DNA of 61,801 nt from NCBI GenBank assembly GCA_011620595.1, contig WOYX01000053.1, positions 33,235-95,035 of the forward strand, in the 5' to 3' direction. Below, piece after piece: positions 1 to 61,801 of the stretch. The notes under the pieces are model-generated. The model was given only the letters and a program-made list of their open reading frames with translations, searched no databases and was not told the DNA's origin. Position 1 is the stretch's first letter; each line of letters opens with the position of its first letter. The DNA is from Bacteroidales bacterium (GTDB taxonomy: Bacteria > Bacteroidota > Bacteroidia > Bacteroidales > VadinHA17). The position numbers and the translations under genes are program-made.

Positions 1-42
1 CTCATCAGTCACCAGCCGGCACTCATCAGTCACCAGCCGGCA
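1..42. repeat. Two tandem 21-bp copies at the window edge
   Basis: Bases 1-21 and 22-42 are identical 21-mers, followed by degenerate GGCAGTC-type shorter repeats to about base 65. The block lies just beyond the 3' end of the hydrogenase operon and may continue outside the window. Bases 43-128 hold nothing else I can recognise. The function is unknown; it could be a short minisatellite. Confidence 0.6.
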
Positions 43-128
43 GCCGGCAGTCGGCAGTCAGCAGCACTCGGGGGGCAGGAAGAAGGATTCTGCCAGTGGT
101 CGCAGCAGAGGTCCCAAACAGTAGATGG

Positions 129-611
129 TTACTGATATTCCTTCAGTATGTCCTGCACATCATCCGGGGCCACCCGTCCGTATGTTTTCTCACCGATGAG
201 TACCACCGGGGCGAGTCCGCAGGCACCCACGCACCTGAGGCTGGAGAGCGAGAATTTGCCGTCGGCGGTAGTCTGACCCACCTGTATTGCCAGTTCCTTT
301 TTGAATTCATCAAGCACCTTCTCCGCCCCCCTTACATAGCAGGCTGTGCCCATGCATATGCTTATCGGGTGACGGCCCCTGGGAGTCATGGTGAAGAATG
401 AGTAGAAGGTCACCACGCCGTAGACCTGGGCTACGGGTATATTGAGTTTTGAGGCTGTGGCCTCCTGTATCTCGGCCGGCAGGTAACCGAAGTGTTCCTG
501 GGTCTTGTGAAGGATATTTATCAGTTCCAGCGGCTCGTTGTCGAATGAATCACAGATTTCGTTGATCTTGTCAACATCTTCCTTTCTGAGTTCTATCTTT
601 ATACTTGACAT
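129..611 (-). CDS. hydC: NuoE-like [2Fe-2S] subunit of trimeric [FeFe] hydrogenase (HydC)
   Basis: This 160-aa cytoplasmic protein belongs to the 24-kDa NuoE family. It has an N-terminal helical part (about 1-75) and a thioredoxin-fold [2Fe-2S] domain. The cluster ligands are visible in two pairs: CMGTAC in the middle and CVGAC near the C-terminus. In trimeric NAD-dependent hydrogenases this subunit carries electrons between HydB and the rest of the complex. It is the last gene of the minus-strand operon, 31 bases after hydA. In many known operons the NuoE gene comes first, so its last position here is slightly unusual. Assignment to the hydrogenase rather than Complex I rests on the neighbouring hydA and hydB. 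Confidence 0.9.
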   Translation of the reverse strand: MSSIKIELRKEDVDKINEICDSFDNEPLELINILHKTQEHFGYLPAEIQEATASKLNIPVAQVYGVVTFYSFFTMTPRGRHPISICMGTACYVRGAEKVLDEFKKELAIQVGQTTADGKFSLSSLRCVGACGLAPVVLIGEKTYGRVAPDDVQDILKEYQ

Positions 612-642
612 CTCGTTGAATTTTAGATTAATGTTTCAGATC

Positions 643-2421
643 TCACTGCTTGACAATGATCTTCGCCTTCTTGTCAAAATAGTACGTATGCAGCAGGTGG
701 TGTGCCTTCTCGGCGTTGGGTTCCCCGAGGAACTCCTTGTAAAGCTGAATGATGTACGGGTTCTCATGTGAGACCCTGATGGGCTTGTTTTTATCCTCCT
801 CATAAATCGCTCTGGCCCTGGCCTTGAGTATCGAAGAGTCGCCGTGGTGCAGGGGTTGTCCGCCTCCGCCTATGCATCCTCCGGGGCAGGCCATCACCTC
901 TATGGCATGAAATTTCGAGCGTCCGGCACGGACCTCATCAAGCAGCTTGCGTGCGTTGCCGAGGCCGTGTGCTATGCCGATATTGAGCGGGAAGCCGTCA
1001 AAATCAATAGTAGCTTGTCTGACACCTTCCATTCCTCTGAGCTCATCAAAGTCAAGACGACTGAGCTTCTTTCCCGTAAACAGTTCGTAAGCGGTACGTA
1101 CTGCTGCCTCAATGACACCGCCGGTGTTGCCGAAGATCACCCCGGCGCCGGTGGATTCACCCAGCGGCCTGTCGAAATCCGCATCCGGAAGATTGTTGAA
1201 GTCTATGTTGGCCTGCCTGATGAAGTGGGCCAGCTCACGGGTGGAGATGGAGAAGTCGACATCAGGGTTGCCGTCGACGGAGAATTCAGGTCTCTGGCTC
1301 TCATATTTCTTTGCCAGGCACGGCATGATGGAGACGACCACCATATCCTTGCGGCTGACATTGATTTTTTCAGCAAAGTATGACTTGGCAATGGCGCCGA
1401 ACATCTGCTGGGGCGACTTGGCCGTTGACGGGACATCCTTCAGGTCCGGGAAGTTATGCTCGAAGAAGTTGACCCATCCCGGACAGCATGATGTCAATAT
1501 TGGAATATTGGCATCCCTGTCGCCGTTGAGGAACTTGCCCAGCCTGGTAAGAAGCTCTGTGCCCTCTTCCATTATGGTGAGGTCGGCAGCAAAGTCGGTG
1601 TCGAAGACATAATCGAATCCGAGTTCTTTCAGGGCAGAGACAAGTTTTCCGGTTACAAGTGTTCCGGGTTTCATGCCGAACTCTTCACCGAGGGCAGCAC
1701 GTACGGCTGGTGCGGTCTGCACCACTACTGTCTTTGATGGATCGGCGATGGCACGAAGCACGTCGCCTGTGTGATCCACTTCTGTAAGAGCACCTGTGGG
1801 GCATACGGCAACGCACTGTCCGCAGTAGGTACAGGGTGAATATTCAAGGTTCTGTTCAAAGGCAGGGGCAACCACGGCCATAAATCCCCTGTTCACTGCC
1901 GAGAGGGCGCCAACGGTCTGTACCTCGTTGCACATCATCTCGCAACGGCGGCACATGATGCACTTGTCGGGGTCGCGTATGATTGACGGCGAGGTATCCT
2001 TCCTGTAAGTCGACATCTCCGCAATTTCCTGTCCGGGGATCTCTCTGATGCCCAGTCTTATAGCCATATCCTGCAAATCGCAGTTACCTGATTTGGGGCA
2101 TATGAGGCAATCTTTCGGATGGTCTGAGAGGATGAACTCCATAACCGTCCTGCGGGCGTTCATGACCCTTGGGGTGTGAGTGCGGACAACCGCTCCCTCA
2201 TCGCATTTGGTGATACATGCCGGAGAGAGGTTCCTGCGTCCCTGCACCTCGACGACGCATATCCTGCAACCTCCCGGTTTATTTTCGATATTCAGGTCTT
2301 CGAGCTTCATGTGGCAGAGGGTAGGTATGTCAATACCCATCCTGCGTGCAGCACTGAGTATGGTGGTGCCCTTCTCGACTTCTATCTGCTTGTTGTCTAT
2401 GGTAAGCTTTATTGTTTCCAT
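643..2421 (-). CDS. hydA: [FeFe] hydrogenase catalytic subunit HydA
   Basis: This is the catalytic subunit that interconverts protons and H2. In order it shows an N-terminal [2Fe-2S] ferredoxin domain, the His-Cys [4Fe-4S] motif (HPKDCLICPKSGNC), two bacterial-type 4Fe-4S motifs (CIMCRRCEMMC and CTYCGQCVAVCP) and the H-cluster domain. The three H-cluster signatures are intact: TSCCPGW, MPCLAKK and MACPGGCIGGGG. Size and domains fit the group A trimeric, NAD-linked, electron-bifurcating enzymes. I place the start at METIKL (base 2421), because AGGGAG lies 7 bases upstream, within the 17-base gap after hydB. In-frame starts at 2427 and 2439 are possible. No HydEFG maturases are in the window. 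Confidence 0.93.
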   Translation of the reverse strand: METIKLTIDNKQIEVEKGTTILSAARRMGIDIPTLCHMKLEDLNIENKPGGCRICVVEVQGRRNLSPACITKCDEGAVVRTHTPRVMNARRTVMEFILSDHPKDCLICPKSGNCDLQDMAIRLGIREIPGQEIAEMSTYRKDTSPSIIRDPDKCIMCRRCEMMCNEVQTVGALSAVNRGFMAVVAPAFEQNLEYSPCTYCGQCVAVCPTGALTEVDHTGDVLRAIADPSKTVVVQTAPAVRAALGEEFGMKPGTLVTGKLVSALKELGFDYVFDTDFAADLTIMEEGTELLTRLGKFLNGDRDANIPILTSCCPGWVNFFEHNFPDLKDVPSTAKSPQQMFGAIAKSYFAEKINVSRKDMVVVSIMPCLAKKYESQRPEFSVDGNPDVDFSISTRELAHFIRQANIDFNNLPDADFDRPLGESTGAGVIFGNTGGVIEAAVRTAYELFTGKKLSRLDFDELRGMEGVRQATIDFDGFPLNIGIAHGLGNARKLLDEVRAGRSKFHAIEVMACPGGCIGGGGQPLHHGDSSILKARARAIYEEDKNKPIRVSHENPYIIQLYKEFLGEPNAEKAHHLLHTYYFDKKAKIIVKQ

Positions 2422-2438
2422 CGTCATTCTCCCTCTCA

Positions 2439-4232
2439 TTAGTTGATTAGCACAGCGCTGAATTTACATCTCTCGAAGCAGGCACCGCATTTGATGCATT
2501 TCTTCTGGTCAATAAAGTGCAGCTCCTTGCGCTCTCCGCTGATGGCATTGACGGGGCATCCCCTGGCACATGCCGTGCATCCGACGCACTTCTCTTCGAT
2601 GATGGTATACTTCATCAGGTCACGGCATGAGCCGGCAGGGCATCTCTTATCCGTGACATGGGCTATATACTCATCCATGAAGTTGTCCATGGTTGAAAGG
2701 ACGGGGTTGGGTGATGTCTGGCCGAGTCCGCAAAGTGATGTATCCTTTATGACATTGCACATGTTCCTGAGCCTGTCGAGGTCAGCGAGGGTGCCGTTAC
2801 CCTTGGTGATATGAGTAAGCAGCTCGTATATCCTCTTGTTTCCGATACGGCAGGGAGCGCATTTCCCGCAAGACTCCTCCACGGTAAATTCCAGGAAGAA
2901 TTTTGCGATGGAGACCATGCAGTCATCTTCATCCATGACTATCATTCCTCCTGATCCCATCATTGAGCCGGCGGCAACCAGATTGTCAAAGTCGATGGGA
3001 GTGTCGAGGTGATGTTCGGTAAGACAGCCGCCCGAGGGGCCTCCTGTCTGTACAGCCTTGAACCTCTTGCCGTTCTTGATGCCACCGCCTATCTCAAAAA
3101 TGATCTCACGCAGTGTGATGCCCATTGGCACTTCGATGAGTCCCACGTTGTTGATCTTGCCGGCGAGGGCGAATACCTTCGTTCCCTTGGACTTTTCGGT
3201 ACCTATTGACGAGAACCACTCCCATCCCTTGTTGATGATTACCGGGACGCTGGCAAATGTCTCGACGTTGTTGACATTGGAGGGTTTGCCCATGAATCCG
3301 CTTTCGGCAGGGAAGGGAGGTTTGTTTGTGGGTTCACCGCGCATGCCCTCCATTGAGTGGATAAGGGCTGTCTCCTCGCCGCAGACAAATGCCCCGGCGC
3401 CGTAGCGTAGATCAATGTCAAAGCTGAAGTCGCTTCCCAGGATGTTGTTGCCAAGGAGGCCATATTCACGTGCCTGTGTAATTGCGATCTTCAGTCGCTT
3501 TATTGCCAGCGGGTATTCGGCACGGATGTAGATAAGGCCCTTCGAGGCGCCGATAGCATATCCGCAGATTGCCATTGCCTCGAGGACGGAGTGAGGGTCG
3601 CCTTCCAGGACAGAGCGGTCCATGAATGCGCCCGGATCACCCTCGTCGGCGTTACATACAACATATTTCTGGTAAGACTGGTTTTTAGAGGCTATTTCCC
3701 ATTTGAGTCCGGTGGGGAAACCGGCGCCGCCGCGCCCGCGAAGGCCGGATTTCTTGATGATGCCGATCACATCGGCAGCGGTGTATTCCGTGACACACTT
3801 TCCGATGGCAGCATAGCCTTCACGGGCGATGTATTCGTCGATGTTTTCAGGGTTGATGAATCCGCAGTTGCGCAGTGCAATGCGTATCTGCTTCCGGAAG
3901 GAGCCCATCTGCCCTGAACCGCTCACATGCTCACCGTTGGATGGATTGACGTAGAGCAGACGCTGTACCGGTTTGCCCTTGATGACATGCTCGGCCACAA
4001 TGGCTGCAGCGTCCTCCGGTCTGACCTGTACATAAAACGTATTGTCAGGCATAACCTTAACGACGGGTCCTTTTTCGCACAGGCCGAAACAACCGGTCAT
4101 TACAACCTGTACCTCGTTGCCAAGGCCCTTTTCTTCCAGTTCCCTCTTCAGGCTCTCAGCAATGAGAGCGCTTTCCGAGGCGCGACAACTTGTACCGCCA
4201 CAAACCAGAAGGTGCATTCTGAATTTTGACAT
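2439..4232 (-). CDS. hydB: NuoF-like flavoprotein subunit HydB
   Basis: This 597-aa protein is the NADH- and FMN-binding subunit and, by family knowledge, the likely bifurcation site. Its N-terminus is a thioredoxin-like [2Fe-2S] domain (CGGTSC and CFGLC). The NuoF core follows, with the glycine-rich nucleotide loop GLRGRGGAGFPTG, the CNADEGDPGAF segment, the YGAGAFVCGEETAL motif and the 4Fe-4S site CGKCAPC with a later Cys in DTSLCGLG. The C-terminus adds two ferredoxin clusters (CVGCTACARGCP and CIKCGACFERC). This fused N- and C-terminal layout separates HydB from Complex I NuoF. The gene lies 20 bases after the small 2Fe-2S gene and 17 bases before hydA. Confidence 0.93.
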   Translation of the reverse strand: MSKFRMHLLVCGGTSCRASESALIAESLKRELEEKGLGNEVQVVMTGCFGLCEKGPVVKVMPDNTFYVQVRPEDAAAIVAEHVIKGKPVQRLLYVNPSNGEHVSGSGQMGSFRKQIRIALRNCGFINPENIDEYIAREGYAAIGKCVTEYTAADVIGIIKKSGLRGRGGAGFPTGLKWEIASKNQSYQKYVVCNADEGDPGAFMDRSVLEGDPHSVLEAMAICGYAIGASKGLIYIRAEYPLAIKRLKIAITQAREYGLLGNNILGSDFSFDIDLRYGAGAFVCGEETALIHSMEGMRGEPTNKPPFPAESGFMGKPSNVNNVETFASVPVIINKGWEWFSSIGTEKSKGTKVFALAGKINNVGLIEVPMGITLREIIFEIGGGIKNGKRFKAVQTGGPSGGCLTEHHLDTPIDFDNLVAAGSMMGSGGMIVMDEDDCMVSIAKFFLEFTVEESCGKCAPCRIGNKRIYELLTHITKGNGTLADLDRLRNMCNVIKDTSLCGLGQTSPNPVLSTMDNFMDEYIAHVTDKRCPAGSCRDLMKYTIIEEKCVGCTACARGCPVNAISGERKELHFIDQKKCIKCGACFERCKFSAVLIN

Positions 4233-4252
4233 TATACTGGCCCTCCCTGTTA

Positions 4253-4645
4253 TTAGTCTATCTTTTCATAGTTAACCGGTATGATTCCCTCAACCAGTTC
4301 ACCGTTCCTGATGTATTTCTCAATGATCTCATCGGCTCTCTTTGTGTTGACAAAGCCGTAGACGACAGGTTCCTGCCCCGGGAGCTGTACTTCCACGGTA
4401 GGCTCGGCATAGCAGTAGCCCATGCAGCCGGTCTGGGTTACAACGGCACTTATTCCTCTCTTGTCGAGTTCGTCAACAAAGAAGTCCATTACAGGTCTGG
4501 CGCCTGATGCGATTCCGCAGGTTGCCATGGCAACCCTCACCTGAACGACAGCTTCCGGGCTGCCAGCCCTGGCCCTGAGATCAAGTTTTGCCTGTGTCTC
4601 TGCCCGGACTTTCTCCAGGTCTGTAAGTGATTTGAGTTTTTCCAT
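4253..4645 (-). CDS. Thioredoxin-like [2Fe-2S] ferredoxin protein, first gene of the hydrogenase operon
   Basis: This 130-aa protein has an N-terminal helix followed by a thioredoxin-like [2Fe-2S] fold. The ligand pairs are ATCGIASGA, where the second ligand position is less clear, and TGCMGYCYAEP. It resembles the small 2Fe-2S protein often encoded beside hydB in Firmicutes and Bacteroidota hydrogenase operons. It is separated from hydB by only 20 bases, so it is co-transcribed and probably an electron carrier or accessory subunit. Its exact role is not established. The start is the first ATG after the promoter region. Confidence 0.8.
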   Translation of the reverse strand: MEKLKSLTDLEKVRAETQAKLDLRARAGSPEAVVQVRVAMATCGIASGARPVMDFFVDELDKRGISAVVTQTGCMGYCYAEPTVEVQLPGQEPVVYGFVNTKRADEIIEKYIRNGELVEGIIPVNYEKID

Positions 4646-4787
4646 TTATGATGATCTTTTATATGTCTACCTCTTCCGGCAAACGGAAGAAGTGCAAACT
4701 TAAGCCGTTAATTCTGCCAAATAGATAAGAATTGTCATTCCTTACATTGATATTTATCGGTTCATTTTGGGAACCTGGGAAACGATG

Positions 4788-4795
4788 CAAATATA
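4788..4795 (-). promoter_or_regulatory. Bacteroidota -7 element for the hydrogenase operon
   Basis: On the minus strand this reads TATATTTG, a full match to the TAnnTTTG -7 consensus. Transcription would start near 4781, giving a leader of about 136 bases to the first ATG at 4645. The -33 region would fall inside the adjacent dyad (4805-4835), where no clean TTTG is seen. The assignment is inferred from sequence only. Confidence 0.45.
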
Positions 4796-4804
4796 ATAAT
4801 TATT

Positions 4805-4835
4805 GTTATATTATTAACAGTGTTAATAATATAAC
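4805..4835. promoter_or_regulatory. Perfect 14-bp dyad, likely operator of the hydrogenase operon
   Basis: The arms GTTATATTATTAAC and GTTAATAATATAAC are perfect reverse complements around a 3-base AGT spacer. The site is AT-rich, about 160-190 bases before the first hydrogenase gene, and overlaps the expected -33 region of the promoter-like element at 4788-4795. That fits a dimeric regulator controlling hydrogenase expression. It is not a classical Rex (TTGTGAnnnnnnTCACAA) or FNR (TTGATnnnnATCAA) site. A terminator role for the M28 gene is less likely, because the stem has almost no GC and no following T-run. Confidence 0.55.
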
Positions 4836-4891
4836 ATAAATTTACCTTAAATTGTCTCGCCGGCCGATCTGATAAGTGTGTATAATCCTTA

Positions 4892-6520
4892 TTATCTTAC
4901 CCCTGCAAATTCTGAACCGGGCTTCCAGGCAGGCCTGATATCGCTTGTGACTATCCTGTAACCGACCTCAAAAATGGCTTTTGCGTCTTCAGCGATGCCC
5001 TCGAAATTCATCTCCGGGTAGTAGTTGTCAGCCGGCTTATGGTACCGGTTTGTGATGTAATCCTTCTCCTGAGCGGCAGCCCACTCTTTCCCGAACTCCC
5101 TGCTGTCGCAGTTGCCGCGGGCAAAGAGGGCAGGGACTCCTGTCCGTGCAAAGGGGAAGTGGTCTGACCGGAAGTACATTCCTGTTTCAGGATTGGGATC
5201 AGGCATGATGTATCTGTCCTGTCTGGCCGCTGCTTCGGCAACCATATCGTCGAGTTCCGACTGTCCGTAGCCTGTAATCATAATATCCTTCATTCTTCCT
5301 GTCGGCAGAAGGAGGTCATTGTTGAAGGCGGCTATTATATCTTCTCTTTGAACCGGAGGATTGGCGGCAAACCACGAGGATCCGAGAAGTCCCTGTTCCT
5401 CGGCGGTGGGGAAGAAGAGTATCACCGATCTTGCCGGTCTATCTTTGAGTGAGGCGAAAGCTTCGCCGATCTCAAAGGCCCAGGCCATGGAGGTGCCGTT
5501 GTCAACAGCTCCGTTATAGATTGAATCTCCGTTTTCAGGTTCGCCTATTCCAAAGTGATCCCAGTGTGCCGAAATGACAATGCATTCTTCAGGCGTGCTG
5601 CTGCCACGAAGAATGCCTGCCACATTCAGTGAGCTGTCTCTCCTGTGACTGTTTGCCATGGTCATTGAGATGCTGGCGCCCATGGGGAATCCTTTAAAGT
5701 CTGCGCTGCATGCTTCAGCACGAACTCTTTCAACATTGCGTCCGACAGCACTGAATATCCTCTCCGCAGCCTCTGCACTGAACCATCCGGTGACAGGGCA
5801 GGGCGGTATATCCCCTTCACCCTGTTCCATATAGAGCCCGGGTGAGATGGAACTTTTTCTCGGTATGGAGTAGTCATATCCTGCCCCTACGGTCTCATGG
5901 ACTATCAGTATTGCAGTGGCACCCTGTCTTGCCGCCTCCTCATACTTGTATGTCCACCGTCCGTAGTAGGTCATCTCCCGTCCCTTGAAGAGCGTTGTGT
6001 CGCCAGTGTATAATCCGGGGTCATTGACCAGTACCACGGCACATTTCCCCCTGACGTCCAGACCGGCGTAGTCGTTCCGGCCATATTCGGGTGCTACAAT
6101 GCCAAACCCGCAGAAGATCATTGGGATCTCCACAAGCTCCACCAGCTGCTTCATGGACGGGGATTCGACAGCGATATCATCGGGTGCTGTAAGATCTATC
6201 TTCCTGAGGCCGGCAGTGACTGTCACCATGCCGGTGACTCTGGAGGTAACCTCCACCATCGGTACGTTCTGGAACCAGCTCTCTCCGAACGCCGGAGCAA
6301 ACCCTATTTTTTCCAGCTCCGTGGCCAGGTATGCAACCGTGAGGGTCTCACCGCCGGTAAAGGGCTTTCTGCCCATGAAGCTGTCAGACCCCAGTGTCTG
6401 TACGTAATCACGCAGTTCCTCTGCAGTGATGGTGGCCGCCGCTCTCCTGAGGGAGTTTTCTCCGGTGCAGGCTGCAGCAAGCAGGATGCAGGTGATGACC
6501 GGAAGGATCAGTTTTTTCAT
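4892..6520 (-). CDS. M28-family zinc aminopeptidase, lipoprotein
   Basis: This 542-aa protein begins with a lipoprotein signal peptide (lipobox LLAAACTG), so it is periplasmic or on the outer membrane. A PA-like insert (about 120-260) precedes the M28 peptidase domain. The metal-ligand pattern is complete: SAHWDHFG, AVDNGTSMA, TAEEQGLLG, FNNDLL and RSDHFPF. Family members remove N-terminal amino acids from peptides using two zinc ions. It is the last gene of a minus-strand run of peptidase genes, 91 bases after pepT, so co-transcription is possible but not certain. Confidence 0.88.
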   Translation of the reverse strand: MKKLILPVITCILLAAACTGENSLRRAAATITAEELRDYVQTLGSDSFMGRKPFTGGETLTVAYLATELEKIGFAPAFGESWFQNVPMVEVTSRVTGMVTVTAGLRKIDLTAPDDIAVESPSMKQLVELVEIPMIFCGFGIVAPEYGRNDYAGLDVRGKCAVVLVNDPGLYTGDTTLFKGREMTYYGRWTYKYEEAARQGATAILIVHETVGAGYDYSIPRKSSISPGLYMEQGEGDIPPCPVTGWFSAEAAERIFSAVGRNVERVRAEACSADFKGFPMGASISMTMANSHRRDSSLNVAGILRGSSTPEECIVISAHWDHFGIGEPENGDSIYNGAVDNGTSMAWAFEIGEAFASLKDRPARSVILFFPTAEEQGLLGSSWFAANPPVQREDIIAAFNNDLLLPTGRMKDIMITGYGQSELDDMVAEAAARQDRYIMPDPNPETGMYFRSDHFPFARTGVPALFARGNCDSREFGKEWAAAQEKDYITNRYHKPADNYYPEMNFEGIAEDAKAIFEVGYRIVTSDIRPAWKPGSEFAGVR

Positions 6521-6611
6521 TAGATTATTTGATTATTGTTTTATTGGTCTAATGGAACTTACATCAAATTTCAAAATCGACTGCTTATGAGAATTACTGC
6601 TCATGGTAGTT

Positions 6612-7844
6612 TCATTTCTTGCGTTTATATGCTGAAAGGCACAGGTATACAATGACCTCAACGGCTTTTTCCATTGATTGAAGGGATATAAATTCGAACC
6701 GGCCGTGATAGTTGTGACCGCCGGTAAAGATATTCGGACAGGGCAATCCCATGAATGATAGTCTGGCACCATCGGTGCCTCCCCTGACCGGTTTTATTAC
6801 AGGTTCGATTCCTGCGGTGCGGTAAGCTGCGACAGCCTCTTCAATTATGTACCAGTTTGCTTCAATAATTTCCTTCATGTTGAAATACTGGTCCTTCAGC
6901 CTCACACTTACCGCGGCCCCCCGGTGATCTCTCTCAACCTTTGCACCGGCCTCTTCCACCCATTTCTTCCTCTGGTTAAATTTTGTCCGGTCATGGTCCC
7001 TGATGATATATTTCATGACCGTCTCCTCCACCCCCCCCCTGATCTCATAGAGGTGGTAGAAGCCCTGGTAGCCTGATGTCTTCTCGGGCCTCTCCGCAGC
7101 CGGAAGAAATGCATCGAACTCTCTTGCGACCATTATGGAATTGATCATGGTATCCTTTGCCGTGCCGGGATGGACACTCCGTCCGCTGACCGTGACCGTT
7201 GCCGCGGCAGCATTGAAATTCTCATATTCAAGCTCACCGATGGCTCCGCCGTCGACAGTATAGGCATAGTCAGCGCCAAAGGCAGCGACATTAAACTGAT
7301 CAGCGCCTCTTCCTATCTCCTCGTCCGGGGTGAAGGCTATCCTGATCGTGCCGTGCTTCAGAGAGGGGTCTGCCAGAAGCAGCTCCATTGCAGTAACAAT
7401 CTCTGCGATTCCCGCCTTGTCATCCGCACCCAGCAGGGTAAGCCCGTCCGAGGTGATTATGGTCTGTCCGCTGTATGCCGCCAGCTCAGGAAACTCCTTC
7501 GGTGACAGCCTGATATCCCTGTCGTGGTTCAGAACAATGTCATTGCCGTCATAGTTGTCATGGACAAACGGTTTAATATTTGCCGAAGGGGCATCTGGAC
7601 TGGTATCCATGTGTGCTATCAGACCCATGACGGGGCCGGGGTCGGGGATGTTTGCCGGCAGGGTTGCCATCAGGTAGCCGTTACTGTCGAGGGTCACCTC
7701 CTGCAGACCTGTCTTTCTCAGCTCATCAGCCAGTTTCCTGGCAAAGAGCATCTGACTGACCGTTGAAGGGGTTGTCCCTGAGCTCTCGTCAGATCTGGTG
7801 TCACTCCTGGCATAACCGAGAAACCTGTTCAGAAGATTTTGCAT
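6612..7844 (-). CDS. pepT: Peptidase T (tripeptide aminopeptidase, M20B)
   Basis: This 410-aa protein has the usual PepT length and no signal peptide, so it is cytoplasmic. M20 metal-site motifs are present: AHMDTSPDAP, GADDKAGIAE, TPDEEIGRGAD and, near the C-terminus, FTGGHNYHGRFEF. PepT removes the N-terminal residue of tripeptides. In this context it would finish the digestion of peptides released by the secreted enzymes encoded nearby. It lies 81 bases after the M14 gene, with a stem-loop in that gap. Confidence 0.93.
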   Translation of the reverse strand: MQNLLNRFLGYARSDTRSDESSGTTPSTVSQMLFARKLADELRKTGLQEVTLDSNGYLMATLPANIPDPGPVMGLIAHMDTSPDAPSANIKPFVHDNYDGNDIVLNHDRDIRLSPKEFPELAAYSGQTIITSDGLTLLGADDKAGIAEIVTAMELLLADPSLKHGTIRIAFTPDEEIGRGADQFNVAAFGADYAYTVDGGAIGELEYENFNAAAATVTVSGRSVHPGTAKDTMINSIMVAREFDAFLPAAERPEKTSGYQGFYHLYEIRGGVEETVMKYIIRDHDRTKFNQRKKWVEEAGAKVERDHRGAAVSVRLKDQYFNMKEIIEANWYIIEEAVAAYRTAGIEPVIKPVRGGTDGARLSFMGLPCPNIFTGGHNYHGRFEFISLQSMEKAVEVIVYLCLSAYKRKK

Positions 7845-7879
7845 ACCCTGGCTGTTGGTTCAGGATATAAATGTAATCC

Positions 7880-7918
7880 AACCGGTCGAGAAAACCAATA
7901 TGGTTAAACTGACCGGTT
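7880..7918 (-). terminator. Stem-loop between the M14 gene and pepT
   Basis: The outer arms AACCGGTC and GACCGGTT pair, and an inner AACCA/TGGTT stem sits between them, separated by small internal loops. No T-run follows, so this may be an attenuator or RNA-processing site rather than a full terminator. Confidence 0.35.
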
Positions 7919-7925
7919 CAGGCTC

Positions 7926-10610
7926 CTACCTCAGAAGAATGTTGCCCAGCAGCACTCTTCCGCTCTTCCAGTATGCCCTGAAATAGGGATCGTCTGAAAG
8001 GTATACCACGGTACCCCTGCCGATATTTTCGGAGGCGATCACGCCTGTGTTCTTAACTTTCTTACGGAATTTGTATCCTGCAAAACCGGCTACCGGATCT
8101 TCATCGGTGATATAACCGATATTGCTTCCCTTCTCCAGGTAGGGCAGCCCTTCGTTTCTTTTCATAAGAAACCACTCTTTACCCATTCCGAATGCATAGG
8201 GATGGGTTTCGTCAAGCTTCACCCGGTATATTGCTCCTGCAGATCTGCCTGTTGCGGCAACGCGCCGCTGATCCTCATACCGAACCAGTCGCGTGGTGTC
8301 AGCCGGATTTGCCTCTGTCTTCTTTTTCTCCTCAGCCTGCCGCAGTTCCCACGCCTTCCCGAGCTCAGTAGTCTTCTCCTCCCTGAACAGGGCAATGGCG
8401 CTGTCCATGGCTATGACCCTGCCACCCCCGGTGATGAAAGCCATTATCTTTTCCCTGGACTCTTTGAGGTTGCCTCCCGGCAGAATCAGCAGATCATAAT
8501 CTGACAGGTCACTGTTTTTCAGTCTGCTGCCGTCGATCACGGTGACGGGGTATTCAAGTTCCCTCTCCATGAAGAACCATATTTCTCCAAAGGCCTGAGA
8601 GGTGCCCTCACCGCCGACAAGCGCTATAGCAGGGCCCTGACCCACCCGGGTGTAGTCAGAACCGAGGTCTTTCCCCGTTGCTGACATCCCGCCTGTCAGT
8701 TTTACCGGCGTCACTTCGCTGGCAACGGCTGCTGCCTTAACTTTCTCATCAAAGAGGGTCATGCTGCGGTTATCGCCGCGTGCCACCACCACAGATCCCC
8801 GGCCAAAAGATCTGCCTGCCGCGGCGAAGGGTCTCATGGCTGAACGTACATTGAATCCTGCCCTGTAGAGATGCGCCATAAACTTAAGTTCATTGAATCC
8901 GGTCATGGGAACGGCATAGGCATATGCCCTGACAGTGTCAGGCCGCTGCCCGGAGTTAGCCTTTCCGGATGTATCAGTTGATGCCACCGACTCCCCTTGT
9001 TGCTTCCAGGCTTCCACTCCCTTGCCTGTTTTCTTTAATCCGGCTGCCACATACCCTGGTTCTTTCAGGTTTGTAGTTGTCTCTCCGGTCTGCTTTTGTT
9101 CTGCAGCTGTATTGCCGCTCTTCTTTTTTCCGGCCGGAACATCACCGGCTGACGGCAACCGTTCCTCAACAGCATAGGCTTCAATGTTGTAGACATACGG
9201 CAGCGCCCAGGCAGTGAGATCGTAGCTGATTGAGTCAGACGATTTTGAGTCGGGCTCGAACAACACCTGCAGCAGTCTGCTCTGAGGCTGGAATGCGCTG
9301 ATCAGGATATCGTTCTCCTCAACGGTCACGCTTCCCTCTCTGTCAGCCCTGTAGTCATAGGCGGTGATCTTCTTTCCGGTAACGCGCGGTGATGAATACC
9401 TGATCTGGTTGCTTTCAAGCACATGCAGTAGGGATCTGATCGATGCAGCATCTGCTGATCCTTTGATTATGAAGGATTTATATTTGAACGACGGCTTCTC
9501 CGCACCGCTTTTGAAGAATTGGAAGAACTCAGAGAGCAACTTGTCACTGTTGTCTGCAGCAGCCTCAATCACAGCCATTGAGGCGAGAAAATGGCCTTCA
9601 ACACGGTCGGCTAGTGTCAGTGTGTCTCTCTCCAGCCGTTTCAATACCAGTCCGGCCTGTGCGCCTCCTCCCTGTTCGAGGGTAAAGCCCATGGCGCCGT
9701 TGAAGAGCGGCCAGGTGTCACCAAAACTCGGACAGAAGAGGTCAAAATTATCTTTGGTAAAATAGAGCCTGTCGGTTGCATCAAACAGCTCTGCGGCCTT
9801 CTGCCCGGTCAATGCATGGTACTCTCTCTGCCAGGGGGTGATCACCTCATGCCATGGCTCCGCACCGGGAGGGAAGAAGTAGGTGCTTCCTGACCCCATC
9901 TCGTGAAAATCGGCATGCACGTGCGGCATAAAGCTGTTGTACAGTTTCATCCTCATCTGCGTCTCCTGCTGCACATGCCAGCTCCAGTCGCGGTTCAGGT
10001 CAAAGAGGTAATGGTTCAGTCGTGCCGAAGGCCACGGCTGGTTATGCTCCCAGGCGTTGGGGTCACTGTTGGGGGGCCAGCCCTGCGCCCTGAGATACCT
10101 GGTTGTGAAAAGCTCCCTGCCATCAGGGTTCTGGCAAGGGTCAATTACTATGACCATATTTTCAAGCCACCGGTCAGCATCTTTCCATTCTCCGGCAGCG
10201 AGGGTCCAGAGTACTTTCAGTGCCGCTTCAGTGCCTGCAGGTTCCGATCCGTGAACGGTATAGGCAAGCCAAACGATTGGCACCGGTGCCCTCTGCGGGG
10301 TGCCTTCGGCAAGTCCTGCCCTCTGCAGGTTTGAGAGCCTGATCTGCTCCAGCTGTTCAAGATTGCCGGGGGAGGAGACAACACAGACTCCCAGGGGCCG
10401 ACCTTCCCATGATTCGCCATACTGAATGTACTGAACCGATGGACTGGCCTCAGCTATATGCATTATATAATCGGTTACGGCGTGCTGGAGGGTAAATTGG
10501 GTGCCCGTGGCATAGCCGAGGAATTCTTCCGGGGTTTTGATCTGCTGAGAGAAGAGGCTCAGTGATATTATAAGCCCGGCAAGCGTTGCTATTGAATGTC
10601 TTTTCATCAT
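7926..10610 (-). CDS. M14-family zinc carboxypeptidase with C-terminal extension, secreted
   Basis: The predicted protein has 894 aa. The open frame extends to 11063, but I place the start at MMKRHS (base 10610), because a Sec signal peptide ending near SLFSQQ follows and the start overlaps the upstream stop as ATGATGA. The M14 domain shows the zinc ligands in HGSEPAG (about 120-123) and a later His in ADFHEMGSG, the substrate motif NPDGREL, the DLNRDW segment and a catalytic Glu in TLEQGGG. The C-terminal half is a class I glutamine-amidotransferase-like fold by sequence impression only. A linker of six degenerate decapeptide repeats separates parts of that half. Likely role: extracytoplasmic trimming of peptides. 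Confidence 0.85.
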   Translation of the reverse strand: MMKRHSIATLAGLIISLSLFSQQIKTPEEFLGYATGTQFTLQHAVTDYIMHIAEASPSVQYIQYGESWEGRPLGVCVVSSPGNLEQLEQIRLSNLQRAGLAEGTPQRAPVPIVWLAYTVHGSEPAGTEAALKVLWTLAAGEWKDADRWLENMVIVIDPCQNPDGRELFTTRYLRAQGWPPNSDPNAWEHNQPWPSARLNHYLFDLNRDWSWHVQQETQMRMKLYNSFMPHVHADFHEMGSGSTYFFPPGAEPWHEVITPWQREYHALTGQKAAELFDATDRLYFTKDNFDLFCPSFGDTWPLFNGAMGFTLEQGGGAQAGLVLKRLERDTLTLADRVEGHFLASMAVIEAAADNSDKLLSEFFQFFKSGAEKPSFKYKSFIIKGSADAASIRSLLHVLESNQIRYSSPRVTGKKITAYDYRADREGSVTVEENDILISAFQPQSRLLQVLFEPDSKSSDSISYDLTAWALPYVYNIEAYAVEERLPSAGDVPAGKKKSGNTAAEQKQTGETTTNLKEPGYVAAGLKKTGKGVEAWKQQGESVASTDTSGKANSGQRPDTVRAYAYAVPMTGFNELKFMAHLYRAGFNVRSAMRPFAAAGRSFGRGSVVVARGDNRSMTLFDEKVKAAAVASEVTPVKLTGGMSATGKDLGSDYTRVGQGPAIALVGGEGTSQAFGEIWFFMERELEYPVTVIDGSRLKNSDLSDYDLLILPGGNLKESREKIMAFITGGGRVIAMDSAIALFREEKTTELGKAWELRQAEEKKKTEANPADTTRLVRYEDQRRVAATGRSAGAIYRVKLDETHPYAFGMGKEWFLMKRNEGLPYLEKGSNIGYITDEDPVAGFAGYKFRKKVKNTGVIASENIGRGTVVYLSDDPYFRAYWKSGRVLLGNILLR
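8937..9116 (-). repeat. Six degenerate 30-bp coding repeats in the M14 gene
   Basis: Glycine codons fall exactly every 30 bases, with their upper ends at 9116, 9086, 9056, 9026, 8996 and 8966, and most units have Lys at position 8 (for example GNTAAEQKQT, GETTTNLKEP, GYVAAGLKKT). The units are strongly diverged but stay in register. They form a hydrophilic low-complexity linker. This looks like an old in-frame minisatellite expansion. Confidence 0.7.
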
Positions 10611-11290
10611 ATATGGAACATGCGGCCCAGGCTGTGGCCCCGTTTCAACCTGTAATGTATGAATATGAAAATCATGGCGATGATTACCAGTGAGACTGCA
10701 GCCACCAGTGACCATGACGGAGTGAATTCTGATGATCTGAACCTGTCGGTCAGATATTCGGTCATGAGTACGAACAGGGCTACTGCCACGAGGATTGTGG
10801 CCAGCAGGTTCAAGCCCCTGTACCTGGAGAAGGAGCTGAAGTATATTACTGCTGCGGAGAGAACAGCTCCAGATATTACCAGGGGGCAGGCCAGTGTTAA
10901 GAACCACTCTGTCTCTCCGGTAAGCAGATCGATGAACCGGAGGAAGAGCAGTGTAAAAACTGCCGTTGCCGAAATCATGTAATAAGGTTTTTTTCTGAGG
11001 AACCAAAAGCCTGACACCAGTGCTATGAGGTAACTCATGCATGTTGTTGTCAGCAGTGACCATCCCATTCCCTTCCCGAAGGCAGCGTCAATGACTGTTG
11101 TGATGATGATGCCGGAGACAAGGAGCAACATGATTATCTCGTAGAGGTGTTTTGCATTCTGGTTCCTGGAGAGCCTGAAAAGGTCGGCGGGTGATGCCAT
11201 CCTGCCGGTTGCATCGTCTGAGGGCTCACAGAGAGGGCATCTCTCATTTCCTTCTCCGAGGTCCACTCCGCAGTTCTTGCATATTGCCAT
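10607..11290 (-). CDS. Zinc-ribbon integral membrane protein (DUF6320-like)
   Basis: This 227-aa protein starts with a zinc-ribbon (CKNCGVDLG, then CPLC) followed by about six hydrophobic segments between residues 50 and 215. From memory it resembles the DUF6320-type proteins found beside condensation-fold acyltransferases in anaerobes; no function is established. It starts 17 bases after the acyltransferase-like gene and its stop overlaps the M14 start by 3 bases, so the three genes are very likely translated from one mRNA. A role as membrane anchor or lipid-related partner of the acyltransferase is inference. Confidence 0.6.
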   Translation of the reverse strand: MAICKNCGVDLGEGNERCPLCEPSDDATGRMASPADLFRLSRNQNAKHLYEIIMLLLVSGIIITTVIDAAFGKGMGWSLLTTTCMSYLIALVSGFWFLRKKPYYMISATAVFTLLFLRFIDLLTGETEWFLTLACPLVISGAVLSAAVIYFSSFSRYRGLNLLATILVAVALFVLMTEYLTDRFRSSEFTPSWSLVAAVSLVIIAMIFIFIHYRLKRGHSLGRMFHI

Positions 11291-11307
11291 AGTTCAGTTC
11301 ATTGGTA

Positions 11308-12558
11308 TTATTGCAGAAGCTTCACCGGCACTCCTGCCGAGGTGAGTTTCCTGATGTAATGCTGTTGCAGTTCAGTGTTGTCAGTAATCGTCCCGAAGGT
11401 AATAATGGCATTGGCACCCAGTGTTATCAGTCCTGCAGTTATTTTGATATCCCTGTGGGGTGGGGGCGGGGTCACTGACATGGCCTGCATCAGATCTGCC
11501 GCAGGTCCTTCAGGAGTCACTCTCCCCATGTTGGTGATAGTGCTGGTGAACTGGCTTGGGCCGAACCTGTTATAGGCGAACCGCAGTACCGGGTTTTTGA
11601 TAAAGAGAGGGATGATCCTTATGAGGGCATTCTTTTCTTTAGACACATTTCGGCTTATTACCTGCCTGATCTTCTTCTCGTCGGTCATGATCTTAATGGT
11701 GATCTGCACCTCCCTGAGTATCTCTTCAAAGGTATAGTGGCCCATCCGGATGTCTATCTCAGGCATGGCGAAGAGTGAGAAATTACGAAGTGTAGGGGCA
11801 TCATATCTCCTGCGCAGGTCAAACGGCACCTGCACCCTTATATAGGGTGACCCTTTTCCTGTTTCATGGCGTATCTCCTGAAGCACAAACAGGTGTACCG
11901 AGGCCAGATATTCAGTGATGGTGCAACCTGACTCCCGGGTGAGTGCGGCAAGCCGGTCGGCCGGCAATTCAAGCTCTGTCACCCTGAAGCGGGGAGGCTT
12001 CCTGAGCTGAAACGGAAGATGCCATGCCCGGGGCAGCACCCGGGGACTGGGCATGCCTTTGCCGTATATTTTGGCGAACATATCATCGCCGCTGCCCGGA
12101 AGGGGTCCACCGCTCACCTCCGGGAATGGTACCTCGGATATCCCGCAGGCTTCTGCAAAATAGTTGTTCAGCAGCGTCTTCAGAAAGAAGAGAGCACCAC
12201 CGCCGTCAGTGAGAATATGAAAGAACTCCACCGAGATGATGTTTTCCCGCGCCAGCACACGGTACACCAGTTCCCCGTTCATGGTGCGCGGAAAAGGTTG
12301 GCACCGCGGTCCGGTGTCGGCCATCACCCTGGGAGCCATGCCATTGTATTCGAGGTAATACCAGAAAAACCCCTTGCACAGCTCAACACTAAAGAGGGGA
12401 AAAAGCGAGGAGGCATCCTCGGAGGCTTTTTTCAGGGCTGGCAGGTTTACGGGGGAGGTGAGCCAGACAGAGATGCGGAAAACACCCGTAAGTTCGGATC
12501 CGGTGATGGCAGGATAGATTTTGGCAGCATTGTCGAGCTTCATCCAATCTGCCGTCAT
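11308..12558 (-). CDS. Condensation-fold acyltransferase (alcohol acetyltransferase-like)
   Basis: The product is about 416 aa. The catalytic-type motif FHILTDGGG matches the H-x3-DG pattern of condensation-domain and alcohol-acetyltransferase folds (HHxxxDG superfamily), here with a single His. A C-terminal segment near PSQFTSTITNMG is also typical. I place the start at MTADWM (12558); 12582 is possible, and the longest frame (12657) would begin upstream of the -7 element at 12599-12606. The substrate is unknown. The gene is first in an operon with the zinc-ribbon membrane protein and the M14 peptidase. No carrier protein or adenylation gene is nearby, so a non-ribosomal peptide role is unlikely. 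Confidence 0.65.
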   Translation of the reverse strand: MTADWMKLDNAAKIYPAITGSELTGVFRISVWLTSPVNLPALKKASEDASSLFPLFSVELCKGFFWYYLEYNGMAPRVMADTGPRCQPFPRTMNGELVYRVLARENIISVEFFHILTDGGGALFFLKTLLNNYFAEACGISEVPFPEVSGGPLPGSGDDMFAKIYGKGMPSPRVLPRAWHLPFQLRKPPRFRVTELELPADRLAALTRESGCTITEYLASVHLFVLQEIRHETGKGSPYIRVQVPFDLRRRYDAPTLRNFSLFAMPEIDIRMGHYTFEEILREVQITIKIMTDEKKIRQVISRNVSKEKNALIRIIPLFIKNPVLRFAYNRFGPSQFTSTITNMGRVTPEGPAADLMQAMSVTPPPPHRDIKITAGLITLGANAIITFGTITDNTELQQHYIRKLTSAGVPVKLLQ

Positions 12559-12598
12559 CTGGTTTTTCCCTTCTCTCCCCATCCATGGTTTGTTTGTA

Positions 12599-12683
12599 CA
12601 AAGGTAAAAAAATCCCTCGTCTTTTTCATTATATGCTCTTGGACAACTTTGGGACAAAGGGTGGGCTAACTTGCTTATATTTG
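12599..12683. promoter_or_regulatory. Divergent promoter region, acyltransferase operon / DPP IV operon
   Basis: The minus strand has TACCTTTG at 12606-12599 and the plus strand has TATATTTG at 12676-12683; both match TAnnTTTG. For the plus strand a TTTG sits at 12648-12651, 24 bases upstream, slightly long for a -33 box. The elements support starts at 12558/12582 on the minus strand and 12722 on the plus strand. Confidence 0.55.
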
Positions 12684-12721
12684 TTCACAGTAAAACAAAT
12701 CTTAACCACTCAGTCACTACC

Positions 12722-14884
12722 ATGCAACAGATGTTCAGGATTATCCAGTTTTCGTTATTGTTGATCTTAACAATGACCATTTCCGGACAGCAGCCGGGCT
12801 TTTCAGATCAGCAGCCGGGGCTGATCAGGTGGATTGATGACAGCCGGATGCTCATACGCACTCTTGATGAGGAAAAGAAACCTCTGATTTCAGAATATAA
12901 CTGCAGGACAGGCAGGTCAGTTGTTGTCACTGATTACAAAAGCGACATGCAGAAACTCAGGGAGATGTTGCCTGAGGGTGTTGAGCCGGGGCCTGACGTG
13001 ACCGTATCTTCGGACCAAAAGGCTGTTGTGGTGTTCCGCGACAATGATCTGTGGTATTTTGACGGGAGCGTCAGCACAGGTGTAAGGCTTACGGAAGACA
13101 GCGACCGGGAGGTGAACGTGAGATTTGCCCCCGGTGACAGGAAGATTGCCTATACAAAGGAGAAGGATTTGTATTTCTATGATTTTAATCAGAAAAAAGA
13201 GACCAGACTGACCTTTGATGCCACTGATAAAATCTATAACGGCTGGGCTTCATGGGTCTACTACGAGGAGATCCTTGGCAGAGCATCAAGGTATGCGGCC
13301 TTCTGGTGGTCACCTGATGCGGCACGCATCGCATACCTGCATACTGATGACAACCCCGTGCCCCAATATTACCTGAACAGGCTGGAAGATAGCGACGGTC
13401 CCCGTGGTGAGTTGGAAATAACCGCTTACCCGAAGGCCGGTGATCCCAACCCGAAAGTGAAGATGGGAGTGGTGGATCTTTCAACGGGAGAGACCGCCTG
13501 GGTTAAAACCGATGAAGAGATAGACCAGTACATTGCATGGCCGTCATGGACACCTGACGGTCAAAAGCTGATGGTACAGGTGCTGAACCGTGACCAGAAC
13601 GACATGCGCTTTATACTTGCCGATGTGACCACCGGTGATTACACGGAAGTATACAGGGAGACGAGGCCAACATGGGTTGATTTCTTCGAGGATATCCACG
13701 TGATGAGTGACGGTAGCGGATTTATTGTCAGGAGTTACCGTAACGACTGGTACAATCTCTACTGGTACGGGTGGGATGGAGTCCTCAGGTCACAGATCAC
13801 CGATTTCGACTGGAAGGTGACCTCCATTGTAAAGGTTGATGAGGCCCGCGGGGAGATCTACTTCAACGGTACCGGTCCTGACGCCCTTGACAACCATCTT
13901 TACAGGGCCAGGCTTGACGGCACGAGGCTGCTGAAGGTCACAGATGGCGGAGGCTATCATTCAGCCTCAGTCTCACCGGGAGGCACATGGTTCCTGGACA
14001 GCTGGAGCAGCCTTGAGAGTCCGGGCAGTATAGATCTCATTGACAAAAGAGGCAGGAAGGTGCGTACCATCCACACCGCTGAGTCTCCCGTTTTTGATGC
14101 CGGAAAGCATCAGAGGCAGGAACTGGTGACCATCAGGAGTGCTGACAGTCTCTTTGACATGCCCGCCCTGATCACCTATCCCGTCAACTTCGATCCGGCA
14201 AAGAAATACCCGGTGATATTCACTATCTACGGTGGCCCTGACGCGGGGAGCATCCGCAACAGGTGGATGGGCTATCAGCCACGGTGGTATGCTGAGAACG
14301 GTATCGTAACCATAAATGTTGACCACCGCGGATCGGGTACTTTCGGCAAGCGGGGGCTGGACTACATGCACCGCTCACTGGGCAGGTGGGAGATTTCAGA
14401 CTACTCAGATGCCGTTAAGTGGCTGCGAGAACAGCCCTGGGTTGACCCCTCACGCATGGGTATCACAGGCGGCTCATACGGCGGGTACGTGACCTGCATG
14501 GCGCTCACGGCAGGAGCTGATTACTGGACTCATGGCATTGCCGACTATGCGGTTACAGACTGGAGACTCTATGATAATGTTTATACCGAGAGATACATGG
14601 ACACCCCGGAGGATAATCCGGAAGGATACAGGAACGGCTCAGTGCTTACCTATGCAGGGAATCTCAGGGGCAAGTTGCTTCTGCGTCATGGTGATATTGA
14701 TGATAACGTGCACATGCAGAACACCATATGGCTTGTGACCACCCTGCAGGACCTGAACAAGCCGTTTGAGATGATGATATATCCCGGAGAGCGTCATGGC
14801 TGGGGCGGCCCCAAGAGGATCTTCATGACCAATGAGGGGAATCGCTTCTGGCTGAAACATTTCTTTGGTATAGAGGAATATTGA
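12722..14884 (+). CDS. Dipeptidyl peptidase IV family serine peptidase (S9B), secreted
   Basis: This 720-aa protein has a Sec signal peptide (MQQMFRIIQF start, hydrophobic stretch, cleavage after SGQ). A beta-propeller domain fills about 40-470, with the substrate-binding double-Glu segment VYYEEILGR. The C-terminal alpha/beta hydrolase holds the triad: Ser585 in GGSYGG, Asp in GDIDDNV and His in GERHGW. DPP IV releases X-Pro or X-Ala dipeptides. The longest frame starts with TTG at 12671, upstream of the promoter element, so 12722 is preferred. The stop overlaps the start of the next peptidase gene by one base. Confidence 0.93.
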   Translation: MQQMFRIIQFSLLLILTMTISGQQPGFSDQQPGLIRWIDDSRMLIRTLDEEKKPLISEYNCRTGRSVVVTDYKSDMQKLREMLPEGVEPGPDVTVSSDQKAVVVFRDNDLWYFDGSVSTGVRLTEDSDREVNVRFAPGDRKIAYTKEKDLYFYDFNQKKETRLTFDATDKIYNGWASWVYYEEILGRASRYAAFWWSPDAARIAYLHTDDNPVPQYYLNRLEDSDGPRGELEITAYPKAGDPNPKVKMGVVDLSTGETAWVKTDEEIDQYIAWPSWTPDGQKLMVQVLNRDQNDMRFILADVTTGDYTEVYRETRPTWVDFFEDIHVMSDGSGFIVRSYRNDWYNLYWYGWDGVLRSQITDFDWKVTSIVKVDEARGEIYFNGTGPDALDNHLYRARLDGTRLLKVTDGGGYHSASVSPGGTWFLDSWSSLESPGSIDLIDKRGRKVRTIHTAESPVFDAGKHQRQELVTIRSADSLFDMPALITYPVNFDPAKKYPVIFTIYGGPDAGSIRNRWMGYQPRWYAENGIVTINVDHRGSGTFGKRGLDYMHRSLGRWEISDYSDAVKWLREQPWVDPSRMGITGGSYGGYVTCMALTAGADYWTHGIADYAVTDWRLYDNVYTERYMDTPEDNPEGYRNGSVLTYAGNLRGKLLLRHGDIDDNVHMQNTIWLVTTLQDLNKPFEMMIYPGERHGWGGPKRIFMTNEGNRFWLKHFFGIEEY

Positions 14885-16701
14885 TGCCGGAAAACATGAA
14901 TGTGAATCCTTACAGGAGTCGCCTTGCTGCCGTTCGCGCAGTGATGAAGAAGCGGGGTGTTGATGCCCTGATAGTACCCTCGGCTGATCCCCATCTCGGC
15001 GAGTATGTCCCTGATCACTGGAGGGTGATCAGGTGGCTTACTGGTTTCTCCGGCTCTGCCGGCACTGTGGTTATCACAGCGAAATTTGCAGGTCTCTGGA
15101 CTGACAGCCGCTATTTTATACAGGCAGCAGACCAGCTCAGGAATTCAGGGTTTGAACTTGTCAGGCTGAAGATACCCCACACGCCGGAATACATTGACTG
15201 GCTGGCAGGCAGTATGAAGCCTGGAAGCCTGGCCGCCGTTGACGGACGACTGATCTCTGTCTCCGTTGCCGGTCTCCTCCGCGGGCAGCTGAAGGAGAAG
15301 GGAATCAGACTATCCCTCAGGAGTGATCTCATCACCCCGGTATGGCATGACAGGCCGTCGTTGCCGGACGAGCAGGCTTTTGAACTGCCCCCGGAATTTG
15401 CCGGCGAGAGCCGGAATGAGAAGATAAACCGGGTGCAGGAGAGGATGAAGGAGATGAACGTTGACTACCATCTGCTCACCGCCTGTGATGATGTGATGTG
15501 GCTTCTCAATATACGGGGCAGGGACATAACCTACAGCCCGTTACTGTTGACGTTTGCCATTGTCAGTAATGATCAGGTGATTCTTTTTGCCGACGAAGGA
15601 AAGATACCGGCTGGCATGAAAGCGGAATTTAACCGTGACGGGGTGGTGCTTCTGCCGTATGAGATCACATCATCGGTGCTGAGGTCGCTTCCCGCCGGAA
15701 GCAGGCTGCTGCTCTCGCCGTCCAACACCTCGGCTGCATTGCGAGGTGCTGTACCCGGAACCGTAAGGGTTGTCCATGACCTGAGCATTCCCACGCGGCT
15801 CAAAGCCATCAGGAATGAGACTGAAATAAAAAACCTGCGGGAGGTCATGATCAGGGACGGTGTGGCCCTCACCCGCTTTTTCATCTGGCTTGAGAAGAGC
15901 ATTGGCAGGGAGAAGATTACGGAACTCTCCGCCTCGGCGAAGCTTGAGTCCCTGCGGATGGAGCAGGAGGGATGTACAGGCCCCTCATTTGCCACCATCG
16001 CTGCCTTCAACGGCCATGCAGCATTGCCTCACTATGTTCCTTCGCCCGAAAGTGATGCCGTGCTGGAGCAGTCAGGGATTTTCCTGCTGGATTCCGGCGG
16101 TCAGTACTACGGCGGAACTACTGACATCACCAGGACCGTTGCGCTGGGACAACCTGACGCTGAGATGCGAAGGCACTTTACCCTGGCTCTCCGGGGCACC
16201 ATTGACCTTGCCATGGCAAGGTTTCCGCACGGGACACGCGGATACCAGCTCGAACTGCTGGCACGCAAGGCCCTGTGGGATAACGGACTGAACTACGGTC
16301 ACGGCACAGGCCACGGGGTGGGCAGTTTTCTCAATGTGCATGAAGGTCCGCAGACCATTGGCTCGGCCGCTACAGGAGACCTCAAGACCATGATTGAACC
16401 GGGTATGGTTACCTCCGATGAACCTGCAGTCTACCTTGAGGGAAAATACGGCTTCAGGACTGAGAACCTGATACTCTGCGTCAGTGACAGGGAAAGTGAT
16501 TACGGCAAATTCCTGAGATTTGAGACTGTTACACTCTGTTATATAGACCGGGCACTGACAGATCAGTCGCTGCTTGATGATGCAGAGCTCCAGTGGCTCA
16601 ATGATTACCATAAAATGGTATTTAACATGCTGGCTGACAGACTTAAGCCGGAAGAAAGAGAGTGGCTCGACCGGAAAACGGCCCCTCTGGGCAGAGATTG
16701 A
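14884..16701 (+). CDS. Xaa-Pro aminopeptidase (M24B, long aminopeptidase P)
   Basis: This 605-aa protein has the three-domain layout of long aminopeptidase P: two creatinase-like N-terminal domains and a C-terminal pita-bread domain. Metal ligands are seen in LLDSGG, TTDITRTV, HGTGHGVGSF, SDEPAVY and FRTENL. There is no signal peptide, so it is likely cytoplasmic. It releases an N-terminal residue before proline and so complements DPP IV, encoded just upstream; the start ATG shares one base with that stop codon (TGATG). This coupling points to a proline-peptide degradation unit. Confidence 0.93.
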   Translation: MPENMNVNPYRSRLAAVRAVMKKRGVDALIVPSADPHLGEYVPDHWRVIRWLTGFSGSAGTVVITAKFAGLWTDSRYFIQAADQLRNSGFELVRLKIPHTPEYIDWLAGSMKPGSLAAVDGRLISVSVAGLLRGQLKEKGIRLSLRSDLITPVWHDRPSLPDEQAFELPPEFAGESRNEKINRVQERMKEMNVDYHLLTACDDVMWLLNIRGRDITYSPLLLTFAIVSNDQVILFADEGKIPAGMKAEFNRDGVVLLPYEITSSVLRSLPAGSRLLLSPSNTSAALRGAVPGTVRVVHDLSIPTRLKAIRNETEIKNLREVMIRDGVALTRFFIWLEKSIGREKITELSASAKLESLRMEQEGCTGPSFATIAAFNGHAALPHYVPSPESDAVLEQSGIFLLDSGGQYYGGTTDITRTVALGQPDAEMRRHFTLALRGTIDLAMARFPHGTRGYQLELLARKALWDNGLNYGHGTGHGVGSFLNVHEGPQTIGSAATGDLKTMIEPGMVTSDEPAVYLEGKYGFRTENLILCVSDRESDYGKFLRFETVTLCYIDRALTDQSLLDDAELQWLNDYHKMVFNMLADRLKPEEREWLDRKTAPLGRD

Positions 16702-16733
16702 CACTTGAAAAATAAAATATTAATAACTGTCTT

Positions 16734-18035
16734 ATGCAACGACTCTTTTTTTTACTGATGGCATTCCTGCCGTTTATGATCTTCTCATGCAGCAATCCCT
16801 CCATGACACTGGAGGAGAGGCTCTCCTCGCTCCCCGGGGCAACCGTGGAAAAGATTGAAAATGACTCTTCTTTTCTGGAATCCTACGAGATTAAAATAAT
16901 GCAGCCCCTTGATCACAACAACCCTGATGGTCCGGGCTTCAGCCAGCAGATATTCCTGGGCTATGCCGGTGCCGACAAACCGGTAGTGGTTGTGACAGAA
17001 GGATATTCGGCCAGGTTTCACAAGAGCGAGCTGGCCTGGCTGCTCGACTGCAACCAGATAACCGTGGAGCACAGGTACTTTGAAGACTCACAACCCGACT
17101 CCCTGCTCTGGAACTATCTTACGACCTGGCAGGCGGCTACCGATCATCATCGGATAATAGAGCTCTTCAAGCCGGTCTTCCGCGACAAATGGGTGACGAC
17201 TGGAATCAGCAAGGGAGGTCAGACTGTAATGTTTCACAGTTATTATTATCCTGATGATGTCGATGCGCGGGTGCCATATGTTGCCCCGCTCAACTTCGGT
17301 CCCGAAGATGAACGTGTGAAGCCTTTCCTGGAGCAGGTTGGGACGGCGGAGTGCCGTGACCGGATCTATGAGTTTCAAAAGCTTGCCCTCCGGAAATTTG
17401 ATATTTTGTTTCCCATGATGACCGCACTCTCTGAGGAGAGAGGATGGACTTACACCCGGGTTGGAGGAGCTGAGACAGCCTATGAGATGGCTGTTCTGGA
17501 ATATGAATTTGCCTTCTGGCAGTGGGGCAGAGTACCCTGTGATTCAATACCCCTCGAAGGGACTGATCAGGAGATATTCAGGCACCTGGCATCCATAGGC
17601 GACTTTTTCTATTTTTCGGACCAGGGCGTAAAGGCCTTTGAGCCATTCTTTTACCAGGCAATGACAGAGCTTGGTTATTACGGCTATGATTTTGAAAAGT
17701 TTGCCGGACTGCTACGGTATGCGGGTGATACCGGCAACCCGGAGTTTCTCTTCTCAGCTCCCGTTGGTCCGGACTATGTTTACGATTACGAGTTCGGCAG
17801 GCGCGTTGACAATTACATAAAGACAGAGGCCGGGAACTTCCTCTTTCTTTACGGCGAATATGACCCGTGGTCATCAACGGCGGCAGATCCGGGGAGCAAC
17901 AGCAGGTGCGTAAAGATTATAAAGGAGGGGGGGGCTCACGGTACCCGGATAGGAAACCTTTCGCCGGAACAGAAAGAGCTGGTATTTACTAAACTTGAAG
18001 AGTGGCTTGACGAAACTCCCCGGAGCAGGCAGTAG
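16734..18035 (+). CDS. S37-family (PS-10) tripeptidyl aminopeptidase-like lipoprotein
   Basis: This 433-aa lipoprotein (lipobox region FMIFSCSNPS) has an alpha/beta hydrolase fold. The nucleophile motif is TGISKGGQT, and family-typical segments QPLDHNNPDG and VEHRYFEDSQPD are clear. The family includes the mycelysin-type tripeptidyl aminopeptidase of Streptomyces. It lies 32 bases after the aminopeptidase P gene and closes the plus-strand peptidase operon. Specificity is not determined by sequence alone. Confidence 0.82.
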   Translation: MQRLFFLLMAFLPFMIFSCSNPSMTLEERLSSLPGATVEKIENDSSFLESYEIKIMQPLDHNNPDGPGFSQQIFLGYAGADKPVVVVTEGYSARFHKSELAWLLDCNQITVEHRYFEDSQPDSLLWNYLTTWQAATDHHRIIELFKPVFRDKWVTTGISKGGQTVMFHSYYYPDDVDARVPYVAPLNFGPEDERVKPFLEQVGTAECRDRIYEFQKLALRKFDILFPMMTALSEERGWTYTRVGGAETAYEMAVLEYEFAFWQWGRVPCDSIPLEGTDQEIFRHLASIGDFFYFSDQGVKAFEPFFYQAMTELGYYGYDFEKFAGLLRYAGDTGNPEFLFSAPVGPDYVYDYEFGRRVDNYIKTEAGNFLFLYGEYDPWSSTAADPGSNSRCVKIIKEGGAHGTRIGNLSPEQKELVFTKLEEWLDETPRSRQ

Positions 18036-18080
18036 CCGCCGTAAGTTCTCTCATTGCATCATTTTCAAATATCAAATTAA

Positions 18081-18113
18081 TTTGCAAATGTTAAAAATAT
18101 TTAAATACCTTTG
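18081..18113 (+). promoter_or_regulatory. Bacteroidota promoter of the RRM gene
   Basis: TTTG at 18081-18084 is followed after 21 bases by TACCTTTG at 18106-18113, an almost ideal -33/-7 pair. Transcription would start near 18120, giving a leader of about 85 bases. Long AT-rich leaders are common for RRM genes in this phylum. Confidence 0.65.
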
Positions 18114-18204
18114 TGTTGATTAGCAGGTCTGAAGAGGCCGGCAGAAGCGCATGTGCCCCTCCCTGTTGATTTTGTTGTTTTATTAACATTTAATTAATTC
18201 TCAG

Positions 18205-18507
18205 ATGAACATTTTTGTCGCCAAGCTGAGTTCTGTTACCAAAGCAGAAGACCTTCAGGAACTTTTCAGCAAATTCGGGGAGGTTATCTCAGCAAAAGTT
18301 ATTATGGACCGTGAGACCGGCTTTTCCAAGCGTTATGGTTTCGTAGAGATGGCTGATGACCGTGCCGGTTATGAAGCTATCGAAAAACTCAACAATTCAG
18401 AGCTCGATGGCAGTCAGATCATCGTTAAGAAGTCTGAGCCGAAGGCAGAGAAGAAACCTTTCAGGCCCCGTCGCGATTTCCGCGACAGGGATGAACCGAA
18501 ATACTAG
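18205..18507 (+). CDS. RRM-domain RNA-binding protein
   Basis: This 100-aa protein is a single RNA recognition motif with RNP-2 (NIFVAKLS) near the N-terminus and RNP-1 (RYGFVEM) in the middle, followed by a basic tail rich in Arg, Pro and Asp. Such stand-alone RRM proteins are abundant in Bacteroidota, which lack Hfq, and act as global RNA-binding proteins; the role here is inferred. The gene stands alone, with its own promoter and a strong stem-loop downstream. Confidence 0.93.
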   Translation: MNIFVAKLSSVTKAEDLQELFSKFGEVISAKVIMDRETGFSKRYGFVEMADDRAGYEAIEKLNNSELDGSQIIVKKSEPKAEKKPFRPRRDFRDRDEPKY

Positions 18508-18510
18508 TAG

Positions 18511-18547
18511 TAAGAAGAGAGGCCGGGGACACCGGCCTCTCTTCTTA
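18511..18547 (+). terminator. Strong stem-loop after the RRM gene
   Basis: Perfect 16-bp arms (18511-18526 and 18532-18547) enclose a 5-base loop. The stem contains GAGAGGCCGG and its complement. It begins 3 bases after the stop codon. There is no T-run, so termination may need other factors or the hairpin may protect the 3' end. Confidence 0.7.
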
Positions 18548-18571
18548 CAGAACATTAAGATGTTTTCAGGA

Positions 18572-18594
18572 AAACGCCCTTGTTGAGGGCGTTT
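18572..18594 (-). terminator. Terminator of nhaD
   Basis: The 9-bp arms AAACGCCCT and AGGGCGTTT enclose a 5-base loop, starting 5 bases beyond the nhaD stop. On the minus strand the stem runs into TTTT, so it looks like an intrinsic terminator. Confidence 0.65.
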
Positions 18595-18599
18595 GTTCT

Positions 18600-20066
18600 C
18601 TATGCCAGCAGCTGAGCCTGCAGCCAGTATGCCCCTGCTCCTGCAAGGTAGCCGGTAAGGGCCAGCAATGATATCTTCTTCATATACCAGATAAAGTCAA
18701 TCCGCTCAAGACCCATGGCAGCCACACCGGCAGCGGAGCCTATTATCAGCATGCTTCCGCCTGTCCCGGCGCAGTAGGCCAGGAACTCCCAGAAGAGACC
18801 GTCCTGCACGAAGAATGATGCATATGCCGGATCAGCGGCTATGCGCAGCATGTCAGGCGTGACCACATCATACATACCCATGGCACCGGCGACAAGCGGT
18901 ACGTTGTCAACAACTGCCGAGAGGGCCCCAATGGCAAGGTTTATCAGGTAAATGTTCCCAAGCTTCTCGTCCAGCCATCCTGCAAGCAAGCTGAGATGAC
19001 CTGCGCTCTGAAGAGCAGCTACTGCCGAGAGGATGCCAAGGAAGAAGAATATCGTGGGGGTATCAACCCTCTTGACGATATGGTAGATCGTGAGTTTCTT
19101 CCTGATCTCATCCTCCTTATCGCGGTGCATGATCTCCGAAACCAGCCAGAGAACACCCAGTCCGAACAGCATACCCATGTAGGGCGGAAGGTGGGTGACT
19201 GTCTTGAAGACGGGTACGAACAGCAGCAAGCAAACACCCAGGATGAGTATGAATGTCCTTTCAAAGGGGGTTGTCAGCTCACCGGCGTAAGCTGGTCTTT
19301 CAGGTCTTGTTACATTGCCCGAAACCATGAACGACAGTATGGTCAGCGGGACTATCATGCTTACCAGGCTCGGAATAATCACTTTGAGAATAATATTGAC
19401 GGTGGTTATCTGACCCCCAATCCAGAGCATGATTGTGGTGACGTCGCCGATGGGAGACCATGCGCCTCCGGAGTTTGCCGCTATTACGATCATGCTTGCA
19501 TATATCCACCGTGTTGGTTTGTCGGATATCAGCTTCCTGAGAAGTGCAATCATCACGATGGTGGTGGTAAGGTTATCAAGGACAGCCGACATGAAGAATG
19601 TCAGGATACTCAGTATCCACAGCAGCTTCACCTTGCTGTTTGTGGAGATCTTGTTGGTGACGACTGTAAATCCCTGGTGCTGGTCAATCACCTCAACAAT
19701 GGTCATGGCGCCGAAGAGGAAGAACAGTATCTCAGCAGTCGCCACCAGGTGATGTGCCAGTTCAAACTTTACGAAAGCATTGGTATGTGATGCCAGCTCC
19801 ACCGTCTCATTGAAGGGACTTGTGGCGAAAGCATCAGAATTCATGACCGGCATGATGTTCTGGATTATCTCCCGGGCCATCATCTTCATCTCTTCCCATG
19901 AGGGGGAAAAGCCAAGGCCGAGTATCTGCTCACTGAAAAGAGCATACAGAGCCCAGAGGACGGAGCCGAGAATAAGCGCACTTGCAGCCTTTTCTATCTT
20001 CAGAGGATGCTCCAGTGCTATGGCCAGATAGCCCAACACAAAGAGAATGACCATTGCTATGAACAT
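18600..20066 (-). CDS. nhaD: Na+/H+ antiporter, NhaD family
   Basis: The product is an integral inner-membrane protein of about 488 aa with a dozen or so hydrophobic segments, belonging to the NhaD group of the ion transporter superfamily. It would exchange Na+ for H+ and help with salt and alkaline pH. Typical segments are seen: SAVLDNLTTTIVM, NSGGAWSPIGDVTT and SAVVDNVPLVAGAMG, which hold the conserved Asp/Asn residues in the two inverted halves. I use the ATG of MFIAMVILF as start; the longest frame begins with TTG seven codons upstream. It stands alone, followed by its own terminator. Confidence 0.88.
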   Translation of the reverse strand: MFIAMVILFVLGYLAIALEHPLKIEKAASALILGSVLWALYALFSEQILGLGFSPSWEEMKMMAREIIQNIMPVMNSDAFATSPFNETVELASHTNAFVKFELAHHLVATAEILFFLFGAMTIVEVIDQHQGFTVVTNKISTNSKVKLLWILSILTFFMSAVLDNLTTTIVMIALLRKLISDKPTRWIYASMIVIAANSGGAWSPIGDVTTIMLWIGGQITTVNIILKVIIPSLVSMIVPLTILSFMVSGNVTRPERPAYAGELTTPFERTFILILGVCLLLFVPVFKTVTHLPPYMGMLFGLGVLWLVSEIMHRDKEDEIRKKLTIYHIVKRVDTPTIFFFLGILSAVAALQSAGHLSLLAGWLDEKLGNIYLINLAIGALSAVVDNVPLVAGAMGMYDVVTPDMLRIAADPAYASFFVQDGLFWEFLAYCAGTGGSMLIIGSAAGVAAMGLERIDFIWYMKKISLLALTGYLAGAGAYWLQAQLLA

Positions 20067-20129
20067 GATTCGGGAATTTTTGTGCAAAAATAGATTTTCA
20101 GAATGACTCTGAAAGAAAAATTGTATAAA

Positions 20130-21530
20130 TCACACTGAAAAAGATTTTCCGTAGGCCGGGATCTCAATGTTTCTGAATCCTTCTGACTCGAGATACGACT
20201 GATATTTGACCTGTGTCTCATATTCGCCGTGCACCAGGAATACCTTTTGCAGCCTTGAGCTGTCCTGGCATGAGAGGTAGTCTGCCATCTCCCTGTAATC
20301 TCCGTGGCCGGAGTATGACTCGATCTTTTCAATATCTGCCCTCACCTCATATCTGTTACCGTGTATGGAGACCTCCTCGGCACCTCCCAGTATCCTGGCT
20401 CCCAGTGTTGAAGGAGCGCAATAGCCTACGGCCAGAACAGTATTGGCAGGATTGCTTATGCTGTTTGCCAGGTGATGTTTGACGCGCCCGGCCTCCATCA
20501 TCCCCGATGATGAGATGATGATTACCGGTTCCATGATATCATTAAGCCTTTTTGAATGTTCAACCTCGGTGATGTAAAAGAGGCTGTTGAACCCAAACGG
20601 GTCAGGGTCAGAAAGCATCACTTCCTGGACATCGCGATTGAAGCACTCAGTGTGGAGGCGGAATATATTCGTGGCATTGACTGAGAGCGGACTGTCAACA
20701 TAGATATCTACCCTGGGCAGTCTGCCGGCATTATATAATGTATTGAGCGAATAGACGACCTCCTGGGTGCGGCCTACACTGAAGGCAGGGATGATCAGCT
20801 TGCCCCTCTTCTCGACGCATGTATGACGTACTATCCTGAAGAGCTCCTCGTCAGATTCCTCGACTGTAGGGTGGAGGCGGTCGCCGTAGGTCGACTCGGT
20901 GATGAGGATGTCAGCCTGGGGAAATGGCTCAGGACTCTTCAGTATCCTGTTTGAAGGTCTTCCGATGTCACCGGTGTACGCCAGCCGTTTGATGCCGTCT
21001 CTCTCCCTCAGTTCAAGAGTTACCACACCACTGCCAAGCATGTGGCCGGTATTGGTGAATCTGATCGTGGTGAAGTCGTCTATTCGGAACTTGCGGTCAT
21101 AGGCCACCCCGATAAAGAGTTGCATCGAGGCCACCGCATCAGCCTGTGTGTAGAGAGGATCAACGGGGGGCAGATTTTGTCTTGCCCTCTTCTTGTTGAA
21201 GTACCTGGTATCATACTCCTGTATCTTTCCCGAATCGGCAAGCATTATGGAGCATAGATCACGGGTGGCATTGGTGCAGATCACCGACCCTGTGAAGCCG
21301 TTGCGGTAAAGAAAGGGGATAAGCCCTGAATGGTCTATATGGGCGTGTGACAGTATAACATGGTCAACCGAGGCTGGAGGAAAAGGCACTGCCCTGTTCA
21401 TCTCCTCTGTCTCCAGACCCTTTCCCTGGAACTGCCCGCAGTCAAGCAGGATATTTTTCCCGTGTTCTGTCTCAATAAGTATCTTGCTGCCTGTCACCTC
21501 GCGGGCAGCCCCGTAGAATGTCAGCTTCAT
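20130..21530 (-). CDS. Metallo-beta-lactamase/beta-CASP ribonuclease (RMMBL)
   Basis: The product is 466 aa from the ATG of MKLTFYGAARE; the longer frame adds an unlikely N-terminal extension. The metallo-beta-lactamase motif SHAHIDHSG is intact, with downstream metal-site segments NTGHMLGSG and YTGDIG. The beta-CASP part shows PAFSVGRTQE, and the C-terminal RMMBL segment has SGHGDY and FLVHGE. Such proteins act as exo- or endoribonucleases related to CPSF-73. It is cytoplasmic. It lies on the same strand as nhaD. Confidence 0.9.
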   Translation of the reverse strand: MKLTFYGAAREVTGSKILIETEHGKNILLDCGQFQGKGLETEEMNRAVPFPPASVDHVILSHAHIDHSGLIPFLYRNGFTGSVICTNATRDLCSIMLADSGKIQEYDTRYFNKKRARQNLPPVDPLYTQADAVASMQLFIGVAYDRKFRIDDFTTIRFTNTGHMLGSGVVTLELRERDGIKRLAYTGDIGRPSNRILKSPEPFPQADILITESTYGDRLHPTVEESDEELFRIVRHTCVEKRGKLIIPAFSVGRTQEVVYSLNTLYNAGRLPRVDIYVDSPLSVNATNIFRLHTECFNRDVQEVMLSDPDPFGFNSLFYITEVEHSKRLNDIMEPVIIISSSGMMEAGRVKHHLANSISNPANTVLAVGYCAPSTLGARILGGAEEVSIHGNRYEVRADIEKIESYSGHGDYREMADYLSCQDSSRLQKVFLVHGEYETQVKYQSYLESEGFRNIEIPAYGKSFSV

Positions 21531-21657
21531 GAATGGCTTATGTGGAATTTGAATCGCTAAGATAGCGAATGTTACCCTAAGCCATAGAAAAAATGACAAC
21601 TCTTTCTGTAAATTACCCTCAAATGTCCTTTTTTTAGATTTTTGATAATAAGCCTTT

Positions 21658-22037
21658 TCAGACGGAGGCCTTGTCCCAGAGAGGCAGTATCTCTTTTTTG
21701 AACTGCTCCTTTTCTCTTATCAGGGATTCCATATCAAGGCCGATCGATCTCTGGGCGGCAGCCTTGGAAGAGATATCGGGAACGGTGACATCCCTGATTC
21801 CCATGCCGGCCAATATTGATGCAAGGTCTATCCGGGCTTCGAGGCCCTTCATGATGCCGTTGCTCAGCACCCATCTGATTTATCATGCGGGGCACATCGG
21901 GGACTCTTGCATGTCCAGCATGTTGCTGGCTGGGGGCCGGCATCAGGCGTAAGGGGTCCCCCGGTACGAAGCGTGTTCCGGTTGTCCTCAATGGCATAGT
22001 AGTGTCCTCTTGCCTGTAATGCTTGTCATGGGTGTGG
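21658..22037 (-). pseudogene. nrfA: nrfA remnant (cytochrome c nitrite reductase), deleted and frameshifted
   Basis: Two pieces of NrfA remain. The first, in one frame, reads [15 protein letters not shown], then CWTCKSP, which is the lysine-ligated heme-1 site; an extra C then shifts the frame into [10 protein letters not shown]. Directly after this (about 21871) comes the C-terminal end of Nrf[31 protein letters not shown] and ILPLWDK, frame 21658-21870. About 100 N-terminal residues and some 300 central residues, with hemes 2-5, are gone. A functional pentaheme enzyme of about 480 aa cannot be made. Identification is from memory of NrfA conservation. It lies just after nrfH, the usual order. 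Confidence 0.8.
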
Positions 22038-22051
22038 GTATTGAGAGTTAG

Positions 22052-22606
22052 CTAAAGGTTATCCTTGAGGGCAGGGGTTATGGCGAAGGGTGTTGAAGAG
22101 ATGCTGTTAACCCTGTCGTGCGGAGTGTAGCGGTGACAGTCGAGGCACTGTCTTTCACGCCTTCCCGTCAGTGCTTCGGCGGGTATGCCGGGGCCGTCAC
22201 TGAAGAGAGAGGCGTGACAGCGGAGGCAGTTTTCCTGAACTACTTTCCTGCCTGCCTCCCTGATATAAACAGCCTGCGGTTCGTTGCGCAGGGTGAAGAC
22301 CGTGGCGTGGCGCAGGCCGTCGGAAGCCTTGAAGTAATATTTTCTTATGAAGCTGTCATGAGGCACATGGCACTCGTTGCAGTCGGTAACGGCCCGGTGG
22401 GCACTATGCGACCAGGTTGCGAACTGCGGCGTCATAATGTGGCAGTTGATGCAGACCCTGGGGTCATCGGAGAGATATGAGGTGGCGTTGGATATCTTCA
22501 GCAGGAAGAAAAAGAGACCTGTGAAGATGCCCAGTGTCATGATGACCGGGATGCGTCATCGGGGTGGAGGTGTAAAGAAACTTATCAGTTTATATTGTCT
22601 GCTCAT
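22052..22606 (-). pseudogene. nrfH: nrfH with an in-frame stop at codon 17
   Basis: NrfH is the membrane-anchored tetraheme quinol dehydrogenase that feeds NrfA. From the ATG at 22606 the frame reads MSRQYKLISFFTPPPR, then TGA (22558-22556), then RIPVIMTLGIFTGL. Homologues usually have Trp at this point, so TGG to TGA is likely. After the stop the frame is intact: one membrane helix and four heme motifs (CINCH, CNECH, CLRCH, CLDCH). A start at the ATG at 22540 would give 162 aa but lose the N-terminal cytoplasmic part. With nrfA destroyed, the locus is most likely inactive. Confidence 0.75.
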
Positions 22607-22626
22607 GGCAGGCGGTTGTTACCGGT

Positions 22627-22654
22627 CAAATTTAATTTTGTCAGCTGTGTGCAA
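22627..22654 (-). promoter_or_regulatory. Likely promoter of the nrfHA locus
   Basis: On the minus strand TTG (22654-22652) is followed after 17 bases by TAAATTTG (22634-22627), fitting the Bacteroidota -33/-7 pattern. Transcription would start near 22620, about 14 bases before the reconstructed nrfH ATG at 22606. This supports that start over 22540. Confidence 0.5.
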
Positions 22655-22666
22655 TGCTGCGTACCA

Positions 22667-23194
22667 TCAACCCTGGGTGAAATTTATAAAACAGAGGGCC
22701 ACGAGGGCTGTTCCGTATCTCTTGTCTATTGTCAGTGACTCCCTGATGACTGTAGGCTCACCGAGGTAGTACTGTGAGAAGGTCCTGTCATGTAAGTCAT
22801 TGAGGACGGTGTAGAGTCTCTCCTCCAGAGCTTCCATATCGAAGTAACCTGCCAGTTCGCAGACCAGTCCTCCCACCTTCTCTTCGCAGGTTTCGTCAGT
22901 ATACATCCATGCAAATATCACCCCTGCAGATATGTGTTCACCGTAATACCCGTTAGCCACTGCCATGATGCTGCACAATTCTGAGCCATAGGGTGGCATG
23001 TCGATTTCATCCAGCGTCATCAGTTTCGCCGTCGCCGGCAGCACTGACGAGTAGTTCATGATGTTGTATTCGGCGATGCCCGCATCGTGCAGTGCCATAT
23101 GGTATGATCCGGGATGGAGGGCATATTCGCTGCATCCTGAACCCTTGGTTATAAAAAATTCATGCGGGATCCTGTTATTGGTGACTTTGACCAT
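22667..23194 (-). CDS. pdaD: Pyruvoyl-dependent arginine decarboxylase
   Basis: This 175-aa protein converts arginine to agmatine and CO2, for polyamine synthesis or acid resistance. The conserved pattern is clear: IPHEFFITKGSG, GSYHMALHDAGI and NYSSVLP. Self-cleavage between Ser49 and Ser50 would create the pyruvoyl group on Ser50. A later segment, SIMAVANGYYGE, is also family-typical. The ATG at 23194 is preferred over the TTG three codons upstream. No agmatinase or agmatine deiminase lies in the window. The gene is divergent from the Y_Y_Y regulator. Confidence 0.9.
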   Translation of the reverse strand: MVKVTNNRIPHEFFITKGSGCSEYALHPGSYHMALHDAGIAEYNIMNYSSVLPATAKLMTLDEIDMPPYGSELCSIMAVANGYYGEHISAGVIFAWMYTDETCEEKVGGLVCELAGYFDMEALEERLYTVLNDLHDRTFSQYYLGEPTVIRESLTIDKRYGTALVALCFINFTQG

Positions 23195-23242
23195 TTTGCG
23201 CAACTATGTCTGGGTTATATGCCGGGTTATTCCGGATCATGG

Positions 23243-23250
23243 CAAATATA
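23243..23250 (-). promoter_or_regulatory. -7 element upstream of pdaD
   Basis: The minus strand reads TATATTTG, a full TAnnTTTG match, placing the transcription start about 43 bases before the pdaD ATG. No good -33 box is seen upstream. Confidence 0.4.
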
Positions 23251-23327
23251 CCTAAAAAATAAAAATAGAAACCGCATCTCGCCGGGAGCAGATAAAAATT
23301 ATAAATTGGACAGTTAAAAGAGAGACT

Positions 23328-26225
23328 GTGTTCCGACGAAGCATAACGGTGCTGCAGCTGTTCTTCCTGATAAGCCTGGTGGCTGTCGGAGAGATTAAGA
23401 ATATCGGCACTCCCTACATCCGTAATTTCACCAAGGATGACTACAGGGGCGGCACTCAGAACTGGGGAGCCGCACAGGACGGCAGGGGGTTCATGTACTT
23501 TGCCAACAATGACGGGCTCCTTGTTTTTGACGGCGAGCAGTGGCAGCTTTATCCCATGCCCAACAGGTCCATGGTAAGGTCGGTATACATTGACGGTCCC
23601 GGAGATATTTACGTCGGCGCATACAATGACCTGGGAAAAATGGTCTGGTCAGAGAATGGTCAGATGACATTCAGATCAATGCGGGATCTGATTCCTGAAG
23701 AAAACCGGAATTTCGACGATGTGTGGCATATATGTCAGTTCAGGGATAAAATTGTATTTCAGACTTATGATGCTGCCTATTTTTTCAGGGAGGGCAGTCC
23801 TGTTGCCGTTCTGAAGGCACCCTCAAGATTTCAGAACTCATTCAATGTACGGGGCAGACTCATCTTCAACGATGCTGAGAACGGAATGATGGAATATGAC
23901 GGCACCGCGCTTTCAAAGATTGAGGGTTGCGCTGTTCTTGCAGGTGAGGAGGTCATCTCACTGTTGGCGAAGGGTGAAGACGAGATTCTTGTCTCTACAC
24001 CCGATCGGGGACTTTTCATTTATGATGGCCGGGAGCTTATGAGATGGAACGTACCTGCCAGCAGGATGCTGATGCGTGACCAGATATTCAGTGCTGTCAG
24101 ACTACACGATGATAACTATGCTTTCGGTACAATACTCAACGGCTTGATGATAGTTGACAGTGAAGGAAACATAATCCAGCAGATCAATAAAAAAAGGGGC
24201 TTGCAGGACAATACGATTCTGAATGTCTTTGCAGACCGTGCAGGTGATCTCTGGCTTCTGCTGAACAAAGGCATAGACTATCTGACAGTCAATTCTCCGG
24301 TCACGTTCATCCAAAATTCGGAGGGCTTTGGTGCCGGCTATGCCAGCGTAATTCATGACGGGAATATTTACCTCGGCACCAACCAGGGACTGTACGTAAA
24401 ATCATGGGAGAGAGTGGGTGCGGAGGAAGATTTCAGGATGATCGAGGGAACCGACGGTCAGGTCTGGCACCTTAGTATCCACAGGGATATCCTTTTCTGT
24501 GGCCATAATAAGGGAACCTTTATTGTGGAAGGTGACCGGGCCAGGCTGATCAGCGATATACCGGGCGGGTGGAAGTATCATGAGCTTAACAGCCATCCGG
24601 GATACCTGGTAGGGGGAACCTTCAGCGGAATCATTCTTTTCAGGTGGATGGAAGGATCATGGAAGTTTGTCGGGAGAATCGAGGGCTTTGGTGAATCATT
24701 CCGGGTGTTTGAGGAGGATGAGGCGGGAGACCTCTGGATGAGCCACGGCTTCAAGGGTATCTTCAGGATTCGCCTGGGAAGCAGACCGGATACCGTCTCA
24801 TCCTACAGGTTCTATAATTCAGATGATGGTCTGCCGTCAGACTATAACCTTGTCATCAGCAGGATAAGGGATAAGATAGTTGTGCTCTCCGAGGCGGGAA
24901 TATTTGAGTACAGGCCTGAAGAAGACAGATTCACAAGCTCTCTCCGCTTCAACAGGCTCCTCACTCCTGTTGTGCGGTTCTCCTACCTTAATGAAGACCG
25001 GGACGGAAATATCTGGTATGTTTCCGAAAACAGGGCAGGAGTGTTCAGGTTACTGGAAGACAGTACCTACAAGCATCTTACAGCACCATTTCTTCCGCTC
25101 TCCGGTAAGTTCATCCGCGGCTTTGAATCGGTTTATTCATATTCCTCTGATCACCTCTTTTTTGGAACGGAAGACGGTTTTGCACACTACTCATCTGGGC
25201 ATCATGCATCTGATAATCAGGAGTTTTCAGTACATATTGTAAAGGTGGAGGCACTGCATCAGGATACGGTTTTTTACTTTGGCGGAGGGTCTGGCTCCGA
25301 ACAGGTTCAGGAGAGCCCTTACAGCTTTAAGTTTCATAATAATGTAATCAGGTTCACCTTCACATCGCCGATTTATGCCAACGCCGGTAATACAGAATAT
25401 AGCTGCATGCTGGAAGGCTTTGATGACAGATGGTCAGCATGGGACAGATCATATACCAAGGAGTTTTCCAACCTGCCGGATGGCAGATATACCTTCCGGG
25501 TAAAGGCAAGAGATATGCTGGGGACGGAAAGTCTTCCTGCGGAAGTGGAGTTTGTTATTGAACACCCCTGGTACAAGTCTCCGGCAGCATATGTGGGCTA
25601 TTTAATTGCTTTGCTGGGCTTTGTTTTCTTTCTCGCAAGATTCATAAACTGGCGCATAGAGCTGTCGAAGAGAAGGGAGCGAATTAACAGTCAGCGCCTG
25701 TATGAAGCGAAGGAGCAGGAGTACATCAGGCAGGCTCTGGAAGCTGAGAGGGAGATAATCAGAATCCGGAATGAGAAGCTCAGGGCCGAGATGATACAAC
25801 GCGACAAGGAGCTTGCCATTGAAGCCATGAACCTGGTGAAGAAGAACGAGTTTTTGAACTCCCTGAAGGAGGATCTCACCATATTGAAATCAATCTGCAG
25901 GGATGATTCAACCGGAAGCAGGATAAGTGATCTTTATTACAGGATAACCAGGGAGGTTGACAGCAATAAACAGATGGAGGTGTTCACAAGAGCATTTGAT
26001 GAGGTGCACGAAGAGTTCCTTGACCGTCTCAAGGCCAGGTACCCGACCCTGACTCCTACAGAATTAAGGCTCTGTGCTTTCCTTAAAATGAATATTAACA
26101 CCAAAGAGATAGCTCCTCTCATGAATATCTCTGTCCGCGGAGTTGAGATATGCAGGTACAGGGTCAGAAAAAAGATGGGGATCAGCAGGGAAACAAATCT
26201 TACCACACATATTCTCAATTTGTAG
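23328..26225 (+). CDS. Y_Y_Y-domain membrane regulator with LuxR-type output (paralogue 1)
   Basis: This 965-aa protein starts at GTG with a short signal peptide or anchor. A periplasmic two-propeller sensor region spans about 25-660, followed by a Y_Y_Y domain (EYSCMLEGFDDRWSAWD to FRVKARDMLG). One transmembrane helix (about 750-770) and a charged coiled coil follow. The C-terminus is a LuxR-like helix-turn-helix (LTPTELRLCAFLKMN, TKEIAPLMNISVRGVE). There is no histidine kinase or receiver, so it is a one-component membrane regulator that would bind a glycan product outside and act on DNA inside. It lies directly before the SusC/SusD genes it probably controls. A full paralogue follows at 33160. 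Confidence 0.85.
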   Translation: MFRRSITVLQLFFLISLVAVGEIKNIGTPYIRNFTKDDYRGGTQNWGAAQDGRGFMYFANNDGLLVFDGEQWQLYPMPNRSMVRSVYIDGPGDIYVGAYNDLGKMVWSENGQMTFRSMRDLIPEENRNFDDVWHICQFRDKIVFQTYDAAYFFREGSPVAVLKAPSRFQNSFNVRGRLIFNDAENGMMEYDGTALSKIEGCAVLAGEEVISLLAKGEDEILVSTPDRGLFIYDGRELMRWNVPASRMLMRDQIFSAVRLHDDNYAFGTILNGLMIVDSEGNIIQQINKKRGLQDNTILNVFADRAGDLWLLLNKGIDYLTVNSPVTFIQNSEGFGAGYASVIHDGNIYLGTNQGLYVKSWERVGAEEDFRMIEGTDGQVWHLSIHRDILFCGHNKGTFIVEGDRARLISDIPGGWKYHELNSHPGYLVGGTFSGIILFRWMEGSWKFVGRIEGFGESFRVFEEDEAGDLWMSHGFKGIFRIRLGSRPDTVSSYRFYNSDDGLPSDYNLVISRIRDKIVVLSEAGIFEYRPEEDRFTSSLRFNRLLTPVVRFSYLNEDRDGNIWYVSENRAGVFRLLEDSTYKHLTAPFLPLSGKFIRGFESVYSYSSDHLFFGTEDGFAHYSSGHHASDNQEFSVHIVKVEALHQDTVFYFGGGSGSEQVQESPYSFKFHNNVIRFTFTSPIYANAGNTEYSCMLEGFDDRWSAWDRSYTKEFSNLPDGRYTFRVKARDMLGTESLPAEVEFVIEHPWYKSPAAYVGYLIALLGFVFFLARFINWRIELSKRRERINSQRLYEAKEQEYIRQALEAEREIIRIRNEKLRAEMIQRDKELAIEAMNLVKKNEFLNSLKEDLTILKSICRDDSTGSRISDLYYRITREVDSNKQMEVFTRAFDEVHEEFLDRLKARYPTLTPTELRLCAFLKMNINTKEIAPLMNISVRGVEICRYRVRKKMGISRETNLTTHILNL

Positions 26226-26557
26226 GAATTATTCGCATCTGTAGTATCATAATTTGTCTTTAGATGTAAGTCATCATACTAATTATAAAAGGGTAATAAG
26301 TATAATGTCAGATACATACAATACGTAGGTATCTGTAATTGATGTGTTGGTCAACAATGGCTGTTGTAGTATTTTTGATGTATTATGATCTGTGCCAATG
26401 TGTACCTGGTATTGTATATTTACATAATCTCGACGGTTTGGCCGGCGAGGCAAAGATGATCAACTTAATTTAATTAATCTGACCTCTAACTAAAACTAAT
26501 TTAATCTAACCTCTGAACTCTTAATTTAATTTAACCTCTAAACTCTAATTCAAATCT
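26226..26557 (+). promoter_or_regulatory. susC leader with three direct repeats
   Basis: This 332-base AT-rich gap separates the regulator from susC. At 26473-26545 a motif close to TAATCTAACCTCT occurs three times, spaced about 27 and 25 bases apart (core CCTCT near 26483, 26510 and 26535), ending just before the ATG. An imperfect -7 box TATATTTA lies at 26415-26422. The repeats are probably in the transcribed leader; they could be binding sites for a regulator or an RNA element. I see no small ORF here. Confidence 0.45.
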
Positions 26558-29500
26558 ATGAAACAGACAATCATGACCCTTTTATTCATTGCATTTACCC
26601 TGGGGCTGAATGCCCAGGGGCTGCAGATAAAGGGGGTTGTAACGTCAGCTGACGACGGTCAGCCTGTTCCCGGGTTAAGTGTTTTCGTGAAGGGCACGGC
26701 AACCGGGACCATGACTGACATTAACGGGTACTACAGTCTTGACAATGTACCCATGAACTCAACGGTCGTCTTCTCCTTTGTGGGAATGAAGACGCAGGAG
26801 ATAGTAGTGACGGAGAGTGCTACTTATGATATTGTCATGGCCCCTGAAGTGGAGCTGATTGACGAGATAGTTGTAGTGGGATACGGTACTCAGAAAAAGA
26901 GCCTTGTTACCGGAGCTATCGCAAAGGTTGACGGCGATGATCTGCGCAAAGCGACAGACATGCGTGTCACGCAGGCTCTTCAGGGAAAGACTGCCGGGGT
27001 GGTCATCACGGCCAATTCCGGTCAGCCCGGATCGCAGATATCAGTACGCATCAGGGGTGCCGGCACCAACGGTGATGCAGAGCCTCTCTATATCATTGAC
27101 GGGCTCCCGATGAGCGGTGCGGGAACCGATTTCCTGAATGCCGCCGATATTGAATCCATCGAAGTGCTGAAGGACGCTGCCTCGGCTGCCATCTACGGTG
27201 CCCGCGGAGCAAACGGTGTCGTTCTTATCACAACGAAGACCGGACGTACCGATACCAGGCTCACAGTCTCATACGACGGGTACTACGGCTTCCAGAATCC
27301 CTGGAAGAAGATCCCCTTGCTCAATGCTGAGGAGTACATCATGCTTACCAATGAAGCATCCATCAATGGCGGACTGGGACCCAAGTTCACCCCGTCACAG
27401 ATAGAGAGCTTCACCGCAGACACCGACTGGCAGGATGAGATGTTCTATTACAACGCACCCAAGCAAAACCATTCTCTTTCATTCATGGGAGGGAGCGACA
27501 AGCTGGAATACTCATCCTCTATTAATTACTTCAGCCAGGACGGTATTGTGGCAAAGGGGAAATCCAACTTTGAGAAAATCGGGTACAGACTTAATGCAGC
27601 CGGTACATTCGGGCTTTTCAAACTGGGCGGCAACGTAAACCTTGTCGGCATCACCAGCAGGGGTATTGCCACCAACGACCGCTTCGGGCTGGGGCTCAAC
27701 CAGGCGCTGAATATGCCTCCGATTGTTCCGGTGATGTTTTCCGATGGTTCATGGGCAACACCGGAAGCCTATGGCATCGGATTGCAGGAGATCACCAACC
27801 CCATTGCCTTGATCAGTTACAATAACTCCAAAACGAGGACATATAAGTTAATAGGTAACCTTTACGGGGAATTCGATTTTGGCAAGATGGCCAGGGCGCT
27901 TGAAGGACTTGTGTTCCGCACATCATTTGGCGGTGAATATGCCATTGTGAATAATGACTCCTATACTCCCGAGTATTACCTTGATGCCATGCATTTCAGC
28001 ATAATTGACAGAGCCAATAAGTCGATTGACATCTATTCAAGGTGGAACTTCGAGAATGTGCTTACCTACTCAAAGTCGTTTGACGTACATAACCTGACAC
28101 TTATGGCGGGTACTACCGCATTTAAGGATATGTATGAAAATCTGTGGGGTTCAAAGAACGATCTGATCTTTGACGACTTTGAGCATTCATATCTTGACAA
28201 TGCCACTGACCCCGAAAGTGCAAATGCAGGCGGCGGATATTCCGAGCATACCGTTGCGTCGCTCTTTGCCCGTGTCAATTATGACTTGCTCGACCGCTAC
28301 ATGCTGACTGCCACAATCAGGCGTGACGGCTCATCGAGGTTCGGCGACGAAAACAAGTACGGCTATTTTCCCTCCGCCTCGATAGGATGGGTTATATCAC
28401 GGGAACCCTTCATGCAAAACCTCACCAATGTGATTGACATGCTAAAGTTAAGGGCCAGCTGGGGCCAGAACGGTAATGAGAGCATAGGCAACTTCGGCTA
28501 TACATCGGTCATCGGAAACCAGAATATATATTATTTTGGTGACAGCAAGACCCAGTACAACGGTACGCAACCTACCAGGATAGCCAACCCCTCACTTAAG
28601 TGGGAGACCTCGGAACAGACAAACTTCGGTATCGATCTTACAACCCTTGGTACCAGTCTGACAGTAACCCTTGACTATTACATCAAGAAAACCAAAGACT
28701 GGCTGGTGACAGCACCGGTACCCATGCTCGTTGGCAACTCTGCCCCGATCATCAACGGCGGTTCGGTACAGAACTCAGGTATTGAGGCAGAGATCAGCTA
28801 CCGCAAGCAGCTTGGTGAACTCTATCTTAGTACCTCTATCAATGGAGCGTTCAACAAGAGCGAGGTTCTTGACATACAGAATGCCGAGAAAAGGCTTCAG
28901 GGCGGTGACGGCGGATTTGGCCAGAGCGGCATAATCTATGCAGAGATAGGCACACCGATGGGAGTCTTTTACGGAGTTAAGACAGACGGTATTTTCCAGA
29001 CCCGGGAAGAGATTAACTCCTACGTCAGCTCCACCGGATCGAAGATCCAGCCCAACGCCCAGCCCGGAGATATTAAATTTGTTGATGAAAACAGGGACGG
29101 TACCATCAGTGACGCCGACAGGGTCCAGATAGGAAGCCCCTTCCCTGATTTTACCGGAGGTCTTAACCTTAGCGCAGAGATGTACGGATTTGACTTCAAT
29201 ATGTTTATCTACGCGGCACTCGGACAGGAAATCTACAGTGCCACCAGGAGGTATGACATGAACGGAACCAACTACAATGCCGAATGGCTGAACCGTTGGA
29301 CCGGCGAAGGGACCTCGGATTTCTACCCTCGGGTGACATTTGTCGACAACAACCTGAACGGTAAGACGGTAAGCGACTTCTATATCCAGGATGGCAGCTT
29401 TGTCAGACTGAGGAACATCACTCTGGGTTACACACTTCCCAAGAGCATTACTGATGCTATCAGCCTGAGCAAACTGCGTCTCTACGTTTCAGCAGAGAAC

Positions 29501-29629
29501 CTGTATACATTCACCAAATACACGGGTTTTGATCCGGAGATCGGGGGAGGAGTGTTTGACAACGGTATTGACCGTGGCATTTATCCACAGGCGCGTACAA
29601 TCATGACCGGTATCAGTGTTACATTCTAA
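26558..29629 (+). CDS. susC: SusC/RagA-family TonB-dependent outer-membrane transporter
   Basis: This 1023-aa protein has a Sec signal peptide ending near LNAQ and an N-terminal carboxypeptidase-D regulatory-like domain (about 25-95). A TonB-box-like segment (EIVVVGYGTQ), the plug domain with IRGAGTNGDAEPLYIIDG, and a 22-strand barrel follow. The C-terminus ends in an aromatic residue. With SusD it imports oligosaccharides across the outer membrane using TonB energy. Given the GH3, GH16 and GH30 enzymes downstream, the substrate is probably a beta-1,3-glucan such as laminarin. SusD follows after 19 bases. Confidence 0.95.
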   Translation: MKQTIMTLLFIAFTLGLNAQGLQIKGVVTSADDGQPVPGLSVFVKGTATGTMTDINGYYSLDNVPMNSTVVFSFVGMKTQEIVVTESATYDIVMAPEVELIDEIVVVGYGTQKKSLVTGAIAKVDGDDLRKATDMRVTQALQGKTAGVVITANSGQPGSQISVRIRGAGTNGDAEPLYIIDGLPMSGAGTDFLNAADIESIEVLKDAASAAIYGARGANGVVLITTKTGRTDTRLTVSYDGYYGFQNPWKKIPLLNAEEYIMLTNEASINGGLGPKFTPSQIESFTADTDWQDEMFYYNAPKQNHSLSFMGGSDKLEYSSSINYFSQDGIVAKGKSNFEKIGYRLNAAGTFGLFKLGGNVNLVGITSRGIATNDRFGLGLNQALNMPPIVPVMFSDGSWATPEAYGIGLQEITNPIALISYNNSKTRTYKLIGNLYGEFDFGKMARALEGLVFRTSFGGEYAIVNNDSYTPEYYLDAMHFSIIDRANKSIDIYSRWNFENVLTYSKSFDVHNLTLMAGTTAFKDMYENLWGSKNDLIFDDFEHSYLDNATDPESANAGGGYSEHTVASLFARVNYDLLDRYMLTATIRRDGSSRFGDENKYGYFPSASIGWVISREPFMQNLTNVIDMLKLRASWGQNGNESIGNFGYTSVIGNQNIYYFGDSKTQYNGTQPTRIANPSLKWETSEQTNFGIDLTTLGTSLTVTLDYYIKKTKDWLVTAPVPMLVGNSAPIINGGSVQNSGIEAEISYRKQLGELYLSTSINGAFNKSEVLDIQNAEKRLQGGDGGFGQSGIIYAEIGTPMGVFYGVKTDGIFQTREEINSYVSSTGSKIQPNAQPGDIKFVDENRDGTISDADRVQIGSPFPDFTGGLNLSAEMYGFDFNMFIYAALGQEIYSATRRYDMNGTNYNAEWLNRWTGEGTSDFYPRVTFVDNNLNGKTVSDFYIQDGSFVRLRNITLGYTLPKSITDAISLSKLRLYVSAENLYTFTKYTGFDPEIGGGVFDNGIDRGIYPQARTIMTGISVTF

Positions 29630-29648
29630 CATGCAAATCAACAGAACT

Positions 29649-31259
29649 ATGAAAAAGTCATTATTATATGGTCTCTTCTTTCTGGCTTTGATGGTTGCAG
29701 GCTCATCATGTACACAGGAGTTCCTTGAGCTTGAACCAAAGACCGGCCAGGTAGAAGCCAACTACTACAAAACGGAGGGAGATGCCTTCCTCGCTGTCAC
29801 GGCGGTGTATGATGCATACTCCGTACAGAACTGGCAGTTTGTCCCCACCATGTCGGATATATGGTCTGACGATGCTTTCTGCGGCGGATCCGATGCTTCG
29901 GACATGAGCCAATGGCAGGATATGGAGATGTTCAAGATGGAACCTGAGAACAATTCATCTTCTGATCTGTGGAACCGTTGTTATTCAGGTATCTACAGGG
30001 CAAACCTCTATCTGCAGAAGCAGGAGAATATTGCCTGGGAGACTGATGGCCTCAAGACACGTTTTGAGGGTGAGGTCAAATTCCTGAGGGCTTACTTCTA
30101 CTGGGACCTGGTCCGTCATTTCGGATGGGTGCCCATTGTTACAGAGGTGCTCCCCGATGTCGAAGAGTACAAGAATGTTACACAGAGCACTCCCAATGAG
30201 ATATTCAGCCTGATTGCCTCAGATCTTCTTGATGCTGTCGCTGCCCTGCCGGTAACCATTCCTGCAGCCGAAAAGGGACGGGTATCCAAAGGGGCTGCAC
30301 AGGCTCTTGCAGCACGCATATACCTGTATCACACAGGCATGAGCGCCATCAGCGGACTGGGTCTTACGGCAGAACAATGGAGCAATGGAACCACAGCCAT
30401 AAACAAAGCATGGGTACAGTCAGCGCTCGACGAGGTAATTCTTAGCGAGCAGTATTCACTTGTACCTGACTATGCCGACCTGTTCGACTGGGACAACCAG
30501 AATAACAGCGAAGGCGTTCTCGAAATACAGTATTCGGATAAGGCTAAATCAGGCGACTGGGGAGGCTGGAACATCAACGGTAATTTCTCATGCGTCTGGC
30601 TTAGCGTGCGTAACCCCCAGGGCGACGCTACCGTTTTCCCTGGATGGTCATTTTCCATCCCCACCTGGAGCCTGGCTGATGAATTTGAACCCGGCGACCC
30701 CAGGAAATATGTCACCCTCTATGATGCCGAAACGCTCCTGACTGATTATAACAGGGCCTTCATGAATACAGGCTATTTCAACAAGAAATATATGGCGCGT
30801 GCCGACTACCAGGGTTCGGGCGGCGACCCGAGCCACAACTTCCCCCGCAACCACATGGATATCAGGTTTGCCGATGTGCTGCTGATGGCAGCAGAGGTAT
30901 GGCTGGCTGACGATCCGGGCAAGGCTGCAGGGTACTATAGCAGGGTCAGAACCAGGGCTCTGGGTGAAGCAGCAGCCAAGGAAGCGATAACTCTTGATGA
31001 CATCTACCATGAAAGACGTGTGGAATTCGGGGGAGAGGGTCTCAGGAAGTGGGATCTTCTCAGGAGAGGACTTACCTATTGTGAGCAGATGATCAATGCC
31101 AGCTTCGTGGTTCCTTCGGGCATACCCAATGCCGGCGACTTCGGCAACCGAACCTTCAAGTCTGACTCATGGGGTATGTTCCCCATACCTGCCGGTGAGA
31201 TCAGAAATATGAACTCAGGCGTCCTCAAACAGATGGTTCCGGCCTACATAGGTTTATAA
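29649..31259 (+). CDS. susD: SusD/RagB-family outer-membrane glycan-binding lipoprotein
   Basis: This 536-aa lipoprotein (MKKSLLYG start, lipobox AGSSCTQ) has the typical SusD N-terminal segment (FLELEPKTG) and the tetratricopeptide-rich fold. FLRAYFYWDLVRHFG is a typical SusD helix, and the C-terminal region has ERRVEFGGEGLRKWDLLRRG. It forms the lid of the SusC transporter and captures glycan at the surface. The frame is open to 29616, but the ATG at 29649 begins the signal peptide. Confidence 0.95.
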   Translation: MKKSLLYGLFFLALMVAGSSCTQEFLELEPKTGQVEANYYKTEGDAFLAVTAVYDAYSVQNWQFVPTMSDIWSDDAFCGGSDASDMSQWQDMEMFKMEPENNSSSDLWNRCYSGIYRANLYLQKQENIAWETDGLKTRFEGEVKFLRAYFYWDLVRHFGWVPIVTEVLPDVEEYKNVTQSTPNEIFSLIASDLLDAVAALPVTIPAAEKGRVSKGAAQALAARIYLYHTGMSAISGLGLTAEQWSNGTTAINKAWVQSALDEVILSEQYSLVPDYADLFDWDNQNNSEGVLEIQYSDKAKSGDWGGWNINGNFSCVWLSVRNPQGDATVFPGWSFSIPTWSLADEFEPGDPRKYVTLYDAETLLTDYNRAFMNTGYFNKKYMARADYQGSGGDPSHNFPRNHMDIRFADVLLMAAEVWLADDPGKAAGYYSRVRTRALGEAAAKEAITLDDIYHERRVEFGGEGLRKWDLLRRGLTYCEQMINASFVVPSGIPNAGDFGNRTFKSDSWGMFPIPAGEIRNMNSGVLKQMVPAYIGL

Positions 31260-31281
31260 ATTTCACTAGAATCAAACAATT

Positions 31282-33072
31282 ATGAAAATATATAAACATT
31301 TTTCCAGACTTGCAGGCGTACTGGCATTATTGCTGATAATTACTGCCTGTGAACCGCAGCTGGCAGATAAACCCGATATCGGTGCGGCACCGACGGCTGA
31401 CCAGCTTGATTTCACAATTGCCCCCGGAAGCGATGCGTTCAACTTTGTGATAACCAATACATCGGCTGTTACGGGCATTCCCTCATGGGATTTCGGTAAC
31501 GGAACCAAAGGAACTGGTAAGTCAAATGTTGTCAGGTATCCCATGCCCGGAGACTACAGCGTGAAGCTTACCCTTGTCACCCGCGGCGGCACAGCTACCA
31601 TTACCAAAACGCTGACGCAGACTGAGACTGACTTTTCGATCTTCACAGACCCTGTTTATGTTAATCTTACTGGTGGCGCCGATGATGCTGACGGCAAGAC
31701 ATGGGTCGTTGACTCTGAATCAAAAGGTCACTTCGGTGTGGGCGATGTTACCAAAGCAATGGCTGCCGGGACTGACTGGACAGTGGCAGACGGGAGTGTC
31801 GTCTGGTGGGCAGCCGAGCCGAATATAAAAAGTGGAACAGGAGCCTATGACGACGAACTGACATTTGTCCTTACTGATTTTGTTGTGAAATATGACAATA
31901 AAGGAGTGAGCTACGTCAAGGGTTATACCAAAGACGACCCTGCTCTGGCATCCGTGTACCTCAATCCGAGACTGAACAAGGACGACTATGATGTCGATTA
32001 TGCAACACCTGTAACCGGGAACTGGAGTATTGTTGAGACTGACGGCGACAACTATATCGTCATCAACAGTGCAACGCCAATCTTCCCCGGGCTTGATGTA
32101 GGAGCAAAGGACCATACCTATAAGATCCTCCAGGTGACCGAAAACCTCCTTGAGCTTACATGTGAAAGCTCATATGAAAACTGGACCGTGTGGCATTACT
32201 ATCTGATTCCCAAAGGGTATGAGCGTCCAACGATCACCTATACCGTAAACGCCACCGAAGGGACTGATAATGAAGTGTCATGTTCGGTAACTGATTATTC
32301 AATACCGGACGGACAGAGTGTTACAGGCATAACCTGGGACTTCGGCGACGGCAGCGATGAGGTTACAGGTGGCAAGGATGAGGTGGTGAATCATGTCTAC
32401 ATGCGTAAGGGCACATATACCGTTACTGCAAAGATCAACTCCAGTCTCGGAGTGCTCACCGGCACCCAGCAGATTGTCCTTGCCAATAACAACTCGGCAT
32501 ATGTGGAATTCCTGCTTGACATGATGATCGTTTACAACGACTTCAGCGAGGTGCAGGTCTTCCCGGTGCTGGGACAGGATTGCAGTGTCACCACCGTCGA
32601 CAACCCGTACAAGGAGTATCCCAACAAGTCGGCAAAAGTGGCATACTATACCAAGACCAACAACGAGTGGGCAAATGCCTATATGCAACTCAACAGCGGC
32701 TTCAGGTTTGACCTCAGGCTGCAACAAGTATTTAAAATCATGGTCTACGGAAAAGCCGGAGATGAAATACTCCTGAAGCTGGAAAACACCAACAGGGGTG
32801 GTACTGCCTGGCAGACCGGAACCTATGACCTTAAATATACCATACAGAAGGACAACACCTGGGAAGTGGCAGAGTATGACTTCAACGGTGTAGGTGCAGG
32901 ATGGGACTGGACAGGTGATATCTTCACATCAAACATCGTCATGGATGACAACTTCAACCATGACTTTTACAATGTGGTGAGGATCATGTGCAACCCGGGC
33001 GTAGGTGACGGCACCCATTCATTCTACTTTGACGAACTGTCAGGACCTCATGTGGAGGGTATCCATAAATAG
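31282..33072 (+). CDS. PKD-containing surface glycan-binding lipoprotein (SGBP-like)
   Basis: This 596-aa lipoprotein (lipobox LIITACEP) is in the SusE/F position. Two PKD-like folds are visible: GIPSWDFGNGTKGTG near 65-105 and GITWDFGDGSDEVTG near 350-395. A middle region has a solvent-exposed Trp cluster (VVWWAAEP), and a C-terminal module of about 180 residues has a jelly-roll look. Similar PKD lipoproteins sit beside SusCD in laminarin loci of Bacteroidota. It is thus likely a surface beta-glucan binder, with no catalytic motif. It is followed by a strong terminator, so SusC-SusD-SGBP form one unit. Confidence 0.8.
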   Translation: MKIYKHFSRLAGVLALLLIITACEPQLADKPDIGAAPTADQLDFTIAPGSDAFNFVITNTSAVTGIPSWDFGNGTKGTGKSNVVRYPMPGDYSVKLTLVTRGGTATITKTLTQTETDFSIFTDPVYVNLTGGADDADGKTWVVDSESKGHFGVGDVTKAMAAGTDWTVADGSVVWWAAEPNIKSGTGAYDDELTFVLTDFVVKYDNKGVSYVKGYTKDDPALASVYLNPRLNKDDYDVDYATPVTGNWSIVETDGDNYIVINSATPIFPGLDVGAKDHTYKILQVTENLLELTCESSYENWTVWHYYLIPKGYERPTITYTVNATEGTDNEVSCSVTDYSIPDGQSVTGITWDFGDGSDEVTGGKDEVVNHVYMRKGTYTVTAKINSSLGVLTGTQQIVLANNNSAYVEFLLDMMIVYNDFSEVQVFPVLGQDCSVTTVDNPYKEYPNKSAKVAYYTKTNNEWANAYMQLNSGFRFDLRLQQVFKIMVYGKAGDEILLKLENTNRGGTAWQTGTYDLKYTIQKDNTWEVAEYDFNGVGAGWDWTGDIFTSNIVMDDNFNHDFYNVVRIMCNPGVGDGTHSFYFDELSGPHVEGIHK

Positions 33073-33082
33073 TTGATTATGC

Positions 33083-33126
33083 AAGTCATTGCCTGCCTTT
33101 TGAGCGGGCAGGCAATGACTTTTTTT
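33083..33126 (+). terminator. Rho-independent terminator after the SusCD-SGBP unit
   Basis: Perfect 15-bp arms (33083-33097 and 33107-33121) with a 9-base loop, GC-rich near the loop, are followed by a run of six T at 33121-33126. It begins 10 bases after the stop codon. Confidence 0.92.
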
Positions 33127-33159
33127 CTTTCAGACCCTGAAGATGAGCTCACCCGTTAA

Positions 33160-35817
33160 ATGACAGTTCAATCATTTACAGCCATGTTACTAAATAACTG
33201 CAGGAGAATAGTTTTAGTGCTGGCTATTATATCTCCAACGCTCAGCCTCTCAGGACAGTTTAAATCAATTGGTGTCCCGGAAATTTGGAATATCGGTCGA
33301 AGTGAGTACGGGGGGGGCACTCAGAACTGGAATATCGTTGATGATGAGCAGGGTAATATATATGTAGCAAATAACAACGGAATACTGCGGTTTGACGGAG
33401 AGGACCGGGAGACATTTCCAGTATTCAGTAATTCGATTGTTAGGTCGCTGGCATTCGGTTCTGATAATAGGTTTTATGTCGGTGCATATAATGAAATAGG
33501 AGTTCTTGACAGATCTGCCGAAACAGGAATCAGATATAGTTCCTTAAATCATCTTATCCCGGAAAATGCAAGGAATTGTGATGATGTATTGAACATTTAC
33601 CAGACCAGATTTGGGGTCGTTTTCCGGAGTTTTAAATCCATTTTCATCTATAAAAACAACACTGTTTATGTTATCAGGCCCAGGGAGAGATTCGGCAACT
33701 CCTTTTACCTCAACAATAATTATTATGTAGTTGAGACAGGGGTGGGACTGAGGATGCTGGTTGATGGTGGCCTGGAGACTATCACTGATGATTCCCTTTT
33801 CACACAGGATGAAATTCAGTCGCTTACTCCGGTAAATGCGAACGATCTTTTTGTAGGAACAATGAACAACGGGTTGTTTGTGCTCTCAGGTCAAACCATG
33901 CAACCCTGGGATACCGAAATTTCTGAAGAGCTGAAAAAATCCAAGCTTTATTGCGGGTCTGTTCACAAAAGCACCTTCATGTTCGGAACCATTAAGAGCG
34001 GACTGTTTGTGGTGAATGAGAGAGGGGAGATCCGGGAGCATCTGAACAGATCCAACGGCTTGCAGAACAACACCGTTATGTCACTGTTTGTTGATCGTCA
34101 GGATAATGTCTGGCTTGGACTTGACATTGGGATTGATTTTCTTAAATCAAGTCTCCCGACTTCCGTTATAAATGACGGATTGATAATCTTTGAAAAAGGC
34201 AGGGATGGAAGATGGAAGTTCAGAAACAGAGTTCAGGGGTTTGACATCTCATCAAAGGATCTGATTCTGAGAAATAACAACTGGCTCTGGATGAGGCACG
34301 GATATTTGGGGCCTTCCCATATTCATATCAATGAAAGCCTTGACTCTGTTATCCTTGTGAGGGAATACAGGGGCACCGGCAATCTGCCGGAGGAGTTGCC
34401 ATACATTTTGCATGACAGATCAGGCGATTTTTTCATTTTGCATGACAGATCAGGCGATTTTTTCATATCAACCAGCCAGGGGATTTACCGGTTTGACGAG
34501 CAGAAAGAGCTTTTCTACAAATCCGAAGAGCGGAATGATTTCTTTAATGAATTCACGCTTATAGATTTTCTGAAGGGAGACCGCAACCGTAATTTATGGT
34601 ATTCAGCCAGTGAGGGGATGGGTGTCTTCAGACTTCCGGAGGATGGAACTTTTACCAATATTTCGACACCGTTTCCGGACCTTAATGACAATCGTGTTTC
34701 ACCGTTTGACAATATCCATATCCAGGATCCGACCATTAGATTCATAGGTACACAGAAGGGACTTGTTCATTATGATCCATCGATCTACAAGAACTATTTC
34801 GATGAGATGCATGTTTACATAAACAGTGTAACTGTTTCCTCAAAGCGTGAAGATTCGTTATATTATTTCTCCTGCAACTCACATCTTGCTGAGGGTGAGA
34901 GTAATGACCAGTTTGCATTGCCCTTGTCGTGGAACAACATCTCCTTCAGGTTCAATTCTCCGGATATAGAGAATGCCGGACACATTGAGTACAGTTATCG
35001 CCTGATGAATTTTGATGATGACTGGTCCGACTGGTCAATGTTAAACAGCAAGGAGTACACCAATCTGCACGAAGGAGATTACTGTTTCGAGGTGAAAGCG
35101 AGAAACATATACGGGAATGTCAGCGCTGAGGATAGTTTTTGCTTCACTGTTGAACCTCCCTTCTCAAGGTCATACAAGGCGATGATATTATATATTCTCT
35201 TGTTTTCGGGTATCATTCCGGCCTCTGCATATCTCTACCTGAGAAGAATAGAGAGGGTAAGGTTACAGGAGAAAAACAGGCAGATAAATGCATTCAAAAA
35301 GACGGAGCAGACGCTTGAGGAGCAGAAACTGGCGGCAGAAGCAGAGGTAATGCAACTCAAGAACGAAAGATTGCAGTCTGAGATGAAGCATAAGACCAAG
35401 GAGCTGACTTCGGCTGCCTATCACATCATACGGAAGAATAACTTCCTGAACTCCCTTAAACAGGAACTGTCAGCATTGATCCAGAATGCCCAAAATGAGT
35501 CAGTGGTAGCTGATCTGAAAAAGATCAGCCGTAAGATAGACATGGATATTCAAAATGAAAAAAGCTGGCAGGTCTTTGACCGTTATTTTGATGAAGTCCA
35601 TCAGGAATTCCATTCCCGACTCAGAAACCTTCATCCGGAGCTAACCCCCGGTGAATTGAGACTTTGCAGCTACCTGCGGATGAATGTTACAACCAAGGAG
35701 GTTGCTGCCCTGATGAATATTTCAGTACGTGGCGTTGAGATCAGCAGATATCGTCTGAGGAAAAAGCTCAGGCTTGATCAGAGTACCAATCTCGTGGATT
35801 ACCTGATGCAAATCTGA
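33160..35817 (+). CDS. Y_Y_Y-domain membrane regulator with LuxR-type output (paralogue 2, altered propeller)
   Basis: This 885-aa paralogue of the protein at 23328 has the same layout: signal peptide, propeller sensor, Y_Y_Y domain (EYSYRLMNFDDDWSDW), one membrane helix, coiled coil and LuxR-type helix-turn-helix (LTPGELRLCSYLRMN, TKEVAALMNISVRGVE). Compared with paralogue 1 it lacks about 100 residues in the propeller: VTFI in paralogue 1 continues for 105 residues before GIILF, whereas here SVI and LIIF are only 3 residues apart. Slightly downstream it carries a 10-residue tandem duplication. The reading frame is intact. Whether the sensor still folds is unclear. Confidence 0.82.
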   Translation: MTVQSFTAMLLNNCRRIVLVLAIISPTLSLSGQFKSIGVPEIWNIGRSEYGGGTQNWNIVDDEQGNIYVANNNGILRFDGEDRETFPVFSNSIVRSLAFGSDNRFYVGAYNEIGVLDRSAETGIRYSSLNHLIPENARNCDDVLNIYQTRFGVVFRSFKSIFIYKNNTVYVIRPRERFGNSFYLNNNYYVVETGVGLRMLVDGGLETITDDSLFTQDEIQSLTPVNANDLFVGTMNNGLFVLSGQTMQPWDTEISEELKKSKLYCGSVHKSTFMFGTIKSGLFVVNERGEIREHLNRSNGLQNNTVMSLFVDRQDNVWLGLDIGIDFLKSSLPTSVINDGLIIFEKGRDGRWKFRNRVQGFDISSKDLILRNNNWLWMRHGYLGPSHIHINESLDSVILVREYRGTGNLPEELPYILHDRSGDFFILHDRSGDFFISTSQGIYRFDEQKELFYKSEERNDFFNEFTLIDFLKGDRNRNLWYSASEGMGVFRLPEDGTFTNISTPFPDLNDNRVSPFDNIHIQDPTIRFIGTQKGLVHYDPSIYKNYFDEMHVYINSVTVSSKREDSLYYFSCNSHLAEGESNDQFALPLSWNNISFRFNSPDIENAGHIEYSYRLMNFDDDWSDWSMLNSKEYTNLHEGDYCFEVKARNIYGNVSAEDSFCFTVEPPFSRSYKAMILYILLFSGIIPASAYLYLRRIERVRLQEKNRQINAFKKTEQTLEEQKLAAEAEVMQLKNERLQSEMKHKTKELTSAAYHIIRKNNFLNSLKQELSALIQNAQNESVVADLKKISRKIDMDIQNEKSWQVFDRYFDEVHQEFHSRLRNLHPELTPGELRLCSYLRMNVTTKEVAALMNISVRGVEISRYRLRKKLRLDQSTNLVDYLMQI
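34404..34463 (+). repeat. Exact 30-bp tandem duplication within the second Y_Y_Y regulator
   Basis: Two adjacent identical 30-base units encode ILHDRSGDFF twice. The identity suggests a recent slippage or duplication event. It is in frame, so the protein remains open. Confidence 0.9.
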
Positions 35818-35938
35818 GGCAGGGTCAGAGGGCCAGTCCCGAGGATTATCCAATGCAGGATGTACCAGGCATGCAAGTGAACTTTTACCGTGATGAGAAA
35901 CAACAGAGTACGCAGACAATCTCAAACCTGATAATAAT

Positions 35939-36127
35939 ATGAGAAAAAATCTCCTGTTTCTGCGATATTTAATTCTTTTATTTACAGTGACATCTGCCGT
36001 TAGCGCACAGGCTGATCAGGTTACAGTTGTAAGGCGAGATGAAGGAATCAAGCCGGCAGTAAACGGCCGTGATATTTTGAGAATTGTCAGAAGCGTTGAA
36101 CATCTTCCCATAATATTCTTCCTGTGA
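35939..36127 (+). pseudogene. 5' remnant of a secreted PUL protein, possibly a glycosidase
   Basis: The 62-residue frame begins with a clear signal peptide (ending near SAVSAQ) and continues with VTVVRRDEGIKPAVNGRD, after which the sequence becomes unlike any domain and soon stops. The VNGRD-type start resembles the N-terminus of some secreted Bacteroidota glycosidases, but I would not name a family. Its position between the regulator and GH3 suggests a lost PUL gene. A real 62-aa secreted protein cannot be excluded. Confidence 0.4.
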
Positions 36128-36358
36128 ATCATTACCTAACAGATGAGAAAGACAGAGTGCCCATGTTGCAGAAAGCGGCTATTGGTGCCGGCCATCTGGT
36201 TAACAACCGGGGGGTCTTTTATGAAAACCGCCAGGCAAAACCATCATTCAACAATTACCCGAAACACCATGAGGCTTCCTTGATTGCCAAAAAAAGCAAA
36301 CAGACATAAATTATATTGCCGGGGTTCAATCCCACCTTTGGAATTATATCTTGTACGG

Positions 36359-36553
36359 ATGAAAAGAGAAAAGATACAACTGGGTCAGGCTGTCCTGATT
36401 AATACAGATAAACGCGTTCAGGGGAGTTTTGTGGAAATTGACGGGGAGAAGTTTTATCGTATCGGCAACTGTGATCAGATGGATGATTTCTTCATGACTA
36501 TTGTCAGCGACTCTGATCATTGGATATTCATCACTGGATCACCAGTGCAGTAA
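36359..36553 (+). pseudogene. 5' remnant of a large cytosolic protein (cellobiose phosphorylase-like?)
   Basis: From the ATG at 36359 the frame encodes about 64 residues, with GSFVEIDGEKFYRIGN and FFMTIVSDSDHWIFI, then ends. From memory this matches the N-terminus of very long (about 1,100 aa) Bacteroidota proteins annotated as cellobiose-phosphorylase-like; the rest is absent. The frame is open upstream to 36284 without homology. The rest of 35818-36805 (about 1 kb) holds only the two remnants, an unassignable 61-aa frame (36124-36309) and the GH3 promoter. Confidence 0.4.
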
Positions 36554-36705
36554 CATGATCTTCAACAGAAGCGGTGAGATAAAACAGATTAACGTCTCGG
36601 GAAGACCTTATTCCTGACGTGCAGACAGCAGGATCCTGTTGCCCCGCCCGTTGCTGAGCCGGCAACAGGTCAAACTCTGATCACCATCTCATTTGCCTCC
36701 TGCTG

Positions 36706-36734
36706 TTGATGTCAGGCATAAATTATTAAATTTG
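36706..36734 (+). promoter_or_regulatory. Promoter of the GH3-GH16-GH30 operon
   Basis: TTG at 36706-36708 is followed after 18 bases by TAAATTTG at 36727-36734, a full -7 match. Transcription would start near 36741, about 65 bases before the GH3 start. The hydrolases thus seem to have their own promoter, apart from SusCD. Confidence 0.6.
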
Positions 36735-36805
36735 CCCGATCATTGACTTCCTGCGAGATGCAGACAATGAAACCTGTTAAGTGGTAAACAATAAGAGATT
36801 AATCA

Positions 36806-39064
36806 ATGAATACTTTAAAACCTTCGCTTGTAGTTCTATTCCTGCTCATCGCTCTTCTTACCAATTCCTGCAGAACAGGAGCCCCTGTCAAAGAGGGCGC
36901 TGATGTCAGGGCTGAAAAGATGGTTGCCCGTATGACGCTTGATGAAAAGACAGGGCAGATGTCACAGCTTTTCGATGGCTACTTCAGTGACCAGGAGCAA
37001 TTCAAACAGGCCATCCGCGACGGCAGGTTCGGCTCGCTGCTCAACTATTTCGGGGCAGATAAGGTTAATGAGGCTCAGCGCATTGCCGTTGAAGAGAGCA
37101 GGCTTGGGATACCTCTTCTGATTGGGAGGGATGTCATCCACGGATACCGCACTATTTTCCCCATCCCACTGGGGATGGCCGCTTCATGGAACCCTGAGGC
37201 AGTGAAGGAGGCTTTCCGCATTGCAGCGGCAGAAGCTGCGACACAGGGTATTAATTGGACGTTTGCCCCAATGATTGACATTACATGGGATCCCAGGTGG
37301 GGAAGGATAGCCGAAGGCTGCGGTGAGGATCCGTATCTGGCATCTACACTTGCATATGCCATGGTTGAAGGCCTGCAGGGAGACAGCCTCACTGACCCCG
37401 CCTCCGTGGCTGCATGTGCAAAGCACTATGCGGGTTACGGTTTCGCTGAAGCCGGACGTGACTATAATACTACTTATATAACAGAACCGATACTGCGAAA
37501 TGTGGTTCTGAAACCCTTCAAAGCCGCAAAAGATGCCGGTGCCCTGACATTCATGTCCGGGTTCAATGAACTGAACGGCATTCCTGTTTCGGCAAATGAG
37601 TTCATCCTGAAACAGATACTGCGTGATGAATGGGGGTTCGAGGGACTTGTCATCAGCGACTACGCTGCCGTCCCCCAGATTGTTATTCAGGGATATGCCG
37701 TTGATGAAAAGGATGCTGCCGCTAAAGCTATTGCCGCCGGTGTGGAGATGGAAATGGCCACAACCACCTATTTTGACAACATCAAGACTTTGCTCGATGA
37801 GAAGAAGATCACCATGGAGCAGATTGACAATGCTGTCAGGGATATCCTGGTGGTAAAATACAAACTGGGATTATTTGAAAATCCCTATGTTGATCCGGAG
37901 GCAGAAAAGAAGATCCTTGATCCTTCCTTCCTTGAGCATGCCCGCAAGGTGGCAAGGCAGAGCACAGTGATGCTGAAGAACGATAACGGGACGCTTCCTC
38001 TTTCAGAGGCAAAGATCAAATCACTGGCCGTTATCGGCCCACTTGCCGATTCTCCGCGGGATCAGATGGGCACCTGGAGCTTCGACGGACTGCCGGAGAA
38101 CTCGGTCACTCCCCTGGAGGCTATCAGGGATATGATTGGTGAAAGAAAGGTCAATTATGTTCAGGGACTGAAATACAGCCGTGACAAGAACAAAGATCAG
38201 TTCGGTGCTGCCGTGGCTGCAGCCGGGAGATCCGACGCCATCCTCCTGTTCATCGGTGAGGAGTGGATACTGTCAGGCGAGGGACAGTCACGGGGCAAGA
38301 TTGATCTGCCGGGCGCTCAGAGCGAGCTGCTTACGGCCCTGGCCGCGACGGGCAAGCCACTGGTTGTTATTATAATGGCCGGTCGGCCACTGGCAATAGG
38401 TGATGAGCTGAAGGAGTCTGATGCCCTTCTCTATGCCTGGCATGGAGGGACAATGGCCGGCCCCGCGCTGGCGGACCTTATATTCGGAAAGGAATCACCC
38501 TCGGGCAAGCTTCCGGTGACCTTCGTAAAGGGAGAGGGTCAGATACCGTTCTACTATTACAGGAAAAATACCGGCAGGCCTGCCTCGGACGAGACATGGA
38601 CACCCATAGACGAGATCCCTGTCGAGAATCCGCAGAGCTCACTCGGATACGAGTCCTTTCATCTCGACTATGGTTACACCCCGCTGTTGCCTTTCGGATA
38701 CGGCCTCAGCTACACAACCTTCACCTACAGCGATCTTACCCTCTCTGATGATTCAATGAGCACAACAGGATCCATTACGGTTAAGGCAAGGGTGACCAAC
38801 AGCGGTGAGTGGGATGCCGATGAGATAGTACAGCTATATATCCGCGACAGGGTGGGCAGCATAACCCGTCCGATCAAGGAGCTGAAAGGGTACAGGAGGC
38901 TTACCATATTGAAGGGAGAGACGGCGGAAGTGGAGTTCACCCTATCTGCCGCTGACCTGGCCTTCTTCAATGGCAAAGAGACTGTCACCGAGCCGGGGGA
39001 GTTTGATATATGGATCGGCCCGAATTCAGACGAGGGACTGCATGCTGAATTCATTGTCAAGTAG
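36806..39064 (+). CDS. GH3 beta-glucosidase, lipoprotein
   Basis: This 752-aa enzyme has a lipoprotein signal (LLTNSCRTG). The (beta/alpha)8 domain carries the nucleophile Asp at about residue 285 in GLVISDYAAV and the substrate-site segment RWGRIAEGCGEDPYL. The alpha/beta sandwich and a C-terminal fibronectin III-like domain (about 640-745) complete the BglX-type layout. It would release glucose from the ends of beta-linked gluco-oligosaccharides in the periplasm. It is the first gene of a tight operon; GH16 follows after 6 bases. Confidence 0.93.
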   Translation: MNTLKPSLVVLFLLIALLTNSCRTGAPVKEGADVRAEKMVARMTLDEKTGQMSQLFDGYFSDQEQFKQAIRDGRFGSLLNYFGADKVNEAQRIAVEESRLGIPLLIGRDVIHGYRTIFPIPLGMAASWNPEAVKEAFRIAAAEAATQGINWTFAPMIDITWDPRWGRIAEGCGEDPYLASTLAYAMVEGLQGDSLTDPASVAACAKHYAGYGFAEAGRDYNTTYITEPILRNVVLKPFKAAKDAGALTFMSGFNELNGIPVSANEFILKQILRDEWGFEGLVISDYAAVPQIVIQGYAVDEKDAAAKAIAAGVEMEMATTTYFDNIKTLLDEKKITMEQIDNAVRDILVVKYKLGLFENPYVDPEAEKKILDPSFLEHARKVARQSTVMLKNDNGTLPLSEAKIKSLAVIGPLADSPRDQMGTWSFDGLPENSVTPLEAIRDMIGERKVNYVQGLKYSRDKNKDQFGAAVAAAGRSDAILLFIGEEWILSGEGQSRGKIDLPGAQSELLTALAATGKPLVVIIMAGRPLAIGDELKESDALLYAWHGGTMAGPALADLIFGKESPSGKLPVTFVKGEGQIPFYYYRKNTGRPASDETWTPIDEIPVENPQSSLGYESFHLDYGYTPLLPFGYGLSYTTFTYSDLTLSDDSMSTTGSITVKARVTNSGEWDADEIVQLYIRDRVGSITRPIKELKGYRRLTILKGETAEVEFTLSAADLAFFNGKETVTEPGEFDIWIGPNSDEGLHAEFIVK

Positions 39065-39070
39065 CATATT

Positions 39071-39919
39071 ATGGAAAAAATGAAAGCCATGCCAATAATA
39101 GTGTTGTTTTTTTTCTCTGTTTTCCTGATTACTCCGGGATGTGCCGGTGAGAAAGATCCCAAAGAATATCCGGATAACCCAAACAGCGGTGAGCTGGTGC
39201 TGGTGTGGAGCGATGAGTTCAGTTACAACGGCCTGCCTGATGCAAATAAGTGGAGCTATGACGTTGACGGCAATGCCTCCGGATGGGGTAATAACGAATT
39301 GCAGTATTATACTTCCGGCAGGCTGGCGAATGCCGAGGTCAAGGATGGTTTTCTCTACATCACCGCTCACAGGGAGGATTATGAAGGTTTTGACTATACC
39401 TCTGCAAGACTCCGTACAAAGGGCAAGGGCGACTGGCTCTACGGCAGGGTGGAGGTGAAGGCAAAAATTCCCGACGGCAGGGGAATGTGGCCGGCAATAT
39501 GGATGCTGCCCACCGACTGGGAGTACGGCGGATGGCCTGCCAGCGGCGAGATTGATATTATGGAAAACGTGGGGTGGGAGCCTTATGTAATCCACGCATC
39601 AGTTCACACTGAAGCATATAACCACTCCATTGGGACACAGAAATCATCAAGGACAACTGTATCAACATGCTATTCCGATTTCCATGTTTATGCCCTTGAG
39701 TGGGATATGAAAGAACTCAGAGGATATGTGGATGACAAGCACTACTTTACATTTCAGAACGAGGGGACCGGATATAAGGTCTGGCCTTTTGACAAACGTT
39801 TCCACCTGCTGCTCAATGTGGCTGTCGGAGGAAACTGGGGAGGAGCCCAGGGTGTTGATGACTCAATCTTCCCACGGTCGATGGTAGTTGATTACGTCAG
39901 GGTTTACCAGGTCAAATAA
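39071..39919 (+). CDS. GH16 laminarinase (endo-beta-1,3-glucanase), lipoprotein
   Basis: This 282-aa lipoprotein (lipobox ITPGCAGE) is almost entirely a GH16 beta-jelly roll. The catalytic motif is GEIDIMENVG, with nucleophile and acid/base Glu about residues 160 and 165; the extra Met marks the beta-bulge type typical of laminarinases (GH16_3). Other signatures are GRVEVKAKIPDGRGMWPAIWMLP and FHVYALEWD. It would cut beta-1,3-glucan at the surface and supply oligosaccharides to SusCD. GH30 follows after 8 bases. Confidence 0.93.
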   Translation: MEKMKAMPIIVLFFFSVFLITPGCAGEKDPKEYPDNPNSGELVLVWSDEFSYNGLPDANKWSYDVDGNASGWGNNELQYYTSGRLANAEVKDGFLYITAHREDYEGFDYTSARLRTKGKGDWLYGRVEVKAKIPDGRGMWPAIWMLPTDWEYGGWPASGEIDIMENVGWEPYVIHASVHTEAYNHSIGTQKSSRTTVSTCYSDFHVYALEWDMKELRGYVDDKHYFTFQNEGTGYKVWPFDKRFHLLLNVAVGGNWGGAQGVDDSIFPRSMVVDYVRVYQVK

Positions 39920-39927
39920 CTTTACCA

Positions 39928-41343
39928 ATGAAGATATTGCCAATAGTTCTTGCTCTGCTCATCATCAGTTGCAACAGGTCTCCGGAAAACGGCCCGGAAG
40001 CCGGAGAGGGTACAGGTATAACTGTGGAGGCGTGGATCACCTCCCCCAATAAGGGAGTTCTGTTTGAAAAGTACGACGGGAAGCTGGAATTTCTCACAAC
40101 GGCAAACAGTGACCCTGCCATCGTCGTTGACACTACGGAGACATACCAGGAGATCGACGGCTTCGGTAACTGTCTTACAGGCGGCAGCGCCATCCTGCTG
40201 AATGAGATGACGGCGCCAGCCCGCAGTGAGCTGCTGAGGGAGCTCTTCTCAACCGTGGGCAGCGGCATCGGGATCAGCTACCTCAGGATAAGTATCGGCG
40301 CCTCTGACCTGAGCGACAGGGTCTTTTCATATAATGACCTGCCCGAAGGCGAGACCGATCCGCTGATGGAGAGGTTCAGTATCGATCCCGAAAGGGAGGA
40401 CCTGATACCTGTGCTGAAAGACATACTGGCGATAAACCCTTCGATCAAAATCATGGGCTCACCCTGGTCAGCTCCGCTCTGGATGAAGAGCAACAACGCC
40501 TCCGTGGGTGGCAGCCTTAAACGTGAGTGGTTTGATGCCTATGCCAGGTATTTTGTGAAATATATCCAGGCCATGAAGGCAGAAGGCATAGATATAGACG
40601 CCATCACTATCCAGAATGAGCCTCTGCATGGCGGCAACAACCCGAGCATGGTGATGACGGCTGAAGACCAGGCTCTCTTCATCAGGGAGAACCTTGGTCC
40701 GGCTTTTGCTGCTGCCGGCATCACAACGAAGATCATCATTTATGATCACAATGCCGACAGGACCGACTACCCTCTGGCCGTGCTCAATGACCCGGGTGCC
40801 CGGCAGTTTATTGACGGTTCTGCCTTTCATCTGTATGGCGGCTCCATTGACGACCTCACGGCCGTTCACGAGGCCTGGCCTTCAAAGAACCTGTACTTCA
40901 CCGAGCAGTGGGTTGGAGGGCCCGGTAATATGGCCGAAGACATCAAATGGCATGTCGAAAACCTTATCATCGGCGCAACCCGCAACTGGTGCAGGAATGT
41001 CCTTGAATGGAACCTGGCCTCCGATCCTTCATATGATCCTCATACGGAGGGAGGTTGCGACAGGTGCCTCGGCACCGTGACCCTGGACGGCAACAGTGTA
41101 AAAAGAAACCCGGCATATTATATCCTCGCCCATGCTGCCAGACACGTCAGACCCGGTTCGGTGCGGGTTTCTACCAACATGCTTGGGTACCTGCCGAATG
41201 TGGGGTTTCAGACTCCTGACGGCAGGAAGGTACTGATAGTGCTCAACACCACCCCTTCAAAGAGAAACTTCAATGTAAGGTTCAGGGGCTTCACTGTTCC
41301 TCTCACCCTTGATGGCGGTGCAGTCGGAACTTACGTCTGGTAG
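39928..41343 (+). CDS. GH30 beta-glucanase/glucosidase, lipoprotein
   Basis: This 471-aa lipoprotein (lipobox LIISCNRS) has the GH30 TIM barrel plus side beta-domain. The acid/base Glu is about residue 231 in TIQNEPLHGG and the nucleophile about residue 326 in YFTEQWVGG. The start of the barrel shows QEIDGFGNCLTGGSA. GH30 enzymes in laminarin loci attack beta-1,6 branches or act as exo-beta-1,3-glucanases; sequence reading alone does not decide. It ends the GH3-GH16-GH30 operon and converges, 3 bases apart, on the decayed CotH-type gene. Confidence 0.9.
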   Translation: MKILPIVLALLIISCNRSPENGPEAGEGTGITVEAWITSPNKGVLFEKYDGKLEFLTTANSDPAIVVDTTETYQEIDGFGNCLTGGSAILLNEMTAPARSELLRELFSTVGSGIGISYLRISIGASDLSDRVFSYNDLPEGETDPLMERFSIDPEREDLIPVLKDILAINPSIKIMGSPWSAPLWMKSNNASVGGSLKREWFDAYARYFVKYIQAMKAEGIDIDAITIQNEPLHGGNNPSMVMTAEDQALFIRENLGPAFAAAGITTKIIIYDHNADRTDYPLAVLNDPGARQFIDGSAFHLYGGSIDDLTAVHEAWPSKNLYFTEQWVGGPGNMAEDIKWHVENLIIGATRNWCRNVLEWNLASDPSYDPHTEGGCDRCLGTVTLDGNSVKRNPAYYILAHAARHVRPGSVRVSTNMLGYLPNVGFQTPDGRKVLIVLNTTPSKRNFNVRFRGFTVPLTLDGGAVGTYVW

Positions 41344-41346
41344 ATA

Positions 41347-42214
41347 TCACTGCCTCTTTACGATCTTATCAGTGTAATACCTGTCACCGGATGTGACCCT
41401 GATGATATAGGTGCCGGCTGCAAGCCTGCCGGCATGAACCTGACAGCTTTCACTGCCGCTTGGTTGTGATAGCACCAGACTTCCGTTGATATCATAGATC
41501 TCAACCGATGTTATTACTGACTCGCTGCTGATGTAGAGTGTCTCCATGAAGGAATTCTGCCAGTGCGCCTATCGTTCCGGATCTCAATGAATTCCAGCTC
41601 GTTTTCATCAGAGAACTGAATTATGGTCTGAGGATGGTACATGATCTTGGTTATCACCAGGGAAGGCACACTCACATCGCTGCGGGCGCTGTATGAGCCT
41701 ATGCTGGCCGTGATCCAGTCGGTCCGGCCTGCCATGAACGTTTTGATATCAGCAATGCGCCGGGCATGGCTCCCGCTCTTTCCCCACAGATTGTACTCCA
41801 TGTCTACCGCCTCGGAGATTTGTGAAACCGTACTGTCGATGAAGGCATGAAGAGAAACCTGGTGAAAAGGCTGACCAGGCTGACATTGTTGTTCGTGATA
41901 TCGTCGGCCATGCGGGTGGTGAAACCGTAATTCTTCTTGGGGGAGACCTGTGAGGAGGATCCCCTTATCTCAATACCTATGCGGCCGTTATAATCAAGGT
42001 AGGCCGGGTTGTCTTTGTCAGTCACATAGTTGAGCTCTCCGGGTCCGTGGTATATGAGTTTCATCGAGGCCTTGACCTTGGGTTCGTCAGGTATCGATAC
42101 CCCTCCGTCGGTCGTGATGATGATGATAGGGAGGTTGCTCTCGATCAGCGTCTGTGAGTAAGCTTCTACAGAACATAATGCAATTACCAGGGATGTACAC
42201 CAGTGAATTTTCAT
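41347..42214 (-). pseudogene. CotH-kinase/lamin-tail/T9SS-sorting protein, broken by two internal deletions
   Basis: Three pieces of one secreted protein remain in order. The N-terminus (from 42214) has a signal peptide, then SNLPIIIITTDGG, a region resembling CotH-type proteins, up to ADDITNNNVSL. The frame then breaks and, in another frame, HAFIDSTVSQISEAVDMEY resumes near the end of the kinase-like domain and runs into a lamin-tail start (VITKIMYHP, ELEFIEIRN). After a second break comes a complete T9SS sorting domain (VEIYDINGSLVLS, GTYIIRVTSG). Most of the kinase and lamin-tail domains are missing. A full protein would be several hundred residues longer. Confidence 0.75.
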
Positions 42215-42248
42215 CGGCTGCCTGTCCTCTTCCCAAAAGTAGTCATAA

Positions 42249-42289
42249 AAACCAGTATCCCCATACGTTAAAAATGGGGATACTGGTTT
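42249..42289 (-). terminator. Terminator of the SusCD/metalloprotease operon
   Basis: Perfect 16-bp arms (42249-42264 and 42274-42289) with a 9-base loop lie 82 bases beyond the stop of the last metalloprotease gene. On the minus strand a short TTT follows. It separates the operon from the decayed CotH gene. Confidence 0.8.
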
Positions 42290-42371
42290 GATACGCTGCC
42301 TGATTATTTTCCATGGGCAGCCGTGCCGTTGTTTTTTGGAAAGTGATAGAAGAAGCGGGAGCACCCGGCTG

Positions 42372-43163
42372 TTATTTCTCCACATGACAGGAGCAGGAAA
42401 CCTCTGTATTAAGGAAGTAAGATGCGATTAAGTCATAAAGTGGCCGGTCATATTTCTTCAGTTCCCTGCGGGTGTTTATGTGGTTATGTTTTCCGTCAGG
42501 AACAGGAACGCCGGCGTTGGCGTTGAACCATGACTGCACCCCTTCTGCCCAGTATTCCTCTAAATTGATCGAAGCGTAGGTTTCCTGCCACTTGCCCTTG
42601 CTAACCGCATCATCAAGCATTGCCTGAAGATTTTTATTGAAGCAGGAGTCATTCAGCACAAATCCCACCAGGTGTATTGTATGTGCAAACTCATGAATGA
42701 GGATATCCTCGGCATGGTATTTATCAATCTGGTAACAGAGCAGGTTTTCCTCTGCACACGATGTCAGTGGCAATTCGGGAGTTCCTCCCAGACCCCTGGC
42801 CCTGACATCCCAGTTTACAGTGGTATCACTTTCAAGGAAAGTGTACTCAGGAATGTCAGTTGTACCTTCATACCTCCCCGTTACAGCCACTTTGACTCCT
42901 CTTGCCACAAGTGTATCAGCAATATTGCGCGGAAGCCCCTCAGTGAGCATAATTACTATCTCCCTTGCCTTGAGAAGGGCTTTATCAGGAACCTTGTGAG
43001 AGCTGATAATGGGTATATCATTTGCGTCAGTGAACTTTTTATAGAAAGGATCAAGTGCGAGGCTTTCAGGTGGTGATGTGACTGTTGCCGGGGCTGTTCC
43101 GTTTTCAGAAGGCCTGTGTGAACAGCAGCATAACAGAAGGAAAAGTATTAACAAAATTTTCAT
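42372..43163 (-). CDS. Secreted HExxH metalloprotease-like lipoprotein (paralogue A)
   Basis: This 263-aa lipoprotein (signal ending LLLCCCSH) carries a zincin motif, ILIHEFAHTIH, and a downstream acidic helix EEYWAEGVQSWF that could supply the third zinc ligand, as in gluzincins. Further conserved blocks are LDPFYKKFTD, ARGLGGTPELPL, CAEENLLC and HNHINTRRELKKYD. I do not recognise a named peptidase family; the HEFAH plus YWAEG pattern is only loosely like the anthrax lethal factor (M34) type. It is the last gene of the second SusCD operon and shares many blocks with its neighbour at 43417. Activity and substrate are unknown. Confidence 0.65.
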   Translation of the reverse strand: MKILLILFLLLCCCSHRPSENGTAPATVTSPPESLALDPFYKKFTDANDIPIISSHKVPDKALLKAREIVIMLTEGLPRNIADTLVARGVKVAVTGRYEGTTDIPEYTFLESDTTVNWDVRARGLGGTPELPLTSCAEENLLCYQIDKYHAEDILIHEFAHTIHLVGFVLNDSCFNKNLQAMLDDAVSKGKWQETYASINLEEYWAEGVQSWFNANAGVPVPDGKHNHINTRRELKKYDRPLYDLIASYFLNTEVSCSCHVEK

Positions 43164-43416
43164 TAGTCTACAAATTTTTCATTTAATTGGTCCAATGGGA
43201 GATGCATTCAATATTACAGGCAAATTCTGCTCTGACATCAATATCATACAGGTTTCATTTTGTTATAGATAAAGTCGGTCTTATGGCTGTTAAAAGGTTA
43301 TACTGCAGCGGTTTATCTTTTAAAATCAGATAGCCTCTCCTGTTAAATCTCAGAATTTTTGATGATTACATGTTTTAATGTCAAGTCCTGCAACCATGGT
43401 TTCCGGATATTGATTC

Positions 43417-44436
43417 TCAGTATTCGTGACAGCTCCCGGTAAAGGTTGTGTTAAAGTACTCACTTATCAGGTTATACAGCCCTACGTCATACTGTTGAAG
43501 TTCACTTCTGGTGTTTACATGGTTATGGACACCGTTTGCCGGGATACTCTGGTTATTGACATTATACCAGTCCTGCACTCCTTCGGCCCAGTATTCTGAG
43601 AAGTTCGATGCAGCATAGGTGTTGGCCCACTTTCCGCTGCTGATGGCATCGTTAAACAGTGTGTTCAGTCTCTCCTCGAAGTCGGGTTCAACGAATATTA
43701 TCCCCATTCCATGTATTGCATGCGCAAATTCATGTATCAGGATATCTTCAGGATGGTACCTGTCATCTGAGTAGCACATTATGTTCTCTTCGGCCCCTGT
43801 AGTCAGTGGTACCCAAATGGTTCCGCCAAGGCCCCTTGAACGCTCGTCCCAGTTGGTGTTCGGGTCATCCTTAAGGAATTCATATTCGGGCATGTCGGTT
43901 GTGACTTCAGTTGCTCCTATGATTCCCACCCTGGCATTCTTCTCAATTAACATAAGTCTTACATTGTCGCGTTTGGAGAGCATGGCCAACACAATGGCCC
44001 TTGTTTTAAGCAGGGCTTCTTCGGGAACCTTCCCGGAGCTGATCACCGGGATACCGCCTGCGTCAGTATATTTCCGGTAAAAGGGGTCCAGCCCAAGTGA
44101 TGCCGGGACGGATGTGATCTCAATGCCTCCGGGTGAGACAACAACATAATCTGTGACGGTTGAAGAGTTGTTTTCACCGGTTACCGTCAGTGTGACGGTG
44201 AATGTTCCTGAACGATAATAGGTGTGCACAGGATTCAGTTCATCAGAAGTATCTCCGTCACCGAAATCCCATTCACAACGTGTTGCATTGACGCTTTCAT
44301 TACTAAAGGTCACCGTACATGGTGAGACATTATTGTCTTTTATGTATGAGAAGAGGGCAGTGGCCTCCTGCTCTTTACCGCAAGAGATGGTTGCCAGAAG
44401 CAGCAATGCAATATTCAGGATACTCTTTTTCTTCAT
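43417..44436 (-). CDS. Secreted PKD plus HExxH metalloprotease-like lipoprotein (paralogue B)
   Basis: This 339-aa lipoprotein (MKKKSILN start, lipobox ATISCGKE) starts with a PKD domain (RCEWDFGDGDTSDELNPVH, about 45-110), then the same metalloprotease-like domain as paralogue A: LDPFYRKYTD, RSRGLGGTIWVPL, GAEENIMCYSDD, ILIHEFAHAIHGMG and SEYWAEGVQDWY. The PKD domain may hold it on a substrate or the cell surface. The longest frame (44481) adds 15 residues before the signal peptide. The 253-base gap to paralogue A holds nothing I can name. This gene pair is a likely tandem duplication, with PKD gained or lost in one copy. Confidence 0.68.
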   Translation of the reverse strand: MKKKSILNIALLLLATISCGKEQEATALFSYIKDNNVSPCTVTFSNESVNATRCEWDFGDGDTSDELNPVHTYYRSGTFTVTLTVTGENNSSTVTDYVVVSPGGIEITSVPASLGLDPFYRKYTDAGGIPVISSGKVPEEALLKTRAIVLAMLSKRDNVRLMLIEKNARVGIIGATEVTTDMPEYEFLKDDPNTNWDERSRGLGGTIWVPLTTGAEENIMCYSDDRYHPEDILIHEFAHAIHGMGIIFVEPDFEERLNTLFNDAISSGKWANTYAASNFSEYWAEGVQDWYNVNNQSIPANGVHNHVNTRSELQQYDVGLYNLISEYFNTTFTGSCHEY

Positions 44437-44504
44437 GATCAGGTAATTTAATTCAAGCATGCTGCACAGCGTTGTCGCCATGCAGCATGTCCGGAAAGAA
44501 ACTT

Positions 44505-45506
44505 TTATTTACCCTTGTAGGTGAAAGTAACGTCAACTATAGTGTGTTTGTCAGCATGCCACCAGTTATCATCAACCGATACATTTTCAAATGAAAGGAT
44601 TCCGGCTGACGCATCATAATAGCCCACATCAGCTGTAGTGGCCTGGTAGATATAGGGCATCAGCCTAATCATTTTTGTGGTTGCCTCGCCGGTGACCCTG
44701 TCAATCATGGTGGCTTCATCGGTTGTGTCATAACCGTCACCGGGCAGCTCAATGACATTCCTCGAATCGCCTGGTCGGGGACAGTTGATGGTGAAGACCA
44801 CACCGTACCACCAGTCATTCCAGTTGCACCAGTCAAGTCCGAAGTCGGTGATCATATAATATTCCGGGTGATGTGTCCAGCCCAGTTCCCATGACTGAGA
44901 ATTCTCATTCCATAACCATCCGTAAATCCATACGCCCTGGTGTATTTCAACATCCTTTTTGAATCCGGTGATCTGGTTGTGGGCTTCATAGATTCCGTCA
45001 GGTATCGCAGGCAGGGTGCAGAAGTTCATGTATGCCGGCACCACCTGGAAGGCACTTGGTGTCCGCAGGGTGTCATTACTGGCAAGTACTGCAAAGCTTT
45101 CAAAAGTGAAGTAGAACCCTGTCCGTATACTGTCAGGTTCAAATTCAAGTCCATCAAGGAGTTCTTCAGAGGTTGTGACTGAGAAAGAAATAGTGTCATT
45201 TATCAGGTCTGAGTCAAGGGCAAGTGCAGATGTGACAAGGTTATTGCCAGCATCGTAAAGATTCTTGATAATAAGTATTTTGCTGACATCTGTATAGGAG
45301 ACGACTGCCACTTGCAGGTCAATGGTTACATCATAAAGTACGTTTACCGGGTTGTATTCCCTGGTGCATACAATGGTGCCGGTTGAGGCAGTAAAGTCGG
45401 CCGAATACCCCGGGGTAACCTCCCTCAGCAGGTCAATTGTCTCCTTTTGGCATGCCTGGAAAAGTGCTGGCATCAGGAGAAGTGTCAGTATAATTATCTT
45501 TTTCAT
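44505..45506 (-). CDS. Uncharacterised lipoprotein in the SusCD operon
   Basis: This 333-aa protein has a lipoprotein signal (MKKIIILTLL, lipobox LFQACQKE). It is rich in beta-strand-like sequence and aromatic residues in the C-terminal half (IYGWLWNEN, DWCNWNDWWYG). I recognise no domain. Its position directly after SusD (11 bases) suggests a surface-exposed binding lipoprotein, as SusE/F-type genes occupy that place. The Trp-rich stretch could bind a ligand. Function is inferred from context only. Confidence 0.6.
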   Translation of the reverse strand: MKKIIILTLLLMPALFQACQKETIDLLREVTPGYSADFTASTGTIVCTREYNPVNVLYDVTIDLQVAVVSYTDVSKILIIKNLYDAGNNLVTSALALDSDLINDTISFSVTTSEELLDGLEFEPDSIRTGFYFTFESFAVLASNDTLRTPSAFQVVPAYMNFCTLPAIPDGIYEAHNQITGFKKDVEIHQGVWIYGWLWNENSQSWELGWTHHPEYYMITDFGLDWCNWNDWWYGVVFTINCPRPGDSRNVIELPGDGYDTTDEATMIDRVTGEATTKMIRLMPYIYQATTADVGYYDASAGILSFENVSVDDNWWHADKHTIVDVTFTYKGK

Positions 45507-45517
45507 TTCTCTCGTTT

Positions 45518-46960
45518 TTATCTGTTTATCCACCAAATTTTAGAGTCCAGGGCATCGCCGTTAGGAAGGGTAGCTATCGCCGCCCCAAGGTTACCGGCAT
45601 TGGATTGTCCTTCAGAGATAGGATACTGAAATCTCCAGGGAATGACGTTGACCGCTCCGCCGGCAACGGGAATCAGTGCAGGATATCCTGTTCTTCTCTG
45701 TTCGGTCCATGCTTCAATACCCCTGGTGAAGAGGGTGACCCATTTCTGTTCCATTATCCTCTGCAGGGTGTTGTTGTATGAAACTGCTGATTGAGAGATA
45801 TATGCTGTGAAGTCAGCCTCTGACAGGCCCAGTTCCTGGAAGTTTGCCTTTATGGCACTATTATAGAGTGCAGCAGCATCCTGTGAAATAATCCCTCTCT
45901 GGGATGCCTCTGCCAGGAGGAAGAGGACATCTGAGCTGGCGATGAGAGTTCCAGGTCTGTCTTTTCTTCCCCAGACCGGGTTGATTTTGGCGTACACCTC
46001 AATGTCATTGGAGCTGATTCCCTGACCTGCAGCCAGACCCGTGTATTCACCCTCGTCGTTGGCGACAGCGTATACCGGAAGCCTCGGATCATCATTGGAG
46101 TTCATGAAATCAGCAAGCGTGTTACAGAGCCTGTATCCTCCGTCTGTTGCTTCAGATGAAAGGTTTGAATAAAAAGGGTTATAATTCTTTGGGGCGGTGC
46201 CGGGGAAGGAGAACCATGCATTGTCTGAGTTTGAAAGGATGAACTCTGTTTCCGGGTTATTGACAAGGGTACTTATTTTTCCGGCCATATCCTCCTTCAT
46301 AGAGATTCTCATCATCAGTTTAAGCTGCAGCGAATTAGCGAATTTCAACCACTTCCGGGCATCGCCGTTGAAAAGCAGATCATAACCCTGTCTGATGGAG
46401 ATCGTGGTTTTTCCCCGGAGCATTGAGGAAGCTGACCTGAGTGAGTCAATAAGAGCCAGATAGACACTTCTCTGATCATCATATGCCGGTTTGTTGATCC
46501 CCTCCTCAGCCCGGAGAGCTTCGGAATAGGGTACAGGCCCGTAGCAGTCAGTGAGGAGTGCGTATGCATATGACGACATTACCAGTGACACTGCCATCTG
46601 TGATTCATTGTTTTCCGCTGCAGCGAGTTCATACATGGTACGGAGGTCCTTGAGCGGACCGGAGTAGAGGTTGTCCCAGAGGTAGCCCCTGGCTTTTTCG
46701 TATGAGTAACTTCCGTTTGTAGGCCAGTATGCGCACGAAATCTGCTGTGCCCATGCTGATGCATAGCTCAGGTTTTCCATGAAGGCATTCTCGTTCGAGG
46801 TGATAGAGAAGATAGCACCGGGTAGAAGATAGTCAGAAGGCACCTCCGTAATGGCATTGGGATCACGGTTTATTGTATCGAAATCTTTTTCACATGATGT
46901 GACTGCCAGGATTCCGGCGAGAAGAAAAAGTGCCCTTATATGTAGTTTATATGTTCTCAT
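45518..46960 (-). CDS. susD: SusD-like lipoprotein (SusD_2 type)
   Basis: The protein has about 480 aa, with a lipoprotein signal (lipobox LAVTSCEK) followed by FDTINRDPNAITEVPSDYLLPGA, typical of the SusD_2 (PF12771-like) group rather than canonical SusD. AWAQQISCAYWP, the helix YAYALLTDCYGPVPYSEA and the C-terminal IMEQKWVTLFTRGIEAWTEQRRTG support this. SusD_2 proteins pair with SusC transporters of varied cargo, including peptides. It begins 12 bases after SusC. An ATG three codons upstream is also possible. Confidence 0.9.
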   Translation of the reverse strand: MRTYKLHIRALFLLAGILAVTSCEKDFDTINRDPNAITEVPSDYLLPGAIFSITSNENAFMENLSYASAWAQQISCAYWPTNGSYSYEKARGYLWDNLYSGPLKDLRTMYELAAAENNESQMAVSLVMSSYAYALLTDCYGPVPYSEALRAEEGINKPAYDDQRSVYLALIDSLRSASSMLRGKTTISIRQGYDLLFNGDARKWLKFANSLQLKLMMRISMKEDMAGKISTLVNNPETEFILSNSDNAWFSFPGTAPKNYNPFYSNLSSEATDGGYRLCNTLADFMNSNDDPRLPVYAVANDEGEYTGLAAGQGISSNDIEVYAKINPVWGRKDRPGTLIASSDVLFLLAEASQRGIISQDAAALYNSAIKANFQELGLSEADFTAYISQSAVSYNNTLQRIMEQKWVTLFTRGIEAWTEQRRTGYPALIPVAGGAVNVIPWRFQYPISEGQSNAGNLGAAIATLPNGDALDSKIWWINR

Positions 46961-46972
46961 GGGTATCATTCG

Positions 46973-49900
46973 TTAGAATTTTAGTGTTATATCGAAGCTG
47001 ACCGTCCTGGCGGTTGGCATGTTGAAGAGTTCAAAGCCCTGGTAATATGGAGATGCAGAGACTGCAGATTCGGGATCGACATGTGGTACATTGGCGAAGA
47101 GGAGGGCGAGATTTCTTCCCACCACTGAGACTGAGGCGCTGCGCAGGGGCAGTTTGCCCAGTATACTCCGTGGCAGGTCATAGACGACTCTTGCCTCCTT
47201 AAGCTTGATGTAAGAAGCATCAAAAATGACCGGCTCATGCAGTCCGTACTGGTTTAGCCTGTAGTTATAATCCTGGAAGGACACTGACACATTGTTGGGC
47301 ACATAGATGATATTATCTCCCTGTTCAACCTCCATTACCCCCTTGCCAACAATGCTTCCCTGCCTGTACAGGTTTTCAGTTTCGGCTGCAAGACCATACT
47401 GGCGAAGCCACTGTGTTGTAAGTGAGAACATGTCGCCTCCGAATTTGCCGTTGAACTGCACAAAAAGGTTGATATTCCTGTACCGGAGTCCTGTGGAGAG
47501 GTTGCCAAGCCAGTCGGGCGTGATGTTCCCCACAACAGACTCCTGGTTCTCAATTGCCGGCAGACCGTTCACATGAATGATGTTTCCTTCAGGATCTCTT
47601 TTGAAACTGAAGCCTATCATGTTTCCGTAGGCTGAGCCCGGCCTGGCTTCGGTGCGGATGCCTGAATAGGCGTAGCCAATGGGCAGGGCATCAACTCCTT
47701 CAGCAAGCGATTTTACTTTGTTTACGTTCCGCGAATATGTAAACGCCACATTCCATTCCAGTTTTTGCTTTTTCAAAGGTACTGCGGTGAACATAAGCTC
47801 TATCCCCTTGTTGGTAATCTCGCCAACGTTGACTGCCCGATATGTGTAACCGGCACTCGGGGGAGTCACAATCCACGATATCTGGTCAAATGACCGTCCG
47901 CTGTACGCAGCCATGTCAAGATTCAGTCGCGACTGGAACAGGCGAAGATCGATGCCTGCCTCATACTGCTGTGTTCTTGTAGGCTTCAGGTTGGGGTTTT
48001 TCAGTGAATTCTCCACTGACGCCTCATAGATATTGTCAAGCCTGTTCAGGTTAAAATATGACCTCTGAAGCTGATAGGGTGAAGTTCCGGCGCCCACCTG
48101 TGATGCGTTGAGACGCAATTTCAAGAATGAAAAGGAGGAGGGAAGCCTGAATGCTTCAGAAGCCACCCAGCTTAATGATGCTGAGGGATAGAAGTAAGAC
48201 CTGTTGGCCACAGGGAGGGTGCTGGTCCAATCATTCCTGCCGGTCAGAGTCAGGTAGATTCCCCTGCTGAATGATAAATCGAGATTACCAAATACGCTGT
48301 TAAGCCTGCTCTGTGAATAGCCGTTGGTGGCTTCCCTTGTGCCCTTCGAATTTGACATGTTGAATACGCCGGGTATGACCAGTTCCGGGGCACTCATGCT
48401 CTCCCAGTCTATCATTGCATCCCTTCTCTCCGCTCCGACAAAGGCACTGAGGTTTATAATGCCCAGATCCTTCCTGTAAAAGAGCATAGCGTTCATTGTA
48501 GTGCTCCTCCTCTTGGTCAGGTTCCTGCTGTAATATCCCTTGTAACTGTATACGCTTCCGGTCCAGTGTCTTACCCCTTCATCAGCCTTGACCACTATCT
48601 GCTCGTCTATATATTCACTGCTGTACTTTGCTTCCAGAGAAAGCGATTCAGTAATATTGTACTTTGCCCCGATAACCGTGAAATAACGGTTTGAGGAGAA
48701 CTCGTTGTTCAGTCTCTCAAGCAGTATATAAGGATTTGGATAATAATCGCTGGTTGCAGAACAGTAACCCGGAGCCACTATGCCCGGGTTGTTTCCATTG
48801 TAGTCATATGGCAGTGGAACTCCGCCAGCAAGAAGTTCTCTCCAGTTTCGCAGATCAGCACTGTTGGTGCTCCTTGGCATGAAGAAAGCTGACTTGACAG
48901 GATTCTCCGGGTAGTTGTCTCCAGCCATCCTGTTACCGCTGAAGGTATTTGAATACAATATACTTGACGTAACCACCAGGTTTGGAGTGATATTGGCTGA
49001 AGCGTTGATTGAGATATTATTCCTGGTAAGGTCAGTATTGTACAGCATTCCCTCCTGGCTCATGTTGCTGTAGGCAAGCCTGTAGTTGTATTTGTCAGTC
49101 TCTCCCTTACTGAAGGAGATGTTGTTGTTGAAGGTGATGCCTGTCTGGAAGAAATCACGAACGTTGTCTTTATATGACTTCAGTTCAACTGGTATCGGAA
49201 CACCGTTCTCATCAAGCCTGCTGGTCCAGTCTACACCTTTCAGTCCCGTGTCGAGCTCAGGCCCGTAGGCATAGTATGATTCCTGGCCCGACTCCCAGTA
49301 ATCCCATCCGGACGGGTCATTTCCAGGACCGTACTTGTTCTGGTAGTCAGGTAACCTGAAGGGTCTGTCAAATGAGACGCCGCTGCTGAATTCAAATCCT
49401 ACTCCGCTGCTGCCGCTCTTGGTGGTGATTATAATGGCACCGTTGGCTGCCTGCGAACCGTACAATGCAGCTGCACTGGCACCTTTTAGAACGGTAAGTG
49501 ACTCTATGTCAGCCGGGTTGATATCAGAAAGAGCATTGCCATAGTCAACGGTACCTCTGCTGCGCAGGTTATTGATAACCGGAATCCCGTCAACGACGAA
49601 CAATGGCTGGTTGTCAGAGGAGATTGATGATACACCCCTGATAATGATTCTGGATGACGATCCGACGCCTCCGCCTGAAGAGGAGATGTCAAGGCCGGCA
49701 ACCTTTCCTGAGAGGGCGTTGATGAGGTTCGACTCATTGCTTCCTGTAATCTCCTCACCGGCCACCTGTGTGACGGCATACCCAAGGGATTTTTCTGATC
49801 TCTTTATACCCATTGCGGTTACTACGACCTCTTCGACAACGATCCCTTCTGACATGGTTATCTCAAGAAAGGAGCTCGTTCCTAGTTCCACTTCTATAGT

Positions 49901-50146
49901 CTCCATGCCAACAAACGAGATCTGGAGCAATTTGTCATCCTGATTCACGGAGATGCTGAACTCACCATTCATATCAGATGAAGTGCCTCTCATGGTACCT
50001 TTCACCAGGATGTTCGCTCCTGGTATGGGCCTCTGATCGGTATCCCTGATGACACCCCTGACCACTCTTTCCTGTGCTATTAACGACAGTGGGAGGACCA
50101 AAACGACAATCAGGGCGATTGCAAACCTGAAAATAGATTTCTGCAT
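46973..50146 (-). CDS. susC: SusC/RagA-family TonB-dependent transporter (second locus)
   Basis: This 1057-aa protein has a Sec signal ending near SLIAQ, a carboxypeptidase-D-like domain (about 28-110), the TonB-box-like EEVVVTAMG, the plug (SRIIIRGVSSISSDNQPLFVVDG) and a large beta-barrel. It pairs with the SusD_2 protein after it. It is not close to the SusC at 26558. No glycoside hydrolase accompanies it; the operon instead ends in two metalloprotease-like genes, so the cargo may be peptides or protein fragments (inference). RagA/RagB is the known precedent for peptide import by a SusCD pair. Confidence 0.93.
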   Translation of the reverse strand: MQKSIFRFAIALIVVLVLPLSLIAQERVVRGVIRDTDQRPIPGANILVKGTMRGTSSDMNGEFSISVNQDDKLLQISFVGMETIEVELGTSSFLEITMSEGIVVEEVVVTAMGIKRSEKSLGYAVTQVAGEEITGSNESNLINALSGKVAGLDISSSGGGVGSSSRIIIRGVSSISSDNQPLFVVDGIPVINNLRSRGTVDYGNALSDINPADIESLTVLKGASAAALYGSQAANGAIIITTKSGSSGVGFEFSSGVSFDRPFRLPDYQNKYGPGNDPSGWDYWESGQESYYAYGPELDTGLKGVDWTSRLDENGVPIPVELKSYKDNVRDFFQTGITFNNNISFSKGETDKYNYRLAYSNMSQEGMLYNTDLTRNNISINASANITPNLVVTSSILYSNTFSGNRMAGDNYPENPVKSAFFMPRSTNSADLRNWRELLAGGVPLPYDYNGNNPGIVAPGYCSATSDYYPNPYILLERLNNEFSSNRYFTVIGAKYNITESLSLEAKYSSEYIDEQIVVKADEGVRHWTGSVYSYKGYYSRNLTKRRSTTMNAMLFYRKDLGIINLSAFVGAERRDAMIDWESMSAPELVIPGVFNMSNSKGTREATNGYSQSRLNSVFGNLDLSFSRGIYLTLTGRNDWTSTLPVANRSYFYPSASLSWVASEAFRLPSSFSFLKLRLNASQVGAGTSPYQLQRSYFNLNRLDNIYEASVENSLKNPNLKPTRTQQYEAGIDLRLFQSRLNLDMAAYSGRSFDQISWIVTPPSAGYTYRAVNVGEITNKGIELMFTAVPLKKQKLEWNVAFTYSRNVNKVKSLAEGVDALPIGYAYSGIRTEARPGSAYGNMIGFSFKRDPEGNIIHVNGLPAIENQESVVGNITPDWLGNLSTGLRYRNINLFVQFNGKFGGDMFSLTTQWLRQYGLAAETENLYRQGSIVGKGVMEVEQGDNIIYVPNNVSVSFQDYNYRLNQYGLHEPVIFDASYIKLKEARVVYDLPRSILGKLPLRSASVSVVGRNLALLFANVPHVDPESAVSASPYYQGFELFNMPTARTVSFDITLKF

Positions 50147-50453
50147 AGTTGAAAGGGTTTTGAATTTTCAATAAAATTACCGGATGGGACACCCGGTCAT
50201 ATCAGACAAATCGGTTAAACAGATGAAGGCATTTTAAAAATAATGGGATATTTTCGGCAGCGCATAGGGATAAATTCGGCAGGAGGCTGATTTATGGTTT
50301 GATAATCAGATCTATTTGTTCTTATGATGATTCATTCAGAAAATTTGTAGCCTCGCCACTGTGGAGTGCCGTTATATACACTTGTTCAGATCATTTCTTA
50401 CCCGAAGGCTACAGATCCTTAAAGGAGAGGGGATATCACAGATCTGGGAGACA
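50147..50453. other. Intergenic region between second susC and its regulator
   Basis: About 307 bases with no ORF of note. It must hold the susC promoter, reading on the minus strand, but I find no clear TAnnTTTG element and no strong dyad. Possibly regulated by the adjacent AraC-type regulator, whose sites I cannot define. Confidence 0.3.
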
Positions 50454-53291
50454 TCAGGCTGACCCACCTTGATGAGGATTCTTTTGGAAAAACTTTGGCG
50501 ATTGGCCGTATTCCTCACGGAAGCACCTTGAAAAGTAACCCGGGTCATTGAATCCGACCCTGTAGGCTACTTCTGAGACAGATAGCGGAGTCTGGAGAAG
50601 GAGCTGAGCTGCTTTTTTTAACCTGACCTTCCGTATGAATGAGGTTATTGATTGCCCTGTATAAGCCTTGAGCTTTCTATAAAGCATGGTCTGTGACATG
50701 TTTATTATGGTGCATAGTTTCTCCACTGACAAATCACAGTCGTCCATGTTATCCTCGATAATGTCAAGCAGTCTGTTCATGAACTGTTTGTCCCTTCCGC
50801 TTCCATCTTCCTGAATGATGTTTGTGCTAGCTCCTTCCACGTCGGGATTTGTGTAATGCCCTTCATGATCAGCATGGTCAGCCGGAATGGTACGGGGAAT
50901 AATGCTGCGCAATATGTTTTGTTGCACCCTTTGCTGAATAATGTTCTCCATCAACAGCTCCCTCCTCAGCCTTCTCCTGATTAAAAAATCATTTATGGCA
51001 TAGAGGAGAGCCAGGATTACCGAGAGGTAGAACAGTCGGGCTGCCAGGCTTGTGTACCACGGCCGTTCTATGGTTAATACAATACATGACGGGTCGCTCT
51101 CCCGGCCAAGAACTCTGGCCCTGACGTTAAAGATGTAACTACCTGGAGGCAGGCTGTTGAAAGCAGTGAAGTTCTGTCTGCTCCAGCGACTCCAGTCTTC
51201 AGAATAGCCTTCAAGCTTCCAGGAATACTCTTTATCAGCGTCTCCCTTGTATTCAGGAAGAGCATAAAAAATGGTCAGATCCCGCCCGTTTTCAAATGTG
51301 ATTTCGTTCTCTTCACGGCCGGGGCATGATAACGCAGTAACATATACCGCCGAATCTTCCTTTATTATGCAGTTGATAATAACAGGCAACGTATGGTCTG
51401 CAGGGTCTATCACTGACCTGTCATACAGGTATAGTCCCTTGTTACCGCCGATCCATGTTCGTCCCTTCTCATCATGATAAAATACGAAGGCGGAAAATAT
51501 GTCCCTGACGGGGTCAAATGGCAGCAGGTATAGTGAGTAAGTACCGTCCTGCCTGTTCAGCAGCAGTTCGTTACCACCGAGCCAGATATTACCTTGCCGG
51601 TCAGGTGTCATTGCAGATACCATTTTGTTGTACGAAGCCACCTCGGGTCCAAGTAACCGGCAAGGTCCGAAGCTATGGTTAAGAGAATCAAATGACATGA
51701 AACCGCCATTGTTGGAAAAGATGATTCTGCCATTTACACTGTGTACGTCGGTGAGGGTGCTGAAGCTGAACTTATCTAAATCTGATTCCTGTAACCGTGA
51801 AACTCCGGTAAGCTCCCTTAGCAGACCGGCTTGGCTGATGCGGTACATCTTCAATGATCTTGTTCCTATCCACAAATATTTGTCAGACTCCTGTGCAGAG
51901 CTCCTGTATTCGCTGAAAAGTCCATCAATGCTTCTGATAGGGATCACCCCTTCTTCCGTCACCCGGCTGACATGAAGAGTGCCGGCCCCGAAAGAAAGAA
52001 GCCATGAAGGATCACGTTGCAGGACCATGCTCTTAAGTATCAGGTCACTTCTGAATATATTCACAAGCCTCATGCCATCAAGAAGCCAGAGTCCGTTTCC
52101 GGCACTGATAACCATACAATTTTTTCCTCGGGATGTCTCCAGAGGGTAAATATCCCATACCTCAGAATCAAGCAATCTCTTGACATCAGTGCCTATTGCT
52201 TCAGGATCAGCTAGATAAAACAGCCCTGTAAGGGTACCAACCAGTATTCCGCCCATATAACTCCTGATACTCATGACAACCCCGTCAACCCCCTTGCTGT
52301 AATCCCAGTTGGAGAACGGGGAGAAGATATTATATGCCGAGATGCCGTTTCCGGTGCACATCCATAGATTGTTGTCATGTGACAGTCCGAGATAATAGTG
52401 GGCATTGTCCTGGACGCCACTCTGATAGTGAAGTATCTTTTTTATTTTTCCTTTCTTGTCAATAATTAAGGTGCCGTTAATTAGAGTGGCAATTGCTATG
52501 TTTCCGTCTGGCAGAATTGCCATATGATATAAACGATTCTTTTTAAGGAAAGAACTTGCTTCGCTTTCTTCAAAAATGAACGGAGATACATCACCGGTTA
52601 CCGGGTTCCATTTATAGATTCCCTCTTCCCTGGTTCCGACTAAAATAGTATCTGGGCTCAACTCCACCGCACCGGAGATAACCATATTGCTGAAAAAGGA
52701 TCCTCCTGCGGCTGGAGCAAAACCATCTCCCGTGAATTGCATCAGCCCCTTTCCCCGTTCATTGATATAATATTTATCTCCGAAATCAAACCCTCGATGA
52801 TATGAATCCTTAACCCTGTGCCATGAGTTACCTTTGTTGGCAGAAATTGCAAAAACAGTATTCCTTGACTGAAAAAATATCATAGAATCAGCTTCCGAGA
52901 TACTCCACAGATCTCCAAACTGCCTTGAAGAATCAGGAAATTCAGTGGCGGCAGATTCCAGTGTCAATCCTTCGGTCTGAGAACGCTTTACTCTTCCGAA
53001 GTCGTTGACGGCTCCGTACCAAATATTGCCACGGGAGTCAACGAACAGTGATCTGATCGCCTCGGTGGACAACCTGTACATGGTCCATTGAGTTCCGTCA
53101 TAGATTCCTATTCCCCCCTCGGTGCCGAAATATAGAACTCCAAGAGTATCCTGAACCATACACCAAACGGATCCGTTAACCGAGAGGTGCTTCTGAACGT
53201 CATAATTGGTCACCATAAACCTTGCTTCCTGTGCACCGGCAGGAAGAAGAAGCAAGAGTGAAAGATACAAAACAGTCACACTTTTGGTCAT
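50454..53291 (-). CDS. Y_Y_Y-domain membrane regulator with AraC-type output
   Basis: This 945-aa protein has a signal peptide (ending LPAGAQ), a periplasmic propeller sensor (about 25-650), a Y_Y_Y domain (EYSWKLEGYSEDWSRWS to NVRARVLG), one membrane helix (about 745-765) and a C-terminal AraC-type pair of helix-turn-helix motifs (LSVEKLCTIINMSQTMLYRKL and VSEVAYRVGFNDPGYFSRCF). Unlike hybrid two-component systems it has no kinase or receiver. It lies upstream of the second SusC/SusD operon on the same strand and most likely controls it. The architecture is that of the two regulators at 23 and 33 kb but with a different DNA-binding module. Confidence 0.87.
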   Translation of the reverse strand: MTKSVTVLYLSLLLLLPAGAQEARFMVTNYDVQKHLSVNGSVWCMVQDTLGVLYFGTEGGIGIYDGTQWTMYRLSTEAIRSLFVDSRGNIWYGAVNDFGRVKRSQTEGLTLESAATEFPDSSRQFGDLWSISEADSMIFFQSRNTVFAISANKGNSWHRVKDSYHRGFDFGDKYYINERGKGLMQFTGDGFAPAAGGSFFSNMVISGAVELSPDTILVGTREEGIYKWNPVTGDVSPFIFEESEASSFLKKNRLYHMAILPDGNIAIATLINGTLIIDKKGKIKKILHYQSGVQDNAHYYLGLSHDNNLWMCTGNGISAYNIFSPFSNWDYSKGVDGVVMSIRSYMGGILVGTLTGLFYLADPEAIGTDVKRLLDSEVWDIYPLETSRGKNCMVISAGNGLWLLDGMRLVNIFRSDLILKSMVLQRDPSWLLSFGAGTLHVSRVTEEGVIPIRSIDGLFSEYRSSAQESDKYLWIGTRSLKMYRISQAGLLRELTGVSRLQESDLDKFSFSTLTDVHSVNGRIIFSNNGGFMSFDSLNHSFGPCRLLGPEVASYNKMVSAMTPDRQGNIWLGGNELLLNRQDGTYSLYLLPFDPVRDIFSAFVFYHDEKGRTWIGGNKGLYLYDRSVIDPADHTLPVIINCIIKEDSAVYVTALSCPGREENEITFENGRDLTIFYALPEYKGDADKEYSWKLEGYSEDWSRWSRQNFTAFNSLPPGSYIFNVRARVLGRESDPSCIVLTIERPWYTSLAARLFYLSVILALLYAINDFLIRRRLRRELLMENIIQQRVQQNILRSIIPRTIPADHADHEGHYTNPDVEGASTNIIQEDGSGRDKQFMNRLLDIIEDNMDDCDLSVEKLCTIINMSQTMLYRKLKAYTGQSITSFIRKVRLKKAAQLLLQTPLSVSEVAYRVGFNDPGYFSRCFREEYGQSPKFFQKNPHQGGSA

Positions 53292-53507
53292 GGCAAATAT
53301 TATCTGTCCCCTGAAGAATAAAGAGCCACTAATTTATCATATTTTTCTCCTCAACAATCATTGGCAAGAGGCAGTGACTTTTATTAATTTTTTATATGGT
53401 TTTTGAATCATTTTTTATCAGGGTATTTCTTCCGGGAATAATGGAAGATGCACATGTCGCTTCAGAAAGTATCTTTGCAGAAACTCTTTCCATTTTTGAA
53501 AGACGAC

Positions 53508-54437
53508 ATGAAAATAAAAAAAATAAAGGTCAGGGCTCCGGCAACGGTCTCTAATCTCAGTTGCGGGTTTGACGTGTTGGGATTGGCCATCAATGAGCCA
53601 TTTGACACTGTAGAGCTTGAGCTGACTGAGACGGGCAGAATTGAAATTGATGATATCAGGGGTTGCAACACCCTGAGCCGTGATCCTGCAGAGAACGTGG
53701 TCGGGCCTGTTCTCCGTGCCATGGTCACAGCCATGGGTGTAACGGCAGGTTTCAGGGTCATCATTGAGAAGGGAATCCATCCCGGCAGCGGCGTCGGCTC
53801 CAGCGCTGCCAGCTCGGTCGCAGCTGCATTCGCGGCCAACCTTCTGTTCGACAATGCCTTCTCTTCCAGCGAGCTGGTAGGGTTTGCCATGGAAGGGGAG
53901 AGGCTTGCATCGGGCTCTGCTCATGCTGACAATGTGGCGCCGGCTTTGCTGGGGGGAATCATCCTGGTACGCAGTTATGAGCCGTTGGAGATAGTGCCAC
54001 TTAATGTCCCGCCAGAACTCTTCTGCGTGGTTATTCATCCTGAGATGGAGATAAAAACCTCCGTTGCGAGGGAAATATTGGAAAAAGAGATACCGCTGAC
54101 GACAGCAGTGAAGCAGTGGGGAAACCTTGCAGGGTTGGTGGCTGGACTTTTCAAGGAGGATTATGGCCTGATAGGGCGTTCTCTCATAGATTTTGTGGCA
54201 GAACCCAAAAGAGCAGAACTAATACGGGGTTTTGACAGGCTTAAGGCATCTGCCCTCGAAGCCGGTGCCCTCGGAGCGGGTATCTCCGGTTCCGGACCCT
54301 CGGTATTTGCTCTCTCCAGGGGTGAAGCCTCAGCCCGCGCAGTGATGGAGAGCATGAGCAGAGTGATGCACGGTGAGGGAGTCGGATTTAAGGCTTACCT
54401 CTCACCGGTAAGCAGCCAGGGTGCAGTAATTTGCTGA
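53508..54437 (+). CDS. thrB: Homoserine kinase
   Basis: This 309-aa GHMP kinase phosphorylates homoserine in threonine synthesis. The start MKIKKIKVRAPAT (53508) fits the family; an upstream ATG frame from 53448 adds 20 unlike residues. Motifs are the N-terminal SNLSCGFDVLGLA, the ATP loop HPGSGVGSSAASSVAAA and the C-terminal GAGISGSGPSVFAL. thrC follows after 21 bases, forming an operon. The aspartokinase/homoserine dehydrogenase gene that often precedes thrB is not here; the upstream side is the Y_Y_Y-AraC regulator, divergently transcribed. Confidence 0.93.
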   Translation: MKIKKIKVRAPATVSNLSCGFDVLGLAINEPFDTVELELTETGRIEIDDIRGCNTLSRDPAENVVGPVLRAMVTAMGVTAGFRVIIEKGIHPGSGVGSSAASSVAAAFAANLLFDNAFSSSELVGFAMEGERLASGSAHADNVAPALLGGIILVRSYEPLEIVPLNVPPELFCVVIHPEMEIKTSVAREILEKEIPLTTAVKQWGNLAGLVAGLFKEDYGLIGRSLIDFVAEPKRAELIRGFDRLKASALEAGALGAGISGSGPSVFALSRGEASARAVMESMSRVMHGEGVGFKAYLSPVSSQGAVIC

Positions 54438-54458
54438 ACAGGATTAATATATCAGTCA

Positions 54459-55760
54459 ATGCGTTACTATAATCTCAAAGACCCCCGTGCAAAAGTTGGA
54501 TTCCGCGATGCCGTGATGCGGGGCATCTCTTCTGACACCGGCCTCTTCATGCCCGAGACGATACCGGTGATGGAACCGCAGTTTTTTGAACGGCTGCCGG
54601 AACTGTCACTTGCAGAGATAGCCGTTGAGGTCGGTACCAGGTATGTCGGAAACGATATACCGCCGGAGGAGATGGAGCGGATATGTGCCGGAGCCTTTGA
54701 CTTCCCGGTCATTATGAGAGAGATTGACGGCAGGAAGCAGGTGCTGGAGTTGTTCCATGGTCCCACTGCCGCCTTCAAGGACTTCGGGGCCAGGTTCCTG
54801 GCCGGCTGCTTCAGCTACTTCGCATCGCATGACGGCATGAGAACGGTGGTGCTGGTTGCCACCTCCGGCGACACCGGCGGTGCAATAGCCTCCAGCTTCC
54901 TGGGGGTGGAGGGCGTTGACGTCATCATACTCTATCCCTCCGGCAAGGTGAGCGTCCTGCAGGAGAACCAGATGACAACGCTGGGACAGAATATTACAGC
55001 CATAGAGGTTGAAGGTACCTTCGACGACTGCCAGGCGATGGTAAAAGGTACCCTGACCACGATGGATACAGGCAACAGGATCAGGCTTACCTCAGCCAAC
55101 TCCATAAACATTGCCAGGCTGATACCGCAGAGCTTTTACTACTACTACGCTGTTGGCCGTGCCGGAGGCGGTAAGGTTATATCAGTGCCGAGCGGCAACT
55201 TCGGCAACATCACCGCGGCAGCCATGGCATGGCAGTCAGGACTCGACATTGACCACCTGGTGGCGGCCACAAATATCAATAAAGTAGTGCCTGAATATCT
55301 CTCTTCCGGTGTCTTTACCCCTGCGTCAAGCCTGCAGACAATTGCCAGCGCCATGGATGTGGGCAACCCGGGCAACTTCCCCAGGCTTACCAGGCTGTAT
55401 GATGATGACTTCCGCCGTATCACCTCCGCTATATCCGGTTACTGGTTCAACGACGGACAGATAAGAGAGCATATAAGGGCTGAGTTTGAAAGAACGGGAT
55501 ATATCCTTGACCCTCATGGGGCCGTGGCCAGCCTGGGACTTGATGGTTATCTGGAGGAGCATCCCGAGAAATCAGGAATCTTCGTTGAGACTGCGCACCC
55601 GGGGAAGTTCGCCGGTACTGTGGAACCACTGATAGAAACGGATGTGGAGATACCTGAGAGCCTCCGTGGGTTCCCGGAGGGTCAGAAGGAGTCAGTAATT
55701 ATGAAGTCAGGGTCTGACCAGCTTGCAGATTTCCTGTCCCACAGATATTCCACCGGTTAA
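54459..55760 (+). CDS. thrC: Threonine synthase
   Basis: This 433-aa PLP enzyme makes threonine from O-phosphohomoserine, the product of ThrB. The PLP lysine lies in HGPTAAFKDFGARF, the phosphate-binding region includes TSGDTGGAIASSFLG and the N-terminus MRYYNLKDP is typical of the bacterial class I (long) type. Later motifs are VPSGNFGNITAA and DPHGAVASLG. It is co-transcribed with thrB and lies 25 bases before the radical SAM gene. Confidence 0.95.
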   Translation: MRYYNLKDPRAKVGFRDAVMRGISSDTGLFMPETIPVMEPQFFERLPELSLAEIAVEVGTRYVGNDIPPEEMERICAGAFDFPVIMREIDGRKQVLELFHGPTAAFKDFGARFLAGCFSYFASHDGMRTVVLVATSGDTGGAIASSFLGVEGVDVIILYPSGKVSVLQENQMTTLGQNITAIEVEGTFDDCQAMVKGTLTTMDTGNRIRLTSANSINIARLIPQSFYYYYAVGRAGGGKVISVPSGNFGNITAAAMAWQSGLDIDHLVAATNINKVVPEYLSSGVFTPASSLQTIASAMDVGNPGNFPRLTRLYDDDFRRITSAISGYWFNDGQIREHIRAEFERTGYILDPHGAVASLGLDGYLEEHPEKSGIFVETAHPGKFAGTVEPLIETDVEIPESLRGFPEGQKESVIMKSGSDQLADFLSHRYSTG

Positions 55761-55785
55761 GCACAACTATACACTAACCTCAGCC

Positions 55786-56925
55786 ATGGCCTCAGAATCA
55801 CGTGAATTCCAGGTATTTGTCAAACCGGTTGGCGCCAGGTGCAACCTGCACTGCTCTTACTGCTATTATCTTGAAAAACCGGGCATTGCCAGGTCAGTGC
55901 CTGGCGCGTGCATGAGTGATGAGATCCTGGAACAGTATATACGTCAGCATATCGAGGCCTCCACAGAACCGGAAATATTCTTCTCATGGCATGGTGGTGA
56001 GCCCACCCTGGCAGGTCTTAATTTCTTCAGGAAGGCAGTGACCATCCAGGAGGCATATATGCCTAAAGGAAGCACAGTGCGAAACGGCATCCAGACGAAT
56101 GGCACGCTGATCACCGATGAGTGGGGAAGGTTTCTCAGCAGGGAGAACTTTTATGTCGGCCTCAGTTTTGACGGGCCGGAGAGGTATCATAACCTCAACA
56201 GGACCCGTGCTGACGGCAGCGGGACATTTGAGGAGGCATTGAGAGGCCTTGAGATACTGAAGGAATATAATGTGCCATACGAATTCCTGTGCGTGGTAAG
56301 CAACGACAATGTACATGCTCCGCTTGAGATATACCGGTTTTTCAGGGAACTGGGAGCACAATACATAACCTTCCTGCCGTTGGTTGTGGAGGATGGCAGG
56401 GGCTCAGGCAGGGCGACACCGCAGAGCGTCAGGCCCATGGACTTCGGCAGATTTCTTGTGTCGATCCTCGATGAGTGGATTGAGAAGGATATCGGTCGGA
56501 TCAAGGTTCAGATCTTTGAAGAGGCCCTGAGAACCGCATTCAGGCAGGAGCATACCCTCTGTATCTTCAGGGTTGAATGCGGCGGGGTGCCGGTGGTAGA
56601 GATGAACGGCGACTTTTACATGTGCGACCACTACGTGAATGCTGATCACCGTATAGGAAACATAGCTGACCTCTCTCTTGCTGAGATGCTTGACCATCAG
56701 CGGCAGAAGGCATTCGGAGAGGACAAATTCAGGTCACTGCCATATTACTGTCGCGAATGTGAAGTGCTTGATATGTGTAACGGTGAGTGTCCGAAAAACC
56801 GGTTTATAAAAACCCCTGACGGTGAGCCGGGATTAAACTACCTGTGCGAAGGGTACAAGCATTTTTTTAACTACTGCCTTCCTTTCGTGGACGAAGTAGC
56901 CCGCCTCTGGAAAGGTGACCGCTAG
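55786..56925 (+). CDS. Anaerobic sulfatase-maturase-type radical SAM/SPASM protein
   Basis: This 379-aa protein has the radical SAM motif CNLHCSYCYYLEK near residues 17-27 and a C-terminal SPASM region binding two more [4Fe-4S] clusters (VECGGVPVVEMNGDFYMCDHYV, then CRECEVLDMCNGECPKNRF). This layout matches anSME enzymes, which convert a Ser or Cys of sulfatases to formylglycine. No sulfatase is present in the window, so the partner must be encoded elsewhere or the assignment may be a sister maturase. The frame opens inside thrC at 55723; the ATG at 55786 is used because the typical N-terminus starts there. Confidence 0.82.
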   Translation: MASESREFQVFVKPVGARCNLHCSYCYYLEKPGIARSVPGACMSDEILEQYIRQHIEASTEPEIFFSWHGGEPTLAGLNFFRKAVTIQEAYMPKGSTVRNGIQTNGTLITDEWGRFLSRENFYVGLSFDGPERYHNLNRTRADGSGTFEEALRGLEILKEYNVPYEFLCVVSNDNVHAPLEIYRFFRELGAQYITFLPLVVEDGRGSGRATPQSVRPMDFGRFLVSILDEWIEKDIGRIKVQIFEEALRTAFRQEHTLCIFRVECGGVPVVEMNGDFYMCDHYVNADHRIGNIADLSLAEMLDHQRQKAFGEDKFRSLPYYCRECEVLDMCNGECPKNRFIKTPDGEPGLNYLCEGYKHFFNYCLPFVDEVARLWKGDR

Positions 56926-56999
56926 CTGCGGGGGCGCCGGCAGCTTCACGTGCAGCCCGCCAGTCACATCTGATACGTCCGGCTCCGGGATGCAGACGG

Positions 57000-57851
57000 T
57001 TAGTCTCCCAGATTATCCTTGAAGAACTGGACGGTCCTGCTCCATGCAAGATCGGCAGCCTCCTTGTTGTATCGCTCGCCGGTGTCATTGTTGAAGGCAT
57101 GGCGGGTGCCTTCATAGATGAATATCTGGTACTCAATACCTGCCTGCTTCAGCGCCTCTTCAAATGCGGATATACCGGCATTGATGCGTTCATCGTCGCC
57201 TGCATAGTGTGCCATAATCTTTGCCTTTATCTTCGGCACATCTTCAGCTGCCGGCGTTAAACCGTAGTAGGGAACAGCCGCGTCGAGGTCAGGGGAATTA
57301 ACTGCCACCTGGTTGGTCATGGCTCCGCCCCAGCAGAAGCCGGTGCAACCTACCTTGCCCGTAGAGCGGGGATGGGTCTCGAGGTATTTGACGGCGGCAA
57401 CAAAGTTCTTCACCGTCTCCTCAGGGTTGAGCTGCCCGATCATCTCACGGCCCTTGTCCTGGTCCTCCGGTGTCCCGCCGAGAGGGGAGAGGGCGTCAGG
57501 TGCCAGCGAGATGAAGCCCTCCATGGCCATTCGCCTGTTGACATCCTGAATGTGGGGTACCAGTCCCCTGTTCTCATGAATGACTATCACTCCCGGCAGT
57601 TTCTCCCTGCCCTCGGGCATGGAGAGATAGGCTCTCATCTCCCCGGTGGCTCCCGGATAGGTGATGAATTCATTGATAAGGTTGAGGGCACCTGATTTCC
57701 GGCGGCTGGCTGACACACCGTTGCAGCCGGGCAGTATTATTACTGCAGCGGCAGTGCCACCGGTGATGACGGCAAGCTTCTTCATGAATTCCCGCCGGCT
57801 CACTCTGCCGTCACGGTATTCATCATACAGTTCATTTACCTTTTTATTCAT
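57000..57851 (-). CDS. Dienelactone hydrolase-family protein with Tat signal
   Basis: This 283-aa alpha/beta hydrolase has a twin-arginine-type signal (SRREFMKKL, then a hydrophobic stretch with a possible lipobox IILPGCNG), so it may be exported folded. The triad fits dienelactone hydrolases: Cys in TGFCWGGA, Asp in AGDDERI and His in GTRHAFNN. VIHENRGLVPHIQDVNRR is the typical N-terminal segment. The physiological substrate is unknown. It converges with the radical SAM gene and lies downstream of the nucleotide-sugar dehydrogenase on the same strand, separated by 157 bases. Confidence 0.87.
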   Translation of the reverse strand: MNKKVNELYDEYRDGRVSRREFMKKLAVITGGTAAAVIILPGCNGVSASRRKSGALNLINEFITYPGATGEMRAYLSMPEGREKLPGVIVIHENRGLVPHIQDVNRRMAMEGFISLAPDALSPLGGTPEDQDKGREMIGQLNPEETVKNFVAAVKYLETHPRSTGKVGCTGFCWGGAMTNQVAVNSPDLDAAVPYYGLTPAAEDVPKIKAKIMAHYAGDDERINAGISAFEEALKQAGIEYQIFIYEGTRHAFNNDTGERYNKEAADLAWSRTVQFFKDNLGD

Positions 57852-58008
57852 GATAACCTGTTTTAGGGTTTCTTGATATTTCTCACCGTTTTTGCCTTAC
57901 CGGGTTTCCCAATTATGCTGCCCGGGGTCACTCTTTCGGGATTTCATTTACTCCTCTTGCCGGAGGCTCTGGTTTGAAGGTTTTATTTGATGCCTTACCG
58001 CACGGGAG

Positions 58009-59643
58009 TCACGACTTGCGTGTCTCCTCCTTGATCCTCTGTATATGACCTCTTCCCAGTCCCTTGACTTCGCAGCCCAGCTGGAAGTAACGCCTGATCC
58101 TGTCGTCACTCAGTATTCCGAAGCAGTCGATAATAGCAGCCGGCTGTCCGATCTTTTTCACCACCATGTCAGGGTCGAGATCGAGATAGGCTGCGTGCGG
58201 CACTGCGAGTATCACTGCCTCGGCTCCCTTGAGGGCTTTGTCGAGGTCCTGTTCTATCCTTATCTCCTTTAACTTCTCCTGGTTACGGAAAAACTGTGCC
58301 TTGCTCTGTCCCTCTGCCGGGTAGCTGTCCTGCTGTTCAAACTCCCACCAGTGCTCCACATAGGGGTCATGTACCCTGATCTCGGCACCCATCTCCGCCA
58401 GTTTGCGGATGACTATCTCGGAGCCGCTGTAGCGTGTGTCTCCCACATCCTCGCGGTATGCTGCTCCCAGCACCAGCACATCAGAGGCTGCAATGGGCTT
58501 GCCTATGTTGCGCAGGGCGTCGCGGGTGAGCTGCCCCACGTGCAGCCCTCGGGTATCATTGATGTCAATAGCCATGGGGGTGATCCTGAAGATATCATCC
58601 TCAAAGCCCAGGATATGCTTGTATGCCCATACCCCCAGTCCGCCGTCCTTCGGGAGGCAGTAGCCGCCTATGCCCGGCCCGGGGAAGATTATATTGCTGT
58701 GTGTGGGTCTCATTTTTATTGCCTTGATCACTTTGACCAGGTCAACTCCGTTACGTTCGGCGAAGAGGCTCCACTCATCCAGGAACGCCAGTATTGTTGC
58801 ACGGTAGCTGTTTTCCACGATCTTGGCTGTCTCGGATTCTATAGGCCGGTCCATTACCGTCAGCGGGAACTTTTCCGTGTTGAGCACTTCGGTGAGGAAC
58901 TTCACCACACGATTCCTGGCCTCGTCGTTGATACCGCTGCATACCCTCCAGAAATCGCGTATGCTTGCCACATAGTTGCGGCCGGGCATGACCCTCTCGT
59001 AACTGTGTGCCAGCAGCGGGTCACTCTTTATGCCGCGTTTCCTGAATGCCTTTTTCATTATCGGGTATGCCACCTGCTCTGTGGTGCCAGGTGCAACGGT
59101 CGTCTCTATCAGCACCAGGGCTTCAGGGGGAATATGTTCGGCGATCACCGCCAGCGAGGCCTCCAGTGCCGCCATATCGGTCTGCCCGGCACGCACGTTG
59201 CCCAGCTCCTCCTTGATGTAGTCGCACTGCACATCCACAACCACCACATCGGCCAGTTTCAGAACATCATAGGTGTATGTCGCCATCAGCGTCTTCTTCT
59301 CCTTCACGCAGCGGGCAATCATCGGGTCGACCTCTGGGTCCTCGGCCTTAACGGGAGAGACACCGCGGTTAAGCATCGGTATCTTCCAGAAGCTGCGGGC
59401 GCTGGGACGCTGCATCCCTATGACGAACTTCGACGGCTTGCCTTTCTTGTCGACAGTATCGGCAACGATGGCAGCCATGACTGCACCTACGAAGCCGACG
59501 CCCATGACAACTACTATCTCGCGACCTTTGGCACGTTCCTTTTCGACACGTTTCTTAATACTTTCAAATTCAGCTTTATAATCCTCCGGCTCCGGCAATG
59601 GAAACTTCTCGCCGTTGGGACTTACAGAATATTTTTTGCTCAT
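58009..59643 (-). CDS. UDP-sugar/GDP-mannose dehydrogenase family protein, long form
   Basis: This 544-aa protein is an NAD-dependent nucleotide-sugar dehydrogenase with a Rossmann start (VVMGVGFVGAVMA) preceded by about 45 extra residues. The catalytic Cys lies in PGIGGYCLPKDGG, the middle dimerisation helix is present and the C-terminal UDP-binding part shows VLGAAYREDVGDTR and VHDPYVEHW. It oxidises a sugar C6 to a uronate for surface polysaccharides. The length exceeds the usual 420-440 residues. It stands alone, without glycosyltransferases, so the product and pathway cannot be named. Confidence 0.85.
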   Translation of the reverse strand: MSKKYSVSPNGEKFPLPEPEDYKAEFESIKKRVEKERAKGREIVVVMGVGFVGAVMAAIVADTVDKKGKPSKFVIGMQRPSARSFWKIPMLNRGVSPVKAEDPEVDPMIARCVKEKKTLMATYTYDVLKLADVVVVDVQCDYIKEELGNVRAGQTDMAALEASLAVIAEHIPPEALVLIETTVAPGTTEQVAYPIMKKAFRKRGIKSDPLLAHSYERVMPGRNYVASIRDFWRVCSGINDEARNRVVKFLTEVLNTEKFPLTVMDRPIESETAKIVENSYRATILAFLDEWSLFAERNGVDLVKVIKAIKMRPTHSNIIFPGPGIGGYCLPKDGGLGVWAYKHILGFEDDIFRITPMAIDINDTRGLHVGQLTRDALRNIGKPIAASDVLVLGAAYREDVGDTRYSGSEIVIRKLAEMGAEIRVHDPYVEHWWEFEQQDSYPAEGQSKAQFFRNQEKLKEIRIEQDLDKALKGAEAVILAVPHAAYLDLDPDMVVKKIGQPAAIIDCFGILSDDRIRRYFQLGCEVKGLGRGHIQRIKEETRKS

Positions 59644-59848
59644 AATGATGGTTCATAGTATATGAGAACTAAAAATAGTAAAAAGAATTGATCTGACCTT
59701 CATGATGATGAGCTGTAATGCCTGACAAATTTATCTCGGATATGTGCCGTGCTGATCTTGCGTCTTTCCGCCGCGTCCTTCGGCTGGCCTCTTTGCCGGC
59801 TGGCACACCGGGAGCGGTAGCTTCACTGTCTGCAACCCTGGGCTGGAG

Positions 59849-60257
59849 GTAGCTCAGGAAATCAGCCGTCGGGGCAGGAGAGTGGTCGATGTCCTGAACT
59901 TTGTGGACCTGCTTTATGAAAAAGGAATTGCGCTTTATATCAAACAATTCAATATGCTCACCACGGAGAATGGCAGGGAGAATCCTGTTGCCAAAATGTT
60001 GCTGCAGATATTGAGTATCGGTGTCGGGATGGAGAATAGTCAGAGAAAAATTCGTCAACTCGAAGGGATTCAGCTTGCCAGGATTAAAGGAGTGTACAAT
60101 GGCAGGTGCAAAAAGTTCTACTTCAAGATTGGTGTCTAAATACAAGAATGTTGCCGATCTTCTTGATAAGAGTGAACTTTCTATTAGAAGGATCGCTGGA
60201 ATTACTGGACATTCTATCAATACTGTTCGTAAAATCAAAGAGTTAAAAGAGATTTGA
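59849..60257 (+). pseudogene. Serine recombinase remnant, 5'-truncated and frameshifted
   Basis: The frame from about 59849 reads EISRRGR, then VVDVLNFVDLLYEKGIALYI, ENPVAKMLLQIL and MENSQRKIR, the resolvase middle and E-helix region. The catalytic N-terminal part (about 60 residues) is missing. Near 60105 the frame shifts by one base, and the other frame continues AKSSTSRLVSKYKNVADLLD, then LSIRRIAGITGHSINTVRKI, the C-terminal helix-turn-helix. It is a dead DNA invertase/resolvase-type gene next to the AbiE pair. Bases 59644-59848 show nothing identifiable; 60258-60381 is AT-rich without genes. Confidence 0.75.
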
Positions 60258-60381
60258 GTTTAGTAGATTTTTTCATCAAATTATCACTTACTGATAATTA
60301 TGTGATATTATTACTAAGCCTCGTACAATTTGCATCACTGAGATTATATGAGTGGGAAAAATATTCTAATTCGGTCATGCA

Positions 60382-60414
60382 TTTGTCCCGAATATTTGCT
60401 ATTTTCGGGACAAA
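60382..60414. promoter_or_regulatory. 11-bp inverted repeat, likely AbiEi operator
   Basis: TTTGTCCCGAA (60382-60392) and TTCGGGACAAA (60404-60414) are perfect reverse complements around an 11-base spacer. The site ends 13 bases before the antitoxin start, so bound protein would block the promoter; AATATTTG in the spacer resembles a -7 box. AbiEi antitoxins are known to repress their own operon through inverted repeats. Confidence 0.7.
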
Positions 60415-60427
60415 ATGAACTGAATAA

Positions 60428-61039
60428 ATGATTATTTCGAAGCAAATTGAGCAGAAGATTCAAGCCTTGCCAAAGGGGACACTACTGTTAATTGATGATT
60501 TTATCGAAGAGTATGATTATGAAACAGCTCGAAAAGTACTACAGCGATTAACAGTTGACGGCCAGTTAATGAGGTTGAACCGGGGTATTTACTATATACC
60601 CAAAAAAGACAACCTGTTGGGCATAATAAAACCGAATGCAGAACAAATTGCTGAATCAATAGCGAAGAGGGACAAAGCACGGATTATCCCAACCGGATCA
60701 TTCGCATTACATAAATTAGGACTCAGTACGCAAGTTCCAATGAATGTAGTGTACCTCACAGATGGTTCTCCCCGTAAAATAAAGGTTGGTAATCAGAACA
60801 TCACATTTAAAAAAACCAGTCCCAGAAACCTGGCCGTTAAACATTACTTATCCGGATTGATAATTCAAGGTTTAAAAGAAATAGGTGAAGGGAATGTCAA
60901 TGGAAGTCATTTATCCCAGATAAAAAACATAATAGGCAAATCACATGAAGTTTCACAAATTAAGCTCAACATGCGATATGCGCCTGTATGGATACAAAAA
61001 ATTGTACTCAAGATTCTAAATGACTTGAATAATGAATAA
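60428..61039 (+). CDS. abiEi: AbiEi-family antitoxin (type IV toxin-antitoxin)
   Basis: This 203-aa protein has an N-terminal winged-helix part (about 1-60, with TARKVLQRLTVDGQLMRLNRGIYY) and a C-terminal antitoxin domain containing ARIIPTGSFALHKLGLS and NVVYLTDGS. This DUF6088/AbiEi type represses its own operon and blocks the toxin without direct binding, by family knowledge. The toxin start overlaps its 3' end by 8 bases. The sequence is clearly more AT-rich than the chromosome to its left, which suggests horizontal acquisition. Confidence 0.85.
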   Translation: MIISKQIEQKIQALPKGTLLLIDDFIEEYDYETARKVLQRLTVDGQLMRLNRGIYYIPKKDNLLGIIKPNAEQIAESIAKRDKARIIPTGSFALHKLGLSTQVPMNVVYLTDGSPRKIKVGNQNITFKKTSPRNLAVKHYLSGLIIQGLKEIGEGNVNGSHLSQIKNIIGKSHEVSQIKLNMRYAPVWIQKIVLKILNDLNNE

Positions 61040-61801
61040 CTGGTTAATACTTACGCAAGACCAACAGCAAAATATATTTGACCAGGCAAGTGATGCTACT
61101 GGTTTGCCTTCATATTCTATCGAGAAAGATGCATGGGTTACCCTGGTTCTACGAATGCTTTTTACTTCGGTACTATCTGATCATATCGTCTTTAAGGGGG
61201 GCACTTCATTAAGTAAAGGGTATAGTCTGATTGAAAGATTTTCCGAAGATATAGACCTTGCAATTAACCGGGAATTCTTTGGATTTAATGGAGATTTGAC
61301 GAAAGGAGAAATTCGTAAATTAAGAAGAAGATCACATGATTTTTCCCTCAATGAGGTTCCGGAAATTCTTACAACACAATTTGAAAAGAACAGTATTAAT
61401 CCAGATCTATATGAAATTACTGTTCCTAATATAAAGATATCCGATCAAGATCCTGAGGTAGTGCACGTTAATTATAAAACTGTATTTAATGGGGCATACT
61501 ACCTCCCCAATAGAGTTCTCATAGAGATTGGGGCACGATCACTCAATGATCCTTGTGAAGAGAGGAACATAGGATCTATTATTGATGCGAATTTCAAAGA
61601 TGGTCCCTTCGTAGAAAAGCCATTCATGTGCAGGACTATAGTTCCGGAAAAGACGTTTCTGGAGAAGTTATTTTTGTTGCATGAGGAGTTTCACAAGCCA
61701 ACAGAAAAATTCGAGATCAACGAATGTCAAGACATCTTTACGATATTTATATGATTTCTCAAACGGAATATGGGTACAGAGCATTACATGACACTGGACT
61801 T
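61032..61801 (+). pseudogene. abiEii: AbiEii-family nucleotidyltransferase toxin, frameshifted and cut by the window end
   Basis: The N-terminal 225 residues are a clear AbiEii/AbiGii toxin: SIEKDAWVTLVL, the nucleotidyltransferase motif FKGGTSLSKGYSLIERFSEDIDLA, then VEKPFMCRTIVPEKTFLEKLFLLHEEF. After KPTEK the open frame ends soon (61754), whereas another frame continues as KIRDQRMSRHLYDIYMISQ to the last base, which is the expected family sequence. The switch lies at an A-run, five A at 61705-61709, where six would restore the frame. It may be a real mutation or a homopolymer base-calling error. The gene is incomplete at the window edge. Confidence 0.82.

Follow-up and report, generated by a model that had tools for sequence, protein, structure and literature searches.

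Recent decay of an nrfHA nitrite reductase module in a Bacteroidales genome, at a site that probably erodes repeatedly within its genus

Introduction

NrfH is a membrane tetraheme cytochrome that receives electrons from menaquinol, NrfA is a pentaheme periplasmic nitrite reductase, and nitrite ammonification is usually traced through nrfA as its marker gene. According to the accessible part of one source, NrfA occurs in the Epsilonbacteraeota almost exclusively in heterotrophic members, H. pylori is without it, and independent losses have been inferred for other pathways of the group (PMC5401914). The Epsilonbacteraeota are also patchy for NrfA, as far as that text goes; the case described here differs in that decay has occurred within one genus, at a fixed site, and has left remnants (PMC5401914). 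In the accessible text on Desulfovibrio gigas, a detoxifying role is suggested for NrfHA and no growth on nitrite or nitrate is reported; unlike the decayed copy studied here, the complex is encoded in that genome (PMC4287179). The excerpt available of a third paper makes no mention of gene loss (PMC12285233). Among the literature matches listed, each represented by its title and the start of its abstract, no paper on nrfA or nrfHA pseudogenes or losses describes the present case.

Here we analyze a stretch of 61,801 nucleotides (the window; contig C46, positions 33235-95035) from the genome G000 of an uncultured anaerobic Bacteroidales bacterium, a 3.08-Mb draft of 63 contigs that is 96.5% complete. 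The site was compared with those of a genus sample of 22 genomes, 18 of which (G000 included) have a contig that covers both the arginine decarboxylase gene and the adjoining nrfHA site. The 17 named relatives found through this flanking decarboxylase are metagenome genomes, all of them Bacteroidales or Bacteroidetes.

Results and Discussion

The nrfHA site and its intact sister

The minus strand between 21658 and 22606 carries a full-length but interrupted nrfH followed by nrfA in three remains (Table 1). Alignment to relatives and profile searches bear out both the coordinates and the description in the initial annotation, which had called a decayed nrfHA here from the letters of the DNA and their open reading frames. 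The matches lie far beyond chance: the two larger nrfA pieces hit Cytochrom_C552 at E values of 2.5e-12 and 1.5e-7, and the NrfH query reaches 8.5e-126.

Table 1. Features of the decayed nrfHA site and its flanks, in window coordinates
Feature	Coordinates	Strand	Basis
beta-CASP metallo-hydrolase gene, intact flank	20130..21530	-	97% to G006, 466/466
J1, deletion of ~3.1 kb vs G006, with the genes for GH35, the Pit transporter and the DUF47/PhoU-like protein	21631..21658		comparison with G006
nrfA C-terminal 70 codons	21658..21870	-	NF008339 positions 408-476, E 1.5e-16; 90% identity to G006
J2, 9-bp microhomology CTCAGCACC, ~760 bp with hemes 2-5 missing	21863..21871		comparison with G006
nrfA heme-1 (CWTCK) block	21863..22016	-	PF02335 positions 56-101, E 2.5e-12
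C-run with +1 frameshift in nrfA	21899..21902	-	comparison with nrfA of G006, G020, G014, G001, G018
J3, deletion of 331 bp, nrfA N-terminal region	22016..22017		blastn break vs G006, L027 7866 to 8198
nrfA ATG and first 13 bases	22017..22029	-	blastn to G006 nrfA bases 1-13, 100%, E 0.18 by itself, at the expected position
nrfH pseudogene (tetraheme quinol dehydrogenase NrfH)	22052..22606	-	96% identity to G006 NrfH, 184/184 residues, 1 TGA
nrfH codon 17 = TGA	22556..22558	-	Trp in 12/12 intact congeners
pyruvoyl-dependent arginine decarboxylase family (PF01862), intact flank	22667..23203	-	98% to G006, 178/178; Pfam E 3.2e-26

The initial annotation had proposed alignment with NrfHA of related Bacteroidales as a check. 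The sister of G000 (G006; UFBoot 99) carries an intact nrfHA at the same place, in the order arginine decarboxylase-like gene, nrfH, nrfA, GH35, Pit transporter, DUF47/PhoU-like gene and beta-CASP hydrolase gene, with the Pit and DUF47/PhoU-like genes on the opposite strand (the names GH35, Pit and DUF47 come from reading the translations, not from a family search). Intact orthologues at this site in the close relatives G006, G020 and G014 mark the copy in the window as a pseudogene. Against the models of the described complex (NF008339, TIGR03153; PF02335, PF03264), NrfA of G006 scores 636.6 with an NCBIfam cut-off of 595 for NF008339, and its NrfH 160.8 with one of 134.2 for TIGR03153. The pieces in the window are direct relatives of this complex, but nrfA is fragmented and nrfH is interrupted. 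The neighbours of the site are open and give single full-length matches to G006, and the two sides of the site, nrfH included, show 8 gap openings per 8,357 aligned bases.

Some minor features of the flanks may be recorded. The decarboxylase-family gene upstream of nrfH stays below the NCBIfam cut-off, and its matches in G021 and G005 have one stop each, at the very end. The best NCBIfam hit of the beta-CASP copy in G006 is a type VII CRISPR Cas14 model, at 400 bits of an 800-bit cut-off, followed by an archaeal aCPSF1 model, these top hits being beta-CASP models that stay under their cut-offs; the protein is probably an ordinary beta-CASP RNase.

Three remains of nrfA

As the initial annotation had it, nrfA keeps the heme-1 region and the C-terminus, has a frameshift in a run of C and has lost hemes 2-5; comparison with G006 adds that the start codon and the first 13 bases also survive. 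Descent from nrfA is evident from the position and from residue identities to G006 NrfA of 100% and 90% in the two larger pieces, residues 116-154 of the heme-1 block, CWTCK included, being identical (39/39). This block is out of frame with the nrfA start codon. All 12 intact NrfA proteins have five heme motifs, the first being CxxCK, whereas the three frames of the window show CWTCK only, and instead of one frame over the whole NrfA model there are two pieces, at PF02335 positions 56-101 and 365-433 of 438. Judging from the sequence, the NrfA enzyme is unreadable from the window, which has lost the N-terminal region of the protein, its hemes 2-5 and its reading frame.

The site shows three deletions, one frameshift and one stop. 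At a random junction, with equal base frequencies, a microhomology of at least 9 bp such as that at J2 has a chance of ~3e-5. Three lesions plus two small ones are a lot for a short time, and a single complex event may lie behind them. We regard the locus as very probably a recently dead copy of the nrfHA module.

A profile search of the 96.5% complete G000 genome found no other nrfA, although a second copy could lie in the missing part. The sole other match, at G000:C53:62268, is a 359-residue multiheme protein below the family cut-off and was rejected as a second nrfA.

A nearly pristine nrfH with one stop

The TGA at codon 17 falls where tryptophan is expected, a reading of the initial annotation with which all intact congeners agree. 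We rejected the alternative that TGA is a sense codon here: 12 of the 32 long window open reading frames chosen for this count end in TGA, and nrfH itself holds TGA at one codon only. The stop precedes the membrane helix. All four CxxCH motifs are kept (seen by eye in the translation), and the frame that follows the stop, 162 residues long, scores 159.4 bits against the TIGR03153 cut-off of 134.2; what the window lacks of a complete NrfH is an uninterrupted frame with an N-terminal membrane anchor.

These features raise the question of whether NrfA alone is dead and NrfH is still made, from an ATG at codon 23, as an orphan quinol dehydrogenase that supplies another periplasmic cytochrome. The 162-residue frame, with its four hemes and a passing model score, speaks for this, as does the low dN/dS of nrfH given below. 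However, residues 1-22 are similar across the 12 intact relatives, with W17 and R18 invariant, a methionine stands at position 23 in only 4 of the 12, and the short form would lack the basic end on the cytoplasmic side as well as some of the membrane helix. Furthermore, a whole nrfH is found in none of the five other genus members that have lost nrfA and have a readable site (G019, G015, G021, G005 and G008). We therefore consider an orphan NrfH very improbable. The near-pristine state of nrfH with its one stop is explained by the recency of the loss, yet it fits retained function as well.

One element of the initial annotation did not survive. It had reported that a promoter-like element of nrfH was still in place, leaving the element unnamed; the candidate visible in the window spacer is TAnnTTTG, which we take to be a Bacteroidetes -7 motif. 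It occurs once in the spacer of the window and in 0 of 13 congeneric spacers, which gives no evidence of a surviving nrfH promoter.

Timing of the loss

The nrfH dN/dS between the window and G006 is 0.055, and intact pairs give 0.057-0.087. At sites where the outgroups G020 and G014 both agree with G006, the nrfH branch of the window carries 11 synonymous and 4 non-synonymous changes, the stop included. The unconstrained share of this branch is below 0.23 (Poisson bound, assumed constrained ratio 0.06), a rough bound, since synonymous distances to G006 vary from 0.19 to 0.59 across neighbouring genes and so suggest recombination. On the branch of the window, the heme-1 block has 2 synonymous changes and no non-synonymous one. 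In the C-terminal part of nrfA, the window branch has 3 non-synonymous and 2 synonymous changes and the intact G006 branch 3 and 1, so that the counts are uninformative. The constraint on nrfH over most of the branch indicates a recent loss; together with the intact same-site copies in the sister lineage and the failure to find a second copy, it sustains the recent loss proposed in the initial annotation.

Could the breakage be an assembly artefact?

Misassembly or a mixed-strain consensus could in principle mimic such breakage, and G000 is a draft in 63 contigs. Assemblers join on words longer than 9 bp, and the junction microhomologies are at most 9 bp, too short for a k-mer join. In addition, the site lies mid-contig, ~55 kb into a contig of 95 kb, the stop and the +1 base sit away from the junctions, no frameshift is seen in the flanking genes, and another species, G019, is independently broken well within a 247-kb contig. 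On this sequence evidence misassembly of the site is unlikely, and we give the artefact explanation as a whole very little credence.

Recurrent loss within the genus

Among the 18 readable genus members, nrfHA is intact in 12, broken in two (G000 and G019), reduced to a scar in G015 and absent from three (G021, G005 and G008). Outside the 18, G004 and G013 hold nrfA up to the contig end, and the site of G007 and G009 is unreadable. In G019 (L030:6438-7645), most of nrfH is missing, along with the start of nrfA and hemes 1-2, and an open frame of 367 codons is left; the scar in G015 amounts to 20 residues of nrfA. Searched at relaxed settings, the empty sites in G005, G008 and G021 yielded weak matches only (best E 0.005, 22 residues, in G008), which were taken as chance. 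For scale, PF02335 finds a match in 39 of 60 genomes at E 1e-3, G000 and weak multiheme matches included, and in 37 of 117 family genomes at 1e-10, the window's remnants included.

Four of the six non-intact genomes are sisters of intact ones (G000/G006, G019/G003, G015/G011 and G005/G017, with support of 99, 99, 96 and 91), and for this reason we regard the loss as recurrent. The tree was built from six flanking and island proteins and midpoint-rooted; several of its other nodes are weak (47-65), and some genomes contribute little sequence, the poorest 319 residues. Alternatively, nrfHA was not ancestral, transfer having brought it to the intact species and the 'absent' genomes having lacked it throughout, which we consider very improbable. 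G008, G007 and G009 do stand on deep branches without a match, but in 9 of the 12 intact genomes the same pair of genes encloses the module on one contig, the other three show the decarboxylase side, G000, G019 and G015 retain remnants, and transfer would at most cut the loss count from six to four.

Erosion also extends to the neighbouring genes. GH35 is truncated or missing in G000, G006, G019, G016, G017 and G021; in G006, its frame is closed by a stop 38 codons from the start. The whole G000 genome gives no match to the Pit query, which matches in 19 of 22 genus members, the match in G020 being a 43-residue fragment; Pit is also unmatched in G009 and G018, drafts that are 70% and 79% complete. 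Pit is lost or cut short in G000 and G020 and is spread over two frames in G013. DUF47 has disappeared from G000, and G020 and G001 have a shortened copy. We think it likely that the nrfHA site is a repeatedly eroding island, with at least four and probably six losses that left differing remains, where GH35, Pit and DUF47 erode too, and the flanks and the cytochrome c assembly gene stay. If this is true, the presence of nitrite ammonification in the group would have to be scored species by species.

Piecemeal erosion between nrfA and the beta-CASP hydrolase gene can be followed at 21631-21658 in the window, at L027:5473-6700 and at L031:9717-10422. Away from contig ends the flanks are whole, the hydrolase in 17/17 and the decarboxylase, with or without nrfHA, in 18/18 genus members.

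Interpretation and remaining respiration

The decay of nrfHA is ordinary gene loss of a known module, recent and recurrent. Selection for nrfHA would have lapsed late on the branch of this species, and deletions would then have followed, together with small changes; slippage or end joining would account for the deletion at the 9-bp direct repeat. The organism would no longer be able to convert nitrite to ammonium by the NrfHA route. Since this site appears to have decayed independently in other members of the genus, with its flanks kept intact, the module may be intermittently dispensable in this group.

That nrfA is present or absent within one genus makes a taxonomy-based assignment of the trait wrong for the two genomes with partial copies. 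A marker-based assignment would fail for the same two: their partial nrfA still matches the HMM (the window pieces pass the Pfam cut-off) and the enzyme is unreadable. The recurrence and the partial copies are of somewhat greater use than one lone pseudogene, and the pair of an intact and a freshly dead sister lends itself naturally to comparing the value of nitrite reduction for anaerobes of this kind.

The initial annotation had concluded that the loss left a fermentative, hydrogenase-bearing organism. The hydrogenase is there: an [FeFe] hydrogenase with a NuoF-like partner lies at 643-4232 of the window. 'Fermentative' fits less well, since several respiratory genes remain. G000 is among the 19 of 22 genus members that have cytochrome bd subunit I, and 20 of the 22 have the cytochrome c assembly domain PF01578; the G000 copy of this domain lies in a 1022-codon frame that by its length looks CcsBA-like, and two multiheme cytochromes lie near it. 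A PhsA-like molybdoenzyme of G000 adjoins an NrfD-family protein; it does not reach the PhsA cut-off, and by eye its start looks twin-arginine-like. With these genes in place, the organism has lost one outlet and not its respiratory chain. Nor need loss of the module equal loss of a respiration, given that an NrfHA is described in organisms for which no growth on nitrite or nitrate is reported (PMC4287179). The former role of NrfHA may have been respiration or nitrite/NO detoxification.

Nitrite would have come from outside, because no protein of NapA or NarG grade is found among the three molybdopterin enzyme matches of G000, one of them judged through its G006 counterpart. The PhsA-like one and another of 706 residues remain well short of the cut-offs for NapA and NarG; the third is cut by a contig end, and its full-length counterpart in G006 passes the formate dehydrogenase cut-off. 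A hydroxylamine-oxidoreductase-like substitute (PF13447) was matched in 0 of 22 genomes, with control genomes also giving no match, and the search is therefore uninformative.

Two further proteins may be noted. The 367-codon frame of G019 could be called and named nrfA despite its missing N-terminus and hemes 1-2. In G000, contig C4 encodes (L080:4016-5539, minus strand) a protein of ~500 residues that combines a NapC/NirT-type tetraheme (NapC/NrfH-like) domain with an FGE-sulfatase (formylglycine-generating-enzyme-like) domain; many other genus members have weak NrfH matches in frames of about this length, the domains having been scanned in the G000 protein only.
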